Assembly (NCBI RefSeq): GCF_902833145.1
Contig: NZ_CADFEN010000002.1
Location: 310,001-374,000, forward strand
From: Burkholderia sp. BCC0506
GTDB taxonomy: Bacteria; Pseudomonadota; Gammaproteobacteria; Burkholderiales; Burkholderiaceae
Length of the DNA stretch: 64,000 nt
Direction of reading: 5' to 3'
The position numbers and the translations under genes were made by a program. Numbering within the stretch: position 1 is the stretch's first letter; every line of letters begins with the position of its first letter. Under the pieces are notes generated by a model. It was not told the DNA's origin and made no database searches. It saw only the letters and a program-made list of their open reading frames with translations. Positions 1 to 64,000 of the stretch are shown here, in pieces.

Positions 1-251
1 CTTGCGCGGACTCAGCTTGAACCAGCATAGGCGGGCCAACCAATAATTTTGTGACAAGGTTCGCTCGCCATAGACCTATCGGTGAAGCCGGCTTGGCAGC
101 TTCATTGCACACCGGCATTACAGTTTGGGCCCTCCTCCACCAGCCGTCCTTCCCCAGTGGGTTCGGAATAGGCGGCGAAACTCGGCTACCTCTGGCGTCT
201 GTTCGAACTCGTCGGTAGTACTCGCGGCCGGATAAGCCGGCTTCGCCAACC

Positions 252-280
252 AAAAGCCTCGTCCGGCGCCGGGCTTTTTT
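252..280. terminator. Hairpin with T-run left of the island cluster
   Basis: An AAAAGCC / GGCTTTT stem encloses a GC-rich core and is followed on the plus strand by six T residues. Because the left arm is A-rich it could also terminate the minus-strand cluster that ends at 292. The sequence from 1 to 250 shows no convincing gene. Confidence 0.55.
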
Positions 281-291
281 GTGCGCGCCTC

Positions 292-1821
292 TCAGAACTC
301 AAGCACGCGCCCGCTTCTGAGATGTGCGCGCACTTCGGCGCCGCTCTCAAAGGCGAGTTGCTTTCCGAACGCTTGCGCGATGCCCTCTAGTCCTTCACGG
401 ATACTCTCGCCACGTAAGGTAGCTTCCGCGATGCTGTCGAAGGCGGTCTTGAGCTGTGTGCGTTTCTCGAGAAAGAACTGGTCGAATACAGCGTTCATTT
501 GAAGGCAATACTCGTTGTGCTGCGCGATGATGCGTGCACAATACTCTTGAGTTCGCTTGCGCTGCTCGTTCGAGAGCTCGAGGTCCCGCACGGACTTCTG
601 CAGCGCTGAATGCATGCTGCCGCTCAGCATCGAAGTGACCATGCCACCTACGAAGCCACCCACGACTGTGCCGATACCGGGGGCAATGAACGTGCCGACG
701 ACGGCTCCGAAGTTTGACCCGGTGAGCGACACTGCGAGCGTTGTCCCCTCGCGGCTAATCTGACTCACGAGTTGCTCAGGCGTGATTTTCCCGGTGATTA
801 CGTCAAGTATGGATTTGCCGAGTACGGTGGACGCCTGGACAATCATCGCAGGCGTGCTCCCCTTGCCAAGATTGCGCAGGACCTGTCCGTTGGCTGCTTG
901 TAGTGCTCCTCCGAGAGTCGCCGTCATCGCCCCGGTGGCATACGCCATTACCGCGGCGCGGCCCGTGTCTGTGAGGATGTCGATAGAAGCATCGCCAACG
1001 GACTTCTCTCCATTGAAAACGTCGTAGCCGTTCCTCAAAAGGCTGATGCCGCCGCCAATGGCTGCGGCCGTTTGACCTGCCTCGACACCGGCTTTGTGTG
1101 CAATGCGCAACGCATCCTTACCGACGCTCAGGGTAGGGGACTTGCGCGCCTCCATGGCGTCTGTCGTTGACACCTCGCCCTTTACGGCTCGTTGGCGAGC
1201 GTCCTTGATGCGATTGATTTCAGCCTGCTTCTCGGCGGCAAGATTCGATTTGCCCTGCTTGGTCAGTGCGTTGACCTGCTCCTCGAGGTTCGCTTGCTGC
1301 TTGTCCCAGTCTCGCATGATGGCTTCGAACTGGTCTGGCGGCAGGACGAGTTTTGCCGTCTTGTATTTGTCGTAGTTCTTCCCGAAGTGGTCCTGATACT
1401 TCTCGATTTTCTTGTGGACCTTCATCTGGGCACCGCCGACGAATTGCCCGTCAGGGCCAAGAACGGCCGCGCCAGTATCGACGTCGACTTCCACGTAGTC
1501 GTAGACCTGGTGATTAACCTGATTCAAGTCATCCGTACGGGCAATTCGCGTCTTGTTGCCGGCAATAATGTTCTCGGCGTTGGCTCGCGCGACCTGCTTC
1601 ACCTCTGCTGAAAAGCCGGCTTGCTGGTGATAGTTGGTATCCGGGTCCGTAATCTTGAAGTTCGAAATCCGGAGCAGGTCCTCGAGAGAAGCGAAATGCT
1701 GGGCGCTCGCCATCGCGAACCGTTGTATCTGGAGCGTAGCGGCGAAGCTAACCTCGCGTTCGAAGTTTACAGCAGCCTCGTCGCGGGTTCTTTTGCTATC
1801 TGTGGGCATTGAGTCCATCAT
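292..1821 (-). CDS. Membrane protein with glycine-zipper segment, third gene of an overlapping cluster
   Basis: 509 residues of unrecognised family. The N-terminal 250 residues are charged and helical, with repeated K/E/Q-rich stretches that suggest coiled coils. The middle (about 260-420) is rich in Gly and Ala, with small-residue segments around AAAIGGGISLL and a clear glycine zipper near GTVVGGFVGGM, so it could insert into a membrane. The C-terminus is again charged and helical. Its ATG overlaps the stop of the upstream gene by 4 bp, so translation is probably coupled. The helical / glycine-zipper / helical layout resembles pore-forming or membrane-remodelling proteins in general, but I do not recognise a family and assign no function. 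Confidence 0.75.
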   Translation of the reverse strand: MMDSMPTDSKRTRDEAAVNFEREVSFAATLQIQRFAMASAQHFASLEDLLRISNFKITDPDTNYHQQAGFSAEVKQVARANAENIIAGNKTRIARTDDLNQVNHQVYDYVEVDVDTGAAVLGPDGQFVGGAQMKVHKKIEKYQDHFGKNYDKYKTAKLVLPPDQFEAIMRDWDKQQANLEEQVNALTKQGKSNLAAEKQAEINRIKDARQRAVKGEVSTTDAMEARKSPTLSVGKDALRIAHKAGVEAGQTAAAIGGGISLLRNGYDVFNGEKSVGDASIDILTDTGRAAVMAYATGAMTATLGGALQAANGQVLRNLGKGSTPAMIVQASTVLGKSILDVITGKITPEQLVSQISREGTTLAVSLTGSNFGAVVGTFIAPGIGTVVGGFVGGMVTSMLSGSMHSALQKSVRDLELSNEQRKRTQEYCARIIAQHNEYCLQMNAVFDQFFLEKRTQLKTAFDSIAEATLRGESIREGLEGIAQAFGKQLAFESGAEVRAHLRSGRVLEF

Positions 1822-2738
1822 GCGGCCATCCTGCGCTGCAGTTCGCCGACTTCCGCATTTTGGCCGTGCAGTTTTTCGATGACGCCGGCCATGAGCGCTC
1901 CTTCGCCGTCGAGCAGTGGCGTATCCAGAACGGCTAGCAGCAACGTGCAGGCGTTGCTTCCGTCCTCGAGCACGGGGTCGAGTGTCGCGGTTTCTGTGGT
2001 GGAAAGTACGTCGCTTAGCCTTTCGATTTCAGTTCGCATCATGGCTACGCCAGACCCGACCTTCTCGAGGTCGCGAAGACGAATTTCCGAAGCCAGTCCG
2101 TTACGTGCGATAAGCTTCCCTGCTTCTCGCGCAGCATCCCGTTGACGCGATGCGTGCTTGACGCCAATCGGCATCGCGAGTGCGAGTCCCGCGAGCATAC
2201 ATAGGGCAACCAATGCGACTGGAATGGTATGGGCCGCAAGCACCCCTGCGGCCAGCAGCCCGTACCCAATCGCACCGCCTACAGCCCCACCGAGAAGGAA
2301 GCCGCCCACAATCTTCAATGCGCCAGACGGCATCGCGGGAAAGCTAGGTTGCGGTTCATCGCGAGTCACCTTCTCGCAGTCGGAGGGCTCGACGTAGGCG
2401 CTGCGCTCACACTTGTCGATAAGCGAGTAGGCCCCAGTGAAATTCTTTACCTTCTGGCGAAAGAGGGTTGCCTTGTGCGCCTCAAATTCAGTCAGTGCGC
2501 TGGCGGCTATCTGCTTGGCCGCCGACAGTTTCTCATTCGCCTGAGTGGACGCAGCAAGGCAATGCCTTCTGATGCGCTTCGTGGCCTTGCGGTCTAGCGC
2601 ACCCGCTCCGAGCAGGTTCAGGAATTTCCCGCCAAAACTACGTGGCGCTACTTCGTCGCCGGGGATGGCGGTAAGTTGCTCGTACGCGTTACGCGCCTTG
2701 AGCATGGCTTGCATCGCTGAAGAGTGATTCTCCATCAT
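1818..2738 (-). CDS. Membrane protein with central hydrophobic hairpin, paralogue of its upstream neighbour
   Basis: 306 residues. The layout is an N-terminal helical region, a central hydrophobic double segment at about residues 140-195 (near GGFLLGGAVGGAIGYGLL and the following stretch), and a helical C-terminus. The N-terminal part contains GALDRKATKRI, which matches GHLDRKKSNNI in the gene just upstream, and the overall plan is the same, so the two are probably diverged paralogues. Both ends overlap neighbouring genes by 4 bp. Function unknown; a paired membrane complex is an inference from the paralogy and coupling. Confidence 0.75.
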   Translation of the reverse strand: MMENHSSAMQAMLKARNAYEQLTAIPGDEVAPRSFGGKFLNLLGAGALDRKATKRIRRHCLAASTQANEKLSAAKQIAASALTEFEAHKATLFRQKVKNFTGAYSLIDKCERSAYVEPSDCEKVTRDEPQPSFPAMPSGALKIVGGFLLGGAVGGAIGYGLLAAGVLAAHTIPVALVALCMLAGLALAMPIGVKHASRQRDAAREAGKLIARNGLASEIRLRDLEKVGSGVAMMRTEIERLSDVLSTTETATLDPVLEDGSNACTLLLAVLDTPLLDGEGALMAGVIEKLHGQNAEVGELQRRMAA

Positions 2739-3697
2739 GCCGTGACCTCCTGCTGACCAGTCAGGCCGTTGGTCTGGCTCCTTTCTATGAAGTGATAGAA
2801 CTCGTTGTTCATCATCCCGGTATTACCCAGGACGGGCAGTTCCAGCGCGTCCTGAAGTTCCAGTGCCTGCTGTGCGCATATTTTCAATGCGTTGCGCATT
2901 TTCTCTGTTTGAAGTCGCAAAACGGCAGCCAGGCCGTCGATGGTGTTCAGCATTAGCTCTGCGCCTTCACGAATTTTCTCTGTTTGAGCGACAACGGTGT
3001 TGATTTGCGCCTCCAGCGCGTCGACTTCATCCCGGAAATCGCGTGCTGCATCGAGCTTTTGCTTGGCCTGGTTCTGGCCGAAATACATCAGACCAAGGGC
3101 GGCGGGGATGGCAACAAATCCTCCCAGAAGGGCGATACCGCCCGTAGTGCCAAGACCGCCCGCGGAAAGCGCTCCGCCGCCGAGCCATGCGAGTGTCGCA
3201 TTCGAGGCGGCCGCTCCCGAGAGGGAGCCGATGGCGGTACCTGTGGATGCCGTGCCGATGAGCCCAGCAAGCCCATAAGCGCCAGCGGCCAGGGTCGCTC
3301 CTCCCAATGTGCCGCCCGCGCCGCCAAGCATCATCTGTCCAATCTGGCTGGTGGCGGCCCTTAGCTCGCCGACCTGGGTAAGCATCTGGGTGATTTTGAG
3401 GTTTTCGCGGCCGAGCGCGCGTTCACGCTGTCGAGCGCGGCCCATCAACTCGAGCAACTGGATGAACTCGGGCACGGTCGTCTGGAGAATCTCCGCCTTC
3501 CTCGCGCCGAGTCGCTCAAGGGAGGCACCAGTATCGCTTCTCGCTTTCTCCAACCGGGCTTCGGCCTCTGCTTTCTGTTCCTCGGCCCAGCGGACGATGT
3601 TGTTGCTCTTTTTCCGGTCCAGGTGCCCGCCAGAAACAAAATTGGTGACCTTCTCGGTGTAGTCTTGGACCTTCCATTTAAAATCAAGCCAACCCAT
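2735..3697 (-). CDS. Coiled-coil protein with long Gly/Ala-rich membrane segment
   Basis: 320 residues. It starts at an ATG with a good AAGGAG ribosome-binding site and is the first of three overlapping genes. Residues about 30-120 are charged and helical (many E/K/R/Q), residues about 120-210 are a long Gly/Ala/Leu stretch that can form two or more membrane helices, and the C-terminal third is again coiled-coil-like. It shares the LDRK motif and layout with the next gene. The upstream 330 bases contain an AT-rich stretch near 3780-3840 that could hold the promoter. Family not recognised. Confidence 0.78.
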   Translation of the reverse strand: MGWLDFKWKVQDYTEKVTNFVSGGHLDRKKSNNIVRWAEEQKAEAEARLEKARSDTGASLERLGARKAEILQTTVPEFIQLLELMGRARQRERALGRENLKITQMLTQVGELRAATSQIGQMMLGGAGGTLGGATLAAGAYGLAGLIGTASTGTAIGSLSGAAASNATLAWLGGGALSAGGLGTTGGIALLGGFVAIPAALGLMYFGQNQAKQKLDAARDFRDEVDALEAQINTVVAQTEKIREGAELMLNTIDGLAAVLRLQTEKMRNALKICAQQALELQDALELPVLGNTGMMNNEFYHFIERSQTNGLTGQQEVTA

Positions 3698-4031
3698 TTT
3701 CGCTCCTTGTTCTTCTTCCTGCTCAGGTTCGTGCGGCCTCTGTGGCGCGTGACACCGACCGCGCTTAGACCATTTGCGCTCACTTGATTACGGCTGAAAT
3801 CTTTAAGGCTTTAGGGAATTTTTTCAAAAATTTAGCGGTAGTTGAGCGTCGCGAGTTAGCTTCAAGAAAATGGCATACGGATGGGGGCTAGTCGTCATCG
3901 ACGCCCGTCTTGCCCTTTTCCGGGAGCCTGACGAACGGAACGTAAGTCCGACATCTTGAATCTTCGGGTTACACCCGAGTTGAAGGAGTTGATTCGATTG
4001 GCCGCCGAGAGAGAGCACAGGGCGATTCCCG
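3698..4031. other. Intergenic region, probable promoter for the three-gene cluster
   Basis: No convincing gene in these 334 bases. The part around 3780-3850 is much more AT-rich than its surroundings and lies upstream of the minus-strand gene that starts at 3697, so a promoter is likely here. I could not pick a clear -35/-10 pair. Confidence 0.4.
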
Positions 4032-5942
4032 CTAATGCTGCTCCATGTACATCATGAGGTCCTGCATCGAAGTTGCCGGGCTCAGGTGTTCGTGGCGCTC
4101 GTAGCGCGCTATCGCCGCAACCGTGCGAGGTCCAATGTTTCCATCCGCTTGCCCACGTAGGTATCCACGGGTAATCAATTGTCGTTGGACCGCGCGACGG
4201 ACATCGGTTTCGCTTAACGTTGCAGTCGCCACTCCAGCCGGGGCCGATGTCGCGAACTTTGCGAGAAGAACGTGCGCTCGTGAATCCGTAGTGGTATGCG
4301 TCATCGCATATGAAATCGCTGGAGCCGCTGCTTCGTGCACCGTTGGCACCCAGTGCATAGCGCCGGCAGCGCCGTACAGCGCGCCACCAAAGGCCGCAAT
4401 AGCCGAGAACAGGCACGCTCCTTTCAATGGCGCCCAGTTGCGCCCGCGCTGGCGGTACTCCATTGGCACCTTGCGCCGCAGAAGAGAGCTTGTCGCGGCG
4501 CTGAGCATCCAGCCCAACGGCGACACCAGTATCATGGTCAGCACTGAAATGCTGACAGCGAATGTCAGAGGTAGCAGAGCGCTCCACGGATTCGCTATCG
4601 AAAAGTTTGTGAAGTTGTTGGCCGTAACGACGAAACCAGCGACCGCCGGGAACGCAGCAACAAGAGCCCAAGCCGCCGGCGAATTTGGCGGCGAAATCTT
4701 GTCAAGTACGTGGAGGAACGCTCCACCAATCGACTCCGCTGCCTCCTTCGTGATGAAACCCTCTGCCGCGCGAGTGACCGCATGCTCGGGATTCGCTCGG
4801 GCCTGCTTGTCGAGCTTCGCCAGTGCGCGCATCGAGCGGTCCAGGACCGGCAATTCACATAGTGACGAGAAGAGCTTCTTGGCTTGCCGCCGGACCTTCG
4901 AGCGTCCCCGCTTACTATTGCTCAATGACGCAATCCGCTCTAACTCGGCACGCAGCAGCTGGTCAAACACCGGAGGCGTCACGATAGGGACGAGGTTGCT
5001 GCCGACAGCGGCTACTTTGTACGGCTTCTGCACAACGGTGAGGCTGAGTTCGACAACGTCGGCGGTGCCTTCATAGCACGCGACGCAGTTGTCATTGTCG
5101 TTGTACTCCGTACCGGTCAGTTCGAGCGGGACCAATCTCCGGGCACCGGTTGGTCCTCCTCGTTCAAGGGCTCGCACAAGCGCATCGGCGGCCAGTCCGC
5201 GGTGGGGCGGCACGTGCCATGACGGACGTGCCAACGCTTGAACACGAGCAACGTCGGTGAAGAATCCATGTCCCGCGCATGCACCGCATGTCTGCTTACC
5301 TGAGCCGCCGCAACGCGCGCAAACAACACGTCCACTGCCAATACAGAAGCCGCAGGTCTCGCGAACTGTTTGCGTGTAAGTCTCATTACGGTTGCCGTTC
5401 CATCGGGTATGCGTGACCGTTCTATTCTTCGAGCCGATACCGCCGCAGCTGGAACAGCTGTTCCGTCCTCTGCCCGAGCAGCCTCCACACGGCACTCTGC
5501 CGCTACCGCTGCAACTCCCGCATTGTCGAAACACGGAGTAAGAGCCGAAATCGTGAACAGGATGGACTGCTGCCGATAACTCGAGTCCGTTCGCGCCGGC
5601 GACATCGATGCGCTGCATGAACGGAACGCGAATGTCGCGGTTGCGTACGGCCTTCTCGCACAACATCCGCAGGTGATTCTGGAAGTCGGCGGAGTTATAA
5701 CCGAAGTGTGCGCCGGATATTGCGGCATTACCTTTCGACGTAGTCGTCGTGACGTCGTGCTCGAATCGCCAAACAACGAACGCAGTCGCGAGATAGCGCG
5801 CAGTCGACTCGTCCGTGGGTACTACGTCTTCTTCTCGAGCATGATTGCCGACAAAGAGATGCCGGAGATTTTTCAGTAGGCCGCGCCCTTGATGACTCAG
5901 TTCCACGTCGTTTGTTCCTGGTCCGCTATTGCTGCTACCCAA
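4032..5942 (-). CDS. DnaJ-type zinc-finger membrane protein with C-terminal peptidoglycan-binding-like domain
   Basis: 636 residues. Between about residues 135 and 225 there are six CxxCxGxG-type motifs (CGSCSGSG, CGGCSGRG, CSSCGGIG, CGFCIGSG, CARCGGSG, CGACAGHG), as in the DnaJ cysteine-rich domain, but there is no J domain. Three hydrophobic segments follow at about 430-450, 460-485 and 505-530. The last 55 residues (AVQRQLITRGYLRGQADGNIG and on) look like a peptidoglycan-binding repeat of the PG_binding_1 type. The start is a TTG that overlaps the end of the VgrG remnant by 8 bp. With the three downstream membrane genes it may form one system. Role unknown; zinc binding and membrane location are predictions. 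Confidence 0.75.
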   Translation of the reverse strand: MGSSNSGPGTNDVELSHQGRGLLKNLRHLFVGNHAREEDVVPTDESTARYLATAFVVWRFEHDVTTTTSKGNAAISGAHFGYNSADFQNHLRMLCEKAVRNRDIRVPFMQRIDVAGANGLELSAAVHPVHDFGSYSVFRQCGSCSGSGRVPCGGCSGRGRNSCSSCGGIGSKNRTVTHTRWNGNRNETYTQTVRETCGFCIGSGRVVCARCGGSGKQTCGACAGHGFFTDVARVQALARPSWHVPPHRGLAADALVRALERGGPTGARRLVPLELTGTEYNDNDNCVACYEGTADVVELSLTVVQKPYKVAAVGSNLVPIVTPPVFDQLLRAELERIASLSNSKRGRSKVRRQAKKLFSSLCELPVLDRSMRALAKLDKQARANPEHAVTRAAEGFITKEAAESIGGAFLHVLDKISPPNSPAAWALVAAFPAVAGFVVTANNFTNFSIANPWSALLPLTFAVSISVLTMILVSPLGWMLSAATSSLLRRKVPMEYRQRGRNWAPLKGACLFSAIAAFGGALYGAAGAMHWVPTVHEAAAPAISYAMTHTTTDSRAHVLLAKFATSAPAGVATATLSETDVRRAVQRQLITRGYLRGQADGNIGPRTVAAIARYERHEHLSPATSMQDLMMYMEQH

Positions 5943-6243
5943 CTCGGCAGCATTCCATTCTGGCGTATCGGCAAATCCGACAGCAACTTGAGCGGCTGAC
6001 GTACGTCTTGTCGGCCCGCTGAATCCACAGCGTGACCGGCTGCGCGATGAGCGATTTCAGTTCGAGCGAATCCCGCAGCGAAACCACGTCGATTGCATAC
6101 TCGAAATTGCGCCCCAGGCCCGCCGTGCCCACCACGATTTGCGGTAGCAGCACATCCGGCCCGGCAGGGGTATCCAGTTTCACAATCCGTTCGGACTGGC
6201 GTAACCCCGAATTGAATAACGCGAGAAGGTCTTGGGCTCCCAT
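5935..6243 (-). pseudogene. N-terminal remnant of a type VI secretion VgrG spike gene
   Basis: The reading frame starts at an ATG with an AAGGA site and begins MGAQDLLALF, followed by KLDTPAGPDVLLPQ and a segment with SLELKSLIAQPVTLWIQ. This is the start of a Burkholderia-type VgrG. Similarity stops after about 82 of the roughly 700+ residues expected. The frame then runs through about 20 unrelated residues and stops, overlapping the next gene's TTG by 8 bp. The gp27/gp5-like body and the needle are absent, so it cannot work as a spike. It probably marks a recombination seam near 6000. Confidence 0.75.
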
Positions 6244-6289
6244 TTTGATTTTCCTTGTCCCGGCTTCCCTCAAAGCCGAGCAAAATCAT

Positions 6290-6748
6290 ACGGGGGAAAC
6301 CCTATGTAGACAATAAAAAATGATAGGCAAGGAACCGCCGTCACAGACCGGATTTCGCTACGATGAGCAGATAATCGGCGACTCGGAGGAAATTTAGGCC
6401 CGCCGCCCCAAAAGCCGGCCGGGCGGGCTTTGGGGTGAGTACAGCAAGAATTTTTCTTTCTTGGCAGCCGATTTTCACGGGACATGAATATGCCGCTCGC
6501 GACCAAGCGATTGTCCCCATCACCGGGATGTGCACACGCCTGACCGAACTGGTGGAGGATGTCACCGCTGACATCGAGAAGGTGTTGCCGAAGTACGGCT
6601 CGCTGGAGGTCGGCTCACCGATGCCCGGAAGGGCGACTACTCCCATGCGTTCGAAGTCGAGTATGGCCGCAGTCCATTATGGCAGCGGAATCCTTCCGAT
6701 AAATCGCCCGCTTTGACGAGGCAATACCGCTACGGTCCCGATACGTCT
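6290..6748. other. Stretch without a supported gene, containing a terminator-like hairpin
   Basis: Several short open frames exist on both strands, but none has a recognisable product or a good ribosome-binding site. A hairpin with arms CCCCAAAAGCC and GGGCTTTGGGG lies at about 6400-6435. The rest may be decayed accessory sequence. Confidence 0.4.
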
Positions 6749-6949
6749 TCAGCGTTCGGGAATGGCCCAGACACCCGGCAATGCAGCGGCCGAAACTTCG
6801 AGGTCGATGTCGAGCGGATAGTGCCTGAGCAGGTGCATCGCCATCGTTTGAACGAGACCTCGGACGGTTACCTCGTCGGCAGAAGCGAGCATCAGCAAGA
6901 ACTCTCGCGTGTCGACAACGGCTTTCGTGCGCTCACGTGGTGTCGTCAT
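6749..6949 (-). CDS. BPSL0761-like small protein
   Basis: 66 residues from the ATG at 6949, beginning MTTPRERTKAVVDTREFL and with LLRHYP further on. The start, TREFL and the LRHYP motif are what I recall for the BPSL0761 family, small proteins of unknown function common in Burkholderia, Xanthomonas and Pseudomonas accessory DNA. It overlaps the end of the upstream gene by 17 bp, so the two are likely co-transcribed. The family assignment is from memory of the motif only. Confidence 0.6.
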   Translation of the reverse strand: MTTPRERTKAVVDTREFLLMLASADEVTVRGLVQTMAMHLLRHYPLDIDLEVSAAALPGVWAIPER

Positions 6950-7268
6950 CGTCAGCACCGTCAAGCAGACGTTTGGTGACGTCGGTGTATGACGTAACCT
7001 CGTTCAGTTCGCACCATCTCTTCCAGACGTACTCAGCATTCAAAGACGAACCGTTCTTGCCGACCAACTCATAGATGCGTCCGCTCCGGGTTGTACCCTG
7101 CATTGTTACTGGGTCGAACCGCACTATCGCGGAACTGACACGCCCGGACGAATCCAACATGTCCACGCCGACAAAATGCCGGCTCCCCTCCAGCGTCTCG
7201 AATATGGCCCATCGAGACAGCGGAATCCTCGGCAGTTCGGTGGAGGAGCGTAGTTTCCAGACGGGCAT
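6933..7268 (-). CDS. Hypothetical protein paired with the BPSL0761-like gene
   Basis: 111 residues from the ATG at 7268, chosen because AGGAGG lies just upstream; a longer frame to 7418 has no such site. The protein is soluble and mixed alpha/beta in character, with a basic N-terminus (MPVWKLRSS) and an acidic tail ending DGADDDDTT. No family recognised. Its 3' end overlaps the following small gene, which suggests a two-gene transcription unit. Confidence 0.6.
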   Translation of the reverse strand: MPVWKLRSSTELPRIPLSRWAIFETLEGSRHFVGVDMLDSSGRVSSAIVRFDPVTMQGTTRSGRIYELVGKNGSSLNAEYVWKRWCELNEVTSYTDVTKRLLDGADDDDTT

Positions 7269-7648
7269 TGCGGCCTCCTGCCTAGAGAAGAGATTCATAC
7301 CGTTCCGGACATGCCATGTCGAATTACGAACAACGTGCATGAAGCCGAGCGCGCTCCCACGAGCGCGCATATATCCCCGGTTGGAACGACGTAGCATCCC
7401 TGCGTGGCTGCAATCCACGCGCGATGTCGCTCGTACTAGTCAGGCGGTATGAAGCAAAAAACCCGTACGCGCAGAGGCAGGTCTCGGTGCTAAACGCTAG
7501 ATGCCGCGGCCGTCACGTGACGTGCCAAGATTGCGTGGTTCTCGGGAGCCAGCGAGTCGTGCGGATACCAAGATTGCGCTCAACGAATCGGAACAAATGT
7601 ATCGATGCATTCAGTCTAGTGCACCGATTGAAGAACGCAAGGACTCAG
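7269..7648. other. Intergenic stretch with nothing recognised
   Basis: No gene with a plausible product or ribosome-binding site on either strand. It separates two minus-strand accessory genes and may hold the promoter for the 7268 gene. Confidence 0.35.
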
Positions 7649-8185
7649 CTACTCGCGCTTTTGCGGGCGGCCGCCCATATCAACTGCGGCAGCGAGGTCT
7701 GCGAAGTCGATGTAGCTGTGTAGGCTGCAACTTCCCAGCACGACCGCGCACTGGAGAAAGAGCGAGAGTGGAATCGTCCCTGTCGAGAACTGGGACGCGA
7801 GCAGCTGCTTTGTCGTGGCAACTCCGATATCCCCGAGAAGGGCGACGAGCCGGTCCGGCGTAACCCATGGCCGTTGCCCCAATTCCGCCATAATCACTGC
7901 CTGTGCTCGCTCCTCCCACGTCCCGCGGAGCGCCAACGGTCCGAGCCAAAGGCGTGGAGCAAGGGCTTCCGTTACATGAATGATTTGTAGCAGAAGAGTG
8001 AGCTTTGCCGTACCGCGAGCGAGGCGCGAGATAAGTGCACGTTCTGTTTCGCGGACCCCTATGGCGGTTAGCTCTTCGGCCAATCCGGCATAGGTCAGTC
8101 CTTTTCGCTCAAGCGCGACCCGGATGACGCGGGAGGCTAGTCCTCCCCACACCGCATCTTCCTCGCTTACAAGAGTCCTTGTCAT
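7649..8185 (-). CDS. Tandem DUF6471-like protein
   Basis: 178 residues from the ATG at 8185; an upstream GTG at 8269 would add 28 residues and neither start has a good ribosome-binding site. Two copies of the same roughly 60-residue unit are visible. The first reads RVIRVALERKGLTYAGLAEEL and continues to an SRLARGTAKL-like segment and LLLQIIH. The second starts near RAQAVIMAELGQRPWVTPD and contains LLGDIGV, a STGTIPLSLFLQC segment and a similar end. This helix-turn-helix-like unit is what I recall as DUF6471, normally present once. A DNA-binding or regulatory role is plausible but unproven. A palindrome and direct repeats lie just upstream. Confidence 0.65.
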   Translation of the reverse strand: MTRTLVSEEDAVWGGLASRVIRVALERKGLTYAGLAEELTAIGVRETERALISRLARGTAKLTLLLQIIHVTEALAPRLWLGPLALRGTWEERAQAVIMAELGQRPWVTPDRLVALLGDIGVATTKQLLASQFSTGTIPLSLFLQCAVVLGSCSLHSYIDFADLAAAVDMGGRPQKRE

Positions 8186-8224
8186 CTTTGTAGAATCGAC
8201 TATCTTTGTAGATACAAATGTATC
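8184..8224 (-). promoter_or_regulatory. Palindrome and 18-bp-spaced direct repeats before the DUF6471-like gene
   Basis: On the plus strand ATCTTTGTAGA occurs at 8184-8194 and again at 8202-8212, exactly 18 bp apart, and GATACAAATGTATC (6+2+6 perfect palindrome) is at 8211-8224. They sit on the proposed start codon and immediately upstream of it, as expected for an autoregulatory operator. Confidence 0.45.
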
Positions 8225-8269
8225 GGCATTGAACTCCGTCCACTCTTGGAACAGTGTTTCCGATAACAC

Positions 8270-8700
8270 GGCGCGCCAGGAAGGCGCGCGCTGCGCGCAC
8301 CCGTCGACTTAGATTATCTAGATGGGAAGCGACAGCGTCTACAGTCCGCGCACGAGCTGCGATAGCTCAAATGCCGCGCTGCCCGCGAAATTCTCGCGTC
8401 GTTGGGCTCGGATGAATGCGGCATCGACACTTTGCCGGCAAGAAAAAGAAGGGAGATGCGGGCCGCCAGGGAATCCGGTACGGCGCGGAGGACCAATGTC
8501 GCTGAGCGCGACAGACTTGCGGAAGATAGAGTGCTTCGGCTACTATCGCACCCTGTCATAATCTCGAGCTATCGGAAATCTGCCCCGGATAGTTAATAGT
8601 ATATCGAGAAATGCAGAGTCCTGCAACTCAAACCAATGTCAGGCAATTTTGAGCGCATTGACGCCTTAATAGGAACCCGGTAGCGGAATACAGACCCCAA
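8270..8700. other. Intergenic stretch with nothing recognised
   Basis: Short open frames on both strands show no recognisable protein. It could contain decayed sequence. The part 8560-8700 is comparatively AT-rich. Confidence 0.35.
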
Positions 8701-8819
8701 AAATAAAACGGCGTCCAAGGTTGGCCCCTTGAACGCCGTCTCACACGTGGTGCACCCCGAAAGGCACATCTACGCTCACTCACGCGCGTCAGATTGCCAG
8801 ACGGAGCGCGCCTTGTCAA
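8700..8819 (-). ncRNA. Candidate small RNA ending in a strong intrinsic terminator
   Basis: On the minus strand a TTGACA (plus-strand 8814-8819) is followed after 17 bp by CAATCT (8791-8796), a weak -10. About 50-60 bases later comes a 13-bp stem with one mismatch (8727-8739 pairing with 8708-8720, loop 8721-8726) and the T-tract TTTTATTTTT. No minus-strand gene lies upstream that needs this terminator, because the transposition genes to the right run the other way. A transcript of about 75-85 nt is therefore possible. This is inference from layout only. Confidence 0.35.
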
Positions 8820-8822
8820 GTC

Positions 8823-8840
8823 ACGCCCGTAACCGGGCGT
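8823..8840. repeat. Perfect inverted repeat upstream of the transposition operon
   Basis: ACGCCCG and CGGGCGT flank a 4-base loop (TAAC). It lies about 265 bp before the tnsC-like start and just upstream of the candidate small-RNA promoter, so it could be an operator or part of a transposon end. No further support. Confidence 0.3.
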
Positions 8841-9103
8841 TGAGAGGCAATTATGACGACACCCCGTTTGTCGCCGCGTATGCTTGCGCGCGACTTTTCC
8901 ATCCGCTGCAACAGCAGCGGCACCGCAGCCCCGCGAACTGAAGCGTTGGGGCCGCAATCTACGTGCACTGTCCGCCGCAAGCCGGCGCAGCGACTTTCCC
9001 TCCGGTTGCGTGTGTCCTTCGGGCGGGTCGCGGTTCGTTCTTGCGAGTGCCAGCGAATGCCTGGCGCCGCCGCACGGTTCTCGCCAGCCGGTCAGGTGCC
9101 GTC

Positions 9104-10435
9104 ATGCAACTGACCATCGATGACACGGGCGTCCTGAATAGCGCTCGACTCGCGGACATCCCAGACCAGTCCAATCCTTGCGCGCGGTTTGCCAGGGACG
9201 TGACCACGCTTGACGACGGTTACGACGCAATGGAATGCATCCCCTCGGAGCGGCTGGGGGAGCCCGGTATCGGCGTAACCGATTTTCAGATTCCTACGTT
9301 CGAGCATGCCCGATTCGCAGTCGAACTTTTTGCCTCGGCTACCGAAAGCGCGACAGAGCGCAACTTGAACTCTGAAGAATTCAGACGCAAGACGGTCTCC
9401 GCGGCCATGTACATAAACCATTCGGCCGACCGGCATGGTCATGCATTGGAGGGTGCGCCAATTACCATCGCCAACGCTGGGCCGCGCGGCCATGTTGTCG
9501 TTATTCCAGCCGGGATGAGCCAGCAGGCGTTTCGAAAAGCCATCCAACGCATGTTTGGTACGGAATACGAAAAAATTGATATTGCGGTCCCGCAGGGTGG
9601 GACGATTCGATACACGCGGCTGCCATCTCTGACCGTGCCGTTCCCGGAAAACGGTGCGCCGCGCTCGTTTGGAAAGCTCTTCCTCCGCTACTTCGACGAC
9701 GCTATGAAGATGACTCATTCAGCGCGTCTTCGCGGCCCATTTCATCGCGGGGAAGAGGAGGTCGGGCCAGCCTTGCAGGCCTATGCGATTGCAGCAAACA
9801 TCGGCGTACTGATTGTGGAGCAAATCAATACGCGCAACGCAAGCACGAAGCTGGCCAAAAGCTTGTGGGCAATCTTGGCGCGTTTCACCGCAGACACCGG
9901 TATTCCGATTGTTTGCCTTGTAACGCCCGGGGCGGCTGCGGCACTCTCCGAGCAGAGCACCGCTGCTGCGCTCCTCGCCGGGAACACTTGGTACAACATT
10001 GCGTCCGCAGAACCGCACTCCGCCCAGTGGTCCCTGACGTGCGAGTATCTCTACACGACGTATCTGACGGGCTGTATGGGCTTTGGCGAACCGGAATGGT
10101 TCGCTGAAACGATGTGGTGGTTGACTTGTGGACTCAGCGAGCTTGCGGTCAAGGCGTGCGTTCATATCGTCAGTGTTAGCCGGAAAGAGGATTTCAGTCG
10201 ACCTGGCAAGGACGAATTTGTGAAGTTGGCAAAGAATGCCCTTGCCCTTGAATGGCCACATCTGCGTGCAATCAGGAAACTGCGCGAAGGAGGCTCATTC
10301 ACTTCAGCCAGCATTCGTCGTCACGGTGACTGGCTTCCTGTCGAACCGATGATGCAGTCGGTGCCGGGACTGGACGAGACGAATCCAGCATTCCGAATCA
10401 CCGAGGTGTCGATGCCGGGGGCCAACCATGCTTAG
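9104..10435 (+). CDS. tnsC: TnsC-like AAA+ transposition regulator with ablated Walker motifs
   Basis: 443 residues from the ATG at 9104; 47 further codons upstream in frame look non-coding. Identity as TnsC rests on the segment before the second motif (PENGAPRSFGKLFLRYFDDA, like the conserved DGS.....NFF.ALD of TnsC), the helical motif LSELAVKACVHIV near the C-terminus (TnsC has D/ELAVKLF), and its place in a tns operon. The P-loop position reads VIPAGMSQQA (133-142), with no GKS/T. The Walker B position reads VLIVEQIN (235-242) instead of a DE pair, so the catalytic Glu is Gln. No other GxxxxGK[ST] occurs. TnsC normally needs ATP to join the target selector to TnsAB. The stop overlaps the next start by 8 bp. 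Confidence 0.72.
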   Translation: MQLTIDDTGVLNSARLADIPDQSNPCARFARDVTTLDDGYDAMECIPSERLGEPGIGVTDFQIPTFEHARFAVELFASATESATERNLNSEEFRRKTVSAAMYINHSADRHGHALEGAPITIANAGPRGHVVVIPAGMSQQAFRKAIQRMFGTEYEKIDIAVPQGGTIRYTRLPSLTVPFPENGAPRSFGKLFLRYFDDAMKMTHSARLRGPFHRGEEEVGPALQAYAIAANIGVLIVEQINTRNASTKLAKSLWAILARFTADTGIPIVCLVTPGAAAALSEQSTAAALLAGNTWYNIASAEPHSAQWSLTCEYLYTTYLTGCMGFGEPEWFAETMWWLTCGLSELAVKACVHIVSVSRKEDFSRPGKDEFVKLAKNALALEWPHLRAIRKLREGGSFTSASIRRHGDWLPVEPMMQSVPGLDETNPAFRITEVSMPGANHA

Positions 10436-11870
10436 CACCTATGTCTCCGCTACCGCCGGTGAAACAGCAACGAGTCTACTTGAGGCCGCTGCTTTTGCTA
10501 CTGGCTCTGCAGCGGCTCGCCATCTTTCTGCGCGTCGCTATCGTCGTTGCGCACCACTAGTCGGGACCCTGCCGTCGCGGGCGAAGGCGTTCTGTGACGC
10601 AACGGAACAAGCATACGGCACACCCGAAGAAGTCGTGTCAAAGTTTTCGCTCGCACCCTTGTATTCCCGGGGCATGAATCCGCTAATGCAACGGAAGCTA
10701 GTCGCCCAGTTGGTGGATGGCTCGCATTCCCGGACTTGCTGTCCTCGGCTGCGGCCCTTCATCCAATGCGGAAATCGCCACGGCCTACAGTGTCCCGAAT
10801 GCGCGATGCTTGCCACCAAGACGCATGGACGCCGGATTTCGTATTGCATGCACTGCATTGATTTCGTTAGTCGCTGTCCGATTCATGACTGCAAGCTGGT
10901 CAGTGACGACGATTGCAGCTCCCTCGAAGAGATGCTCGCGTCCAACGCCGGCGTCAATGCGACGCGCAATGCAACTCGCTACGCGCAGTTGGCTCATGCC
11001 ATGGCGCAGGGTTGTTCATCGGAGTACACCAGGGAAAGTGTACGTCGGCGACTACGCGAGAAACAGTACCTCTCCGAATCCGGACGGTGCCGACTGGATT
11101 CGCTTCGAAGCGCATTCGCCGGGGTGTTTTCGGACGGCTTCGAAGACATTCGTCTTAACGAACTGTTGGCGAATACAGATGTTGCGGCGACCAGCGTATA
11201 TCTGTTGAACCGCGAGGCGAGAGCCATCCATCCGGTGTTCTTGATACTCCTTGAGTGGCTGTCCGTGGAGTTGGACACACTGCCTATCAGGTCACATGCA
11301 ATAAGCCCGGATATAAGCAATGCAGAACCTGCTATGGATGTACGTGACGCAAAACGAACTGCGTGGTTGCGACATCAAATGCAGTGCGCAGGCATAGGGC
11401 GCAATGAGATTCGGCGTCGGAAGCCAGCTCTTTGGGTCTGGTTATATCGATATGACCGTAATTGGCTCGCCGCCCATCAGGTCGCCCCTCGGCACCCCCA
11501 CGGTCGGAAGACCCGCGCAATGCCGTCGGCGCCGTTCGCACGCGCAATCGTTTCAGCTGAGCGTCCCGTTCACCGTAGCGCGATTGGCCGCGAGCCGCTT
11601 CCGTCGGCATACCAGATGCGTCTCGCCTATGGAATGAATCAATACCTGTTCGACCGCGCAACAGAAGCGTTCGATGGCGCGGGAAAAGCTGCGCAGTTGC
11701 CCGCACGTCGTGAGGTCTTCATCGCTCGCCGACTAGAACGAGCCATTTCGGTGCTTGCGGCGAAGGGAATGGCCACTGATGCGGCGTCGGTCGCTCGCGA
11801 AGCCAGATTGCGGATTTCGACCGTCGTGCGCTATCAACGCGAGGAGTCCGCTAGATATGCAAGCGAATGA
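10428..11870 (+). CDS. tniQ: TniQ/TnsD family target-site selection protein (first copy)
   Basis: 480 residues, about the length of Tn7 TnsD (508). The zinc-binding region has CPEC at 122-125, then YCMHC and CPIH at 150-153, as in TniQ proteins. Further on, TAWLRHQMQCAGIGRNEIRR followed by PALWVWLYRYDRNWL matches the TnsD repeat that ends in a WLYRHDRDWL-like motif. In Tn7, TnsD binds the 3' end of glmS and brings in TnsC and TnsAB. The gene overlaps tnsC by 8 bp and the next tniQ by 14 bp. Which of the two TniQ proteins reads glmS cannot be told from sequence alone; the TnsD-type repeat makes this one the better candidate. Confidence 0.85.
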   Translation: MLSTYVSATAGETATSLLEAAAFATGSAAARHLSARRYRRCAPLVGTLPSRAKAFCDATEQAYGTPEEVVSKFSLAPLYSRGMNPLMQRKLVAQLVDGSHSRTCCPRLRPFIQCGNRHGLQCPECAMLATKTHGRRISYCMHCIDFVSRCPIHDCKLVSDDDCSSLEEMLASNAGVNATRNATRYAQLAHAMAQGCSSEYTRESVRRRLREKQYLSESGRCRLDSLRSAFAGVFSDGFEDIRLNELLANTDVAATSVYLLNREARAIHPVFLILLEWLSVELDTLPIRSHAISPDISNAEPAMDVRDAKRTAWLRHQMQCAGIGRNEIRRRKPALWVWLYRYDRNWLAAHQVAPRHPHGRKTRAMPSAPFARAIVSAERPVHRSAIGREPLPSAYQMRLAYGMNQYLFDRATEAFDGAGKAAQLPARREVFIARRLERAISVLAAKGMATDAASVAREARLRISTVVRYQREESARYASE

Positions 11871-13401
11871 ATCCCTCGCGTCCATGGTGATGACCTCCAT
11901 TGCCGACGGCGAGCACTTTCCCCTCTACTTCGCGCGACTTCGCAGCTTCGCTTGCGTTGACTTGACACCAAGTGGGCTGTTGTTCCCAAGCGGTATGCGC
12001 AAGCTTATCGACCAGTTTGGAGACCTGGTTGGACCACTCGATAAGGTTCTCGGTGGCAACATGCTTTTGCCGTTATTCAATCGCGCATTGCCCCCCGACG
12101 ACCAAGACATTCTCAAAGCCCACTGTCTTGACACGCCGAAACTGGGCTTGCCGGCCGTAGTCGGGCTCAATGGGCCGCGCTCTGGCTGGGCGCGCGCGGC
12201 CATTGCTTGCTGTCCGATGTGTATCAAGGATGATATCGCGCCGTGCGGCAATCCTTATTGGAGACGGGACCACCTGGTGCCTGGCGTTCTCTTCTGTGGT
12301 CGCCATCACCTGCCGTTGCACGTCCGGTGTGAGACGTGTAGCGACTTCAGGACCTATCCGAATTGGACAACTCACCCGGGCAGGAATTGTGGCTGTGGGC
12401 TCAGGCCTCAGCGCCGAGCGACCACGTTGACCGACGCCCAAACAGCATCGGAAATTGAGGTGGCGAAGGCCGCGTCGAGACTGCTGCAACCTGACTACAT
12501 GCCGCAACTCAACCACGTGGGTTTTGCAACCCTCGTTGGAGAATCCGCCCGTCGGCTTGGACTGACGCGGGACCGTGGCGTTAACTGGCGTCGCACCGAA
12601 GAATATTTTAAAGAGACCCCGCACGCGCACCTAATCTCTCGGACATCGCTTCTGGTCGGACGCGGCTACGTCGGGACCATTCTGCGTGGGAAGGGCGTAT
12701 ACCGGAACCCGATGCATAACGTCGCATTGCTGATTGCGCTCTACGGAACGTGGGATGCAGTTGAAGGTGCCTGCTCGGCTATGAAATCTGAGGAGCATCA
12801 GGCTGCACCATCAACGAAAACTACGAACGTGAGTGCTCGAAGCAATTACTCGAGATTCAGGACATACCGCTCCCGATGGATGGACAAACACCACGACCGG
12901 TGGTTCGAGCACTATGCCGGGATGTATCGGGACGTTCGAACGAAGCATCCCGACGATACCTTTTCGCAATTGATGCGTCGTCTGCCTGCTACCGCAGCTC
13001 AGTTTCTCACTCGCACAAAGCTGATTGCAGCTGGCGAAGACGTACCTCCGTCGCGCGCCGGCGCCTACGACTCTGCGTTGGACCGGTCATACGCAGAGCA
13101 CATACGTTCGACGGCAAAGCGACTCTTTGAACAGGGTTTCCCTAGGCGAGTAACACGGCATGCCCTGATACGCGGACATCGCATGGACATCGCGTGGTAT
13201 CAAATCCGCGACCGACTGCCGCTCGCAAAACTGGCACTCGCGGAGAATGAGGAGTGCGTACCAGCGTATAGACGCCGCCGCCTGCTGATGCTCTCCAATT
13301 CCGCGACCGTCTTGACGATGCCGCGACTGACCAAAGAGCAAATCGACGAAATGGATGACATGACCGTCCGAAAATTCCTCCGACAAGGAGCCGCACGATG
13401 A
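11857..13401 (+). CDS. tniQ: TniQ/TnsD family target-site selection protein (second copy)
   Basis: 514 residues from the ATG at 11857, which has GAGGAG upstream and overlaps the previous gene by 14 bp; a longer frame from 11755 would lie almost wholly inside the first tniQ. The N-terminal half has the TniQ zinc motif: CCPMC at 118-122, then YWRRDHLVPGVLFC, H150 and CETC at 158-161. The C-terminal half (about 290-514) is basic and probably binds DNA. It ends with ATGA overlapping tnsA. A second full-length target selector suggests a second class of target besides glmS, by analogy with elements that carry two TniQ proteins. Confidence 0.87.
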   Translation: MQANESLASMVMTSIADGEHFPLYFARLRSFACVDLTPSGLLFPSGMRKLIDQFGDLVGPLDKVLGGNMLLPLFNRALPPDDQDILKAHCLDTPKLGLPAVVGLNGPRSGWARAAIACCPMCIKDDIAPCGNPYWRRDHLVPGVLFCGRHHLPLHVRCETCSDFRTYPNWTTHPGRNCGCGLRPQRRATTLTDAQTASEIEVAKAASRLLQPDYMPQLNHVGFATLVGESARRLGLTRDRGVNWRRTEEYFKETPHAHLISRTSLLVGRGYVGTILRGKGVYRNPMHNVALLIALYGTWDAVEGACSAMKSEEHQAAPSTKTTNVSARSNYSRFRTYRSRWMDKHHDRWFEHYAGMYRDVRTKHPDDTFSQLMRRLPATAAQFLTRTKLIAAGEDVPPSRAGAYDSALDRSYAEHIRSTAKRLFEQGFPRRVTRHALIRGHRMDIAWYQIRDRLPLAKLALAENEECVPAYRRRRLLMLSNSATVLTMPRLTKEQIDEMDDMTVRKFLRQGAAR

Positions 13402-14333
13402 ATGTCTCCACACCAGGCGCAGACAATGTTTCCACGCACAGCTCGGTATATGGCTGTCTCCCTAGCACAACCCTGGGGTTGTTGCGTGCCTGGCCGCCGG
13501 TAGCTCCGCGACGTCATTCCATGAGAGAAGGGAGGGCTCTAGACGAGTTCAAGCTGGCGAATCTCACGCGCCCGTTCGTCACGCCGAGGGACATCCACTT
13601 ACCGCCCACCGACAAGTACGGCTGGCCGCACGGAGTTGCGTACGAAGCATTGCTCAAGGCCCGCCGGCCATCGTTGAGTACACGTTCGACATTTCGCGGG
13701 ATGAAATTCCGCCGACGCTACGAGGCGCTATCGGGAAACGAACAGCGCATCCTGTTCTCTCTTGCATTCCATCCTTACGTCATTGATGTGCGAGACCAGT
13801 ATGGAATCTACGACGTTGAGGCCCTACACCGCGTGCAACGCAAGGGCGAACTCCTGCTGCGCACAGACATGATGACCATCGACGTCATCGTCACCTACGT
13901 GATGCCAGGGAGTCCAGATTTGCATTACCACGGAATCTCCATTAAGCCAGAGAACTACATGCCGGACCAGAATGACCTCGACCGCGAGCATCGCGAGCAG
14001 AACGCACTTGCGCCTCGTGGCTGGACGTGGGAGTTGATGCGCGGAGACGCCGTCAGCCAGCGCGAGTTCGTGAATAACTTCGGTATGTATCGAACCGTGC
14101 GCGACCAGAATGTGGCATTGAACTACGACAACGCAGAATGGTTTGCAAAGAAGCTACTTCGGAGCAGCAGGAGGGGCACGATGGGCTCCGTGCTCGGTCG
14201 CATCTCAAGACGCCTCGGCATTAGCGACGATGCCGCGCATCAGCTGTTTGCCGTCGCCGTTTCGTATGGCTTCTTGACCGTCGACCATTCAAAGGACCTG
14301 CGGGTGGACTTACCACTGCACCTGCTCTGTTAG
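13398..14333 (+). CDS. tnsA: TnsA-like heteromeric transposase endonuclease subunit
   Basis: 311 residues, start ATG overlapping the previous stop, with AAGGAG 8-9 bases upstream. The core has the restriction-enzyme-like triad of TnsA: E115 in SGNEQRIL, D162 in MMTIDVIVTY and K183 in GISIKPE, spaced about as in Tn7 TnsA (E63, D114, K132). An insert of about 20 residues lies before D162. The last 70 residues look like the winged-helix C-terminal domain. TnsA cuts the 5' strands at the transposon ends while TnsB cuts the 3' strands, which allows cut-and-paste movement. Its position after tnsC and the tniQ pair, rather than first, is unlike Tn7. Confidence 0.88.
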   Translation: MNVSTPGADNVSTHSSVYGCLPSTTLGLLRAWPPVAPRRHSMREGRALDEFKLANLTRPFVTPRDIHLPPTDKYGWPHGVAYEALLKARRPSLSTRSTFRGMKFRRRYEALSGNEQRILFSLAFHPYVIDVRDQYGIYDVEALHRVQRKGELLLRTDMMTIDVIVTYVMPGSPDLHYHGISIKPENYMPDQNDLDREHREQNALAPRGWTWELMRGDAVSQREFVNNFGMYRTVRDQNVALNYDNAEWFAKKLLRSSRRGTMGSVLGRISRRLGISDDAAHQLFAVAVSYGFLTVDHSKDLRVDLPLHLLC

Positions 14334-14461
14334 ACCCGGTCAGTCACGTAACCCCACAAGTCGCCGAGGCCACCGTTTACCTGGCCGTGGCCTCGCTCGT
14401 CCTCCGATTCTAGAAACACGTTAATGGCGTCGTTTTGCATACCTATTTGATAGAGGCAACA

Positions 14462-16810
14462 ATGCAACCCGATTTTTCCGATTTCATCAAGCCGCCTGTA
14501 CCGAGCCCTGAGCTGCTTGCGCAACTGCTCGAATTTCAGTCTGCTACCTGGCCCCACCAGCTCGGTCGGTTTACCCCTTTCAAGCGGAAGCGCGATGGCG
14601 ATAACGTAATTTACCGGTCCGTTGCCTGGAACCCATACGACAAATCGCTCCACGTACTGCGGGCCGCTTCTGGGACGCCCAAGGATGTCGGCTACTGGGA
14701 AACGTGGCATGAGAACGCGAAAGACAAGCCGCTCGACGACATCTATCTGGTCGACGACACTATCATGCCCGTCGAGATGAAAGTGACGCGCGACAAACTG
14801 AGACCGAGCGCCGTGAAGGGGATGGATAAGCGCATGCGGATTGTGCAGGCGTTCGCGTATCTGGACCCGGTGGGAAAAGGGAGTCCTTCGGATTTCATTT
14901 TCAACGACCTGGTGGTGGTGAGCGACGGTACTCGCTCAGCGGCGCTGAAACGCGTAGTCGCTGCACTTGCTCAGCCGCATGGATTCCAGACCGCTGTCAG
15001 AAAGTTGTTCCACAAGTTTGTGCACAACGGCGGCCATCCGAACGCGCTCGCGAAACATACGTTCCGGCAGGGGCATCCCAAAATGTCGCGCGTGGGAATA
15101 AACACGAAAAAGCCGGGGCCGAAGTCCGCGAGTGAAGCCCGCATTGCATCAAGGAACAAGGCGCTTGGTACAGACAGTCACGCACGGCGTCATCCCGTCA
15201 GGCCGAGCGACGAAATCAAATTTATTCGGACGTTGGAACAACGTTGGGTGCAGTTACGTTGCACCATACGTGAGGCTTATGACGGCATGGTTCTCGTGGA
15301 CTATCCGAAATGGCCGAAGCGCCTCATTCCTAGCCTTCGGTCGTTCCGTTATCACGCGACGAAGCGGCTCATCCCCGACCTTGACCTCAAGCGCCTTCGC
15401 GACGGAAAGCGGCTATCAGCGCAGTACAACGACGCCCGCGCCGGTCAGGCCAGCCACCTCACACAAGGGCTCATCGAGATTCTCGATGTCGACGGCTTCG
15501 TGGCTAAGATTGGCGTAGCTGCTCGAGTTGGCGGCCGGATTGAAAGTATTCACATGACCGTGATGTTCGCCGTCTCGCGCCCGTCCGGCGCAATCCTCGG
15601 TTACGAGCTTGCCATCAGGGGGGAGAATGCGGAGGCTTTTCGCCGGTGCATCGCATCCGTCTTTCTGCCTAAGGCCGAGCGTGCGCTGGAACTCGGGCTA
15701 ACGTCGACCAAAGGGCTACTTCACGGCAACGTCGATGCGATTTTCGTAGATAACGGAGCTGGCGCTTCAGAACAAGTCATCGTAGCTGCTTGCGACGAAA
15801 TGGGTCTCATGAGGATGCTGCCACCGCCCGGTCGCGGGGACCTCAAGGGCGTTGGAGAAGGCGTCAACAGTTTGATGGTTCTGATGATGCTCGGCGAAGA
15901 CAGCGCATACACCCGAGCGACCGACCACCTATCCAAAGAGATACGGCGACAGAGGGCAAAGAATGCGCCTATCCCCTTGGAGCAATTTGAACGCCTGCTG
16001 CTCAAGGCAATCCAGCACTACAACCTGTTCACGAACAAAAAGCGCTTGAGGTCGTACGAGATGCGAAAGGCCCGCATTGGCGTGACCCCGGCGGCCATCT
16101 TCAAATACACCCAGGAGCAACGCCGCGGCGACGCCCGTCGCCAGCTCACACCCCGGGAGGTGTTCGAGCGGTTTGTCCCGTGGCAGACCCGGATATGTCG
16201 GCGAGGTCTGGTGAACTTCATGTCGATGCGGTACAGCTCCGATGAACTCGTTGAGCATTTCAATGAGCATGTGCGGCAGCTTGGAAAGCGCGAACCTTTA
16301 CCCGTGCGAGTGAAACGCTTGGACGGACATCCACTCATCCTACTCTGGCAAAAGTCTGATGGTGCGACGTCTGTGCTGAACCTCGTCGAAGAGGATGCCC
16401 GCAGCATTGGCTCGGTAACCTGGAAAGGACTGGAGTTTCTCAACGCTGACGATTCATGGTGCGAGGAAAAGCTCAAGCCTGGCCGCCGAGCGAGTCGCAA
16501 CCGGGTTACGGCCAGGGTTCACGCGAGTGCCGTCAGAGCGGAGGGCGTTCGCGCCGGAAACGAAATGGGTGGGCTCGAAGGCGTCACCGGGAGAAGCGCA
16601 AGGGCGAACGCCGAAGCGAAGCAAAACGCCCGCCGGGGCGCTGCCCAGGCAACGGCTTACGGCATCGCGGATGCTGGGGTTGAAGTTCATAGGACGGAGC
16701 GCGTGCAGCTTACAGCGCCCTCTTCGGTCGCCGAGTCGTCCTACTTACGTCGGCTTGCGCAGCGTCTTTCCGCGCGGAAGTCGAATCCGGATGCGCCTGA
16801 GCAGCGCTGA
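14462..16810 (+). CDS. tnsB: TnsB-like DDE transposase
   Basis: 782 residues from the ATG at 14462 (AGAGG about 6 bases before it). A longer frame from a TTG at 14435 lacks support. The N-terminal 330 residues are basic and should bind the transposon ends. The RNase H-like core has D342 in EILDVDGF, D430 in AIFVDNGAG and E466 in KGVGEGVNS; the last two are 36 residues apart, as in the DDE family. The GENAEAFRR stretch and the C-terminal beta-barrel-like part (about 590-680) follow the TnsB plan. The last 80 residues are basic and low-complexity. There is a 128-bp gap after tnsA, unlike the overlaps upstream, so tnsB may also have its own promoter. Confidence 0.87.
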   Translation: MQPDFSDFIKPPVPSPELLAQLLEFQSATWPHQLGRFTPFKRKRDGDNVIYRSVAWNPYDKSLHVLRAASGTPKDVGYWETWHENAKDKPLDDIYLVDDTIMPVEMKVTRDKLRPSAVKGMDKRMRIVQAFAYLDPVGKGSPSDFIFNDLVVVSDGTRSAALKRVVAALAQPHGFQTAVRKLFHKFVHNGGHPNALAKHTFRQGHPKMSRVGINTKKPGPKSASEARIASRNKALGTDSHARRHPVRPSDEIKFIRTLEQRWVQLRCTIREAYDGMVLVDYPKWPKRLIPSLRSFRYHATKRLIPDLDLKRLRDGKRLSAQYNDARAGQASHLTQGLIEILDVDGFVAKIGVAARVGGRIESIHMTVMFAVSRPSGAILGYELAIRGENAEAFRRCIASVFLPKAERALELGLTSTKGLLHGNVDAIFVDNGAGASEQVIVAACDEMGLMRMLPPPGRGDLKGVGEGVNSLMVLMMLGEDSAYTRATDHLSKEIRRQRAKNAPIPLEQFERLLLKAIQHYNLFTNKKRLRSYEMRKARIGVTPAAIFKYTQEQRRGDARRQLTPREVFERFVPWQTRICRRGLVNFMSMRYSSDELVEHFNEHVRQLGKREPLPVRVKRLDGHPLILLWQKSDGATSVLNLVEEDARSIGSVTWKGLEFLNADDSWCEEKLKPGRRASRNRVTARVHASAVRAEGVRAGNEMGGLEGVTGRSARANAEAKQNARRGAAQATAYGIADAGVEVHRTERVQLTAPSSVAESSYLRRLAQRLSARKSNPDAPEQR

Positions 16811-16912
16811 AGCGAGTTGGTCAATTTCGGTCGGGCGGCTCAGCTCCGACTCGAACTTCGTAAACTTGGAGCCCTGCATTGGTTCGATACGGCTCCGCAC
16901 CCAGAGAATCAA

Positions 16913-17449
16913 ATGGACGAAGTTAAAGAGGTCTTCTTTGCGCCATCAATCGAGTGGTTCAAAGCGATGGCAAAACAGTTGCGTCTGCATCTCAGATGGG
17001 ATGTCAAACAGTATTACGCGTCACTGAATCTGCTTGCACGGATTTACGGCTTCACTAGCTGGCTCGACTATCTTGAATATTACGGCGGCGACCATGCATA
17101 CGAGACCTTCTGGGACTCTGAGCTTGACGAAAGGGCTTATGATGAGCGGCGGTACATGCAGACGACTGTCTTGATGAGCACATTGCAAATTGTGGAAATG
17201 GATGCGGTCAAAATCTTGGCCGAAGTCCAAGTGTCTAGCCAGACCACGGCTGCGCCAAACCTGACTGAGCGCGATGGAATTCGGGAATTTCGTCTTCCGC
17301 CGCGGTTGTTGCTAAATGAAGTTCCCCAGACCGAACACATTCTGGATGCGTCACCCGCGAAACCCGTTGTAACCTACAAGAAGGGCCGTCGGAGGATGTG
17401 CGGTCGAAGCTTCATTAGCGAATCGCTTCCTGTGACCGACGTCTCGTGA
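16913..17449 (+). CDS. Hypothetical protein downstream of tnsB
   Basis: 178 residues from the ATG at 16913; a TTG at 16817 would add 32. Residues about 10-50 hold KAMAKQLRLH and then LLARIYGFTSWLDYLEY, similar to a short motif (KxLRxxL ... ELLAxxxGYxxWxxL) found in small proteins of unknown role that are often annotated as glyoxalase-related. The remainder is not recognised. It follows tnsB by 102 bp on the same strand, so it may be read from the same operon, either as an accessory factor or as the first cargo gene. Confidence 0.6.
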   Translation: MDEVKEVFFAPSIEWFKAMAKQLRLHLRWDVKQYYASLNLLARIYGFTSWLDYLEYYGGDHAYETFWDSELDERAYDERRYMQTTVLMSTLQIVEMDAVKILAEVQVSSQTTAAPNLTERDGIREFRLPPRLLLNEVPQTEHILDASPAKPVVTYKKGRRRMCGRSFISESLPVTDVS

Positions 17450-17674
17450 CAGAGGAGAAAGTCCATCCGCGCTCGCACAAAGTGACGGCAGCAGGTCGTT
17501 CAAAACCATGACAAGAGAGCGCATGAAGGAAGTCGGCGAGGCGCGGATGGACCATGCTTGCAGAGACGCGAACAGCATCGTCGTATTAGCCGCAAATCCC
17601 CGCCTCCGACTCTATCGGTCATTGGGCGGCCTGTGCCGAGTCCCCAATCTATACATCTGGGCAAGCGACGGTAC

Positions 17675-19411
17675 TCAAGAATCGCGTTTTGCTGACACCT
17701 GTTGCTGGATGCGCTCTCGGACATCGTCCAACATGGGGCGAATCATTAGCGCCACTGTGTTGAACTCGTCGCTGCGCAGAAGGCCTTGCTGCGTTTCAAA
17801 CATCTGCACGTCAAACCTATCGACAGTCGCTTCGGCCGGCAACCGCTCCATCGCGATGAACAACTGCTGCCTTTCACCGATATGGTCTGCGGCGATATTG
17901 AACATCCGTCCGAGGTTCGGGTCGTCTTGGCCCGACTGCTGCAATGTGTCGATGATGACGGGGAGCAGCGGTAGGTCGCCTTTCTCGAAGTTGCACGCTA
18001 TCAGCGCGAGATGAACCGCGAGAATGGCGCGGCGCCCCGAGCTACCACCTGCCTTCGGACGCTTCCCAATCCCGGTGTCTTCGATGCGTTCGGATGTGGG
18101 AATGTTGAGCAAGTCAGACAAGCGTCGCAGCTCGGCGCTGTAGAACTTGCTCACATCAGCTTTGCGATGCTTGTCGTCATAGCGCTTCACCGCATCTTCA
18201 GCTGCTGCTTGCTCTTTCCTCAGCGCGGCGACTTCGATACCGAGGGTCGACTCCACTTTCGAGAATGCCTCGTCGAGCGTGCGCTTGCTATGAGCGCTCA
18301 GCACCTCATCAAGCCGGGTGCGCGAGCGGCCCGCAGACAGTGCCTGCTCGTACTTCTCGACGTGGCGTTCGATATTACGAAGCGTCTGACGTAACTCCGA
18401 CTCCTTCAATCTGCACGCATCGAGGTTGTCGCTCAATTGTGCGACGAGTTCGTTCATTTCTTCGAGGTCCTGCCCGAGGGACAGCCGTGCATGGAACGAC
18501 GTGGTGTGCAGAACGCCGCAGGTCGGGCACTCAATCTGGGTGTCGTCGGGTACTGCACTGAGGTACTCGAAGTCCCCGCCGAGGTCACGCTGCGCGGCAG
18601 TTGCCAGCTTCAGCTTGGACTCGAGGCTCTGGCGCTCGCCCGTGACCGCGATGAGGCGCTCGCGTGCCTTCATCTGTTCGGCCTGCGCCGCCTGGGCCGC
18701 TTTTGCCAGCTCGACAAGCTCCGCCCGAAACGCACTTATATCGAGCGAGGGAGTCGTCTTGGGAAGCGATTCGCGAACGCGCAGGAATGCCTCCTTCTGC
18801 GCGGTGAGGTCAGCTTCCTTCGTGCGGAAGCGTCGGTCAATCTCATCCTTTTTCTGCTTCGCAATCAGATAGGCACTCGGACGCAACCCGGTTACCGTTG
18901 CAAACACAGGCTCTTTCCAGCGAGAAAACTGGCCAAGGTTGTCGTAGGTCGTCCAGTCAGCGCCCCAGCTACCATCCTGGTCAACGTAGAACGGCAACGA
19001 CATATAGTCCAGCCCGGCCTGGCCGTACGCCGCGCCACCTGGCCGCGGCAGCCTCAGATGGAAGCCGAAAAGCTTCGCCGTTCGTTCGACCCATTCGCTG
19101 TTTCTGTCGGTCGCGAACAGCAGGCGCTTCTGCGACGAGAACAGTCCCATCGCACGTCCCTTGCGTAGGGCGAAGTAGGTTTCATCCGCGAAGGAGAACT
19201 CGAGCAAGCCGACTGTAGCCGGGTCCCAGTTGCCGGATACCAACGACTGCGGCTCGCATCCGAGGCTCCAATAAAGGCTCTTGCAGATGCGTGACTTGCC
19301 GGTGTGGTTAGGTCCTAGCAGCAGAGTCCTTTTCCCGAAGCTCAGTTCGCGCCCGCGCTTGTCTCTCTCGGATGCTAGCCAGAGCTTCTTGAAGGTCACG
19401 AGCCGGGTCAC
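17675..19411 (-). CDS. SMC/Rad50-like ATPase of a two-gene defence-type module
   Basis: 578 residues. Walker A is GPNHTGKS at 33-40. A long coiled coil is interrupted by a zinc-hook-like CPTCG at 295-299, as in Rad50. The ABC signature position reads GGSSGRRAILA (455-465) and Walker B reads LPVIIDTLQQ (483-492), where the usual Glu after Asp is Thr. These are marks of the SMC/RecN-like ATPases that act with an effector nuclease in Lamassu (LmuB) and ABC-three-component systems. The GTG start overlaps the stop of the DUF4297 gene (GTGA), so they are translationally coupled. Sensing of unusual DNA and release of the nuclease is the inferred role. Confidence 0.75.
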   Translation of the reverse strand: MTRLVTFKKLWLASERDKRGRELSFGKRTLLLGPNHTGKSRICKSLYWSLGCEPQSLVSGNWDPATVGLLEFSFADETYFALRKGRAMGLFSSQKRLLFATDRNSEWVERTAKLFGFHLRLPRPGGAAYGQAGLDYMSLPFYVDQDGSWGADWTTYDNLGQFSRWKEPVFATVTGLRPSAYLIAKQKKDEIDRRFRTKEADLTAQKEAFLRVRESLPKTTPSLDISAFRAELVELAKAAQAAQAEQMKARERLIAVTGERQSLESKLKLATAAQRDLGGDFEYLSAVPDDTQIECPTCGVLHTTSFHARLSLGQDLEEMNELVAQLSDNLDACRLKESELRQTLRNIERHVEKYEQALSAGRSRTRLDEVLSAHSKRTLDEAFSKVESTLGIEVAALRKEQAAAEDAVKRYDDKHRKADVSKFYSAELRRLSDLLNIPTSERIEDTGIGKRPKAGGSSGRRAILAVHLALIACNFEKGDLPLLPVIIDTLQQSGQDDPNLGRMFNIAADHIGERQQLFIAMERLPAEATVDRFDVQMFETQQGLLRSDEFNTVALMIRPMLDDVRERIQQQVSAKRDS

Positions 19412-20652
19412 TTTTTAACCTCTTGTTGCGCACCAGGCGCAGCAGTGAATATAAGGATGTCGGTTGCATTTTTGATAATCAGAAGAGCGAGGCAATGGAG
19501 GTATCCTAAGGTATAGCTACCGCATAGTTCCGGGCTGGCTTTTTCCGCATCGTAGACTATCGCCTCCATCTGGTCGCCGAGCAGCCGGAAGCGTTTTTGC
19601 GCCTGCTTGAACGAGTCGCGCGCTTTTGCCAACGCAATGCATATAGCACGGAGTTCGATGTTCGTCCGGTCCGTCAGGTCGGCGCAAACGCGAACCAGCT
19701 CGGACTTTACATCTTCCAGAATTTCGTAGTCGTGTACTTCAGCGTCGAGTCGCGCGAAGCAATTTTTCAGGACGTCATGGCTGCTGTCCTGCTTGAAGTT
19801 CTCCACCTGCACGAGGATGTCTGCGACCTGGCTGCGCGAAACACCGCGCTTCTTGAGCTGGGTGAACGTCTTTGCGTAGCTGTTCTTGCTTCCGACCTGG
19901 GCAAACTCGTTGGCTACCATCCTGGCGCCGAGCACCGGTCGTTTCATCTGGAACGGGAGCTTCTTCTTTTCAGCGAGCTCATCCAGCGTTCCGGCGACGA
20001 AACGATGAGGTTCGTCGAGCGGCAGCCCAGTCCGTATCAGTCGGAAGTCGTCGAGCACGATGGAATCCTCATCGACGTCGAGTTCCTTCGCGAGCGCTGC
20101 CCGAAGAGTTGCCAACTCGCTGTCGCACAGGTCCAAGAGATTGGCATCATGCGTCATGCGAGGCGTTTCATCCTCCTCAAGAGGGAGTTTGAAACCTACG
20201 TTCGACGCGAACCACAGGGCGGTTGGATGCGGATGAAAACAGTGTCGACGCATGACTAGCTTGGCCATGGTAGACATCGTCTTTGCCCCGGATTTCGTCG
20301 TGCCGGTAGCGAGCAGGTCGCGCAAAGTCCAGATGCCGTGCTGCTCGTTCTTTTTGACCTGATGGAATTCGGCTCGTGAGGGCTGCTCGGGAGAATCGAC
20401 GATGGCTACGTCTTCCTTGAACTCAAGGATGATAAGGTAGTCGTCCATCACACCGAAGCGCTCGATGGCCAAGAGCGCCGCGTACCAGTGTTGGTACGTG
20501 AAGCCCAAACTGGCGTTCACGCCCGTTTTCTCGTCGCTTGCCAAGTCTCTCATGAGGGAAACGAGGTCTGGTTGCGAACCTAAGCGCCCAGAACTTGCAC
20601 CTGTTTGCCTCAACGCTCGGCCATGCCCCGACGCGCGAGTTTGCCGTCTCAC
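19408..20652 (-). CDS. DUF4297 (Cap4-like) nuclease-domain protein, partner of the SMC ATPase
   Basis: 414 residues from a GTG at 20652 with AAGGGG upstream; an internal ATG at 20553 has no such site. After a basic leader, residues about 43-115 contain the DUF4297 pattern: TGVNASLGFTYQHWYAALL, then LEFKEDVAIVD and AEFHQVKKNEQHG, giving the acidic residues and QVK of a PD-(D/E)xK dsDNA endonuclease like Cap4. The C-terminal 250 residues are helical and unrecognised; they could carry the ATPase-binding function that other systems place in a middle subunit. First gene of the pair. A Lamassu-like LmuA role is likely, but a separate LmuC is not seen. Confidence 0.72.
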   Translation of the reverse strand: MRRQTRASGHGRALRQTGASSGRLGSQPDLVSLMRDLASDEKTGVNASLGFTYQHWYAALLAIERFGVMDDYLIILEFKEDVAIVDSPEQPSRAEFHQVKKNEQHGIWTLRDLLATGTTKSGAKTMSTMAKLVMRRHCFHPHPTALWFASNVGFKLPLEEDETPRMTHDANLLDLCDSELATLRAALAKELDVDEDSIVLDDFRLIRTGLPLDEPHRFVAGTLDELAEKKKLPFQMKRPVLGARMVANEFAQVGSKNSYAKTFTQLKKRGVSRSQVADILVQVENFKQDSSHDVLKNCFARLDAEVHDYEILEDVKSELVRVCADLTDRTNIELRAICIALAKARDSFKQAQKRFRLLGDQMEAIVYDAEKASPELCGSYTLGYLHCLALLIIKNATDILIFTAAPGAQQEVKK

Positions 20653-20794
20653 ACGTATATCCCCTTGCTAATACTTGATTATGAGTCTTCTTGAGGGCTG
20701 CTCCCCCGTTCGCTGGAGACTAGCACACGGTGATTAACTTGTCCCATGTTCAGCACAATTTTGTGACGCAGGTGGTGAAGCCTCTGGGCCGTCG

Positions 20795-22075
20795 TCAAAA
20801 ATCACCGTTCCAGAATCCATCGAGTTCAATGTCGGGCTGGAAGTCGAGCGCCCGGAGCGGAATAACTTCGTCCGATTCGGGGGAGCGATAGAAATTCTGT
20901 CGCTCATGAGTGTAGGAAACCGATTGGGTTTTGTAAACGTTCACTTCCCCGTCCGTGAGGGAAACTGGAAGGGCTTGAGGTTCACCGAAATCATCGACCA
21001 TGGCATTCAGGAACAAGACGATATTGGTCCCGCCGCGCCGTTGTGTCGACTGGAACATGATGCCATCGAACGCCGGCTTCGCAAGGTGGGAGAGGAACTC
21101 GGCCATCGTTTGGGTGATGAGATAGTCCGACTCGCGTCCGGGGGTGACCGGTTGAGCAATCTGCTGATGTAATATGCGTAGAAACTGACGTCGAGCGCGC
21201 TGTTTGCTGAAGTCTGGCTGGAAAAAACTGAGATTCTGGCTGGAACGAGCATTCTCAAGCCGGGCAAAATCGAGGATTCGAAGCTTCCTGTTTGTCGCCA
21301 CTTCAATCAGCACAATGTCGTTTCCGATAGCAGGGCGCATTTCCGACAGGCAGGTATCCCGCTCTAGTGAGCCGTAAAATACAGATACCCCTTCGGCATT
21401 CATTCTCCCCGCGCGTGCGGCTGCCGGCGGAGGTGGGCCAACATGCTTTAAGGGGTCGTTAAGCATCTCCTTGAGCAACGCAGTGCTCGTCACGACGCGG
21501 GCCCGAAAGAGACGTTTGTTTGCAGCCAATCGACGCACGACCGGCACACGACGCCTACCTGGGACGTACATCTTCTCGACGCCTTCGAACAGCTCGGTGA
21601 AAAATTGCCGGGCCTTTTCGCTGAAGAACCTCCTGCGGTGCTTCACGTCCACAAGCGTCTCCTGCCATCTTTCGTGATACTCGATGGGCAGATGCTGGAC
21701 ACGCTCATAACTCTGCATGTCGTCCCAGAATGGTTCTCCTCCGTCCCTCGGGTCGTAGTCGTCCGTCTCAACGACGGCGTCCACAATTTCATCTTCAAAC
21801 TCGAAATATTGTCCCAGAAACTCCTGGACCCAACCGGCCATAGAGTCCCCGAGCTGTCGGTAGTAGATTTTGTCGTTATCGTCGATTTCGGGAACCGACT
21901 GGCCCAATTGAAGATTTTCGCGCATGATGGGCGCAAGGATTTCACCCAATCGTGCAACGCTGATGCCCTCGCGCTCTTCTTCGCAGACTCTACACTCGTT
22001 TAAGACTCCCTCACGATGGACCATCTCGCGAAGGTAAGTATCTTTGAAGCATGCGTAACAGATGTGGTCAGGCAA
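20795..22075 (-). CDS. RES-domain protein with zinc-binding HEPN/RES-type N-terminus
   Basis: 426 residues, from a TTG with GAGGA 7 bases upstream. The N-terminus has CYAC (6-9) and CRVC (28-31), as in proteins with a HEPN/RES N-terminal domain. The C-terminal part is a RES domain: LFRARV at 189-194 gives the Arg, YGSLERDTCLSEMRP at 234-248 gives the conserved Glu (E245), and DGIMFQS near 350 gives the Ser. RES toxins (Xre-RES systems) degrade NAD+. No Xre antitoxin lies beside it, so it may be a self-contained defence or abortive-infection protein. It is divergent from the nuclease gene at 22204. Confidence 0.72.
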   Translation of the reverse strand: MPDHICYACFKDTYLREMVHREGVLNECRVCEEEREGISVARLGEILAPIMRENLQLGQSVPEIDDNDKIYYRQLGDSMAGWVQEFLGQYFEFEDEIVDAVVETDDYDPRDGGEPFWDDMQSYERVQHLPIEYHERWQETLVDVKHRRRFFSEKARQFFTELFEGVEKMYVPGRRRVPVVRRLAANKRLFRARVVTSTALLKEMLNDPLKHVGPPPPAAARAGRMNAEGVSVFYGSLERDTCLSEMRPAIGNDIVLIEVATNRKLRILDFARLENARSSQNLSFFQPDFSKQRARRQFLRILHQQIAQPVTPGRESDYLITQTMAEFLSHLAKPAFDGIMFQSTQRRGGTNIVLFLNAMVDDFGEPQALPVSLTDGEVNVYKTQSVSYTHERQNFYRSPESDEVIPLRALDFQPDIELDGFWNGDF

Positions 22076-22203
22076 GGTAGTTCCTCAGCGATTCGCAGTG
22101 ATACAACGGAATGTGGTCACACGCAGCATGATACGGGCAGCCAGAGAACAATGCCTGAAACAAGGCGCTCGCTGACCGTTCTCCGTCGAGTTAGAGTGTG
22201 CAG
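22076..22203. promoter_or_regulatory. Divergent promoter region between RES and nuclease genes
   Basis: A 128-base spacer between two genes that run apart, so both promoters must lie here. I see no clear -35/-10 pair or operator. Confidence 0.4.
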
Positions 22204-23643
22204 ATGACTTACGCAGAAGCAATTCGTCCTGTTCGCAACCAGCTGAGGAAATATTCTTACCCCAGTGTTCTAGGCGAACTTTCCCATTTCATCAGAACCG
22301 AGTCCACAGCAAGGGATGGGAAGATGCATGCGCCGTGGCTCGCCGAGCGGCTTGCCGTTTGGGTGCTGCGCGACGATGCACGAATGTATGGTCGCACGGC
22401 AATCTCAAAGCAAGAATTGCGACGTTGCATCGACAGTTCCTGGGACGTAATGAACCATGCGTTCTCTGGATTGGGCCCTGCGCGTTCACTCCATCTGACG
22501 CTTCGGTCTTTGCTAATGCCGCAGATTCCGCACCAGCGTGAGCAGGAACTTGGCCCCTTCGCTCGGCAAATTGACCTTGTCAACCAGCTTCAACCGACCT
22601 CGCATCTTTATCGCCTGTTTGAGGACACCTTGGGTATGCGGCCGACGGACTTTCTCGGGATGGCCACCCTGTTTCGCCAGCACTCTCTCGCGAACATATC
22701 GAGAGTCGTCGCTGCGGACTATCGCATGGGCTTATGGAAGATATTTGGCAAGGAGCCGGTCGAGCGGTTCTATCAAACTATGCTTGTTCCGCGAGAACTA
22801 ACCGCGCAGCAGATGTGTGAAGTCAGTCCGGACGAATGGTATCAACCGAACCTTCTCTATCGTTCGCCTTTCACAGTGTTCAATAAGATGTGGTTTTTCT
22901 GGGGGCGATGCGGCCTCGACCGAAACTTGGGGTACGCGTTAAGTGACATCGTTGGTCGAAGCGAAAGCAACGGAGTTCGCCAGACCTTCGAGAAGTTGTT
23001 CGAGGCGTACGTCGGTCGCACCCTGGTCCTGACGAGTGTGGAGGTCTTGGGTGAAAACGAGGTTCGCGCACGTTTTGCTGTCGAAGGTCAGTGTTGCGAC
23101 TTCGCCGTTTTGGATGGCGCCGATGTTGTGTTGCTGGAGGTCAAGAATAAGGCGCTGACCCATACGCTTCCGGCTAATGGAACTGCTCGCGACTATGCTT
23201 CGAAGCTCAGTGCGACCGTCAGAAAGGCCGATGGCCAACTCCGAAACGTCGAGGCCTTCGTGCGAAAGGCTCGCCCCGGAGCAACTGTGCATAAAGTTGT
23301 CATCACCTATGGTGACCTCTTTGCGGCCGAGACGGACCAGTTGTTTACGACGAACGCGGACCAATTCGCATCGGATAATCCCGTGTACATCCTCAGCGTC
23401 GACCACCTTGACCGTCTCATTGAAGCAGTGCGTCGGGGGCAGTGCCGATTTGCATCCTTCTTCGAAGACTACTCGCGGCGGCGACGCGAGCCCAAAAGAC
23501 GCCTTTTGTTGCTTTCGGAACTCTTGAACGAGAAGCCGTATCTGGGCCCCGAACTGCCAGCGCGTCTCTTTGAAATCTACGAGCCGTTTTACGAGAAATT
23601 GGCGGAGCGGGCCCAGCTGGGGCAAAAGGTCGTCGCCCTCTGA
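22204..23643 (+). CDS. PD-(D/E)xK nuclease-domain protein, last gene before the glmS junction
   Basis: 479 residues from the ATG at 22204. Near residues 300-325 it reads CDFAVLDGADVVLLEVKNKA, which gives the D, E and K of a PD-(D/E)xK nuclease in a hydrophobic strand context (D...hhLLEVK). The N-terminal 280 residues are helical with aromatic patches and are not recognised; the C-terminal region ends in a basic RRRREPKRR stretch and a helical tail. The placement beside RES and SMC/DUF4297 genes at a transposon hot spot supports a defence role. Family name not known to me. Confidence 0.65.
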   Translation: MTYAEAIRPVRNQLRKYSYPSVLGELSHFIRTESTARDGKMHAPWLAERLAVWVLRDDARMYGRTAISKQELRRCIDSSWDVMNHAFSGLGPARSLHLTLRSLLMPQIPHQREQELGPFARQIDLVNQLQPTSHLYRLFEDTLGMRPTDFLGMATLFRQHSLANISRVVAADYRMGLWKIFGKEPVERFYQTMLVPRELTAQQMCEVSPDEWYQPNLLYRSPFTVFNKMWFFWGRCGLDRNLGYALSDIVGRSESNGVRQTFEKLFEAYVGRTLVLTSVEVLGENEVRARFAVEGQCCDFAVLDGADVVLLEVKNKALTHTLPANGTARDYASKLSATVRKADGQLRNVEAFVRKARPGATVHKVVITYGDLFAAETDQLFTTNADQFASDNPVYILSVDHLDRLIEAVRRGQCRFASFFEDYSRRRREPKRRLLLLSELLNEKPYLGPELPARLFEIYEPFYEKLAERAQLGQKVVAL

Positions 23644-23928
23644 CAGGTCGGTGACGGGCGTTGGGGCTGAAAGGCCGGAGGGAGCAGCTCGAGCTGACAA
23701 CGAGGCCGAGAACGGGGGCGTTGCTCCTGGGCGATTCGTGAAATCTACAAGGCAATCGCAAAAAAGTGGCGCCACAAAAAGCTCCGGCGTCACTTTGACA
23801 ACAGTTTCAGTTACGCCTTGTTAGGCAAGGCTTGGCAGCACAAAAGACGCTCGTAACCAAACCTGAATCGGGTGTCTGTAACTGGAATTAATGCACCTCA
23901 GCAGGTGATAAGGGAGAAATGATCTCCC
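23644..23928. other. Island/glmS junction region (attTn7-type site)
   Basis: No gene. It lies between the last cargo gene and the glmS stop, where Tn7-family elements insert. An imperfect inverted structure is seen at 23764-23797 (AAGTGGCG ... GGCGTCACTTT on the plus strand), and TGGCGCCACAAAA at 23767 resembles TGGCAGCACAAAA at 23834, which could be transposase-binding repeats. A TGT/ACA terminus with a 5-bp duplication could not be fixed. Confidence 0.5.
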
Positions 23929-23929
23929 T
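23911..23929 (-). terminator. Hairpin just after glmS
   Basis: AGGGAGA and TCTCCCT are separated by AATGA and touch the glmS stop codon. The 7-bp stem has no T-run behind it, so it is only a possible terminator or mRNA end structure. Confidence 0.4.
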
Positions 23930-25758
23930 CACTCCACCGTCACCGATTTCGCCAGATTCCTCGGCTTATCGATATCCGTCCCTCGCGCCAACGCCGCGTG
24001 ATAGGCGAGCAGTTGCATCGGCACCGTATGCAAGATCGGCGACAACGGCCCGTAATACTCGTTTAGCCGAATCACCTCGATCCCCTCACTCGGTACCAAC
24101 CCACAGTCCACATCCGCGAACACGAACAGCCGCCCGTTCCGCGCACTGACCTCATGCATGTTCGATCGGAGCTTTTCAAGCAGCATGTCATTCGGCGCAA
24201 CCGCGATCACCGGCATTTCATTGCTGACGAGCGCCAGCGGCCCGTGCTTCAACTCGCCTGCCGGATACGCTTCCGCATGAATATACGAAATCTCCTTCAT
24301 CTTCAGCGCGCCTTCGAGCGCGATCGGATAGTGCATTCCGCGCCCGAGAAACAGCATGTTGTCACGTCGCGCGAGCAACTCCGACCACGCCATGATCTGC
24401 GGTTCCAACGCGAGCACTTTCGACATTGCATCCGGCAGATGCCGCAGCGCGCGCAGATGTTCCTTCTCTTCATCGTCACTCAACCGCCCGCGCACTTGCG
24501 CCAGTGACAACGTCAGCAGGAACAGGGTAACGAGCTGTGTCGTAAACGCCTTTGTCGAAGCTACGCCGATTTCAATGCCAGCACGCGTCACGAACTGAAG
24601 CGCACATTCGCGCATCAACGCGCTCGTCGCCACGTTGCAGATCGCGAGCGTATGCATCATCCCGCTGCGTTTCGCGACATGCACGGCCCCGAGCACATCG
24701 GCGGTTTCACCGCTCTGCGACACCGCAACCACCAGCGTGCGCGGATTCGGCACGCTGTCGCGATAACGAAACTCGCTGGCAATCTCGACGCTCGCCGGCA
24801 GCTTCGCGATGCTCTCGATCCAGTACTTCGCGGTCAGCGCCGCATGATAGCTGCCGCCGCACGCGAGCAGCAGCACCGAATCGACGTCATTGAACACGCG
24901 CCACGCGCCGTCGCCGAACAGCTCGGGCATGATCGACGACACGTCGAGCAGCGTATCGGCCACGGCCTGTGGCTGCTCGAAGATCTCCTTCTGCATGTAG
25001 TAACGATAGGACCCGAGATCGGCCGCGCCGCTATGCGCGGCGACGCGTTGCACCGCGCGCTCGACGCGCTGGCCGTTTGCGTCGACGATCCAGTAGCGAT
25101 GCAGCTGAATGTCGGCGACGTCGCCGTTCTCGAGGTAGGCGATGCGATCGGTGATACCCGACAGCGCAATCGCATCCGACGCCAGAAAATTCTCGCCGTC
25201 GCCGACCCCGACGACGAGCGGCATCCCGTCGCGTGCGCCGACGATCCGGTGCGGCTCGTCGCGGCACATCACCGCGATCGCATAGCTGCCGCGCAGTCGC
25301 GCGACCGCACGCCGTACCGCGTCGAACAGGTCGCCGTCGTACAAGTGGTCGATCAGGTGCGCGATCGCCTCGCTGTCGGTCTGGCTCGCGAACACATAGC
25401 CGTGCGCCTGCAGTTCCGCGCGCAGTTGGTCGCAGTTCTCGATGATTCCGTTGTGCGACAGCGCGATGCGCGCATTGGCGTCGCTTGGCGAGAAGTGCGG
25501 ATGCGCGTTGAGCGTGACGGGGGCGCCATGCGTGGCCCAGCGCGTATGCGCGATGCCCGTGTAACCGGACAACGCCAGCTCGGCGATCTCGCGCTGCAGG
25601 TTCGCGACACGATCGACGCTGCGGGCGCGCGCCAGCACGCGGTCGCGGTAGACCACGACGCCGCACGAATCGTAGCCGCGGTATTCGAGCCGCTTCAGGC
25701 CGTCGACCAGGTTCGGCAGGATGTCCCGCTGGGCCACCGCCCCGACAATTCCACACAT
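23929..25758 (-). CDS. glmS: Glutamine-fructose-6-phosphate aminotransferase (isomerising)
   Basis: 609 residues, the full usual length. It makes glucosamine-6-phosphate from fructose-6-phosphate and glutamine for cell-wall and LPS amino sugars, in the cytosol. The N-terminal glutaminase starts MCGIVGAV with nucleophile Cys2 and has the RWATHG motif; two SIS sugar-isomerase domains follow (SQSGETAD near 355). The C-terminus ends [11 protein letters not shown], the peptide coded by the DNA that Tn7 TnsD recognises, which explains the island placed directly downstream. It is divergent from an Lrp/AsnC regulator rather than linked to glmU, so it may be one of several glmS copies that Burkholderia can carry. 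Confidence 0.97.
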
Positions 25759-25816
25759 ATCGCGCTCCGTAAATGTCCTGTCTGGATCAGTGAGAGCGAT
25801 GGTAGAGCCGGTGAAA

Positions 25817-25891
25817 TGGAATTAAATTTCAAAAAATCAATAAATATGAAACAGACGGATGATCGTCTATCATGTTGAAATTAAATTTCAA
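25817..25891. promoter_or_regulatory. Two Lrp-type palindromic operators in the glmS/lrp spacer
   Basis: TTGAAATTAAATTTCAA (25875-25891) is a perfect 17-bp palindrome around a central A, and TGGAATTAAATTTCAAA (25817-25832 and neighbouring base) is a near copy about 58 bp away. They lie in an AT-rich spacer between glmS and the Lrp/AsnC gene, so the regulator probably controls itself and perhaps glmS. Confidence 0.6.
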
Positions 25892-25914
25892 TCGCTGACC
25901 GGAAGGAGTGACCG

Positions 25915-26406
25915 ATGGCCGGCATCACCCTCGACGAGCTCGACCTGCGCATTCTCGCGATCCTGCAGGACGACGCGTCGGTGTCCAACCTGCAACTCGC
26001 CGAGCGCGCGCTGTCGTCGCCGCCCACCTGCATGCGTCGCGTGCGCCGGCTGACGGAGGCCGGCGTGATCCGCCGGCAGGTCGCGGTGCTCGACCCGGTC
26101 GCGATCGGCACGGCCGTCACCGCGCTGATCGAGATCAGCCTCGACCGGCAGACGGCCGAAGACTACGACGCGTTCGAAGCGTACGTGTGCGCGGAGCCGG
26201 CCGTCACGCAGTGCTACCGCGTGTCGCCGGGGCCTGATTTCGTCGTGATCGCCGATCTGGCCGATGTCGCCGAATACGATGAATTCGCGCGGCGGCTCTT
26301 CACCGGCGCGTCGAACGTCCGCAACGTGCGGACGTTTTTCTCGACGCATCGCGCGAAATTCGAAGCGAACGCGCGGGTCGCGCATGCGCTGCGCAAGCGC
26401 ACATGA
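25915..26406 (+). CDS. Lrp/AsnC family transcriptional regulator
   Basis: 163 residues. The N-terminal winged helix begins LDELDLRILAILQDDASVSNLQLAERA, with recognition helix region SPPTCMRRVRRLTEAG. The C-terminal RAM (ligand-sensing) domain covers about 70-150 with VTQCYRVSPGPDFVVIADL. It follows a GGAAGGAG site 6-7 bases before the ATG. Palindromic sites in the shared spacer suggest autoregulation. The ligand, probably an amino acid, cannot be told. Confidence 0.9.
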   Translation: MAGITLDELDLRILAILQDDASVSNLQLAERALSSPPTCMRRVRRLTEAGVIRRQVAVLDPVAIGTAVTALIEISLDRQTAEDYDAFEAYVCAEPAVTQCYRVSPGPDFVVIADLADVAEYDEFARRLFTGASNVRNVRTFFSTHRAKFEANARVAHALRKRT

Positions 26407-26567
26407 TGTGAGCTAACCGCCGCGGTCGTTCGCCGTCACGCGGCCGGCACGGCCTCCGCCCGATCGTCAGCGTTCTGAGCCATGCGGCGGGTGAACGCTT
26501 CGGCGGTGAGTTCGATGCCGGTGCCGAACGCGCCGGCCGGTATCGAGCGCGTGCCCCGCTCTGCTGA

Positions 26568-27104
26568 TCAGAATGCGAGCTGCGCCTGCTGCATCGGTTG
26601 ACGCGCGCCGCGCGAAAACCCCGCACCTTCGAGCGACAGCAGCGCGCGCTTCCGATCGATGCCGCCGGCATAACCCGTCAGGCTGCCCGACGCACCGACC
26701 ACGCGATGGCACGGCACGATGATCGATACCGGATTGCGTCCCACCGCGCCGCCCACGGCGCGCGCGCCGCTCATCGGCAGCCCGACGCGTTCGGTGATGT
26801 CGCCGTACGACACGCGTTCGCCGAACGGAATCGCGAGCAGTTCCTTCCATACGCGTCGCTGAAACGCGGTGCCGCGCAGGTGGATCGGCACCGAGAACGT
26901 GTCGCGCGCGCCGGTGAAGTACTCGGCGATTTCTTCCGCGACCCGGCGTGCGACCGGCGACATGGCGAGCGCGTCCGCATCGCGCACGATCGCAAGCGAC
27001 GGAAAGTATTTCTGGCCGACGAAGTACAGGCCGGTCAGCGCATCGTCCTCGATGCGCACGGCGATGTCGCCCAGCGGGCTCGGAATCAGATGAGCGGGAG
27101 TCAT
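26568..27104 (-). CDS. ogt: Methylated-DNA-[protein]-cysteine S-methyltransferase
   Basis: 178 residues. It removes methyl or alkyl groups from O6-guanine in DNA by transfer to its own cysteine. The active-site motif IIVPCHRVVG is present, followed by the GYAGG motif; an N-terminal Ogt-type ribonuclease-like domain precedes it. The start ATG overlaps the stop of the upstream glycosylase gene by 4 bp, so the two alkylation-repair enzymes form an operon. Confidence 0.95.
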   Translation of the reverse strand: MTPAHLIPSPLGDIAVRIEDDALTGLYFVGQKYFPSLAIVRDADALAMSPVARRVAEEIAEYFTGARDTFSVPIHLRGTAFQRRVWKELLAIPFGERVSYGDITERVGLPMSGARAVGGAVGRNPVSIIVPCHRVVGASGSLTGYAGGIDRKRALLSLEGAGFSRGARQPMQQAQLAF

Positions 27105-28552
27105 CGCGATGCATCTCCATGAAGGCGCCACACATGCAGTGCGGCATACGCGCGCCAAGGCGCCCAGCGCACGGCATGCGGTGTCGAGGATGGCAGGCGT
27201 GCGGGTTCGGTACGGGCCGGCAGCCACGCGTCGTCGGCGGGGAACGCGTTCGGCCACGCCATCGCGCGCATCGCGACGTACTGCACCGCGCGTTCGTCGA
27301 AGCCGGGCAGCGCGCGCAACGCGGCGAGCGTCGCGTCGAGCGGCGCCATCGGTTCGAGCGCGAGCGTGCCGTCGTCGACGGCGCGAGCGAGCGACACGAT
27401 CGCGCGTGCCGTGTCGTGCTTGATGCCGATCGTTTCGAGGGCCGAAGGCGGCAGCGCGGCCAGCGTCGCGGCGCGGGGCAGTGCGTGCGCGAGGCCCGGC
27501 GGCGCGCCGTCGACCGACGTCCCGAAGCGTTCGGCGATGCGCGCGAGCACCGGCGTATCCGCCTGCGCCGCTGCAAGCCGCTCGCCCGCGATCGCACGGA
27601 TCGCGATCTCCAGACCGTCGAACGCGCCGGGCACGCGCAGGCCCGGCGAGCCGCGCGCGAGATCGCCGAGATGCGCGTCGATCACGTCGGGGCGGCTGTC
27701 GAGATCGAACAGCCGGCGCACGCGTGCGAGCACGGCCGGCACGACCGGCGTCAGCACGGGCGACACGGTGACGGCCAACGCGAAGCGCTGCGGCACGTGC
27801 GCGACGGAGAGCCAGCCGGTCACGCGGCCGCCGTCGTTCCGGTTCGGCAGGTCGACGACGCGCGCATAACCGTGCGCGTCGATCCGCTCGACGCCGTCGA
27901 TTTGCCGCTGCGCGAGAAAGCGCATCAGGTCGGCCCACGCGAATGGCGGTCGGTACGGCAGCGGGAAGGTCATGTCGCCGTCGGCCGCTGCGCCGGCCCC
28001 TTTGCGCAGCCGCAGCGGATTGAGGCCGTAGCGCTGGCGAAACAGGTCGTTGAAGCGGCGCACGCTGCCGAACCCGGCCGTCGACGCGACGATGGCCACC
28101 GGCAGCGCGGTGTCGGTCAGCAGCCGCTTGGCCATCAGCAGTCGCTGCGTCTGCGCGAACTCGACCGGCGACACGCCGAACTGCACACCGAAGATGCGGC
28201 GCAGATGGCGTTCGGTCACGCCGACGCGCCGCGCGAGCGCAGCGACGGAATGCGCATTCAGGAAACCGTCGTCGATCAGCGTCGCGGCTGCGTCGGCGAG
28301 ATTGCCGGACAGGTCCAGCAGCCCGTGGCCGGGCGCGAGCTCGGGGCGGCAGCGCATGCAGGGCCGGAACCCGGCTTTCTCGGCCGCGGCGGCGCTCGGG
28401 TAGTAGCTGCAGTTGTGCGCCTTCGGCGGCTTCACCGGGCAGACGGGGCGGCAGTACACGCCGGTCGTCGCCACGCCGACGAAGAACCAGCCGTCGAAGC
28501 GGCGGTTCCGCGAAAGCAGGGCGTCGTAGCAGGTGTCGGGATCGAGGCGCAT
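27101..28552 (-). CDS. alkA: Ada-type regulator fused to AlkA 3-methyladenine DNA glycosylase
   Basis: 483 residues from MRLDPDTC; an ATG six codons earlier is possible. Residues about 1-75 are the Ada zinc/methyl-acceptor domain (CRPVCP and PCMRCRP, four zinc cysteines). Residues about 85-190 are an AraC-type helix-turn-helix, ending in a VRRFNDLFRQRYG motif. The rest is AlkA: an N-terminal domain and a HhH-GPD fold with PGFDERAVQYVAMRA and FPADDAW, where one Asp is the likely catalytic residue. It should sense methyl phosphotriesters, activate repair genes and remove alkylated bases. Operon with ogt. Confidence 0.93.
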   Translation of the reverse strand: MRLDPDTCYDALLSRNRRFDGWFFVGVATTGVYCRPVCPVKPPKAHNCSYYPSAAAAEKAGFRPCMRCRPELAPGHGLLDLSGNLADAAATLIDDGFLNAHSVAALARRVGVTERHLRRIFGVQFGVSPVEFAQTQRLLMAKRLLTDTALPVAIVASTAGFGSVRRFNDLFRQRYGLNPLRLRKGAGAAADGDMTFPLPYRPPFAWADLMRFLAQRQIDGVERIDAHGYARVVDLPNRNDGGRVTGWLSVAHVPQRFALAVTVSPVLTPVVPAVLARVRRLFDLDSRPDVIDAHLGDLARGSPGLRVPGAFDGLEIAIRAIAGERLAAAQADTPVLARIAERFGTSVDGAPPGLAHALPRAATLAALPPSALETIGIKHDTARAIVSLARAVDDGTLALEPMAPLDATLAALRALPGFDERAVQYVAMRAMAWPNAFPADDAWLPARTEPARLPSSTPHAVRWAPWRAYAALHVWRLHGDASR

Positions 28553-28763
28553 GCGACGACTGTAAACCATCCTCGCGGTCTATTCTGGCTGGAATCGGAC
28601 ATGTGTCTGGGCCGCCCCCGCGCCCGCCGGCCCGCAGCGGGAAAATCAGGGGAAAAACGGTTAATGCCATTCTTCGAAACAGTCGTCTCTTTTGCCGCGG
28701 CTAATTTGAGATGACTCATCGAAATCCCCGACTGACACGGTGCTCGCAGACGCCCTATTCTTT

Positions 28764-28777
28764 GAAAAACGTTTTCC
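28764..28777. promoter_or_regulatory. LacI-type operator upstream of the MFS transporter
   Basis: GAAAAACGTTTTCC is a near-perfect palindrome with the central CG typical of LacI-family operators. It differs by one base from the perfect site at 31395-31408 before the uronate dehydrogenase gene, so the same LacI regulator probably controls both. Confidence 0.65.
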
Positions 28778-28893
28778 AGTCAGGTTGGTGAAAGGGCCGG
28801 TGCGTGAGCGCGCGGGCCGTTCGCCCCGGCGCCGGTCGCCGGTCAACGAATACCGTGCGGCGCGACGGGCGCGACCGCGCATCGGAGACATTC

Positions 28894-30186
28894 ATGCCCT
28901 CTGCCGTCGTCGGCGCCGTGCGCGCGGCCGCCAGCCGCTACCGCTGGACCGTCTGTGCGCTGCTGTTTTTCGCGACCGTCATCAACTACATGGATCGGCA
29001 GATCCTCGGCCTGCTCGCGCCGATGCTCCAGCACGACATCGGCTGGAGCCAAGTGCAGTACGGCCGTATCGTGATGGCGTTTTCGGCGTTCTATGCGCTC
29101 GGCCTGCTCGGCTTCGGGCGCATCGTCGACTGGCTCGGCACGCGCGTGTCGTACGCGGTGGCGATGCTGGTGTGGAGCGTCGCCGCGATGCTGCACGCGG
29201 CGGTCGGCTCGGTGACGGGCTTCGCGTTCGTGCGCGCACTGCTCGGGATCGGCGAGGGCGGCAACTTCCCGGCCGCGATCAAGACGACGGCCGAATGGTT
29301 CCCGCGCCGCGAACGCGCGCTCGCCACCGGCATCTTCAACTCGGGCGCGAACATCGGCGCGGTGTTCGCCCCGGCGATCATCCCGGCGATCGCGGTGGCC
29401 TACGGCTGGCGTGCGGCGTTCGTGATCATCGGCGCGATCGGCATCGTGTGGCTCGCGGTGTGGCTCGTGTTCTATCGACAGGCCGACACGCGCGCGCTCG
29501 CCGCGGAATACGACGAGCCGCGCGACGAAACCGAAGCGCTCGACGCGGCGAACGCGAACGCCGGTGCGCCGCGCTGGCGCGAACTGATCCGCAAGCGCGA
29601 GACGTGGGCGTTCCTCGTCGGCAAGTTCCTGACCGATCCGGTGTGGTGGTTCTACCTGTTCTGGCTGCCGAAGTGGCTCAACGAGTCGCGCGGGATGGAC
29701 ATGCAGCACATCGGCTTGCCGCTCGTCTGCATCTATGCGCTGACGACGGTCGGCAGCATCGGCGGCGGCTGGCTGTCGTCGATGCTGCTGCGCGCGGGCT
29801 GGAGCGTGAACCGTGCGCGCAAGACGGCGATGCTGATCTGCGCATGCTGCGTGTTGCCGATCGCGTTCGTGTCGCAGGTGCAGAGCCTGTGGATCGCGGT
29901 GCTGATCGTCGGCCTTGCGGCGGCCGCGCACCAGGGCTGGTCGGCGAACCTGTTCACGACGGCGTCCGATCTGTTCCCGCGCCGCGCCGTTGCGTCGGTG
30001 GTCGGCATCGGCGGGATGGCCGGCTCGATCGGCGGCGTGCTGTTCTCGGAAGTGATCGGCCAGGTGCTGCAGCGCACGGGCCACTACTGGGTGCTGTTCG
30101 CGATCGGCGCGTCGGCCTACCTGATCGCGCTGGCCGTGATGCACGTGCTCACACCGAAGATGAGGCCCGCGAAACTCGATGCGTGA
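28894..30186 (+). CDS. MFS transporter, hexuronate/glucarate (ACS) type
   Basis: 430 residues from the ATG at 28894, with GGAG 7 bases upstream. Twelve hydrophobic segments in two halves of six. Motifs of the anion:cation symporter branch are present: NYMDRQILG in the first helix and loop, and GIGEGGNFPAAIKTTAEWFPRR (21 residues in total, around 122-143) near helix 4, as in ExuT and GudP. A LacI-type operator lies 120 bp upstream, and the neighbours are a LacI regulator and a uronate dehydrogenase, which supports uptake of galacturonate or glucuronate across the inner membrane. Confidence 0.88.
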   Translation: MPSAVVGAVRAAASRYRWTVCALLFFATVINYMDRQILGLLAPMLQHDIGWSQVQYGRIVMAFSAFYALGLLGFGRIVDWLGTRVSYAVAMLVWSVAAMLHAAVGSVTGFAFVRALLGIGEGGNFPAAIKTTAEWFPRRERALATGIFNSGANIGAVFAPAIIPAIAVAYGWRAAFVIIGAIGIVWLAVWLVFYRQADTRALAAEYDEPRDETEALDAANANAGAPRWRELIRKRETWAFLVGKFLTDPVWWFYLFWLPKWLNESRGMDMQHIGLPLVCIYALTTVGSIGGGWLSSMLLRAGWSVNRARKTAMLICACCVLPIAFVSQVQSLWIAVLIVGLAAAAHQGWSANLFTTASDLFPRRAVASVVGIGGMAGSIGGVLFSEVIGQVLQRTGHYWVLFAIGASAYLIALAVMHVLTPKMRPAKLDA

Positions 30187-30204
30187 TCGCGTATCGGCAA
30201 GCGA

Positions 30205-30228
30205 AAACGCCGCCCTCGGGCGGCGTTT
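30205..30228. terminator. Bidirectional terminator between transporter and lacI-type gene
   Basis: AAACGCCGCCC and GGGCGGCGTTT form a perfect 11-bp stem with a 2-base loop between two convergent genes. It can serve both strands. Confidence 0.8.
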
Positions 30229-30260
30229 CTCGTTCGGCGGCGTGGCGCGTCGCGATCGCG

Positions 30261-31253
30261 TCAGCCGGCCGACGCCGTCGACGCGCGCATGATCAGCCGC
30301 GGCTCGAACGTCGAATAGCTCGCATCGGTACGGCCGGCGAGCGCATCGATCAGCTTCTGCATCGCGAGCTCGCCCATGTTCTCGCTCTGGATGTCGACGG
30401 TCGTCAGCGCGGGCGCCGCGTATTCGCCGTACGGCACGTTGTCGATGCCGGCGACGGACACGTCCTGCGGCAGCCGGAAGCCGAGCGACGCGGCTTCCTT
30501 CATGAAGCCGAGCGCGATCAGGTCGTTGTAGCAGATCACGGCCTGCGGGCGCTGCGGCCCGAGCATCACGCGCGAGCATGCGCGCTCGCCGGCCTCGGCG
30601 GTCGGCGCGTGCGCGTCGTGCACGTCGAGCGTGAGCCCCGCTTCGGCGAGGCAGTCGCGCGCGCCCTGGATCCGTTCGTCGTTCACGCGCGCGGTGCCGA
30701 AGCCGAGATACGCGATGCGCGTGTGGCCGAGATTGAGCAGATGACGCGCGAGCATGTAGGTCGACAGCCGGTTGTCGATGCCGACGCTCGGAATCGGCAG
30801 GCCGGGGCTGCGACGCAGCAGCACGAGCGGCTTGTTGAGGTCGAGCATCCAGCCGGCTTCGTCGTCGGGCATCCGCGTGCTGACGATCAACCCGTCGACG
30901 CGCTGCGCGAGCGCTTCGATCAGCGAACGTTCGCGCGCCTGGTTCTCCTCGGTATCGACGAGCAGCAGCGTGTAGTCGTGCTGCAGCGCGACGCGGTTCG
31001 CGCCTTTCACCACGTTCGTGAAGTGCGGGTTGCTGATGTCGAGGATCACGAGGCCGATGGTGCGCGTGCGGCCGGTGATCATCGAGCGCGCGAGCGGATT
31101 CGAGCGGTAGCCGAGCCGCTCGATGGCCTCCTTCAGTCGTGCCTCGACGGTCGGCGAGAAGCGCTGCGTGCCGTTCACGTACTTCGATACCGTCGCGACC
31201 GATACGCCGGCTTCCGCGGCCACGTCGCGGATCGTCGGGGAAACTTTTTTCAT
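30261..31253 (-). CDS. LacI family transcriptional regulator of uronate genes
   Basis: 330 residues from MKKVSPTIRDVAAEAGVSVAT; upstream codons in frame do not look like protein. The helix-turn-helix is at residues 7-30 (SVATVSKYVNG), and the hinge helix region reads GYRSNPLARSM. A periplasmic-binding-like ligand domain fills the rest (TIGLVILDISNPHF, then IVSTRMPDD and later AVICYND). Probably a repressor released by a uronate or its metabolite. A half-conserved operator-like site (GTAACGTTTTCG) lies about 10 bases before the start, suggesting autoregulation. Confidence 0.9.
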   Translation of the reverse strand: MKKVSPTIRDVAAEAGVSVATVSKYVNGTQRFSPTVEARLKEAIERLGYRSNPLARSMITGRTRTIGLVILDISNPHFTNVVKGANRVALQHDYTLLLVDTEENQARERSLIEALAQRVDGLIVSTRMPDDEAGWMLDLNKPLVLLRRSPGLPIPSVGIDNRLSTYMLARHLLNLGHTRIAYLGFGTARVNDERIQGARDCLAEAGLTLDVHDAHAPTAEAGERACSRVMLGPQRPQAVICYNDLIALGFMKEAASLGFRLPQDVSVAGIDNVPYGEYAAPALTTVDIQSENMGELAMQKLIDALAGRTDASYSTFEPRLIMRASTASAG

Positions 31254-31394
31254 GCGAAGGGTAACGTTTTCGTCCGATAACGCCGGATTGTGGCAGAAAA
31301 AGCCGGCGTGCGGCCAGCCGTCGATATCGGGAAAGTGCGGATAGCTGCGGACAGGTTCGGCCATTGACGTTCGGCGCCGCGTCCGCGTATAGTT

Positions 31395-31408
31395 GGAAAA
31401 CGTTTTCC
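31395..31408. promoter_or_regulatory. Perfect LacI-type operator before the uronate dehydrogenase gene
   Basis: GGAAAACGTTTTCC, a perfect 14-bp palindrome, lies 28 bp before the start codon. Position and sequence fit repression by the neighbouring LacI protein. Confidence 0.75.
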
Positions 31409-31435
31409 GATTCAGATCAGATCCAAGGAGATTCG

Positions 31436-32272
31436 ATGAACGCCTCATCCACCGCCGCGCGCAAACCGTTCGGCCGCCTGCTGCTGACGGGCGCGGCCGG
31501 CAACCTCGGCCGCCAGTTGCGCGGCGCGCTCGCCGACTGGGCCGACGTCGTGCGCGTCAGCGACATCGCGGCGCTCGGCGACGCGGCCGCGCATGAAGAA
31601 CTCCGCGTGGTCGACCTGGCCGACCGGCCGGCCGTGATGCAGCTCGTCGAAGGCGTCGACGCGATCGTCCACCTCGGCGGCATTTCGGTCGACGCGCCGT
31701 TCGACGATCTGGTCGGTGCGAACATCACCGGCACGTACAACCTGTACGAAGCCGCGCGCAAGCACGGCGTGAAGCGCGTGGTGTTCGCGAGCTCGAACCA
31801 TGCGATCGGTTTTCATCCGGTCACCGAAGTGCTCGACGCCGATTCGCCGCTGCGCCCCGACAGCCTGTACGGCGTGACGAAATGCTTCGGCGAATCGCTG
31901 TCGCGCTACTACTTCGACCGCTTCGGGATCGAGACGGTGTGCCTGCGGATCGGCTCGTCGTTCGAGGTGCCGAAGAATCCGCGCATGCTCGTCACGTTCC
32001 TCAGCTATCGCGACTTCATCGAGCTCGTGCGCTGCTCGCTGCTGACGAACCGCGTCGGGCACGCGATCGTCTACGGCGCGTCGGACAACCCGGTGAAGTG
32101 GTGGGACAACACGAAGGTCGGCTTCCTCGGCTTCCGTCCGCGCGACAGCTCCGAGCAGTTCGCCGGGCTGTTCCCGGTGACGGCGCCGACCGCCGAGTAC
32201 GACGATCCCGCGCAGCGGTTCCAGGGCGGCGGCTTCGTCGTCGGCGAGCCGATGGAGCGCAACGCGTCGTAA
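31436..32272 (+). CDS. udh: NAD-dependent uronate dehydrogenase (SDR/epimerase fold)
   Basis: 278 residues from the ATG at 31436, with AAGGAG 5-6 bases upstream. It likely oxidises galacturonate or glucuronate to the aldarolactone. The Rossmann motif is TGAAGNLGRQL near residue 20, the catalytic YxxxK is YGVTK, and FASSNHAIGFHP matches the substrate-binding loop of uronate dehydrogenases. Length fits (about 265-280). Divergent from the LacI gene, with the operator between them. Confidence 0.9.
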   Translation: MNASSTAARKPFGRLLLTGAAGNLGRQLRGALADWADVVRVSDIAALGDAAAHEELRVVDLADRPAVMQLVEGVDAIVHLGGISVDAPFDDLVGANITGTYNLYEAARKHGVKRVVFASSNHAIGFHPVTEVLDADSPLRPDSLYGVTKCFGESLSRYYFDRFGIETVCLRIGSSFEVPKNPRMLVTFLSYRDFIELVRCSLLTNRVGHAIVYGASDNPVKWWDNTKVGFLGFRPRDSSEQFAGLFPVTAPTAEYDDPAQRFQGGGFVVGEPMERNAS

Positions 32273-32300
32273 GCATTGGCGGCGTCGCCTGCGTCGAGCC

Positions 32301-32621
32301 TCAACGCAGGATGTCGGTCGCCTTGTGCCGCGCGTCGACGCCGTCGATCAGGATCAGCGGGCCGCTCGCGTGCCGGGCGCGCAGCGGCTGGATCTGCCGG
32401 TACGCAGGCGAGTCGTACCATGCGCGCGCCGTGTCGAGATCGGGAAACGCGATCGCGATCAGGTCGCCGTGCCACACGCCTTCGCGTACTTCCGGCCGTG
32501 CACCGTGAATCACGAAATGGCCGTCGTACGGCGCGAGCGTGCCGTCGATGCGTTCGAGGTATTCGACGATGTCGTCGCACATCTCGACGTCGTGCAGGTG
32601 GGCGATGGCGTAGGCGGTCAT
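32301..32621 (-). CDS. DUF1330 family protein
   Basis: 106 residues from the ATG at 32621 with AAGGAG upstream. A ferredoxin-like dimeric alpha/beta barrel: it begins MTAYAIAHLHDV, has an EYLERIDGTLAPYDGHFVIHGA segment (two strands with a helix) and DTARAWYDSPAYR. Function unknown in this family. Convergent with udh; a separate minus-strand unit. Confidence 0.85.
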   Translation of the reverse strand: MTAYAIAHLHDVEMCDDIVEYLERIDGTLAPYDGHFVIHGARPEVREGVWHGDLIAIAFPDLDTARAWYDSPAYRQIQPLRARHASGPLILIDGVDARHKATDILR

Positions 32622-32810
32622 GGCGGGCTCCTTGGCGTGATGCAGGGCGTGATGCAGGGCGTGAGTCGATGGCGCCATGATCGCGGCGCGGGCGGCGCGC
32701 GTCGATTACCTGCCACGTAAGCAAATCGGGACAACCGTGCCGCGTCGTGCTTCAGGCCGCGGCACGACCGGATCGATGGACGGCGCAGCGCAACCCCGCA
32801 GCGCACCCCA

Positions 32811-33269
32811 TCACGCCCGCTTGCGCGCCGGCCGCACGACGCGCGCGGGCTCCAGCGGCTCGCTGGCTTGTTCGCCCAGCCGGTCGAGCATTCGTTGCGC
32901 GGCGCCCGCGCAATCCTCGCCGGCCGGCTTGTTCTCGATCTCGCCGATCAGCGTTTCCAGATGCTGCCGGTTCTGCGCGAGACGCCGTTCGAGCAGCGCG
33001 ATTTCGTCGACCTTGTGTCGCAGTGCGGCCAGCAGTTCGTCGTGCGGCCACGCGCCGAGGTCGGGCGGCAGCACCGCGCGGATTTCGTCGAGCGAGAAGC
33101 CCGCGCTCTGCGCGCGGTCGATGATCGCGAGCCGTGTCAACGCTTCCGGCCCGTATTCCCGATAGCCGTTCGCCTGCCGGCGGGCCGGTTCGAGCAGGCC
33201 GCTCGCTTCGTAGAAGCGGATGCGCGACGCCGCGAGGCCGCTCGCCTTCGCCAGTTCGCCGATTTTCAT
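32811..33269 (-). CDS. MerR family transcriptional regulator
   Basis: 152 residues. The winged helix begins MKIGELAKASGLAASRIRFYE, followed by a YREYG wing motif and a dimerisation coiled coil. The C-terminal effector region has one cysteine (EDCAGA) and is short, so the signal is unclear. It is divergent from the flavin oxidoreductase gene with a MerR-type dyad between them; such regulators usually activate the neighbouring oxidoreductase under electrophile or redox stress. Confidence 0.9.
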   Translation of the reverse strand: MKIGELAKASGLAASRIRFYEASGLLEPARRQANGYREYGPEALTRLAIIDRAQSAGFSLDEIRAVLPPDLGAWPHDELLAALRHKVDEIALLERRLAQNRQHLETLIGEIENKPAGEDCAGAAQRMLDRLGEQASEPLEPARVVRPARKRA

Positions 33270-33291
33270 GCTGTGCTCCAAAAGGGGCTTG

Positions 33292-33313
33292 ACCTTAAAG
33301 TTGACTTTAAAGT
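33292..33313. promoter_or_regulatory. MerR-type dyad between regulator and oxidoreductase
   Basis: ACCTTAAAGT-TG-ACTTTAAAGT forms a near-perfect dyad immediately after a TTGACC-like -35 (33289-33294). This matches the layout of MerR-controlled promoters with the operator inside the spacer. Confidence 0.65.
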
Positions 33314-33347
33314 TATCGTTGGGCATCGTCAATCGAGGATGCCCCCC

Positions 33348-34592
33348 ATGAATCTGTTTGCGCCGCTGACACTGCCCAACGGGGCGGTGATCCCGAACCG
33401 TCTGGCCAAGGCCGCGATGGAAGAAAACATGGCCGATGCGGACCATGCGCCGTCCGATGCGTTGCTGCGCCTGTACCAGGCGTGGGCCGACGGTCAGGTC
33501 GGCCTGATCCTGACCGGCAACGTGATGGTGGACGGCCGCGCGATGACCGGGCCGAACGGCGTCGTGCTGGAAAGCGACGCGCATCTCGACCGGTTCCGCC
33601 GCTGGGCGCAGGTCGCGCGCTCGGGCGGCGCGCACGTGTGGATGCAGATCAATCATCCGGGGCGCCAGATGCAGGCGGCGCTCGGCCAGACGACGCTCGC
33701 GCCGTCGGCCGTGCCGCTCGCGCTCGGCGCGCTGTCGAAGCAGTTCCCGGTGCCGAAGGAGATGACGGCCGCCGATATCGCCGACGTGCAGCAGCGCTTC
33801 GTGCGTGCCGCGCAGCTCGCGGAGCAAAGCGGCTTCACCGGCGTGCAGGTGCACGCGGCGCACGGCTATCTGCTGAGCCAGTTCCTGTCGCCGCTGACGA
33901 ACCGCCGGCAGGATCAGTGGGGCGGCAGCATCGAGAATCGCGCGCGCCTGCTGCTCGATATCGTGACGGCGGTGCGTGCGGCGGTGTCGCCGGCCTTCGT
34001 CGTCGCGGTGAAGCTGAACTCGGCCGATTTCCAGCGCGGCGGCTTCAGCGCGGACGACGCGAAGCGGGTGGTCGAACTGCTGAATCCGCTCGGCGTCGAT
34101 CTCGTCGAACTGTCGGGCGGCAGCTATGAAGTGCCGGCGATGCAGGGCGAGGCGCGCGACGGGCGCACGCTCGCGCGCGAAGCGTATTTCCTCGAATTCG
34201 CGCGCGACATCACCGCCGTCGCACGGATGCCGCTGATGGTCACGGGCGGTATCCGCCGCCGCGCGGTGGCCGAGCAGGTGGTGAACAGCGGCGTCGCGAT
34301 GGTCGGCATCGCGACCGCGCTGTCGATCGACCCGAACCTGCCGCGCGACTGGCGCGCCGGCAAGGACAGCGCGCCGGTGCTGCAGCCGATCCGCTGGAAG
34401 AACAAGGCGCTCGGCGCGCTGGCGAACATGGCCGTCGTCAAGTTCCAGCTCACGCGGTTGAGCGAAGGGCGTCGCACGCACCCGCAGGTGTCGCCGGTGC
34501 GCGCGCTGGTGCGGCAGCAACTGGCCGCGCAGTGTCAGACGCGGCGCTACCGGAAGTGGATGGCAGGGCGCGCGACGGGCACGCGCGTGTGA
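33348..34592 (+). CDS. NADH:flavin oxidoreductase / old yellow enzyme family
   Basis: 414 residues from the ATG at 33348, with GAGG 8-9 bases upstream. FMN TIM-barrel: N-terminal NRLAKAAMEENMAD, HPGRQM motif, active-site HAAHGYLLSQFLSP, then NRRQDQWGGSIENRARL and a phosphate-binding segment near VTGGIRRR. Such enzymes reduce alpha,beta-unsaturated carbonyls or nitro compounds with NAD(P)H. Control by the adjacent MerR protein suggests induction by electrophiles. Substrate unknown. Confidence 0.9.
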   Translation: MNLFAPLTLPNGAVIPNRLAKAAMEENMADADHAPSDALLRLYQAWADGQVGLILTGNVMVDGRAMTGPNGVVLESDAHLDRFRRWAQVARSGGAHVWMQINHPGRQMQAALGQTTLAPSAVPLALGALSKQFPVPKEMTAADIADVQQRFVRAAQLAEQSGFTGVQVHAAHGYLLSQFLSPLTNRRQDQWGGSIENRARLLLDIVTAVRAAVSPAFVVAVKLNSADFQRGGFSADDAKRVVELLNPLGVDLVELSGGSYEVPAMQGEARDGRTLAREAYFLEFARDITAVARMPLMVTGGIRRRAVAEQVVNSGVAMVGIATALSIDPNLPRDWRAGKDSAPVLQPIRWKNKALGALANMAVVKFQLTRLSEGRRTHPQVSPVRALVRQQLAAQCQTRRYRKWMAGRATGTRV

Positions 34593-34610
34593 TGCATCGA
34601 GGCTGACCGG

Positions 34611-34655
34611 CACGCCGCCGCGCACGTGCCGCGTTGCACGTGGCGCGGCGGCGTG
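34611..34655. terminator. Strong GC hairpin between convergent genes
   Basis: CACGCCGCCGCGC-ACGTG pairs with CACGTGGCGCGGCGGCGTG (one bulged base) around an 8-base loop. There is no T-run, but the position between two convergent stops fits a transcript end structure. Confidence 0.55.
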
Positions 34656-34660
34656 CGCGC

Positions 34661-36784
34661 TCAGAACCGGTAGCTCGCCAGCACTTCGAACCGCCGATCG
34701 TTGCCGAGCAGATACTGCGTTTCGTCGTAGTACGCGGACTGCACGTAGCGGCGATTGAACACGTTGTACGCACGGGCGGTGATCGTCGTGTCCTTGCGCG
34801 GCTTCCACGCGAGGCCGAGGTCGACGGTCGTGTACGACGGCATCACGAGCTGGTTCGCGGTATCGGCGAAGCGCTTGCCGACGTACTTGACGCCCGCGAT
34901 GCCCGTCCAGTCCGGTGCGAAGCGCCAGCTCACCCACAGGTTCGCGAGCCGCTGCGGCACCGACACCGGCACGTTGCCCGCGCGCGACACGGTCGTGCCG
35001 CCGGACGACTGCTGGAAATCGTCGTATTTCGCGCGCAGGATCGACACGTTCGCATCGACGCGCCAGTCCTTCGCGATCTCCGCGCCGACCGTCGCCTCCA
35101 GCCCGCGCGACGACTGCTGGCCGACCTGGATCGACCGGTTCGGATTCACCGGGTCGGCGGTCAGGAGGTTGTTCTTCACGATCCGGTACGCGGCGAGCGT
35201 CCATTCGGCCTTGCCGTCGAGGAACGACTGCTTCACGCCGATCTCGATCTGCCGGCCGGTCGCGAGCGTGAAGTTCGCCTTCGATGCATTCAGCGACAGC
35301 AGCGAGCTGACCGGATCGGCCGCGACCGAATACTGGCCGTACACGGCGAGGCCGGGCCGCACGTCGTACACGGTGCCGATGCGCCAGCCGGTGTTCGCGA
35401 ACACCTTCGTGAACGCGCCGCCGTTCGCGAGATCGTCGCGATTCACGCTCGCATGGTCGTAGCGCAGCCCGCCGATCACCGACCAGCGCGGCGTGATCTC
35501 GAGCCGGTTCTCCGCGAACAGCGCGTACTGGTTCGACTGGCTGCGGTACTTCGGAAACGTGCCGGCCGTATTGATGAAACTGCCCGGATCGAAGTCGAAC
35601 GGATCGACCGTCGACGTGCCCGCATACGGCGCGTTGTTGTCGTGCTGGAACGTCGTGTGGTTGAACTCGACGCCCGCCGAAAACGTATTGCGCATCCCGA
35701 GCAGCGCGCCGCCGACGGTGGCCGTCGTCACATTGCCGTATTGTTCCTGGTCGTGAAAGATCTCGGTATAGCTGCTGCGCCGGATTTGCCCGCTCGACGG
35801 CAGGTACGTGTAGTACTCGGCGTCCTTCCAGTGACGGTTGCTCTTCATTCGGTACAGCGTGCTCGTCACGTTCAGCGCGTCGCTCGGCTGCCAGTTCGCC
35901 GATACGGTGGCCCAGCTGTCGCGGAACGCGATGTCGGCGTCGCCGACGTTGTAGTTCTTCTTGTCGAACGCGCGATCGCGTGCGCCGTTGACGAGCGGCA
36001 CGCCGAAATACTGCATCGGATGCATGAAACCCTGCGCGTACGACGCCGTCACGTACAGGTCGGGCGTCACGTCGTAGCGCAGCGCACCGGAGACCGACAG
36101 GTTGCGCGAGTCGCCGCGATCGACCCAGTTCGACGAACGGTTGCCGCTGATGTCGAAGCGGTACGACAGCTTGTCGTTGATCGCGCCGCCGCTGCCGAAC
36201 GCGGCGCGCGCCGTGCCTTCGGTGCCGCCGCCGATTTGCAGCTCGTTGCGGATCGGCGTGCGCGTCGGTTTCTTCGGGACGATGTTGACCACGCCGCCGA
36301 TCGCGCCTTCGCCGTAGATCACCGAAGCGGGGCCGCGCAGCACGTCGATGTGGTCGACCGACCACGTGTCGAACGGGAACGTGACGCCGATCGCGCCGTA
36401 CGGGCGCACGCCGTCGTAGAGCTGCGTGACCGACGACGCGCCGACGAAGCCGCGCGCGGCGAGCTCCGAGTTGCCGTTGCCGGGATGCGGCGACGCGCTG
36501 ATGCCGGCGGCGCGGCTCACTGCGTCGATGATCGAACTGTCGCCGCGCGTGTCGAGTGTCGCGCGGCCGATCTGCTCGACGCTCGCGGGCGTGTCGAGCG
36601 GCGACAGCCCGAGATGGCTGCCGGTGTCGAGCGGTTGCGTCAGGGCGGATGCCTTCTGCGCGTCGACGCGAATCGGTGCGAGCGTGGCGCCGGTGCTGTC
36701 GGCACCGCTTTCCTGGGCTTGTGCCTGCCCGGCCGGCGAGAGCGCTGCGAGCACGGCGGCGGGCAGCATCAATCTGAACTTCAT
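34661..36784 (-). CDS. TonB-dependent siderophore receptor
   Basis: 707 residues. Signal peptide of about 23 residues (ends near GQAQAQ). The plug domain begins after a TonB-box-like APIRVDA segment and has IEQIG-like and RGFVGAS, VDHIDVLRGPASVIYGEGAIGG motifs; a 22-strand barrel ends in an aromatic residue (VLASYRF), as required for outer-membrane insertion. It imports a ferric siderophore, probably a hydroxamate, but specificity cannot be read from sequence. It follows the PepSY gene by 38 bp in the same operon. Confidence 0.93.
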   Translation of the reverse strand: MKFRLMLPAAVLAALSPAGQAQAQESGADSTGATLAPIRVDAQKASALTQPLDTGSHLGLSPLDTPASVEQIGRATLDTRGDSSIIDAVSRAAGISASPHPGNGNSELAARGFVGASSVTQLYDGVRPYGAIGVTFPFDTWSVDHIDVLRGPASVIYGEGAIGGVVNIVPKKPTRTPIRNELQIGGGTEGTARAAFGSGGAINDKLSYRFDISGNRSSNWVDRGDSRNLSVSGALRYDVTPDLYVTASYAQGFMHPMQYFGVPLVNGARDRAFDKKNYNVGDADIAFRDSWATVSANWQPSDALNVTSTLYRMKSNRHWKDAEYYTYLPSSGQIRRSSYTEIFHDQEQYGNVTTATVGGALLGMRNTFSAGVEFNHTTFQHDNNAPYAGTSTVDPFDFDPGSFINTAGTFPKYRSQSNQYALFAENRLEITPRWSVIGGLRYDHASVNRDDLANGGAFTKVFANTGWRIGTVYDVRPGLAVYGQYSVAADPVSSLLSLNASKANFTLATGRQIEIGVKQSFLDGKAEWTLAAYRIVKNNLLTADPVNPNRSIQVGQQSSRGLEATVGAEIAKDWRVDANVSILRAKYDDFQQSSGGTTVSRAGNVPVSVPQRLANLWVSWRFAPDWTGIAGVKYVGKRFADTANQLVMPSYTTVDLGLAWKPRKDTTITARAYNVFNRRYVQSAYYDETQYLLGNDRRFEVLASYRF

Positions 36785-36822
36785 TGTTTCGTTTCCTTCG
36801 AATGGGGAGGCGCTGGCGTCGA

Positions 36823-38292
36823 TCACGCCGCGATGCGCGCGGCGCGGCCGAACAGCAGCCGGTCGAGCAACCAGACCGCGACGATCGTCAGCCCCATCAA
36901 CGGGAACACGATGCCGAGCAGCACGAGCCCGGCGATCCAGCCGCGCATTGGCGGCGTGCCGCGTTCGCGAGACGGTGCGCCCAGCGTCCCGGCCGGCCGG
37001 CGCTTCCACCACATCACGGTGCCCGTGACGGCCATCGCGGCCAGCCCGAGCGACAGCACCGCGCAAACGATCTGGTTCGCGAGCCCGAAATAACGGCCCA
37101 TGTGCAGCGACGTACCGTACGACACGGCGCGCGATACCGCGCCGTAGTCGCCGTAACGGATGTCCTTCAGTACCGCGCCGCTGTACTGGTCGACGTAGAT
37201 CGTGCGTTCGGCCTTCGGATCGGCCGGAAAGTACGACGCGGTGAACACGCCGTCCGCGCCGGACGGCAGCGCGAGCGTGTAGCCGCTCGTCACGCCGAGC
37301 CCCGCGACGATCGCGATCGCGCGGGCCAGCGGCAACGGCGCGGGCGTCGGCGCGGCGGGCGAATGCGGCACGGGCACGTTGCCGACTGCCCACGGCGTTT
37401 GCGGCAACGGCAGATCGTCCATCACCATCCCCGGCATCGGTTCGCCGGAATCGTGGTGATGGCCGGACGGTGCAGCCGCCTGCCCGGGCGCACGCTCGGA
37501 CGTCGCCGCGATGCCCGGGCGCGTCGAGCGGATCGACGCGCCGCCCCACGCGCCTTCCGGCGCACCGAGGTTCACGGTCGCGGCGAGCGCCTTGAAGTTC
37601 TTGCCCCACGAGCCCGACCACGGCAGCCCGGTCAGGATGAACGCGACCGTGCCGGCCGCGAGCCAGATGCCGGCCGTCGCGTGAATGCTCTTCCACAGCG
37701 GCCGGCCGCGCAGCGACAGGTCGGGCCGCAGCGCGCGCCCGACGCGTGCCGCGCCGCGCGGCCACCACAGCGCGATGCCGGTGCCGATCATCACGAAGGT
37801 CCAGCAGGCGGAGAGCTCCATCAGCAACTCGCCGGTCTTGCCGAGCAGCAGCTTGCGATGCAGCATCCGGTCGACCTGCATGAAGCGGTTCTCGACGCTC
37901 AGCGTGCCGAGCACGCTGCCGTCGTACGGGTTCACGTACACGCTCTCGCGGCTGCCGTCGCGCAGCCGGAATACGTATTCGGCGCTGCGATCCGGCGCGG
38001 TGGCGACTTGCACGGACACCGGCGTCGCGCCGGCCGGCATCGCGGTGCGTGCGCGGGCGAGCAGCGTGTCGGCATCGAGCCGCGGCGTCGCGCGCGGCTC
38101 GACGACCAGCCGGTGCGGATACAGCAGCGGCTCGATCTGCGGCTGGAAGCAGTAGAGCGTGCCCGTGATCGCGAGGATCACGAGGAACGGCATCACGAAC
38201 AGGCCGGCATAGAAGTGCCAGCGCCAGAGCGTCCGGTAACCGGCGCTGGCGGAACGGGCGGGCGAGAGGGCCCGATCGACGGTGGTCGACAT
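36823..38292 (-). CDS. PepSY-associated TM (PiuB-like) membrane protein
   Basis: 489 residues with GAGGAG just upstream. The first transmembrane helix follows LWRWHFYAGLFVMPFLVILAIT (about 24-45), with the conserved WHFYAGL motif; a PepSY domain comes next (near 75-110), then further helices near 155-175, 195-215, 395-415 and 455-480. A His-rich loop GHHHDSG lies in the middle. Such proteins are encoded beside TonB receptors and are thought to reduce ferric siderophores at the inner membrane. Operon with the TonB receptor downstream. Confidence 0.92.
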   Translation of the reverse strand: MSTTVDRALSPARSASAGYRTLWRWHFYAGLFVMPFLVILAITGTLYCFQPQIEPLLYPHRLVVEPRATPRLDADTLLARARTAMPAGATPVSVQVATAPDRSAEYVFRLRDGSRESVYVNPYDGSVLGTLSVENRFMQVDRMLHRKLLLGKTGELLMELSACWTFVMIGTGIALWWPRGAARVGRALRPDLSLRGRPLWKSIHATAGIWLAAGTVAFILTGLPWSGSWGKNFKALAATVNLGAPEGAWGGASIRSTRPGIAATSERAPGQAAAPSGHHHDSGEPMPGMVMDDLPLPQTPWAVGNVPVPHSPAAPTPAPLPLARAIAIVAGLGVTSGYTLALPSGADGVFTASYFPADPKAERTIYVDQYSGAVLKDIRYGDYGAVSRAVSYGTSLHMGRYFGLANQIVCAVLSLGLAAMAVTGTVMWWKRRPAGTLGAPSRERGTPPMRGWIAGLVLLGIVFPLMGLTIVAVWLLDRLLFGRAARIAA

Positions 38293-38535
38293 GGTGTGAA
38301 CTCCTCGGGTTCGTCGAGCGGCGGCGCCGGCGCGGGCCGGCGGCCGTCAACGTGCGTTACATCCGCATGCGCGCATCGCCGCAAGCAGGCGGCGCGGCGC
38401 GCTGCGCAAACGGTGCGCAGGGCGGCGTCGCCCGCACGGGGCGGGCAGGCGGGTGAACGCGTGAATCAGGTCGGGTGAAACGAACGGCGTGAACGCGCGG
38501 GCACATCGGCGTGCACGCGCCACGGGGCGCAACGT
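38293..38535. other. GC-rich spacer
   Basis: No supported gene. Very GC-rich, with no clear promoter or terminator. Confidence 0.3.
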
Positions 38536-39021
38536 TCAGCAGAACAGAGGCGGTGCGCGGGAGGGCGGGCGATCGTCGAATAGCGATCGCACGAAAGGAA
38601 GGCTGTCGAAGTAAACGCGCAAGCGCCGCGGCGGCGCCGTGGGAAACAGCAGTACCAGCAGCACGAACGAGGCGAGCGCGGTAAACAGCGCGGCGCCGAA
38701 TGCGCACAGGCCGTCGCTGTTGCCGGAGTCGGCCGCCTTGTCGGCATGCGCGTCATGCTTCAGTGCATCGACGAGCGCGAGCGCGTCGTTGGCCGGCGTG
38801 ATCGGCGCGCTCGCGTCGAAGCGGGCGGCCAGCGCGGCGCCCGTGACGATCAGCGGGCCGCGGCCCGAACACAGCACCACCGAGCCCGCATCCGGACCGT
38901 CCGGATCGAGCATCACGGCGCCCGACATCAGCGCGCGGGACAGCAGCGTCACGAGGAGGAATCCCCACAGCCACTGTCGCGCGACGCCCGGTCGGAGCAG
39001 GAGGCGGCGAAGTGCGTTCAT
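38536..39021 (-). CDS. DUF2946-like membrane protein in the iron/metal cluster
   Basis: 161 residues from the ATG at 39021. One hydrophobic segment near the N-terminus (WLWGFLLVTLLSRALM) and another near 110-130 (ALFTALASFVLLVLLF); between them LCSGRGPLIV and GLCAFGAAL, an arrangement with single cysteines seen in DUF2946-type proteins found beside TonB receptors. Upstream of the PepSY/TonB genes on the same strand. Likely part of the same metal-uptake unit. Confidence 0.7.
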   Translation of the reverse strand: MNALRRLLLRPGVARQWLWGFLLVTLLSRALMSGAVMLDPDGPDAGSVVLCSGRGPLIVTGAALAARFDASAPITPANDALALVDALKHDAHADKAADSGNSDGLCAFGAALFTALASFVLLVLLFPTAPPRRLRVYFDSLPFVRSLFDDRPPSRAPPLFC

Positions 39022-39098
39022 GGCGCGCGATTGTACCTCCGTTTGCGCGGAGGGGCAGGCGTGCCGTGCGTGTGCGACGCTCGATCCGTTAGGCCGGC

Positions 39099-39422
39099 TC
39101 ACACCGGATATGCATCGTCGACCTTCAGGTTCGCGAGCCGGAACAGCGTGCGCAGCGTCTGCGGATGAATGTCGCGGTGCGCGGCGAGCGACGTCAGCAT
39201 GAAGTCGAGCACCTTCGCGTAGCGCAGCAGCACGAGGCAACGCGCGAGATCGGGCGTGCGGCCGCGCATGTCCTCGGCGAGCGCGACCATTTGCGTCGAC
39301 AGCGTGCGCGCCATCTCGAGTTCCATCTGCTGTTTTTCGGTCCAGTCGGGCAGCGGCTGTTCGAGCACCTTCGCGAGGAAGAGCTGGAACGACGAATCGG
39401 ACGAGTTGGGCTGCGCATCCAT
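39099..39422 (-). CDS. Hypothetical protein
   Basis: 107 residues, helical and soluble, beginning MDAQPNSSDSSFQLFLAKVL and ending in KVDDAYPV. No motif recognised. It lies 77 bp upstream of the DUF2946-like gene on the same strand and could be co-transcribed. Confidence 0.7.
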   Translation of the reverse strand: MDAQPNSSDSSFQLFLAKVLEQPLPDWTEKQQMELEMARTLSTQMVALAEDMRGRTPDLARCLVLLRYAKVLDFMLTSLAAHRDIHPQTLRTLFRLANLKVDDAYPV

Positions 39423-40014
39423 GAAGAGCCTCGTTGCGTGTGCAGGGCGTTCGGGCGTGTCCGTGGGGGGCGCCCGAGGGTGATTTCATGTCCGCGCGGT
39501 ACGGCGCGCGGCTTCTGCCTGAACGGAATGCAGATTCCGTACCAGCGTCGCCGGACGATTGTTGAGCAATGTTGAGCCGTGATCCGGCATCGGTCGGCGA
39601 GTCCCGCCGGGACTGGATCGCGCAGGCGATCGAGGCGGGCGTCTACGGGCGGGAACGGGACGATGTCGAGTGCCCGACGCGGCGCGCCGAGGCGAAATGC
39701 TTCACGGATGTAACGTAACGCGGGCATCCGGCGCGTCGCACGTTTCGGGCGGCGCACGGCCGGATCGACGCGTGCCGTGCGGTTCGGCCACGCCTGCCGT
39801 GCGTCCGCCGGCGGGAACCGGCCACGGGAAACGCGCGCCGCCGCATTGCGCGAACCGGGGCGGATGCGCCGGTTGTTTCAAAACAGAGACGGTCCGCCGC
39901 GCGGCGACTGGTTGCGTGGCCACCCAACTGGCCCTGCGATCGGCCGCGTAATTGTCCATGGGCAGACGGCACCGGTTTGCCAACAATCTCCGAATGATTC
40001 CCGCGAGGTTCACT
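39423..40014. other. 592-base intergenic region before the LysE gene
   Basis: Divergent spacer with no supported gene. Long open frames on the minus strand through here are antisense artefacts of high GC. The AATGTTGAGC-like repeat near 39560-39580 is the only notable short repeat. Confidence 0.35.
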
Positions 40015-40647
40015 ATGAACATCCACGCCTTCTTCTCCGCCAACCTGCTGCTCGCCTACACGGCCTATTTCATCGGCACTGCCAGCCCCGGGCCGAGCAA
40101 TCTCGCGATCATGTCGGTCGCCGCGAACCAGGGGCGCAGGGCGGCGCTCGCGTTCGCCCTCGGCGTGATTTCGGGGTCGATGTTCTGGGCGACGGTGGCG
40201 GCGCTCGGCGTATCGGCCGCGCTGCTCGCGTGGTCGAAGCTGCTGGTCGCGATCAAGGTGTTCGGCGGGCTGTACCTGCTGTGGCTCGCGTTCAAGTCGG
40301 GGCGCATGGCGCTGTCGGGCCCGCCGGCGGCCGCGGCGAACGCCGCGCGCGAGCAGCGGCTGTCGCGCTTTTACGTGCGCGGCGCGATGCTGCACCTGAC
40401 CAATCCGAAGGCGATCCTCGTGTGGGTGTCGATCGTCGCGCTGTCGTCGAACGGCGCGGGCGGCGCGCACGGCGCCGTCGTGCCGGGCTGCCTCGCGATC
40501 GGCTGCGTGGTGTTCGGCGGCTATGCGCTGGTGTTCTCGATGGACGGTGCGCGCCGGCTGTACGTGCGCGGGCGGCGTGCGATGGAAGCGTGTCTGGCCG
40601 TCGTGTTCGGCGTGGCGGGGGTTCGGCTGCTGGTGACGAACGTCTAG
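40015..40647 (+). CDS. LysE family amino-acid/metabolite exporter
   Basis: 210 residues from the ATG at 40015 (GAGG about 8 bases upstream). Six hydrophobic segments and the family signature near the N-terminus: FIGTASPGPSNLAIMSVAANQGRR (24 residues spanning 20-43) with the PGPS motif. HLTNPKAILVW marks the second half. Inner-membrane exporter; substrate unknown. Confidence 0.9.
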   Translation: MNIHAFFSANLLLAYTAYFIGTASPGPSNLAIMSVAANQGRRAALAFALGVISGSMFWATVAALGVSAALLAWSKLLVAIKVFGGLYLLWLAFKSGRMALSGPPAAAANAAREQRLSRFYVRGAMLHLTNPKAILVWVSIVALSSNGAGGAHGAVVPGCLAIGCVVFGGYALVFSMDGARRLYVRGRRAMEACLAVVFGVAGVRLLVTNV

Positions 40648-40720
40648 CCGCCCGGTGCGTGCCGGAAACACGCCGCCGCACTTGCGTGCGACGGAGGTTC
40701 CGGCATCGATCGGGCCGGCT

Positions 40721-42349
40721 TCAGAAAATGAAGCCCGTATTGATGAACTTCGAGTGGTGATCCGACACGATCGTGTCGAGCAACTGCTTGCTGCTGTCGG
40801 TCTGCTTCGCCGCGACCATCGAGCGGATCGAGAACGCGCGCAGCGCGTCGCTCACCGACAGCGTGCCTTCCGCCGAATCCTTGCGGCCCGCGAACGGGAA
40901 CACGTCGGGCCCGCGCTGGCACTGGCAGTTGATGTTCACGCGGCACACCTGGTTCACGAGCGGATCGACGAGCGCGCCGATCTGCGCCGGATCGGAACCG
41001 AAGATGCTGACCTGCTGGCCGTGGTCCGACGTCGTCACGTAGTCGAGCGCGGTGTCCACGTCGTCGAACGGCGCGACCGGAATGATCGGCCCGAACTGTT
41101 CCTCGCGGTACAGCTTCATCCCTTCCGACACCGGATACACGACGGCCGGGTAGAACAGCGTCTTGCTGAATTCGCCGCCTTGATGGTTGACGACCTGCGC
41201 GCCCTTCGCCTTCGCGTCGTCGATCGCATCGGTCATGTAGGCCGTGCGATGCATGCCCGGCAGCGGCGTGATGCTGACGCCCTTTTCCCACGGCATGCCG
41301 ATCTTCAGCTGTTCGAGCGCGGCGGTGAAGCGCTTCAGGAATTCGTCGACGATCGAGCGGTGCACGAGCAGCATCTTCAGCGCGGTACAGCGCTGCCCGT
41401 TGAACGACAGCGCGCCAAGCAGGCACTCCTTCACGGTGAGGTCGAGATCGGCGTCGGGCAGCACGATCGCGGCGTTCTTCGCGTCGAGGCCGAGGATCGC
41501 ACGCAGCCGGTGCGACTTCGGGTGCTGCTTCTTCAGGTGATCGGCGACCTTGCTCGAACCGATCAGCGCGAGCACGTTGATCTTGCCCGATGCGAGCATG
41601 TGCGGCACGACCACCGCGCCCGGCGCGTAGATCGTGTTGATCACGCCCTTCGGGAACGCGTCGCGGAACGCCTCCAGCAGCGGCTCGAACAGCAGCGTGC
41701 CGTACTGCGGCGGCTTGAACACCACGGTGTTGCCCATCAGCAGCGCGGGGATCAGCGTCGCGAACGTCTCGTTCAGCGGATAGTTGTACGGGCCCATGCA
41801 CAGCACGACGCCGAGCGGCGTGCGGCGGATCTGGCCGATCGTGCCTTCCGCGATCACGAAGCGCGAGTTCGCGTTGTCGAGCTCCTTCAGCGCGTCGATC
41901 GTCTGCGTCATGTAGGTGACGGTGCGGTCGAATTCCTTCTGCGAATCGGCGAGGCTCTTGCCGATCTCCCACATGATCAGGTTCACGACGAGTTCGCGCT
42001 GCGCGACCATCCGTTTGATGAAGTCCTGCATGCACGCGATGCGCTGCTCGACCTTCATCGTCGGCCATTCGCCGCGGCCGGCGTCGTACGCGCGCACCGC
42101 GGCGTCGAGCGCCGCGTCGCTTTCCGTTTCGCCCATCACCGGGTAGCTGCCGATCTCGACCTGCTCGACGCTGCCGTCCGCCTGCCGCACGCACACGGGC
42201 GACAGCACGGTCTTGGTTGCGCCGTCCCAGGGGCGCAGTTCGCCGTCGACGAGCGACACGCGCTGGTGAATCGGCGAAGCCAGCCGGAATTCGGCGGGGA
42301 TGTCCTGTAAGGCGGGAAACAGGTGCTGCAGGGAGGCGGAATCGGGCAT
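40721..42349 (-). CDS. gapN: NADP-dependent glyceraldehyde-3-phosphate dehydrogenase (GapN type)
   Basis: 542 residues, an aldehyde dehydrogenase that oxidises glyceraldehyde-3-phosphate directly to 3-phosphoglycerate, making NADPH and no ATP. Motifs: GPYNYPLNET, a FKPPQYG cofactor-binding segment, IGSSKVADHL, and the nucleophile in SFNGQRCTALK. At the position of the usual general-base Glu (LGLEAKN in related proteins, from memory) this copy reads LGLDAKNAAIV, with Asp. Two palindromes lie upstream at 42483-42498 and 42559-42581, so specific control is likely. Confidence 0.88.
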   Translation of the reverse strand: MPDSASLQHLFPALQDIPAEFRLASPIHQRVSLVDGELRPWDGATKTVLSPVCVRQADGSVEQVEIGSYPVMGETESDAALDAAVRAYDAGRGEWPTMKVEQRIACMQDFIKRMVAQRELVVNLIMWEIGKSLADSQKEFDRTVTYMTQTIDALKELDNANSRFVIAEGTIGQIRRTPLGVVLCMGPYNYPLNETFATLIPALLMGNTVVFKPPQYGTLLFEPLLEAFRDAFPKGVINTIYAPGAVVVPHMLASGKINVLALIGSSKVADHLKKQHPKSHRLRAILGLDAKNAAIVLPDADLDLTVKECLLGALSFNGQRCTALKMLLVHRSIVDEFLKRFTAALEQLKIGMPWEKGVSITPLPGMHRTAYMTDAIDDAKAKGAQVVNHQGGEFSKTLFYPAVVYPVSEGMKLYREEQFGPIIPVAPFDDVDTALDYVTTSDHGQQVSIFGSDPAQIGALVDPLVNQVCRVNINCQCQRGPDVFPFAGRKDSAEGTLSVSDALRAFSIRSMVAAKQTDSSKQLLDTIVSDHHSKFINTGFIF

Positions 42350-42482
42350 GACGGTCTCGTTTGACGGGGTGTCCGGAAAGGACGGGCGATGCGAATCCTG
42401 AGCTGAATGATCCTCGAACCCGAATCGGCATCATGACGCGCATGCGACTGCTCGTCACGCGCGAATGTGGCCGATTCGGCGA

Positions 42483-42498
42483 ATGGAACCAGTTCCAT
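42483..42498. promoter_or_regulatory. Palindrome upstream of gapN
   Basis: ATGGAAC-CA-GTTCCAT is a perfect palindrome about 135 bp before the gapN start. Likely operator; regulator unknown. Confidence 0.45.
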
Positions 42499-42558
42499 TT
42501 AAAAGGAACGCCGTCGCGAATGCAAGAATGACCGAATCGCGGCCGTGGCGTCGTAAGC

Positions 42559-42581
42559 ATTTGGAAAGACTGTTTCCAAAT
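42559..42581. promoter_or_regulatory. Long palindrome upstream of gapN
   Basis: ATTTGGAAA and TTTCCAAAT, a 9-bp perfect inverted repeat with a 5-base spacer, 210 bp before gapN. Its arms share GGAA/TTCC with the palindrome at 42483, so one regulator could bind both. Confidence 0.5.
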
Positions 42582-43025
42582 CGCCGATATAACGGCCTTG
42601 ATGCAGTCGCAAACGTTTTACTTCGACGGAATTGAGCGGATAATGGCGCAGCGCGGCGAGGAAAAAATACGCAGTGAACCTGAGAGCAGACGTGGTGAAG
42701 AACAACAGAAAGTCCGCCGCGCCGCCGATACGAGGTCGGCTGCCCGGAGCGCCGGGTCGGGGTTGCCCGGTCCGGCGCGCACCGGACCATTGAATCCGCT
42801 TCGCCTGCTGCCGCCGATCCTTCGCGATCCTGTCCGGCTTCCCCGTTTCCCTATCTCCCGTCCCGCCTTTTATCGATCGGTGTCGCTCGATGCGACCGGT
42901 TCAATTCTTTCTTTAAGCTTTCGCTTGTGTCGCCCAATGGCCTGAAATAGAAAGGCATTCGTCAGGAATGCAGAGCGCAATACGCATCCACGTTGCTGCC
43001 AGGCGACACGCACAAAATTAATTAA
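42582..43025. other. Intergenic stretch with nothing coding recognised
   Basis: A plus-strand frame of about 115 codons exists here but its composition (Arg/Pro-rich, no motif) argues against a gene. The part from 42940 is AT-richer, leading into the Fur-like site. Confidence 0.35.
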
Positions 43026-43027
43026 AA

Positions 43028-43051
43028 ACACGAATCATTCTCGTTTATTAT
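43028..43051 (+). promoter_or_regulatory. Fur-box-like site before the second TonB receptor
   Basis: ACACGAATCATTCTCGTTTATTAT contains AATCATTCTCGTTTA, close to the core of the Fur consensus (GATAATGATAATCATTATC). Position 107-130 bp before a TonB receptor start fits iron repression. Confidence 0.55.
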
Positions 43052-43065
43052 TTCGCCGCATTACG

Positions 43066-43093
43066 AGCCGTGACGGGACGTCACGGCTTTTTT
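43066..43093 (+). terminator. Intrinsic terminator inside the TonB receptor leader
   Basis: AGCCGTGAC-GGGAC-GTCACGGCT, a perfect 9-bp stem, is followed by TTTTTT. It lies between the Fur-like site and the TonB receptor start, so it either ends an upstream transcript or acts as an attenuator. Confidence 0.7.
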
Positions 43094-43157
43094 CGTGCCC
43101 GGTGCGCCGGCTGGCGTGCTTCTGTTCGCCGTTTTCTCCACCCCTTCCACGTTCACG

Positions 43158-45287
43158 ATGAAACTCAACAAGAGCGCGTGCCATGCGCTTCTGATCGCCA
43201 CGTCGCTGGCCGGCGTGCGTACTTCGTTTGCGCAGGCGAGCGACGCCGCGCCGACCCTGCCCGCGATTTCCGTCAATGCGGCCGCCGAGCATGCGTCGTA
43301 CGACGGCGGCCATTCGCGCGCGGCGACCAAGACCGACATGTCGCTGATGGACGTGCCGCAGACCGTGAACGTCGTGCCGCACGCGGTGATCGAGGATCAG
43401 AACGCGACGTCGCTGCAGGACGCGTTGCGCAACGTGCCGGGCGTCGGCTTCTCGGTCGGCGACGGCCAGCGCGACCAGATCACGATCCGCGGCTTCAACA
43501 GCATCACCGACCAGTACGTCGACGGCATTCGCGACGATGCGCTGTACTACCGCGACCTGTCGAACGTCGATCGCGTCGAAGTGCTGAAGGGGCCGGCAGC
43601 CGTGCTGTACGGGCGCGGCTCGGCGGGCGGCATCGTGAACCGCGTGCTGAAGCGGCCGCAGGCGAACCCGGTGAACGACGTGGGCGTGACGCTCGGCACG
43701 CGCGGCGAGCGGCGCGGCGAATTCGACCTGGGCTGGAACGCGAACGACGCGGCGCGCTTTCGGATGACCGGCGCGGCCGAAAATTCGAACAGCTTCCGCG
43801 ACCAGTTCCAGCTCAACCGGCAGGCGATCGCGCCGTCCGCGCAGTTCAAGCTCGACCGCGACACCGTGCTGAACGTGGAATTCGACTACCTGCACGATCG
43901 CCGCACGTCCGACCAGGGGCTGCCCGCGTATCGCGGCCGGCCGGTCGACGTGCCGATCAACACGTACTACGGGTCGGCCGACGGGGTGAACAGTTCGTAC
44001 AACGACGTCTCGGCGAAAAGCGCGACGGTGTCGCTCGATCACCGCTTCGACGATTCGCTGTCGTTCCACGGCGCGATCCGCGCGTACGACTTCTCGCTCG
44101 AGCGGAAGAACTACGTGACGTACGAGCCGATCAAGACCGCCGCGCACCCGGTCGTCACGCTCGACCAGTCGACGCGCCAGCGCACCGATCACGGCATCGA
44201 CGGGCTGTTCGAGCTCACGCAGAAGACGTCGCTGTTCGGCATGCGCCACGAGCTGCTGTACGGGCTCGAGCTGTCGCAGCAGCAGAAGTTCGACACCGTC
44301 TACAGCGTGTCGAAGGTCGCGACCTACGATCTCTTCAATCCGCAGCCGGTCGTCCTGCCCGGCGTGCCGGCCGGCACGCGTGCGAAGACGAACGCGTCGA
44401 CCGTCGTCGGGCTCGCGGGCGTGTACGCGCAGGACCTGATCTCGCTGACCGAACACTGGAAGGTGCTCGCCGGCCTGCGCTTCGACTACCTGAACCAGAT
44501 CCGCCACGACTACACGTCGTCGAACGTCAACCTCGACCGCACCGATCATGCGTGGAGCCCGCGCGTCGGCCTGATCTACGAACCGCTCGACTGGCTCACG
44601 CTGTACGGATCGTTCAGCCAGTCGTTCTCGCCGCTGGCCGACACGCTGATCAGCTCCGGCGCGTTCGCGAACGGCGCCGCGCTCGCGCCGCAGAAGACCA
44701 CCGCGTATGAAGTGGGCTCGCGCTTCGATCTCGGCGGCAAGGCGACGGCCAGCGTCGCGCTGTTCGACATGCGCCAGACCAACCAGCAGATCGGCGACCC
44801 GGCGAATCCCGGCTATGCGCTGCCGATCGGCACGCAGCACGTGCGCGGGATGGAGCTCGGCTTCACGGGCGAGATCGCGCCGAAGTGGTCGGTGTATGCA
44901 GGTTACGCGTACCTGAACGGCACGGTCGACGGTTCCGCGCAATCGACGGCGGCCGGCCTCTCGGTGTCGAGCAACACGCCGGGGCTGATGCCGCGCCACA
45001 GCGCGAGCCTGTGGCTCAAGCGCGAGCTGCCGTACGGCTTCTATGCGGCGGCCGGCATGCAGTTCCAGTCGGCGCGCTATACGTCGGCGAGCGATCTCGT
45101 CACGCTGCCGTCGTTTACGGTGTTCAACCTGGGCGCCGGTTATCGCAGCAAGAAGGTCGACGTGACGCTCACGCTCGACAACCTGTTCAATCGCCGGTAC
45201 TTCATCGCCGCGCACGGCAACGCGGACCTGTACAACATGCCCGGCGATCCGCGCACGCTGACCGCCACGGTGAAGTGGCACATGTAA
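43158..45287 (+). CDS. TonB-dependent siderophore receptor
   Basis: 709 residues from the ATG at 43158. Signal peptide of about 26 residues (ends near RTSFAQA). TonB-box-like LPAISVNA, plug motifs DVPQTVNVVP, ITIRGFNS, VDGIRDDALYYRDL and VEVLKGPAAVLYGRGSAGG, then a beta barrel ending VKWHM. The YYRDLSNVDRVEVLKGP pattern is typical of the catecholate/Fiu-type branch, so a catechol siderophore is a reasonable guess. The Fur-like site and a leader terminator lie upstream. Confidence 0.93.
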   Translation: MKLNKSACHALLIATSLAGVRTSFAQASDAAPTLPAISVNAAAEHASYDGGHSRAATKTDMSLMDVPQTVNVVPHAVIEDQNATSLQDALRNVPGVGFSVGDGQRDQITIRGFNSITDQYVDGIRDDALYYRDLSNVDRVEVLKGPAAVLYGRGSAGGIVNRVLKRPQANPVNDVGVTLGTRGERRGEFDLGWNANDAARFRMTGAAENSNSFRDQFQLNRQAIAPSAQFKLDRDTVLNVEFDYLHDRRTSDQGLPAYRGRPVDVPINTYYGSADGVNSSYNDVSAKSATVSLDHRFDDSLSFHGAIRAYDFSLERKNYVTYEPIKTAAHPVVTLDQSTRQRTDHGIDGLFELTQKTSLFGMRHELLYGLELSQQQKFDTVYSVSKVATYDLFNPQPVVLPGVPAGTRAKTNASTVVGLAGVYAQDLISLTEHWKVLAGLRFDYLNQIRHDYTSSNVNLDRTDHAWSPRVGLIYEPLDWLTLYGSFSQSFSPLADTLISSGAFANGAALAPQKTTAYEVGSRFDLGGKATASVALFDMRQTNQQIGDPANPGYALPIGTQHVRGMELGFTGEIAPKWSVYAGYAYLNGTVDGSAQSTAAGLSVSSNTPGLMPRHSASLWLKRELPYGFYAAAGMQFQSARYTSASDLVTLPSFTVFNLGAGYRSKKVDVTLTLDNLFNRRYFIAAHGNADLYNMPGDPRTLTATVKWHM

Positions 45288-45384
45288 CGCACGCGGTGCG
45301 CGGACGTGCGATTCGAAGAGGACGACGTGCCGGCGCGGCACGCATGCGGCGCCACCGCGCGCTGATGCCGGCGCGACGGCGCCG

Positions 45385-46332
45385 TTACTCGACGTCCTCG
45401 TCATCCTCCTCGTCGGCGTCGTGCGCGTCGCGCTGCGGCGCCGCATACGCGCTCGCCTGTTCGAGCAGCCAGCTGCGGAACGATTCCAGCGGTTTGCTGT
45501 GGCTGAACTCGGTCGGATACACGAGGTAGTACGCCGAATCGCCGACGGTTGCCGCATCGCACGGCACGACGAGGCCGAGCTGCTGCAACTGTTCCTCGAC
45601 GAAGAACTTCGGCACGAGCGCGACGCCGAGCCCGGCCGCGGCTGCGCTGATCAGCATCGTATGCAGCTCGTAGCGCACGCCCTGCATCGTGCGGATGTCC
45701 TCGACGCCGTGCGTCTCGAACCACTGCGCCCACGCGCCGGGGCGCGTCGTCGAGTGCAGCAGCGGATACGCGAGCAGATCCTCGACGCGCTCGACCGGTC
45801 CGTTCAGCAGCGCGGGCGAGCAGATCGGCACGACTTCCTCGCCGAACAGGTAGTCGGACGACGTGCCGGGCCAGGTCGGCTTGCCGTAGTGGATCGCGGC
45901 TTCGAAGTGCGTGTCCTCGAACGAGAACAGGTCGGTGCGGCTGCCCATGTTCACGCGCACGTCGGGCGTGCGGTCGTAGAAACTCTTGATGCGCGGGATC
46001 AGCCAGTGCGACGCGAAGGTCGGCAGCACCGCGAGTTCCAGGTAACCGCCGCCGCTGCCGTGCGCGATGATCGACAGCGTGTCGCGGTCGAGCGCCTCCA
46101 GCGCGCGCCGCACCTGCGTGCCGTACAGCTTGCCGGCGCGCGTCAGCACGACGCGCTGCTTCACGCGCGCGAACAGCCTCACGCCGAGGCTCGCCTCGAG
46201 CGTCGCGATCTGCCGCGACACGGCACTTTCGGTCAGGAACAATTCCTTGGCCGCGTGCGTGAAGCTCTCGTGGCGGGCGGCGGCTTCGAAAGCCACGAGC
46301 GCGCCCATGTTGGGGATCTTGAATTTGCGCAT
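45385..46332 (-). CDS. LysR family regulator, GcvA-like, with acidic tail
   Basis: 315 residues. The helix-turn-helix is in residues 8-65 (MGALVAFEAAARHESFTHAAKEL and SAVSRQIATLEASLGVRLF regions), and the substrate domain follows. The final residues DADEEDDEDVE are an unusual acidic extension. Divergent from the DUF1338 gene, and so its likely regulator. Confidence 0.9.
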   Translation of the reverse strand: MRKFKIPNMGALVAFEAAARHESFTHAAKELFLTESAVSRQIATLEASLGVRLFARVKQRVVLTRAGKLYGTQVRRALEALDRDTLSIIAHGSGGGYLELAVLPTFASHWLIPRIKSFYDRTPDVRVNMGSRTDLFSFEDTHFEAAIHYGKPTWPGTSSDYLFGEEVVPICSPALLNGPVERVEDLLAYPLLHSTTRPGAWAQWFETHGVEDIRTMQGVRYELHTMLISAAAAGLGVALVPKFFVEEQLQQLGLVVPCDAATVGDSAYYLVYPTEFSHSKPLESFRSWLLEQASAYAAPQRDAHDADEEDDEDVE

Positions 46333-46557
46333 GATGCTCGACTTGTCTGACGAAAGGGCCCGCGCGGCGCCGGGGCGAAGCGCCGGCGAAGGACGGCTAG
46401 TAGTTCCAAAAACTCATCACATATCAATTTAATCTCGCTTTACGCCCCGCTGCAACCCTTTGAATAATGCTTGCCATGCAAGGTCGGGCGCCCGCCGGGC
46501 GGCCGGCCGACGAGTGGCCGGCACGCTTGCCGGCAGGTCCCCGACACGAGAATCCTG

Positions 46558-47586
46558 ATGCGCAATCCGAATATCGACAGCCTGCTGACGAAGCTGCTGG
46601 GACAGGCGAAGACCGACGCCCTGTTCTCGACCCTGAACATGCCGGCCATCCTCGAAGAATGGGAAGACGGCGTCGTGACGCGTGCGGAAATCGCGCAGGC
46701 GATGAACATGGCGTTGTTCGAAGGGCTGCTCGAGCGTTCGGCGAACGGTCGCGCGTACACGACCGAGGCGATCGAACGCGGCGGCTCGGTCTATTTCGAC
46801 CACGGCGCGCTGCGCACGGTGCGCTGGCCGCACACGGGCGCGTTGCCGCCGGGCGAGGCCGCATTCACGCGCATCCTGCGTCCGCTCGGCTTCCGCCTGA
46901 ACGGCCGTTACCCGCTCGACAAGCTCGGCATGACCGGCCGCGCGTATGCGCATGAAGACGCGCCGGACGAAATCGCGCAGTTCTTCGTCAGCGAACTGCA
47001 TCCGGAACGCTTCTCGAAGGAATTCCAGCAGGCCGTGACGAACGTCGTCAGCTCGTCGCGCGACCCGCTGTCGCCGGCGGCCGTCGCGCTGCTGTGGGAA
47101 GTCGAGCGCGAAGGCTGGCTGCCGCTGGAAACCGCGCATGCGCTGCTGCCGGAAATCGTCGGCGCGTTCGCGCGTCAGCACGACGTGCCGAACGAACTCG
47201 ACTACGAGACGCTGCTGATGGAATCGGCGGAAATGGCGTGGATCGCGACCGAGGGCAACGCGTTCAACCACGCGACCGACCGCGTCGCCGACGTGTTCAA
47301 GCTGTCCGACGACGAGAAGGCGAAGGGCCGGCCGATGAAGCCGGAAGTCGAACGCTCGCGCTCGGGCCGCGTGTTTCAGACGGCCTACCGCGCGGATACC
47401 GTCGAGCGCGAGTTCCGCACCCGCGACGGCGGCACGGTGAAGCGCAACGTGCCCGGTTCGTTCTACGAGTTCATCACGCGCAAGCGCACGTTCGACCAGG
47501 CGTCGCGTCGCTGGGTGACCGACCTGCGCTTCGATGCGGGCAACGCGCAGGGCATCTTCAAGATGACGGCGAACGCGGCGAAGTAA
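46558..47586 (+). CDS. DUF1338 family, 2-oxoadipate dioxygenase/decarboxylase-like
   Basis: 342 residues from the ATG at 46558; 29 earlier codons in frame are low-complexity and poorly supported. The family includes HglS, a non-haem iron enzyme that converts 2-oxoadipate to 2-hydroxyglutarate in D-lysine breakdown. FNHATDRV (about 225-232) provides a likely metal His, and further His/Glu residues lie around YFDHGALRTVRW and EFITRKR. Divergent LysR control is probable. Confidence 0.85.
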   Translation: MRNPNIDSLLTKLLGQAKTDALFSTLNMPAILEEWEDGVVTRAEIAQAMNMALFEGLLERSANGRAYTTEAIERGGSVYFDHGALRTVRWPHTGALPPGEAAFTRILRPLGFRLNGRYPLDKLGMTGRAYAHEDAPDEIAQFFVSELHPERFSKEFQQAVTNVVSSSRDPLSPAAVALLWEVEREGWLPLETAHALLPEIVGAFARQHDVPNELDYETLLMESAEMAWIATEGNAFNHATDRVADVFKLSDDEKAKGRPMKPEVERSRSGRVFQTAYRADTVEREFRTRDGGTVKRNVPGSFYEFITRKRTFDQASRRWVTDLRFDAGNAQGIFKMTANAAK

Positions 47587-47617
47587 GCGCGGCGCGTCAC
47601 ACGCTGTCTACAAAAGG

Positions 47618-47655
47618 AAACGGGCCGGCGGCTGATTTCAGCCGTCGGCCCGTTT
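47618..47655. terminator. Strong terminator after the DUF1338 gene
   Basis: AAACGGGCCGGCGGCTGA and TCAGCCGTCGGCCCGTTT form an 18-bp stem with one mismatch and a 2-base loop. It separates the DUF1338 gene from the convergent stress cluster. Confidence 0.8.
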
Positions 47656-47678
47656 GCGTCGACGGGGCGTCGCGTGCG

Positions 47679-47762
47679 TCAGAAGAGGTGCGTGACCAGA
47701 AAAAACAGCACCAGCAGCCCGATCGGCACGCCGAGCAACCATGCGATCAGATATTTGCCCAT
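47679..47762 (-). CDS. 27-residue single-helix membrane peptide
   Basis: ATG at 47762 with GAGGAGG 7-8 bases upstream. The peptide starts MGKYLIAWLLGVPIG, is hydrophobic to its end and stops after VTHLF; it would span the membrane once. It lies 63 bp downstream of a CsbD gene on the same strand, in a stress-type cluster. Small peptides of this kind are often missed. Function unknown. Confidence 0.7.
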   Translation of the reverse strand: MGKYLIAWLLGVPIGLLVLFFLVTHLF

Positions 47763-47825
47763 GTCGTTGTCCTCCTCGTGGCCGCGACGCGGCGCGCGTC
47801 GCGGCGGGGTGAGACGACTGGCGCG

Positions 47826-48023
47826 TTACAGCTCGCGGTCGAATTCGTTCAACTGCTTCTCGGCTTCGTCGCGGGCGATGCCGTAACGCTCCTGGATCTT
47901 GCCGGCGAGGTAATCGCGATTGCCTTCCGCCACCGCGAGATCGTCGTCGGTCAGCTTGCCCCACTTGGCCTTCAGCTTGCCGGTGAGCTGCTTCCACTGG
48001 CCCTTGATCTTGTCTTCGTTCAT
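47826..48023 (-). CDS. CsbD family stress protein
   Basis: 65 residues, MNEDKIKGQWKQLTGKLKAKWG at the start, with the family's charged helical repeat and KIQERYGI. Good AGGAG site upstream. CsbD proteins accumulate under general stress; mechanism unknown. Probably one transcription unit with the BON-domain gene 53 bp upstream and the 27-residue peptide downstream. Confidence 0.92.
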   Translation of the reverse strand: MNEDKIKGQWKQLTGKLKAKWGKLTDDDLAVAEGNRDYLAGKIQERYGIARDEAEKQLNEFDREL

Positions 48024-48076
48024 GGTGTGCTCCTTTCGTAGGGGGAGAAAAGTGCGGCGCTCGGCCGCGGGGTAGC

Positions 48077-48427
48077 TCAGGCCTTCGCCTTCAGGCCGGA
48101 TGCGTCGACGTGCTTCACGCCCTTGATCGCGCGTGTCACGGCAATGGCCTTCTTCACGGCGGTCTTCGTCGGCAGCACGCCCGTGAGCGTGACGACGCCG
48201 TCGACCGTCTTCACGCTGATGTCGGTGCTCTTCACGCCGTCCGTGGTCGCGAGCTCACCCTTCACCTTGGTCGTGATCCACGTGTCGGTGACCGGCTGGT
48301 TCGATTCGGACGCCATGCCGCTGTCGGTCGACGAAGCCTGGGCGTGCGCGTTCGTGAGCGGCGCGGCGGACAGCAGAAAGGCCGCGCTGACGGCGAGCAG
48401 TGTCGAAAGGTGCGAGGTCTTGTTCAT
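48077..48427 (-). CDS. Periplasmic BON-domain protein (OsmY-like)
   Basis: 116 residues with a signal peptide (MNKTSHLSTLLAVSAAFLL, cleavage near AHAQA). One BON domain follows: DTWITTKVKGELATTDGVKSTDI and VDGVVTLTGVLPTK, ending with ALKAKA-like residues. Such proteins bind membranes and help in envelope or osmotic stress. GGAGAACATC-type site upstream. Cluster with CsbD. Confidence 0.92.
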   Translation of the reverse strand: MNKTSHLSTLLAVSAAFLLSAAPLTNAHAQASSTDSGMASESNQPVTDTWITTKVKGELATTDGVKSTDISVKTVDGVVTLTGVLPTKTAVKKAIAVTRAIKGVKHVDASGLKAKA

Positions 48428-48516
48428 TGATGTTCTCCTTCGATTGGCGGGTTGAATGAGTCAGTCGAGGCGCACGGAGCGTGCCTGCGCCGGCGAGCAG
48501 GGCGCGTGCCGGCGCG

Positions 48517-48681
48517 TTACCGGGCGATCGGCGTGTCGTAGCCCGGCTCGCGCGGCGGCATGTCCGGGCGCGGCACGTCCGGCGGCAGCGGCACCGGCGG
48601 GTCGGTGCCGGGCGCCGGTTCGGGCGGATTGTCCGGGGCCGGTTCGGGCCGCGTCGGATCGGGTGTCTGGTGCAATTTCAT
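48517..48681 (-). CDS. Proline-rich 54-residue protein
   Basis: ATG at 48681 with AGGGAGGA 8 bases upstream. Begins MKLHQTPDPTRPEPAPD and consists mostly of Pro, Asp, Glu and Gly, so it is likely disordered. On the same strand as the BON/CsbD genes, 89 bp ahead of the BON gene. Function unknown. Confidence 0.6.
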   Translation of the reverse strand: MKLHQTPDPTRPEPAPDNPPEPAPGTDPPVPLPPDVPRPDMPPREPGYDTPIAR

Positions 48682-49081
48682 CCGTGTGTCCTCCCTCTGC
48701 GGTATGAAAGGGCGGCGCATGAGCGCCGATGCAGTACCAGCGTACCGACGCGAACGCGAGCGGACATCGCGCAAATTCACCGGGCCGGCTAGTGCGTTTG
48801 CACTGGGGGACGGAACAGGCGGGCGAGAACGGTACATGCATCACGACCCGGGCAATGCGTGGCGACGGGCGCGCAGGCCGCGCCGCACCGTTCGGCGGGG
48901 CACCGCACGATCGCGGGCGGCGTGCGAATGTACTATTCGAGATAGTGCATCTGCGCGTGTCGCGCGGTCGCGCGGCACGCGATCATCGCCGCACGCGCCG
49001 GCTCGCGCGTGCCGTTGCAGCGCGTGCCCGGCCGGCGCGCGCGTGTCGACCGCTCACGTAGACGACAGGAACCACGATTCG
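48682..49081. other. Divergent spacer before the PAS-LuxR gene
   Basis: 400 bases with no supported gene. It should hold promoters for both the stress cluster and the PAS-LuxR gene. ACTATTCGAGATAGT near 48932-48946 is a perfect palindrome around a central G and could be an operator. Confidence 0.4.
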
Positions 49082-50614
49082 ATGAACGAACCAGTAGACG
49101 AACAGGTGCTCAAGTCGCATACCGACCGGCGCCAACTGCATCAGATCATCGCGGGGCTCACCGAGGGGGTGATCCTGATCGAACCCGACCAGCGCATCGT
49201 CTGGGCGAACGAGGCCGCGCTCGCGATGCACGGCGTGACCGAGCTGAAGGCGCTCGGTGCCGACGTCACCGAATACCGCGAGCGATTCCGGCTGCGCTAC
49301 CGGAACAACCATCCGGTGCGCGACGGTCACTATCCGATGGATCGCGTGATTGCCGGCGAAGAGTTCAGCGACGTGACGGTCGAAGTCGAATCGGCCGCCG
49401 ACGAATCGGTGAGCTGGGTGCACCGTATCCGCAGCCTCGTGCTGACGAACGCGGCCGGCGAGCCCGATTGCCTCGCGCTCGTGCTGCACGACGCGACCGA
49501 ATGGGCGAGCGCCGAGGAGCGCTTCGAGCGCACCTTCAACGCGAATCCGGCCCCGGCCGTGATCTGCCGGCTCGACGACTTGCGTTACGTGAAGGTCAAC
49601 CAGGGCTTTCTCGACATGACGGGGCACGCGCGCGACGACGTGCTCGGCCGCTCGGTGTACGAGATCGACGTGCTCGAACAGGCCGAGCGGCGCGAGCTCG
49701 CGATCGAGCGGCTCGGCGAAGGCGCGACGATTCCGCAGATGGAGGCCGTGCTCAAACATGCCGACGGCAGCACCAAGGCGGTGGTCGTCGCCGGGCAGCC
49801 GATCGACATGAACGGCGAGGCCTGCATGCTGTTCACGTTCATGGATCTCGAGCCGCGCAAGCAGGCCGAGCGCGCGCTGAAGCAAAGCGAGGAACGTTTC
49901 GCGACGGCCTTCCGGATGGCGCCGGTCGCGATGGCGATCGTCACGGCCGACCGTTTCGAGCTGCTCGACGTGAACGATGGGTTTGCCGCGATGACGGGCC
50001 ACGCGCAGGCCGACCTGCTCGGCAAATCCGCGGACGAGATCGGGCTGTGGGCCGAACGCGGCGCGTGGTCGCGCATCGAAGGCCGGCTCGCGGGCGACGG
50101 CCACGTGCGCAACGTGGACGTGCAGATCCGCACGCGCGACGGCGACGTACGCGATTGCGTCGTGTCGGCCGACCCGGTCGCGATTCACGGGCGCGACTGC
50201 CTGCTCGTCGCGCTGCTCGACATCAGCGACCGCAAGCGCACGGAGATGGAGCTCGTCTATGCGATCGAGACCGCGATGCAGGATGCGTCGTGGTTCAGCC
50301 GTACGCTGATCGAGAAGCTCGCGAACGTGCGGCGCGCGAATGCGCCGGATGCGGGCGCGCAACTGTCCGATCTGACCGCGCGCGAACGCGACGTATTCGA
50401 CCTGCTGTGCCACGGACTTGCCGACAAGGAGATCGCGGGCCGCCTCGGGCTCGCGCCGAACACCGTGCGCAATCACGTCGCGACGATCTACGCGAAGCTC
50501 GACGTGCACAGCCGTGGCGAGGCGATCGTCTGGGCGCGCGAACGCGGGATCGTCGGCGCGGCCGAGGGGAACGGCGCGCGCGGCGACAAGGGCGCCGCGA
50601 AGGGCAAGGACTGA
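49082..50614 (+). CDS. PAS-domain LuxR-type transcriptional regulator
   Basis: 510 residues from the ATG at 49082. Three PAS domains in order at about 20-130, 150-265 and 280-390 (for example GLTEGVILIEPDQRIVWANEA and AMAIVTADRFELLDVNDGF), then a LuxR/GerE helix-turn-helix at about 425-485 (LTARERDVFDLLCHGLADKE, NTVRNHVATIYAKL). No kinase or receiver domain, so the signal acts directly. Genes for CsbD and envelope stress on both sides suggest it governs a stress response. Confidence 0.9.
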   Translation: MNEPVDEQVLKSHTDRRQLHQIIAGLTEGVILIEPDQRIVWANEAALAMHGVTELKALGADVTEYRERFRLRYRNNHPVRDGHYPMDRVIAGEEFSDVTVEVESAADESVSWVHRIRSLVLTNAAGEPDCLALVLHDATEWASAEERFERTFNANPAPAVICRLDDLRYVKVNQGFLDMTGHARDDVLGRSVYEIDVLEQAERRELAIERLGEGATIPQMEAVLKHADGSTKAVVVAGQPIDMNGEACMLFTFMDLEPRKQAERALKQSEERFATAFRMAPVAMAIVTADRFELLDVNDGFAAMTGHAQADLLGKSADEIGLWAERGAWSRIEGRLAGDGHVRNVDVQIRTRDGDVRDCVVSADPVAIHGRDCLLVALLDISDRKRTEMELVYAIETAMQDASWFSRTLIEKLANVRRANAPDAGAQLSDLTARERDVFDLLCHGLADKEIAGRLGLAPNTVRNHVATIYAKLDVHSRGEAIVWARERGIVGAAEGNGARGDKGAAKGKD

Positions 50615-50754
50615 CGGCGTCGGTACGAATGCACCAGGCGCACTGGTGCATCCGCATCTGCCGCGCGCGGCGCCCGCTTGCGATCCTGTCCGCTCGGCGA
50701 TGCCGCGCAGGCCGCTGCACTGCCGGCTTTCCTCAACCATCGCAGGAGAAGACC

Positions 50755-50946
50755 ATGGACAGGAATCGCATCGAAGGCAGGCTCAAGCAGGTCAGGGGTT
50801 CGGTCAAGGAAGCACTCGGCAAGGTGACGGGCGACCGCGAGACCGAAGCGGAAGGCCTCGCCGAACAGCAGGCCGGCAAGCGCCAGGAAAAGGCCGGCGA
50901 GGCCGCCGACGCGGTGCGCGACCATACGGACACCGATCGGCATTGA
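50755..50946 (+). CDS. CsbD family stress protein
   Basis: 63 residues, MDRNRIEGRLKQVRGSVKEALG at the start with CAGGAGA upstream; the Glu/Lys/Ala-rich helical pattern is typical. Lies 140 bp after the PAS-LuxR gene on the same strand. The second CsbD gene in this region. Confidence 0.92.
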   Translation: MDRNRIEGRLKQVRGSVKEALGKVTGDRETEAEGLAEQQAGKRQEKAGEAADAVRDHTDTDRH

Positions 50947-51369
50947 TCGATGACGCGGCGCCCGCCGCAGGCGCCGCGCAGGCCGGCCGCGCCGGCGTCG
51001 CGACGATGATGCGTTGCCGGCATGACCACGGCCGGCCTTTACCCGACGGCGTGGCCGTCGTTCCCGCCGGAAGGCCTCCCTTCGCGGCCCACCGTCGCAC
51101 GCGCCGCGGTCGACCCGCAGCACGGAACTTGATGACAAATCCTCACAACATAGTTCCGATATTTCGTTTGCTGCACGGGTATTGGCTACCCACAATCCAT
51201 TCACCTCTTTCGCGATGAAAGGTTCTTCGGAGACGGAACCGCGGTGATCGTCCGGCCGGATCGGTGCGTCGCACGCACCCCGGCACGGCAACGCATCGCC
51301 GGCGCGCGGGAGGTGGCCGGCGCGCGGCCATCGCGCGTTGCATCCCGATCCCCCACAAGAAGGACTGTC
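50947..51369. other. 423-base intergenic region
   Basis: No gene seen. AT-rich part near 51120-51210 probably holds the promoter of the binding-protein gene; no clear motif. Confidence 0.35.
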
Positions 51370-52521
51370 ATGACGTTCCGCATTCGTTCGCTTTCCGGCG
51401 TTGCATTGACTGCTGCGCTTCTCGCGTTCCAGACGGGCGCGGCCCATGCGCAGGAGACGATCGTGAAGGTCGGCGTGGCCGGCCCGCTGACGGGCGGCGG
51501 CGCCGCATACGGCAAGGACATCGAGAACGGCGTGCGCATGGCGGTCGATGAAGCGAATGCCGCGCGTACGACCGTCGGCGGCAAGCCGGTGAAATTCGTC
51601 GTCGCGTCGCAGGACGACCAGAGCGATCCGCGCACCGGCGTGCAGGCCGCGCAGCAGCTGGCCGACGCACAGGTCGCCGTCGTGATCGGCCACTTCAATT
51701 CGGGCACGACGCTGCCCGCGTCGAAGATCTACGCGAAGGCCGGCATTCCGATGATCACGCCGTCGGCTACCAATCCCGAGATCACGCGCGCGGGGCTCGA
51801 CACCGTGTATCGCGTGATCGCGACCGACACGCAGAACGCGGGCAACGCCGGTGCGTACGCGGCGAGCGTGACGAAGGCGAAGCGCATCGCGATCATCGAC
51901 GATCGCACCGCATTCGGCCAGGGCGAAGCCGACGAATTCGAGAAGGCCGTGAAGGCGAACGGCGGCACGATCGTCGCGCGCGAATTCACGAACGACAAGG
52001 CCGTCGACTTCAGCGCGCAGCTCACGAAGATCAAGAGCGCCAACGCCGACCTCGTGTTCTTCGGCGGTCTCGACGCGCAGGCCGCGATGCTCGTGAAGCG
52101 CATGCGCCAGCTCGGTATCCGCGCGCAGTTCCTCGCGGGCGGCGGCGTGATGAACGCGAACTTCATCAAGCTGGCCGGTAATGCCGCCGAAGGCGCATCG
52201 GTGTGGGAATACGGGCAGCCGCTCGCGCGTCTCGCGAAGGGCAAGCTGTTCGAAACGAAATTCAGGCAGAAGTACGGTGTCGACATGCTCGCCTACGCGC
52301 CGTTCGCATACGACGCGACGTGGATCGCGATCAACGCGATGCAGAAGGCGAACTCGACGAAGCCGGCCGATTTCAACGGCGCGCTGAAGGGCACGCGCTA
52401 CGACGGCATCACGGGCACGATCGCATTCACGAACACGGGCGACCTGAAGAACCCGAGCTCGACGCTGTATGAAGTGAAGAACGCCGCGTGGCAGCCCGTC
52501 ACGACGAAATCGGCGGACTGA
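51370..52521 (+). CDS. Branched-chain amino acid ABC transporter substrate-binding protein (LivK-like)
   Basis: 383 residues. Signal peptide ends near GAAHAQ. Two-lobed periplasmic fold: VKVGVAGPLTGGGAAYGKDIENG at the start, GHFNSGTTLPASKIY in the ligand cleft, TPSATNPEIT. The permease and ATPase genes of a Liv system are absent here, so it must work with components encoded elsewhere. It sits next to an FAD oxidoreductase gene, so the ligand may be an amino acid or amine. Confidence 0.92.
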   Translation: MTFRIRSLSGVALTAALLAFQTGAAHAQETIVKVGVAGPLTGGGAAYGKDIENGVRMAVDEANAARTTVGGKPVKFVVASQDDQSDPRTGVQAAQQLADAQVAVVIGHFNSGTTLPASKIYAKAGIPMITPSATNPEITRAGLDTVYRVIATDTQNAGNAGAYAASVTKAKRIAIIDDRTAFGQGEADEFEKAVKANGGTIVAREFTNDKAVDFSAQLTKIKSANADLVFFGGLDAQAAMLVKRMRQLGIRAQFLAGGGVMNANFIKLAGNAAEGASVWEYGQPLARLAKGKLFETKFRQKYGVDMLAYAPFAYDATWIAINAMQKANSTKPADFNGALKGTRYDGITGTIAFTNTGDLKNPSSTLYEVKNAAWQPVTTKSAD

Positions 52522-52682
52522 ACGCAACACAACGCAACATGCGCGCGGGCTTTCGCGGCGATGCCGGACGTGCTGAAATAGCCGAAGCGATCGCCGAGGA
52601 AATCCGCCCGCGCGCCGCCGCGCGAGCCGCGGCGCGAATCACCCGCAGGCCCTGAGCCTTTTACGTGCAACCGGAGTCAGTC

Positions 52683-53855
52683 GTGAGTTCTCAAGTCGTC
52701 ATCGTCGGCGGTGGTGTGATCGGCAGCTCGATCGCCTATTTTCTGCGCGCCACCGATCCCACGGTCGCCGTGACCGTCATCGAACGCGATCCCACGTATG
52801 CGAAATCGTCGTCGGCATTGTCGGCCGCGTCGATTCGCCAGCAGTTCTCGACGCCGCTGTCGATCGAGATGTCGCTGTTCGGCATCGAGTTCCTGCGCAC
52901 GATCGGCGAGCGGCTCGAAGTCGACGGCAACCGGCCGTCGATCGATCTGCACGAGGGCGGCTACCTGTTCCTCGCGACGCCGGCGGGCGACGCGACGCTG
53001 CGCGAGAACCATGCGCTGCAGACGCGCCTCGGCGCCGATATCCGGCTGATGGACGGCGACGCGCTGCGCGCGAAGTTTCCGTGGCTGAACGTCGACGATC
53101 TCGTGTCGGGCGCATATGGCGTGAGCGGCGAAGGCTGGTTCGACGGCTACGGGCTCGTGCAGGCGCTGCGCAAGAAGGCGCAGGCGCTCGGCGCGCGCTA
53201 CGTGCCGGCCGACGTGAAGGACGTGGTGCGCGACGGCCGCAGGATCACGCATGTCGTGACGGGCGACGGCGAGCGCCATGCGTGCGACACGCTCGTCAAC
53301 GCGGCCGGCGCGTGGACGCGCACGCTGTCGTCGATGATGGGCATCGACATTCCTGTGTATGCGCGGCGGCGCAGCATCTTCAACGTATCGTCGCCGGCGA
53401 AGCTCGCCGATTGCCCGCTGCTGATCGATCCGACCGGCGTGTATTTCCGGCCGGAAGGGCGCACGTATATCTGCGGTACGTCGCCGAGCCCGGATCGCGA
53501 CCCGGACGACTTGCCGCTCGACGAAGTCGACCACGACCTGTTCGACGACGTGATCTGGCCGACGCTCGCGCACCGCGTGCCGGAATTCGAGGCGCTGCGC
53601 GTCGAGAATTGCTGGTCCGGGTACTACGAGTACAACGTGTTCGATCACAACGCGATCATCGGCTACCACCCCGACCTCGACAACGTCGTGTTCGCGAACG
53701 GCTACAGCGGCCACGGGCTGCAGCAAGGGCCCGCGACGGGGCGGGGCGTCAGTGAACTCATTCTGGGCGGGCGTTACGACACGCTCGACCTGTCGTCGCT
53801 CGGCTGGGCGCGCGTGCTCGAAAACCGGCCGATCGTCGAAAAGAACGTCGTGTAG
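52683..53855 (+). CDS. FAD-dependent amino-acid/amine oxidoreductase (DAO fold)
   Basis: 390 residues from the GTG at 52683 with CGGAG upstream; a GTG at 52665 is possible. The dinucleotide-binding motif VIVGGGVIGSSIAYFL is near the N-terminus, and the DAO-family second half ends with NVVFANGYSGHGLQQGPATGR. Related enzymes oxidise glycine derivatives, sarcosine or D-amino acids. Substrate unknown. Placed 161 bp after the binding-protein gene, probably one operon, and ended by a clear terminator at 53914. Confidence 0.88.
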   Translation: MSSQVVIVGGGVIGSSIAYFLRATDPTVAVTVIERDPTYAKSSSALSAASIRQQFSTPLSIEMSLFGIEFLRTIGERLEVDGNRPSIDLHEGGYLFLATPAGDATLRENHALQTRLGADIRLMDGDALRAKFPWLNVDDLVSGAYGVSGEGWFDGYGLVQALRKKAQALGARYVPADVKDVVRDGRRITHVVTGDGERHACDTLVNAAGAWTRTLSSMMGIDIPVYARRRSIFNVSSPAKLADCPLLIDPTGVYFRPEGRTYICGTSPSPDRDPDDLPLDEVDHDLFDDVIWPTLAHRVPEFEALRVENCWSGYYEYNVFDHNAIIGYHPDLDNVVFANGYSGHGLQQGPATGRGVSELILGGRYDTLDLSSLGWARVLENRPIVEKNVV

Positions 53856-53913
53856 CGCGGCGTGACCGCCCGGTATGGGGTGGGCGGGATTCTCCTTGTG
53901 TCTCAAACCCGTT

Positions 53914-53938
53914 GGCCCGACGCAGTCGGGCCTTTTTT
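53914..53938 (+). terminator. Intrinsic terminator after the FAD oxidoreductase gene
   Basis: GGCCCGAC-GCA-GTCGGGCC forms a perfect 8-bp stem followed by TTTTTT. It ends the plus-strand unit before the convergent serine hydrolase gene. Confidence 0.85.
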
Positions 53939-53949
53939 CGTTGCGGGCG

Positions 53950-55131
53950 TTATCCGGCGCCGTAGACGGCGTCGCGCAGATCGAGCGTGTACTGCCCGTT
54001 CATCCCTTCGTAAAGCGTGTTCGACAGCGACACGACGGTGAGCCCGCGTGCGCGGTCGACGAACCACGAATGACCGTAGACGCCGCCCCAGCGCCACGTG
54101 CCGACCGATTCCGGCGACGCGGCCGCCTGCGGGTCGCGCAGCACCGAGAAGCCGATCCCGAAGCCCGCGCCGGGCAGGTCCGGCAATTCGAGGTCGCCGG
54201 TCTGCACGCGGCCCATCTCGTCGACCAGCCCGGCCGGCAGGATCGCGCCACCGCCCGCGCGCAGCGTGTCGAGCACCGTCAGCACGTCGCCGGCCGTGCC
54301 GACCATCCCGGCGCCGCCCGACGGAAACGCTTGCGCATTCAGCGCGCGCGACGGCGAATAGGTGACGCCGACGAACCCTTCTTCGATGGGCACCGTCTCG
54401 TTCTCGGCGAGCCGGTGCGGCTGCGGCGTGTCGTTCACGTAGGGCGTGGCGAGCCGGGCGGGATCGCGTGCGACGAAGCCCGTGTCGCGCGCACCGAGCG
54501 GGCGCAGCACGAGCGCATCGATCGCGTCGGCGAGCGGCACGCCGCAGACAGCCTCGATCAGCGCGCCGACGACGTCGATCGACAGCGAGTAATTCCAGCG
54601 TGTGCCGGGCGCGAACAGCAGCGGTACGCTCGCGATCCGACGCAGGTTCTCGGCGAGCGTGATCGATGCGCCGTCGAGCCCGTCGGAGACGCCCGCACGC
54701 GCATAGGGGCCGTTCGCGTCGGTTTCGTTGAAGCGATAGTCGAGGCCGGCCGTATGCACGAGCAACTGGCGCACCGTGATCGTCGGCACGCGGCCGTCGG
54801 GCAGCGCCGGACGGAACGCGGGGAGCCAGCGCGCGATGTCTTCGTCGAGCGACAGCTTGCGTTGCGCGACGAGCGCCATCGCGGCCGCCGAGACGATCGG
54901 CTTCGTGACCGACGCGAGCCGGAACAGCGTGTCCTCGCGCATCGGCGTGCGCGCTTCGCGGTCCGCGAGCCCGGCCGCGCGGCGATACACGAGTTCGCCG
55001 TCGCGGGCGACGAGGACGACCGCGCCGACGAGGCGCTGCGTGTCGAGCTGGCGGGACAGGACCGCGTCGATGCGCTCGGCGAGCGCCGGATCGGTTGACG
55101 ACTGCAGTGACGATGCGGGAGAAGAGGTCAT
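53950..55131 (-). CDS. Serine hydrolase, class C beta-lactamase/EstB type
   Basis: 393 residues from the ATG at 55131 (a start 11 codons earlier is possible). The SxxK motif is SVTK near residue 74, with a YSLS motif near 185 for the catalytic Tyr, and a late GVYGHSW motif in place of the KTG box. No clear signal peptide, so it is more like cytosolic EstB-type esterases than a secreted beta-lactamase. Convergent with the FAD enzyme; divergent from the aminotransferase. Confidence 0.87.
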   Translation of the reverse strand: MTSSPASSLQSSTDPALAERIDAVLSRQLDTQRLVGAVVLVARDGELVYRRAAGLADREARTPMREDTLFRLASVTKPIVSAAAMALVAQRKLSLDEDIARWLPAFRPALPDGRVPTITVRQLLVHTAGLDYRFNETDANGPYARAGVSDGLDGASITLAENLRRIASVPLLFAPGTRWNYSLSIDVVGALIEAVCGVPLADAIDALVLRPLGARDTGFVARDPARLATPYVNDTPQPHRLAENETVPIEEGFVGVTYSPSRALNAQAFPSGGAGMVGTAGDVLTVLDTLRAGGGAILPAGLVDEMGRVQTGDLELPDLPGAGFGIGFSVLRDPQAAASPESVGTWRWGGVYGHSWFVDRARGLTVVSLSNTLYEGMNGQYTLDLRDAVYGAG

Positions 55132-55408
55132 CGAAAATTCCGTCGTGAAGGATCTCGTCGACATGTTAGGCGGCTGCTGCCGTACGCGTCGTTAACCCTT
55201 ACACGGAACAGGGCAATGTGCGCGGTGCGGGCCGGCGCCGGCGAATACCGGACCCGGCGGCCGACAAAATATGCGCCAATCGGCCGTCGGCGTTCGCTAG
55301 AATCTGCTTTCGTCGAGGAAATGACGCATTTGCATTGGTGCAGGGCAGTATCGAATCGAAGACATTGCTTGTCCCGATTCCATCGTTCATCTTTCACCGG
55401 AGGCGAGC

Positions 55409-56536
55409 ATGCCAGGTTTACTTCCCGATGTTGACCGCGAGGGGCTCCTCGAATATTCGGTGGTGTACACCGATCGCTCGGTCAACCATATGTCGCAGCG
55501 CTTCCAGGGCGTCATGCGCGACATTTCCGCCACGCTGAAAAAAGTCTACAACGCGAAGTCGGTCGCGATCGTGCCGGGCAGCGGGACGTTCGGCATGGAA
55601 GCCGTGGCGCGACAGTTCGCGACGAACAAGAACTGCCTCGTGATCCGCAATGGCTGGTTCAGCTTCCGCTGGTCGCAGATTTTCGACATGGGCGGCATTC
55701 CGTCCGAAACGACCGTGCTGAAGGCGCGCCCGGTCGAAGCGGGCAGGCAAGCCGCGTATGCGCCGGCGCCGATCGACGAAGTGGTTGCCGCGATCCGGGA
55801 AAACAAACCCGATCTCGTATTTGCGCCGCACGTCGAAACCGCGTCCGGGATGATGCTGCCCGATGCGTACCTGCGCGCGGTGGCCGATGCCGTGCATGCG
55901 GTCGGCGGCATGTTCGTGCTGGATTGCATCGCGTCGGGCACCGTGTGGGTCGACATGCAGGCGAGCGGCGTCGATATCCTGATCAGCGCGCCGCAAAAGG
56001 GCTGGAGCGCGTCGCCGTGTTGCGCGATGGTCATGTTGAGCCCGCTGGCGCGCGAACGCATCGATTCGACGACGAGCACCAGCTTCGCGTGCGATCTGCG
56101 CAAGTGGCTGCAGATCATGGAAGCGTACGAGGGCGGCGGGTTCGCGTATCACGCGACGATGCCTACCGATAGCCTCACGACGCTGCGCGACGTGATGAAG
56201 GAAACCGAGGCATATGGCTTCGACAAGGTGAAGGCGGAACAGCTCGAACTCGGCGAGCGCATTCGTGCGCTGCTGACGGAGAAGGGGTTCAGGAGCGTGG
56301 CCGCGAAAGGGTTCGAGGCGCCGGGTGTCGTGGTGAGTTACACGGACGATGACGATATTCGCACCGGGAAGAAATTTGCCGATGTCGGTTTGCAGATCGC
56401 GGCGGGCGTGCCGTTGCAATGCGACGAGCCAGCGGATTTCAAGACTTTCCGGCTCGGGTTGTTCGGTCTCGACAAGCTGCACGATATCGATGGCGCGGTG
56501 AAGCGGTTTGCCGATGCGTTGAACCGGATTGTTTGA
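55409..56536 (+). CDS. Class V PLP-dependent aminotransferase
   Basis: 375 residues; GGAGGCGAGC before the ATG gives a good site. PLP-fold features: IVPGSGTFGMEAVARQF, FVLDCIASGTVWVD for the cofactor Asp, and the Schiff-base Lys in ISAPQKGWSASPC. Similar to alanine-glyoxylate, serine-glyoxylate and 2-aminoethylphosphonate aminotransferases. With the LivK-like and FAD genes nearby, a role in amino-acid or amine breakdown is likely. Confidence 0.88.
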   Translation: MPGLLPDVDREGLLEYSVVYTDRSVNHMSQRFQGVMRDISATLKKVYNAKSVAIVPGSGTFGMEAVARQFATNKNCLVIRNGWFSFRWSQIFDMGGIPSETTVLKARPVEAGRQAAYAPAPIDEVVAAIRENKPDLVFAPHVETASGMMLPDAYLRAVADAVHAVGGMFVLDCIASGTVWVDMQASGVDILISAPQKGWSASPCCAMVMLSPLARERIDSTTSTSFACDLRKWLQIMEAYEGGGFAYHATMPTDSLTTLRDVMKETEAYGFDKVKAEQLELGERIRALLTEKGFRSVAAKGFEAPGVVVSYTDDDDIRTGKKFADVGLQIAAGVPLQCDEPADFKTFRLGLFGLDKLHDIDGAVKRFADALNRIV

Positions 56537-56627
56537 CGCGTTTGTGCGGAATGGGTTGCGCCGGTGGTCGCCGTTCGTTGAGCGGCGGCTTTGAGTCGTT
56601 GAAAACTCAACCATTCAGGGTCGTGAC

Positions 56628-57197
56628 ATGGCCGAATGCGCTCTAAGCTTCAACAGTCAGCTCGAATGGGAAAACTGGTTGGGGCAACACGGCAGCACGT
56701 CGACCGGAGTATGGCTGCGGCTCGCCAAAAAAGGTACCGGGCAGCAAACGGTCACCTACGAGCAGGCGTTGGAAAGTGCCCTTTGCCATGGCTGGATCGA
56801 TGGTAAAAAGAAGGCCGAGAGCGAGCAATACTGGTTACAACGCTTCACCCCGCGCACCGCGAAAAGCATCTGGTCCAAACTCAACAAGGACAGGGCAGAA
56901 GCACTGATCGCCGCCGGCAGAATGTGCCCGGCCGGTATGCGAGAAATCGAGAAGGCCAAGAAGGATGGCCGCTGGGAGGCTGCCTATACGTCGGCCAGCA
57001 ACTCGATCGTGCCGGACGACTTGCAGGCAGCGCTGGACGCCAATCCGAAAGCCGCGAAGTTTTTTGCAACGCTGAACAGCCGTAATCGCTATGCGATCCT
57101 GTTCCGGATACAGAACGCCAAGAAGCCGGAAACACGGGCGCGCAAAATCGCGGAATTCATCGACATGCTCAAGCGGGGCGAGACGTTCCATCCGTAG
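56628..57197 (+). CDS. YdeI/OmpD-associated family protein
   Basis: 189 residues. The family core is visible: WLRLAKKGTGQQTVTYEQA, ALCHGWIDGKKK, RFTPRTAKSIWSKLN and the following helical region. Members have been linked to peptide resistance and outer-membrane proteins in enteric bacteria, but the biochemical role is unclear. Monocistronic. Confidence 0.87.
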   Translation: MAECALSFNSQLEWENWLGQHGSTSTGVWLRLAKKGTGQQTVTYEQALESALCHGWIDGKKKAESEQYWLQRFTPRTAKSIWSKLNKDRAEALIAAGRMCPAGMREIEKAKKDGRWEAAYTSASNSIVPDDLQAALDANPKAAKFFATLNSRNRYAILFRIQNAKKPETRARKIAEFIDMLKRGETFHP

Positions 57198-57289
57198 AGA
57201 GCGGGCTTCCGACGGCATGGGGCGCACGATTGATCGTCGCCCGTTCGCGAACGTTCGACGTCGCCTGAAGCCGCGTCGCCGCTGCGGGG

Positions 57290-57865
57290 CTACGCCGGCA
57301 AAAGGCCTGCCTTACGATAATTGTCGATCAGCGCGTCGTAGAGCGAGAGATCGGCACGGCTGCGCGCGACGAGCTGAGCGCCGGCGATGGCGGCGAAGAT
57401 GGCGCGCGCCCGAGGCTTGCTCTCCCGAGCGCCGACCACTGCCGCCGCGGCCAGCACCTTGCTCAACCACGCCACGTTCACGTCGGCGAAGGCCAGCACT
57501 TCCTTCATCACGACGTCCGGCAGATCGTCGGTTTCGGCGGCCATGAAGCTGCACAGGCACAGACGGTTGCCGGTCTCGAGCGCCTTGCGGAAGGTATCCG
57601 GATAGCGACGCAGGCATTCCAGCGGATCGCGCGATCGGGCCAGCATGTCGTCCAGCGCCGCCGCTGAATCTTCCCAATAACGCCTCGCTACCGCCGCGCC
57701 GAGATCGGCCTTGCTTTCAAAATGGTGGTAAATGCTCGCGGCCTTGATTCCCACCTCGTTGGCGAGATCCCGATAGTTCAAGCCGCCGTAACCGTGCGTC
57801 TGCGCGAGCCTCGTGGCGGCTGCCAGAATTCTTTCTCTCGAGTTCGAGCTCGCGTCGTTCGTCAC
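57290..57865 (-). CDS. TetR/AcrR family repressor
   Basis: 191 residues. N-terminal helix-turn-helix: RERILAAATRLAQTHGYGGLNYRDLANEVGIKAASIYHHF segment at about 10-49, with the typical SIYHHF recognition end. The C-terminal ligand domain is helical, with two Cys (LCLCSFMA). Divergent from the GST gene, with a clean palindrome between them, so it probably represses that gene and itself. Confidence 0.92.
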   Translation of the reverse strand: MTNDASSNSRERILAAATRLAQTHGYGGLNYRDLANEVGIKAASIYHHFESKADLGAAVARRYWEDSAAALDDMLARSRDPLECLRRYPDTFRKALETGNRLCLCSFMAAETDDLPDVVMKEVLAFADVNVAWLSKVLAAAAVVGARESKPRARAIFAAIAGAQLVARSRADLSLYDALIDNYRKAGLLPA

Positions 57866-57926
57866 TGCGTCAGTCTCCGCGCACAGGAAATGGTGTTGAC
57901 ACCCCGGATTATACCTTATATGGTTA

Positions 57927-57944
57927 ACCTAACAAACGTTAGGT
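57927..57944. promoter_or_regulatory. TetR-type operator before the GST gene
   Basis: ACCTAAC-AAAC-GTTAGGT, a perfect 7-bp inverted repeat with a 4-base spacer, next to a TATACCTTATAT-like -10 region in the divergent spacer. Confidence 0.7.
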
Positions 57945-58010
57945 AGATTCATGGGCGACATGTGTTCGTGTCGTCCGATCCGGTGCAAACGACCATGGAG
58001 CGCGCCTGCA

Positions 58011-58703
58011 ATGACTTCCCGTACCGCCAGTTTCGACGTAGCCCGACTGCCCCTGATGAAGGTCTACGACTTTCCGACAGGGCCCTATCCGACACGCGTG
58101 CGCATCGCGCTGGCCGAAAAGGAGCTGCAATCGCGCGTCCAGTTCGTGATGGTCGATCTTTACAAGGGCGAGCATAAAAAGCCCGCGTTCATCGCCGGCA
58201 AGAATTATTCGGGTACGTTGCCGGTGCTGGAGCTCGATGATGGCACCTGTCTCGCCGAGTGCACGGCCATTACCGAGTACCTCGACGCGCTCGATGGCGT
58301 ACCCACGCTCACCGGCAGCACGCCGCGCGAAAAGGGCATCATCCACATGATGAGCAAGCGCGCCGAGCTGGAGCTGCTCGACGCGATCAGCGTTTATTTC
58401 CATCACGGCACGCCGGGCTTGGGGCCCGACGTGGAGACGTATCAAAACCCGGAGTGGGGGTTCCGTCAACGCGACAAGGCGCTGAGGGGCATGCGCTACT
58501 TCGATGCCGTTCTGCAACGACAACCGTACGTCGCGGGCGAGACGTTCTCGATGGCCGACATCACCGTCATCGGCGGTCTGATCTTTGCGGCGCTCGTGAA
58601 GCTGCCGGTGCCTGAGGAATGCGAAGCGCTTCGTGCCTGGTACGCGAGAATGCTCGAGCGTGAGAGCGTCAGGAACCAGCCGGTGTTTGGGATGCTGGGC
58701 TGA
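58011..58703 (+). CDS. Glutathione S-transferase family protein
   Basis: 230 residues from the ATG at 58011 (GGAG upstream); a start at 58056 is possible. The N-terminal thioredoxin-like domain has MKVYDFPTGPYPTRVRIALAE, and a TLPVLELDDGTCLAECTAITEYL segment binds glutathione. The C-terminal helical domain has VAGETFSMADITV. Substrate unknown; control by the adjacent TetR suggests a detoxification role. Confidence 0.9.
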   Translation: MTSRTASFDVARLPLMKVYDFPTGPYPTRVRIALAEKELQSRVQFVMVDLYKGEHKKPAFIAGKNYSGTLPVLELDDGTCLAECTAITEYLDALDGVPTLTGSTPREKGIIHMMSKRAELELLDAISVYFHHGTPGLGPDVETYQNPEWGFRQRDKALRGMRYFDAVLQRQPYVAGETFSMADITVIGGLIFAALVKLPVPEECEALRAWYARMLERESVRNQPVFGMLG

Positions 58704-58761
58704 GCGGGCCCCTGCGTCGGTCGATAACGGGCGGATGACGCGAGCGAAACGGGTGGCTGCG

Positions 58762-59220
58762 CTATCGTGTCAAGCGGTACAGAACATCGGGGCAACCCTC
58801 TTCGTTTCTGCTACCGTCGCTGTACGCAATGGCAACGAACCCGTGCTGCTCGTAAAACGCAGCAGCATCGCGGTTCATCTGAAACGTATGGAGCTGGAGC
58901 GTGCCGTCCGTTTGCGACTTCACTGATTCCAGCAGGGCAGTGCCGATCCCTCGCCGTTTGAATTCGGGGTGCACGTACAGTTGCTCGAGCCATGTCACGC
59001 CGTCGGCGACAGCGTGCGCGGCCATGCCGACGATGTCGCCATCGTGCACGGCAACGGTAACGTTGCCCGACGGAACAAGCATGTTGGCAACCCAATCGCG
59101 GACGGCCGCTTCCGCGTGCGCGAGCGGCGCATAGGATGCCAGCGTGTCGCGCGACCGAAGATAGACGCCGGCCACCGCCGCGGCATCGGCCATCGTCGCG
59201 TGACGCAAGATCAGCGGCAT
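58762..59220 (-). CDS. GNAT family N-acetyltransferase
   Basis: 152 residues. The acetyl-CoA-binding motif A reads LYVHPEFKRRGIGTALLESVK (the RRGIGTALL P-loop), followed by FQMNRDAAAFYEQHGF for motif B. The N-terminus starts with the usual LRHATMADAAAV. Substrate unknown. Convergent with the GST gene. Confidence 0.92.
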   Translation of the reverse strand: MPLILRHATMADAAAVAGVYLRSRDTLASYAPLAHAEAAVRDWVANMLVPSGNVTVAVHDGDIVGMAAHAVADGVTWLEQLYVHPEFKRRGIGTALLESVKSQTDGTLQLHTFQMNRDAAAFYEQHGFVAIAYSDGSRNEEGCPDVLYRLTR

Positions 59221-59470
59221 TTGTCGGCCACTCCGAAGTCGTCAAGGAATACTCGACGATAGCAGCATGGCATCGAACTTCCAAGGTCGCGCGGAATGCT
59301 GCTGAAGGGAGGGGGGCTGAAACCGGCAAGTCCGCGCGATACATCGAGTTTTCAGCACGGGCAATTGGCGCAGTGTCTAGTGTATTGCATCGACCGGTTG
59401 AATCCGCCGCCAGGAAGAGACATTCGTCCCCGTAGCGAGAATCATTGACGATCGCGAGGGAGGGATCGGC

Positions 59471-60046
59471 TTACTCTGCAGCACTCCATTCGCGGAATCG
59501 ATTGAACAATCGGAACCCAACATAGTCGTCTTCTCGCTTGTATAGCCAACGGTAGTAGCAATCCCAGTAGCTAATCATTCGATCGAACGTTCTTCGGAAA
59601 AATAGCGAATTTTCTCGGAAGAACACTCCGTAGGTAAGTTGATCCATGGAAGACAAGTGTGCTTCGACGGCATCGAGAATCTCAATGACATATTCGCCGC
59701 AGAGTTGCATAACGAACGGTGCAACCCAAGGTTCAGAAGACGCTGCTATCCGTTCAATCTGACGCTGGCGCACATGCCCATCATGGTGCCTTGTTAACAA
59801 GCACGCATATATGATGGCCTGAGTTTCATTCAGGCATGTGAACAGGGTTTCATCGGGAGTGTCGTAAATCCGATATGGAATATTGACCGATTCACCTCGA
59901 ACAACGACCTGCAATTTATAATCGGTTGCGTTGCCACCTCCGATCAGATCTGCGACGACACTCACATCGGAGCACAGCGCCTTCGGAAAAGCCGCTATGA
60001 ACGAACTGAATAGGGCAGTGTTCGTGGCTGGTTGAGTGAGAGTCAT
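59471..60046 (-). CDS. Hypothetical protein, lower-GC orphan
   Basis: 191 residues. No motif recognised; the protein is rich in aromatic residues toward the C-terminus (FFRENSLFFRRTFDRMISYW, then YYRWLYKRE). The gene is visibly poorer in GC than its neighbours, which suggests recent acquisition. It could be a small immunity-type or accessory protein, but there is no direct evidence. Confidence 0.65.
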   Translation of the reverse strand: MTLTQPATNTALFSSFIAAFPKALCSDVSVVADLIGGGNATDYKLQVVVRGESVNIPYRIYDTPDETLFTCLNETQAIIYACLLTRHHDGHVRQRQIERIAASSEPWVAPFVMQLCGEYVIEILDAVEAHLSSMDQLTYGVFFRENSLFFRRTFDRMISYWDCYYRWLYKREDDYVGFRLFNRFREWSAAE

Positions 60047-60292
60047 ATGTCGTCGCGGGTGGCATCAGATGTCGCCATTGTGACATGGGAGCAGCGCGGA
60101 CCTTAAACGCGCTTCCAAGTGTTCGATTCGGTAAAGCACGACCGTCCTCTTCGGGACGACCTGCGTCGGTTGCGCGTTGCAGGGCGGCGGCCGGCGAATT
60201 CGGCACCAATTTGACATATTGGACGAGAAGCCGTAGATCGCTGACAATTGCCCTGAATCGGCCACCACCTGGGCAAGGAACAAGAAGCAAAA

Positions 60293-60838
60293 ATGCGGAT
60301 GAAATTAGACACGCAATATGGGTCAATCGCAATTGTGGATGAGCCGACATACGCGTTCAAGCCGCACGACAATGTGCATTCTTATTCGCTTGAACTGCGT
60401 CTTTCGAACGAATCACTGACGTCTATTCATGGTGTTGAGCTAAATGGCCGCGGCATTCTTGTGGTTGGCGCCGCTGGAGGATGCTCTGCGGTGCATGGCC
60501 ATTCGGCGGTGGCACTTGACGACAGGCTTTACTTGGCTGTCGGTAACAGCATAGCGTGCCTGTCGTTGGAATCGCCTTTTCGTCTAATCTGGTCAACGCG
60601 CGTCGATGCCGCGACGTGTTTTGGTATCTACTGGGACAAGCATCGGGCCGCGCTTATTTCTCACGGAGAGTTGGAGATTGCGCGTCTGTCGCCACATGGC
60701 GAACTGATCTGGCAAGCTTCCGGTGCCGACATATTTTCAGAAGGCTTTCGCTTGCTGCCTGACTATATCGAAGCGGTAGATTTCAATCGAACCATTTATC
60801 AGTTCGACTATGCGAGCGGCGAGATGATTGTTCACTAG
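60293..60838 (+). CDS. Hypothetical protein, lower-GC orphan
   Basis: 181 residues, with AAGGAA then GAAG before the ATG at 60293. Repeated short beta-strand-like patterns (ALDDRLYLAVGNSIACLSL, HRAALISHGELEIARLS) suggest a beta-rich, partial propeller-like fold. No family recognised. It is divergent from the previous orphan and shares its lower GC. Confidence 0.6.
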   Translation: MRMKLDTQYGSIAIVDEPTYAFKPHDNVHSYSLELRLSNESLTSIHGVELNGRGILVVGAAGGCSAVHGHSAVALDDRLYLAVGNSIACLSLESPFRLIWSTRVDAATCFGIYWDKHRAALISHGELEIARLSPHGELIWQASGADIFSEGFRLLPDYIEAVDFNRTIYQFDYASGEMIVH

Positions 60839-60990
60839 CGCTCAGTGGCAAAGCGACCGCTTTCGGGAAGATCAAGAGTCAGCAACGGATCGTTCCGAGC
60901 CGGTAACAAACCCCCACCGCATGTGGCAACATTGCGGTCACCGCTACATCACATCAGCATGCTGACTGACCCATCCATCGAGGAGAACTC

Positions 60991-61365
60991 ATGTTCGACC
61001 ACGTCAAATTCGGCGTCAGCGACTACGCCGTCAGCAAGGCATTTTTCCTGAAGGCACTCGAACCGCTGGGGGCCGAAATTGTCGGGGAACGCGAGCCGTC
61101 GCGCGGGATCGAGATCGGACTGCCCAGCAAGTCTTCGCTGTGTCTGTTTCCGACCGACGAGAAGCCGGCGCATCTTCACATCGCATTCGTGGCCGACACG
61201 CGGCAGCAAGTCGATGCGTTCCATCGCGCGGCGCTGGAGGCGGGCGCGAAAGACAATGGCCCGCCCGGGCTGCGGCCGCATTATCACGCGAACTACTACG
61301 CGGCGTTCGTCATCGGGCCGGATGGACACAATATCGAGGTGGTGTGTCATCGGGCGGAGGGGTGA
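60991..61365 (+). CDS. VOC superfamily (glyoxalase-like) protein
   Basis: 124 residues, a single vicinal-oxygen-chelate domain: MFDHVKFGVSDYAVSKAFFLKALEP at the start with a metal His, and AAFVIGPDGHNIEVVCH near the end with a conserved Glu. AGGAGA lies before the start. Substrate unknown. The stop overlaps the start of the next gene by one base (TGATG). Confidence 0.9.
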   Translation: MFDHVKFGVSDYAVSKAFFLKALEPLGAEIVGEREPSRGIEIGLPSKSSLCLFPTDEKPAHLHIAFVADTRQQVDAFHRAALEAGAKDNGPPGLRPHYHANYYAAFVIGPDGHNIEVVCHRAEG

Positions 61366-62042
61366 TGCGCTGGATCGGTAAAGCGCTCGCGGTGATCTCG
61401 AGCATGGCGATCGTCGGCATCGCTCACGTTCAAGCAGCGCCCAGCGAAACGGCATTCCCGCGCTTCACACAGACGGAAGGCAAGCTCGACAGCGACGGGC
61501 TTCCGCTGTCCGGCGTGAAGCTCTGCGTGCTGCCCGACCGTGCGCCGTGCTTCGAGATGCCGCCGGCGCCGCTTCCTCATTCTTCGAAGGCGCTGTACCA
61601 GTTCGGCCTGAATCCGCGGTCCGAGCGGCTGCCGATCGCATCGGGTGGCTCGTGGGTGTTCTTCTCGGGAATGTTCTCAGGCGGCGGCAGCGGAATGCTG
61701 GAGCGCGTGGCCGTGCTGCGTGTCGGTGCGAACGGCAAGATCGAGAACCTGATGCCGACAGTCACCGAAACGGAGATGGCCGATCGTGCGATGTGGAACG
61801 TGCCGCAAGTGTCGCCGTATCCGCTGTTTGTCCGGGCCGACTATGCGTGGGGCAACGGCGAGGATCATTTCGGCCAGCACTTCTTCGATGTCGATGCATG
61901 GGCATTCGATCCCGCCGCCAATCAATACGCGAAGCGCTTTTCCTACCGTACGAGCAAACGCTACGACAGAGGCGAGGGCGGGGACCACGTGCTGAGCGCC
62001 GAACGTGCGGAAATCCTGCGTCGCCTCGCCGCCACCAAGTAA
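61365..62042 (+). CDS. Secreted hypothetical protein
   Basis: 225 residues from the ATG at 61365. Signal peptide of about 25 residues (MRWIGKALAVISSMAIVG, cleavage near VQAAP). The mature part is mixed beta with a Gly-rich SGMFSGGGSGM stretch. Two cysteines (KLCVLPDRAPCFEM) may form a disulphide. No family recognised. Coupled to the VOC gene. Confidence 0.75.
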   Translation: MRWIGKALAVISSMAIVGIAHVQAAPSETAFPRFTQTEGKLDSDGLPLSGVKLCVLPDRAPCFEMPPAPLPHSSKALYQFGLNPRSERLPIASGGSWVFFSGMFSGGGSGMLERVAVLRVGANGKIENLMPTVTETEMADRAMWNVPQVSPYPLFVRADYAWGNGEDHFGQHFFDVDAWAFDPAANQYAKRFSYRTSKRYDRGEGGDHVLSAERAEILRRLAATK

Positions 62043-62046
62043 CGCG

Positions 62047-63018
62047 CTATCGCTGCGCGTCCCCGTAAGTCTCCTTGCACACCGCGCGTAGCGCGTCGAC
62101 GAGCCGATCGCGTGCGGGCGAGCGCGAATCGGCGGCGCGCGTGAACAGCGCGATGGGCGGCAGCGTCCACACCAGCGAATACGGCACGATCGCCACGCCG
62201 GCGATCCGCACCAGCTCCTCCGCGATATCGGCCGGCACGATCGACACGGCTTCGTCGCTCGACGCGATCATTTCGCCGATCAGCTTCGACGAATAGCTTT
62301 CGACGATCGGCACGGGCGGCGCGATGCCGGCCGACAGGAACAGGTCGGTCACCTGCTCGCGCATCGGCGTATGCGGCGCGCCGAGAATCCAGTCGAGCGC
62401 GTGCAGCTTGTGCCAGTCGAGCGGCGTGCGCGCGAGCTTGGCCGCCAGACGCCGGCTCGCGATCATGCGCGGCTGCTGCTGGTACAGCACTTCGAACGAG
62501 ACCTGCCCGAGATCGATCGCCGACGACGCACGCCCGATCACGATGTCGACGCTGTGATCCCGGAGTTGCAGCAGCAACTGATCGCTGGTGCCTTCGTGAA
62601 TCGTCACGGTCAGGCGCCGCTCCATGCTCGCTTGCAGCCGCTTCAGCGCGGCCGACAGCATGTGGCCGGAGATGAACGGAATCACGCCGATGTGCAGATG
62701 GGCCGCATGACCGGCGGCGACGGCCTCCATCTCCCGGGCGAGGTGGTCGAGATCCTGGATCATCGCCTTCGCCCGCTCGAGCACCACCGCGCCGAGCGCC
62801 GTGGGCCGCATGCCGCGCGACGAGCGCTCGAACAGCGGCGTGCCGAACATGCTCTCCAGTTCGGACAGCGCGTTCGTCACGGCCGGCTGGCTGCTGGCCA
62901 TGTGCTCGGCGACGCGCGTCAGCGAGCCGTGCTGCTGGATCTGCAGCAACAGCACCAGATGCCGAATCTTCAGACGCGCGCCGAGCCGCCTGACCACGTC
63001 GTTCGCGTCAAAATTCAT
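62047..63018 (-). CDS. LysR family regulator next to maeB
   Basis: 323 residues. The N-terminal helix-turn-helix holds LVLLLQIQQHGSLTRVAEHM and SQPAVTNALSELESMFGTPLF; the substrate domain begins near 95. Similar in style to the GbpR/PcaQ-type LysR branch. Divergent from maeB with 135 bp between starts, so it probably controls malic enzyme. Confidence 0.9.
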   Translation of the reverse strand: MNFDANDVVRRLGARLKIRHLVLLLQIQQHGSLTRVAEHMASSQPAVTNALSELESMFGTPLFERSSRGMRPTALGAVVLERAKAMIQDLDHLAREMEAVAAGHAAHLHIGVIPFISGHMLSAALKRLQASMERRLTVTIHEGTSDQLLLQLRDHSVDIVIGRASSAIDLGQVSFEVLYQQQPRMIASRRLAAKLARTPLDWHKLHALDWILGAPHTPMREQVTDLFLSAGIAPPVPIVESYSSKLIGEMIASSDEAVSIVPADIAEELVRIAGVAIVPYSLVWTLPPIALFTRAADSRSPARDRLVDALRAVCKETYGDAQR

Positions 63019-63153
63019 TGACTGGTCATGTATACATCAGAAAAAAGTGATGGGCCGATATTAAAACAGAATCATCACGTTATGGCGGATCCCTAGAATC
63101 CCCTTCATGGATCGCGCCGGGACTGGCCCGGCGCCCACGCCGAGACCCAAAAC
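63019..63153. promoter_or_regulatory. LysR/maeB divergent promoter region
   Basis: AT-rich spacer with GTGATG at about 63047 and CATCAC at about 63073, an inverted pair 20 bp apart, which could be the LysR-binding site. Confidence 0.4.
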
Positions 63154-64000
63154 ATGAAACAGACAGAGACACAGCAGCAGGCCGCGTTCGACTATCACGA
63201 GTTTCCGACCCCGGGGAAAATCTCGGTCGTCGCGAGCAAGCCGCTGGTGACCCAGCGCGATCTGGCGCTGGCTTATACGCCCGGTGTGGCGAGCGTGTGC
63301 GAGTCGATCGCCGCCGATCCGCTGCAGGCGCACCGCTTCACGAGCCGCGGCAACCTGGTCGGCGTGATCACGAACGGCACCGCCGTGCTCGGCCTGGGCA
63401 ACATCGGCCCGCTCGCGTCGAAGCCGGTGATGGAAGGCAAGGCCGTCCTGTTCAAGAAGTTCGCCGGGATCGACGTGTTCGACATCGAGATCAACGAGAC
63501 CGACCCGGACAAGCTGGTCGACATCATCGCGGGCCTCGAACCCACGTTCGGCGGCATCAACCTCGAGGACATCAAGGCGCCGGAATGCTTCACGGTCGAG
63601 CAGAAGCTGCGCGAGCGCATGAAGATTCCCGTCTTCCACGACGATCAGCACGGCACGGCCATTACCGTTTCCGCCGCGTTCATCAACGGGCTGAAGGTGG
63701 TCGGGAAGTCCATCAAGGAGGTGAAGGTCGTGACGTCGGGCGCCGGGGCGGCCGCGCTCGCGTGCCTGGACCTGCTGGTCGACCTCGGGCTGCCGGTCGA
63801 AAACATCTGGGTGACCGACATCGAGGGCGTCGTCTATCGCGGCCGTACCGTGCTGATGGACCCGGCCAAGTCGCGCTTCGCGCAGGAAACCGACGCGCGC
63901 AAGCTCGCCGACGTGATCGGCGGCGCGGACGTGTTCCTGGGGCTGTCGGTGGGCGGCATTCTCACCGCGGAGATGCTCAAGCAGATGGCGGCGCGCCCGC
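63154..64000 (+). CDS. maeB: NADP-dependent malic enzyme (partial, runs off window)
   Basis: 282 codons visible of an expected 750 or more. It converts malate to pyruvate and CO2 with NADP. The start reads [18 protein letters not shown], with FPTPGKISV and [10 protein letters not shown] near residues 17-50, the catalytic-region segment [36 protein letters not shown] with the metal Asp, and a Rossmann [12 protein letters not shown] at about 190-201. The phosphotransacetylase-like C-terminal domain would lie beyond 64000, so its presence cannot be checked. Confidence 0.93.

Follow-up and report, generated by a model that had tools for sequence, protein, structure and literature searches.

A lineage of Tn7-like transposons in the order Burkholderiales with a TnsC that lacks the canonical ATP site

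TnsC is thought to read the target of Tn7-like transposons by means of an ATP-controlled ring or filament, and the role of ATP in this process is unsettled. The TnsC of Escherichia coli Tn7 is a protein of 555 aa. It forms a seven-member open ring linking TnsD to the transposase (PMC11406308). Loss of the catalytic Glu of TnsC renders Tn7 hyperactive without target selectors, but cripples Tn6677, ShCAST and McCAST (PMC11406308). According to the same 2024 review, some TnsC proteins of type V-K CASTs are by nature without the catalytic Glu or have no typical Walker A motif. A TnsC without a canonical ATP site is thus an already known idea, and the first-pass annotation of the locus described here was too broad in stating that known TnsC and TniB proteins need ATP (PMC11406308). 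TniB of the Tn402/Tn5053-like elements is likewise an AAA+ protein that works with TniQ and a DDE transposase. Elements with two TniQ/TnsD genes, as here, are CMGI-E of Cupriavidus metallidurans (PMC3384475) and those of the Tn7017 type (PMC10293859); loss of the ATP site does not figure in the portions of these two dual-tnsD reports with which we compared our locus, by description only. In the corresponding portion of PMC10293859, sequences with a gap at a Walker position are discarded before its tree.

The region analysed (hereafter the window) is a stretch of 64 000 nucleotides from Burkholderia sp. BCC0506. Its TnsC has kept the TnsC fold and lost the ATP machinery. It resembles the TnsC of type V-K CASTs in the natural loss of the catalytic Glu, accompanied in some of them too by loss of Walker A (PMC11406308). 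It differs from E. coli Tn7 TnsC (8glu, 7mbw, 8glw) in lacking the Walker A Lys, the catalytic Glu and the arginine finger and in its length of about 443 aa, and the genes are ordered tnsC-tniQ-tniQ-tnsA-tnsB, instead of tnsABCD(E) as in Tn7. Our preferred reading, to which we assign a probability of roughly 0.65 on the basis of sequence comparison, is that this protein would be a working ATP-free scaffold of a cut-and-paste Tn7-like transposon homing to glmS. What appears new is the occurrence of the loss across a whole lineage, as sampled, of tnsA-bearing elements that home to glmS or are related to such elements; a search of the open-access literature, outside which subscription papers and bioRxiv mostly lie, found no paper on this lineage.

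The features of the locus are listed in table 1. The tnsC frame starts with ATG and has no internal stops, and its stop is overlapped by 8 bp by the start of the first tniQ. The intact frame, the tight overlap with tniQ and the peptides VIPAGMSQQA and VLIVEQIN, all reported in the first-pass annotation, were found in the sequence as described. The residue assignments are taken from an alignment with intact TnsC proteins, in which Gln140 and Gln141 occupy the Lys and Ser/Thr positions of the Walker A motif GxxxxGK[ST], and Glu239-Gln240 those of the Walker B Asp-Glu; the absence of GK[ST] and the presence of Gln at the catalytic Glu position, proposed by eye, are therefore confirmed. Two features come in addition to that annotation: the arginine finger is lost as well (Ala289-Leu290), and tnsC is followed by two TniQ/TnsD genes, not one.

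Table 1. Features of the element and of its insertion site. Positions are those of the window unless a contig is named.
Feature	Position	Strand	Basis and remarks
Divergent accessory gene, two DUF6471 domains	7649..8167	-	Pfam PF20075, E 2.3e-30
tnsC, pseudo-ATPase form, 443 aa	9104..10435	+	
Former Walker A, VIPAGMSQQA, residues 133-142	9500..9529	+	alignment; Lys to Gln140, Ser/Thr to Gln141
Former Walker B, VLIVEQIN, residues 235-242	9806..9829	+	alignment; Asp to Glu239, catalytic Glu to Gln240
Former arginine-finger pair	9968..9973	+	alignment; Ala289, Leu290
tniQ 1, TnsD-like, 480 aa	10428..11870	+	Pfam TnsD PF15978, E 6.6e-15
tniQ 2, 514 aa from ATG	11857..13401	+	Pfam TniQ PF06527, E 6.9e-8 (on longer frame)
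tnsA, 311 aa	13398..14333	+	alignment; E115, D162, K183 kept; Pfam TnsA-like N-terminal domain E 0.0014, below cut-off
tnsB, transposase	14462..16810	+	profile homology and alignment; DDE triad kept
Left end, outside the window	C2:294994 = window -15006		
Right end, outer TnsB-type repeat	23878..23902		whole-genome pattern search
5-bp target duplication AGGTG	23903..23907		identical 5 bp left of the left end
glmS, host gene at insertion site	23929..25758	-	

Searches with single sequences are blind in this case: the TnsC of the window has no Pfam match up to E 10 and only chance matches in the PDB, so that profiles were needed to show homology. Alignment of a profile of 11 degenerate TnsC proteins with one of 6 intact TnsC proteins by hhalign gave a probability of 99.6 and an E-value of 9.5e-25 over 380 columns, and the 6 intact proteins match Tn7 TnsC at 8.4e-151. 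The relation spans the N-terminal and AAA+ parts, and the N-terminal TnsC-type motif (N24, P25) is kept. The TnsC fold is also recovered in the predicted structure, an AlphaFold model with mean pLDDT 70.6 built on 5 sequences (the other four models have 36.8 to 56.1), and the possibility of a non-AAA+ protein was rejected by the fold comparison; the initial TnsC assignment is thus borne out by both approaches. The score against Pfam AAA_22 falls stepwise, from 65-90 bits in 3 intact TnsC proteins to 34 in one degenerate TnsC (G571), about 20 in two others (G020 and G357) and 14 in a fourth (G208b), with no match in G341, G208a and G011. The C-terminal TnsA-contact segment (PF11426) is present in one intact TnsC (L046) and absent from that of the window. 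Such an absence would fit a TnsC that no longer takes part in transposition and instead acts for the element in regulation or immunity, a reading that we consider very improbable, given the conserved N-terminal motif and fold, the place of tnsC at the head of the tns operon in all collected elements and the absence of any other TnsC encoded there.

The five genes from tnsC to tnsB are closely packed, and the tns operon within which tnsC had been placed proved to be complete, with tniQ/tnsD, tnsA and tnsB. The tnsB gene of the window has no Pfam match; its triad is D353, D439 and E475, numbered from the TTG at 14435. The catalytic residues of TnsA and TnsB were assigned by what we take to be the equivalent residues of Tn7. 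Among the lineage elements, the DDE triad of TnsB is kept in 15 of 15 and the E-D-K residues of TnsA in 16 of 16.

Relatives were sought in 398 genomes of the same family (15 matched), 399 of the order (8 matched) and 369 of the class (11 matched), the best four candidates per genome being scored. A profile-based scan of genome contigs with one narrow peptide pattern gave 3 loci, and a scan of viral sequences gave none. The collection contains 20 degenerate TnsC proteins from 19 elements, all in the order Burkholderiales and all in an operon starting with tnsC. The order tnsC-tniQ-tniQ-tnsA-tnsB is found in 16 of these elements (tnsB is split in G357 and cut by the end of the stretch in G146); the second tniQ is absent from G327 and from a copy on a Paraburkholderia plasmid (L050), and the G209 operon is cut by the contig end. 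The named hosts are Cupriavidus necator (L033, tnsC at 9923-11260, accompanied by tnsA and tnsB), two Caballeronia and Paraburkholderia sp. 22B1P, and one carrier, G571, belongs to another family of the same order. The operon of G327 (Caballeronia calidae; L025:5690-13913), which has no second tniQ, contains two different degenerate tnsC genes.

None of the 20 degenerate proteins has the catalytic Glu (one has Asp), the acidic pair or the first finger Arg. Walker A Lys is lost in 17 and kept in 3, Ser/Thr is present in 4 and the full GK[ST] in a single protein, that of G571, which keeps GxxxxGKS and the Walker B Asp; Lys occupies the second finger position in 3. In 24 full-length TnsC proteins of other elements, Lys, Ser/Thr and the acidic pair are present in 24 of 24, the catalytic Glu in 22 (Asp in the other 2) and the first finger Arg in 23. 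This comparison set consists of 6 initial proteins, 5 from carrier genomes, 6 from the class search and 7 from the neighbourhoods of DUF6471 genes (see below); it excludes a TnsC fragment of G310 whose frame lacks the Walker A half (L056), and four candidates (L114-L117) which the profile of intact TnsC did not identify as TnsC. The 6 proteins from the class search lie outside the order and keep the motifs in all cases. The lesions seen in the window thus recur in its homologues, and a loss common to 20 of 20 is due neither to chance nor to one bad copy.

The tnsC gene is maintained by selection, as the first-pass annotation had proposed from its frame and overlap. Between the window and a relative from another genus of the same family (G340), dN/dS is 0.160 for tnsC, 0.141 for tnsB, 0.280 for tnsA, and 0.208 and 0.232 for the two tniQ genes. 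That the element is dead and its tnsC decaying, which the motif loss itself and the frame break in the tnsB of G357 could suggest, is hardly credible in view of this purifying selection, the open frame in all 20 collected proteins, the intact active sites of TnsA and TnsB, the element ends with their 5-bp duplication and the sharing of the lesion by the whole lineage. Some copies of the lineage are probably dead, given the tnsB of G357, which is split over two frames (L030:14782-16396). Among the segments of tnsC, dN peaks at 0.221 in that of the former P-loop (residues 126-160), where dS is saturated.

Twelve of the degenerate proteins form one group in a tree (100/100), which we call the core 12. 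In this group Pro135, Pro181, Gly184, Thr274, Trp309, Trp332, Asp409 and some further residues show little or no variation, and the sensor-1 Thr is invariant; the same does not hold for most positions of the nucleotide site. Within Walker A, entropy at the first Gly, second Gly, Lys and Ser/Thr lies between percentiles 31 and 65, and the last Gly is conserved (percentile 8). By this pattern, constraint in the core 12 has moved away from most positions of the nucleotide site. Weak or altered nucleotide binding is conceivable, since the changes are partly conservative: Lys is replaced by Arg in 9 of the 20 proteins, and in 13 of the 20 the position of the Walker B Asp is still acidic, Glu239 of the window included. 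The invariant sensor-1 Thr and the G571 protein, with its GxxxxGKS and Asp, also speak against an ATP-free TnsC. A remodelled pocket, with Arg for Lys and Glu for Asp, might accordingly bind nucleotide without hydrolysing it and lock the clamp in its active state. The three members that keep Lys, one of them with Ser as well, would suit such a protein, and the hyperactivity of Tn7 after loss of the catalytic Glu makes a hydrolysis-dead stage plausible (PMC11406308). We nevertheless regard it as unlikely. In the TnsC of the window both Walker A residues are Gln; within the core 12, conservation across Walker A is poor except at the last Gly, and the finger that senses the nucleotide of the neighbouring subunit has disappeared from all 20 proteins.

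A tree of 32 TnsC proteins, from which the tni rows, L056, L058 and one member of a near-identical pair were left out, has a branch (100/98) that separates the 12 intact proteins from the rest. This split does not establish one clade for the 20. The placement of the long branches of G123, G017 and G571 is unsure. The trees of TnsB and TnsA also separate the operon type with degenerate tnsC from the others. The proteins lacking Lys require at least two changes on the tree (bootstrap range 2-3), so Walker A Lys was probably lost more than once. These repeated losses probably came after those of the catalytic Glu and the finger, which are placed first since no sampled member has either; this order is deduced from the states of living members. 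Such states would suit a stepwise conversion of an AAA+ switch into a nucleotide-free clamp, in which Glu and finger would have been lost before the sampled members parted and Lys later on at least two branches, with transposase and nuclease remaining active and the elements moving, and we judge the chances for and against this scenario to be evenly balanced. If it is true, ATP would be dispensable for target choice in a TnsD-guided transposon.

The element measures 38.9 kb (C2:294994 to 333902, window -15006 to 23902). A search of the whole genome with the pattern of the outer end repeat found two places (0 and 1 mismatches) that are 38.9 kb apart and inverted relative to each other; the reversed pattern, used as a control, gave one match within 3 mismatches. 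The insertion lies just downstream of glmS (attTn7), with 21 bp separating the target duplication from the stop codon of this gene, the 3' part of which is present in all 41 genomes of the genus searched. Of five relatives without the insertion, four have 13 to about 50 bp between the flanks and the fifth (G155) has 0.85 kb. The empty sites lack about 0.9 kb of DNA that here separates the left end from the chromosomal flank (L104, C2:294100-294994).

The TnsC of G340 is 82 per cent identical to that of the window and has lost the same residues, and its element also lies next to glmS. The two elements have end repeats and core in common (79.5% DNA identity over 9.9 kb), and differ in cargo and in the target duplication, AGGAT on both sides in G340 versus AGGTG in the window. 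With the same residues lost and different duplications in two genera, the simplest history is that the element has moved after the loss of its ATP motifs. Not all members of the lineage use this site, since in G011 and G110 the operon lies far from the glmS match that is nearest to the glmS of the window. In G199 (L134/L021/L133), a second lineage member at glmS, end-like repeats in the same orientation are found 39.4 kb apart near this gene (C3:325357 and 364758), and several elements may be nested there. In G118 (L090:3606-3663), only 5 bp separate a right end from a left end beside glmS, and the repeats of the two ends are nearly identical, which looks like the insertion of one element immediately adjacent to another; these adjoining ends, which are not tied to any identified TnsC, could fit poor target immunity.

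The genome of the window has no second Tn7-type TnsC by a search with the profile of intact TnsC, the sole other match being the TniB of a Tn402-like operon. In 15 carrier genomes, a full-length TnsC with intact motifs was found elsewhere in 5 (G327, G020, G571, G104 and G340), only a fragment or a short TniB-like match in 3 (G310, G208 and G000) and no further match in 7, by a search which missed the tnsC of the window itself, so that weak matches can escape it. The five full-length proteins, together with the paired degenerate genes of G327, could point to a mixed ring in which the degenerate TnsC is a subunit requiring an intact TnsC in trans. The ten carriers with no match or only a partial one, and the lone TniB in the genome of the window, make this most doubtful. 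TniB-like proteins keep what the degenerate TnsC has lost, namely GK[ST], Asp-Glu and Arg-Arg (four short TnsC/TniB proteins; for the Tn402-like TniB, L052, the Walker motifs). The neighbours of the Tn402-like tni operon (C19:16258-16737) are genes, named by eye, for a sul-like dihydropteroate synthase and an acetyltransferase-like protein.

The first-pass annotation had left three options, an ATP-independent scaffold, a TnsC supplied elsewhere and a dead element; the last two are disfavoured by the results above, and the comparisons between sequences favour the first. In a scaffold of this kind, the TnsD/TniQ pair would mark the site beside glmS, and TnsC, probably unable to bind ATP, would assemble there without it as a nucleotide-free structural adaptor, then recruit and license TnsA-TnsB. 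Specificity would come from the two TniQ proteins instead of an ATP cycle, and one cost to be expected would be the loss of target immunity. We infer that these elements first went through a stage without ATP hydrolysis, after which most branches also lost ATP binding. Its members form a natural series, with Glu and finger lost throughout and Lys lost in most and kept in three, in which to ask which targeting step needs ATP, and the degenerate protein would be a simpler TnsC to use in structural studies and in integration tools.

The accessory gene with DUF6471 domains adjoins tnsC in all 16 loci compared. It was considered as a sixth component special to the degenerate lineage, being initially absent from all 12 stretches that contain an intact TnsC, half of which (six) measure only about 4 kb. 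A search for DUF6471, with matches in 32 of 150 genomes of the family, gave 15 new neighbourhoods: 2 belong to the degenerate lineage, with the motifs lost, 7 are other tns operons whose TnsC keeps the motifs, which refutes this idea, and 6 contain no tns gene by the profiles used. Members of the domain family thus flank several kinds of tns operon in the family, ordinary ones included (L118-L130). The 2 and 7 TnsC proteins recruited by this marker, out of the 20 and 24 compared, were obtained independently of TnsC similarity. No paper naming DUF6471 was found in the open-access literature; the protein is predicted to be all-helical in its AlphaFold model.

Among 10 proteins in or around the part of the element within the window, no Pfam match to a Cas family was found. 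The cargo at 17675-22075 resembles defence genes: one encoded protein, of 578 aa, starts with a P-loop-like sequence and neighbours a Cap4-type nuclease, and another has a RES domain.
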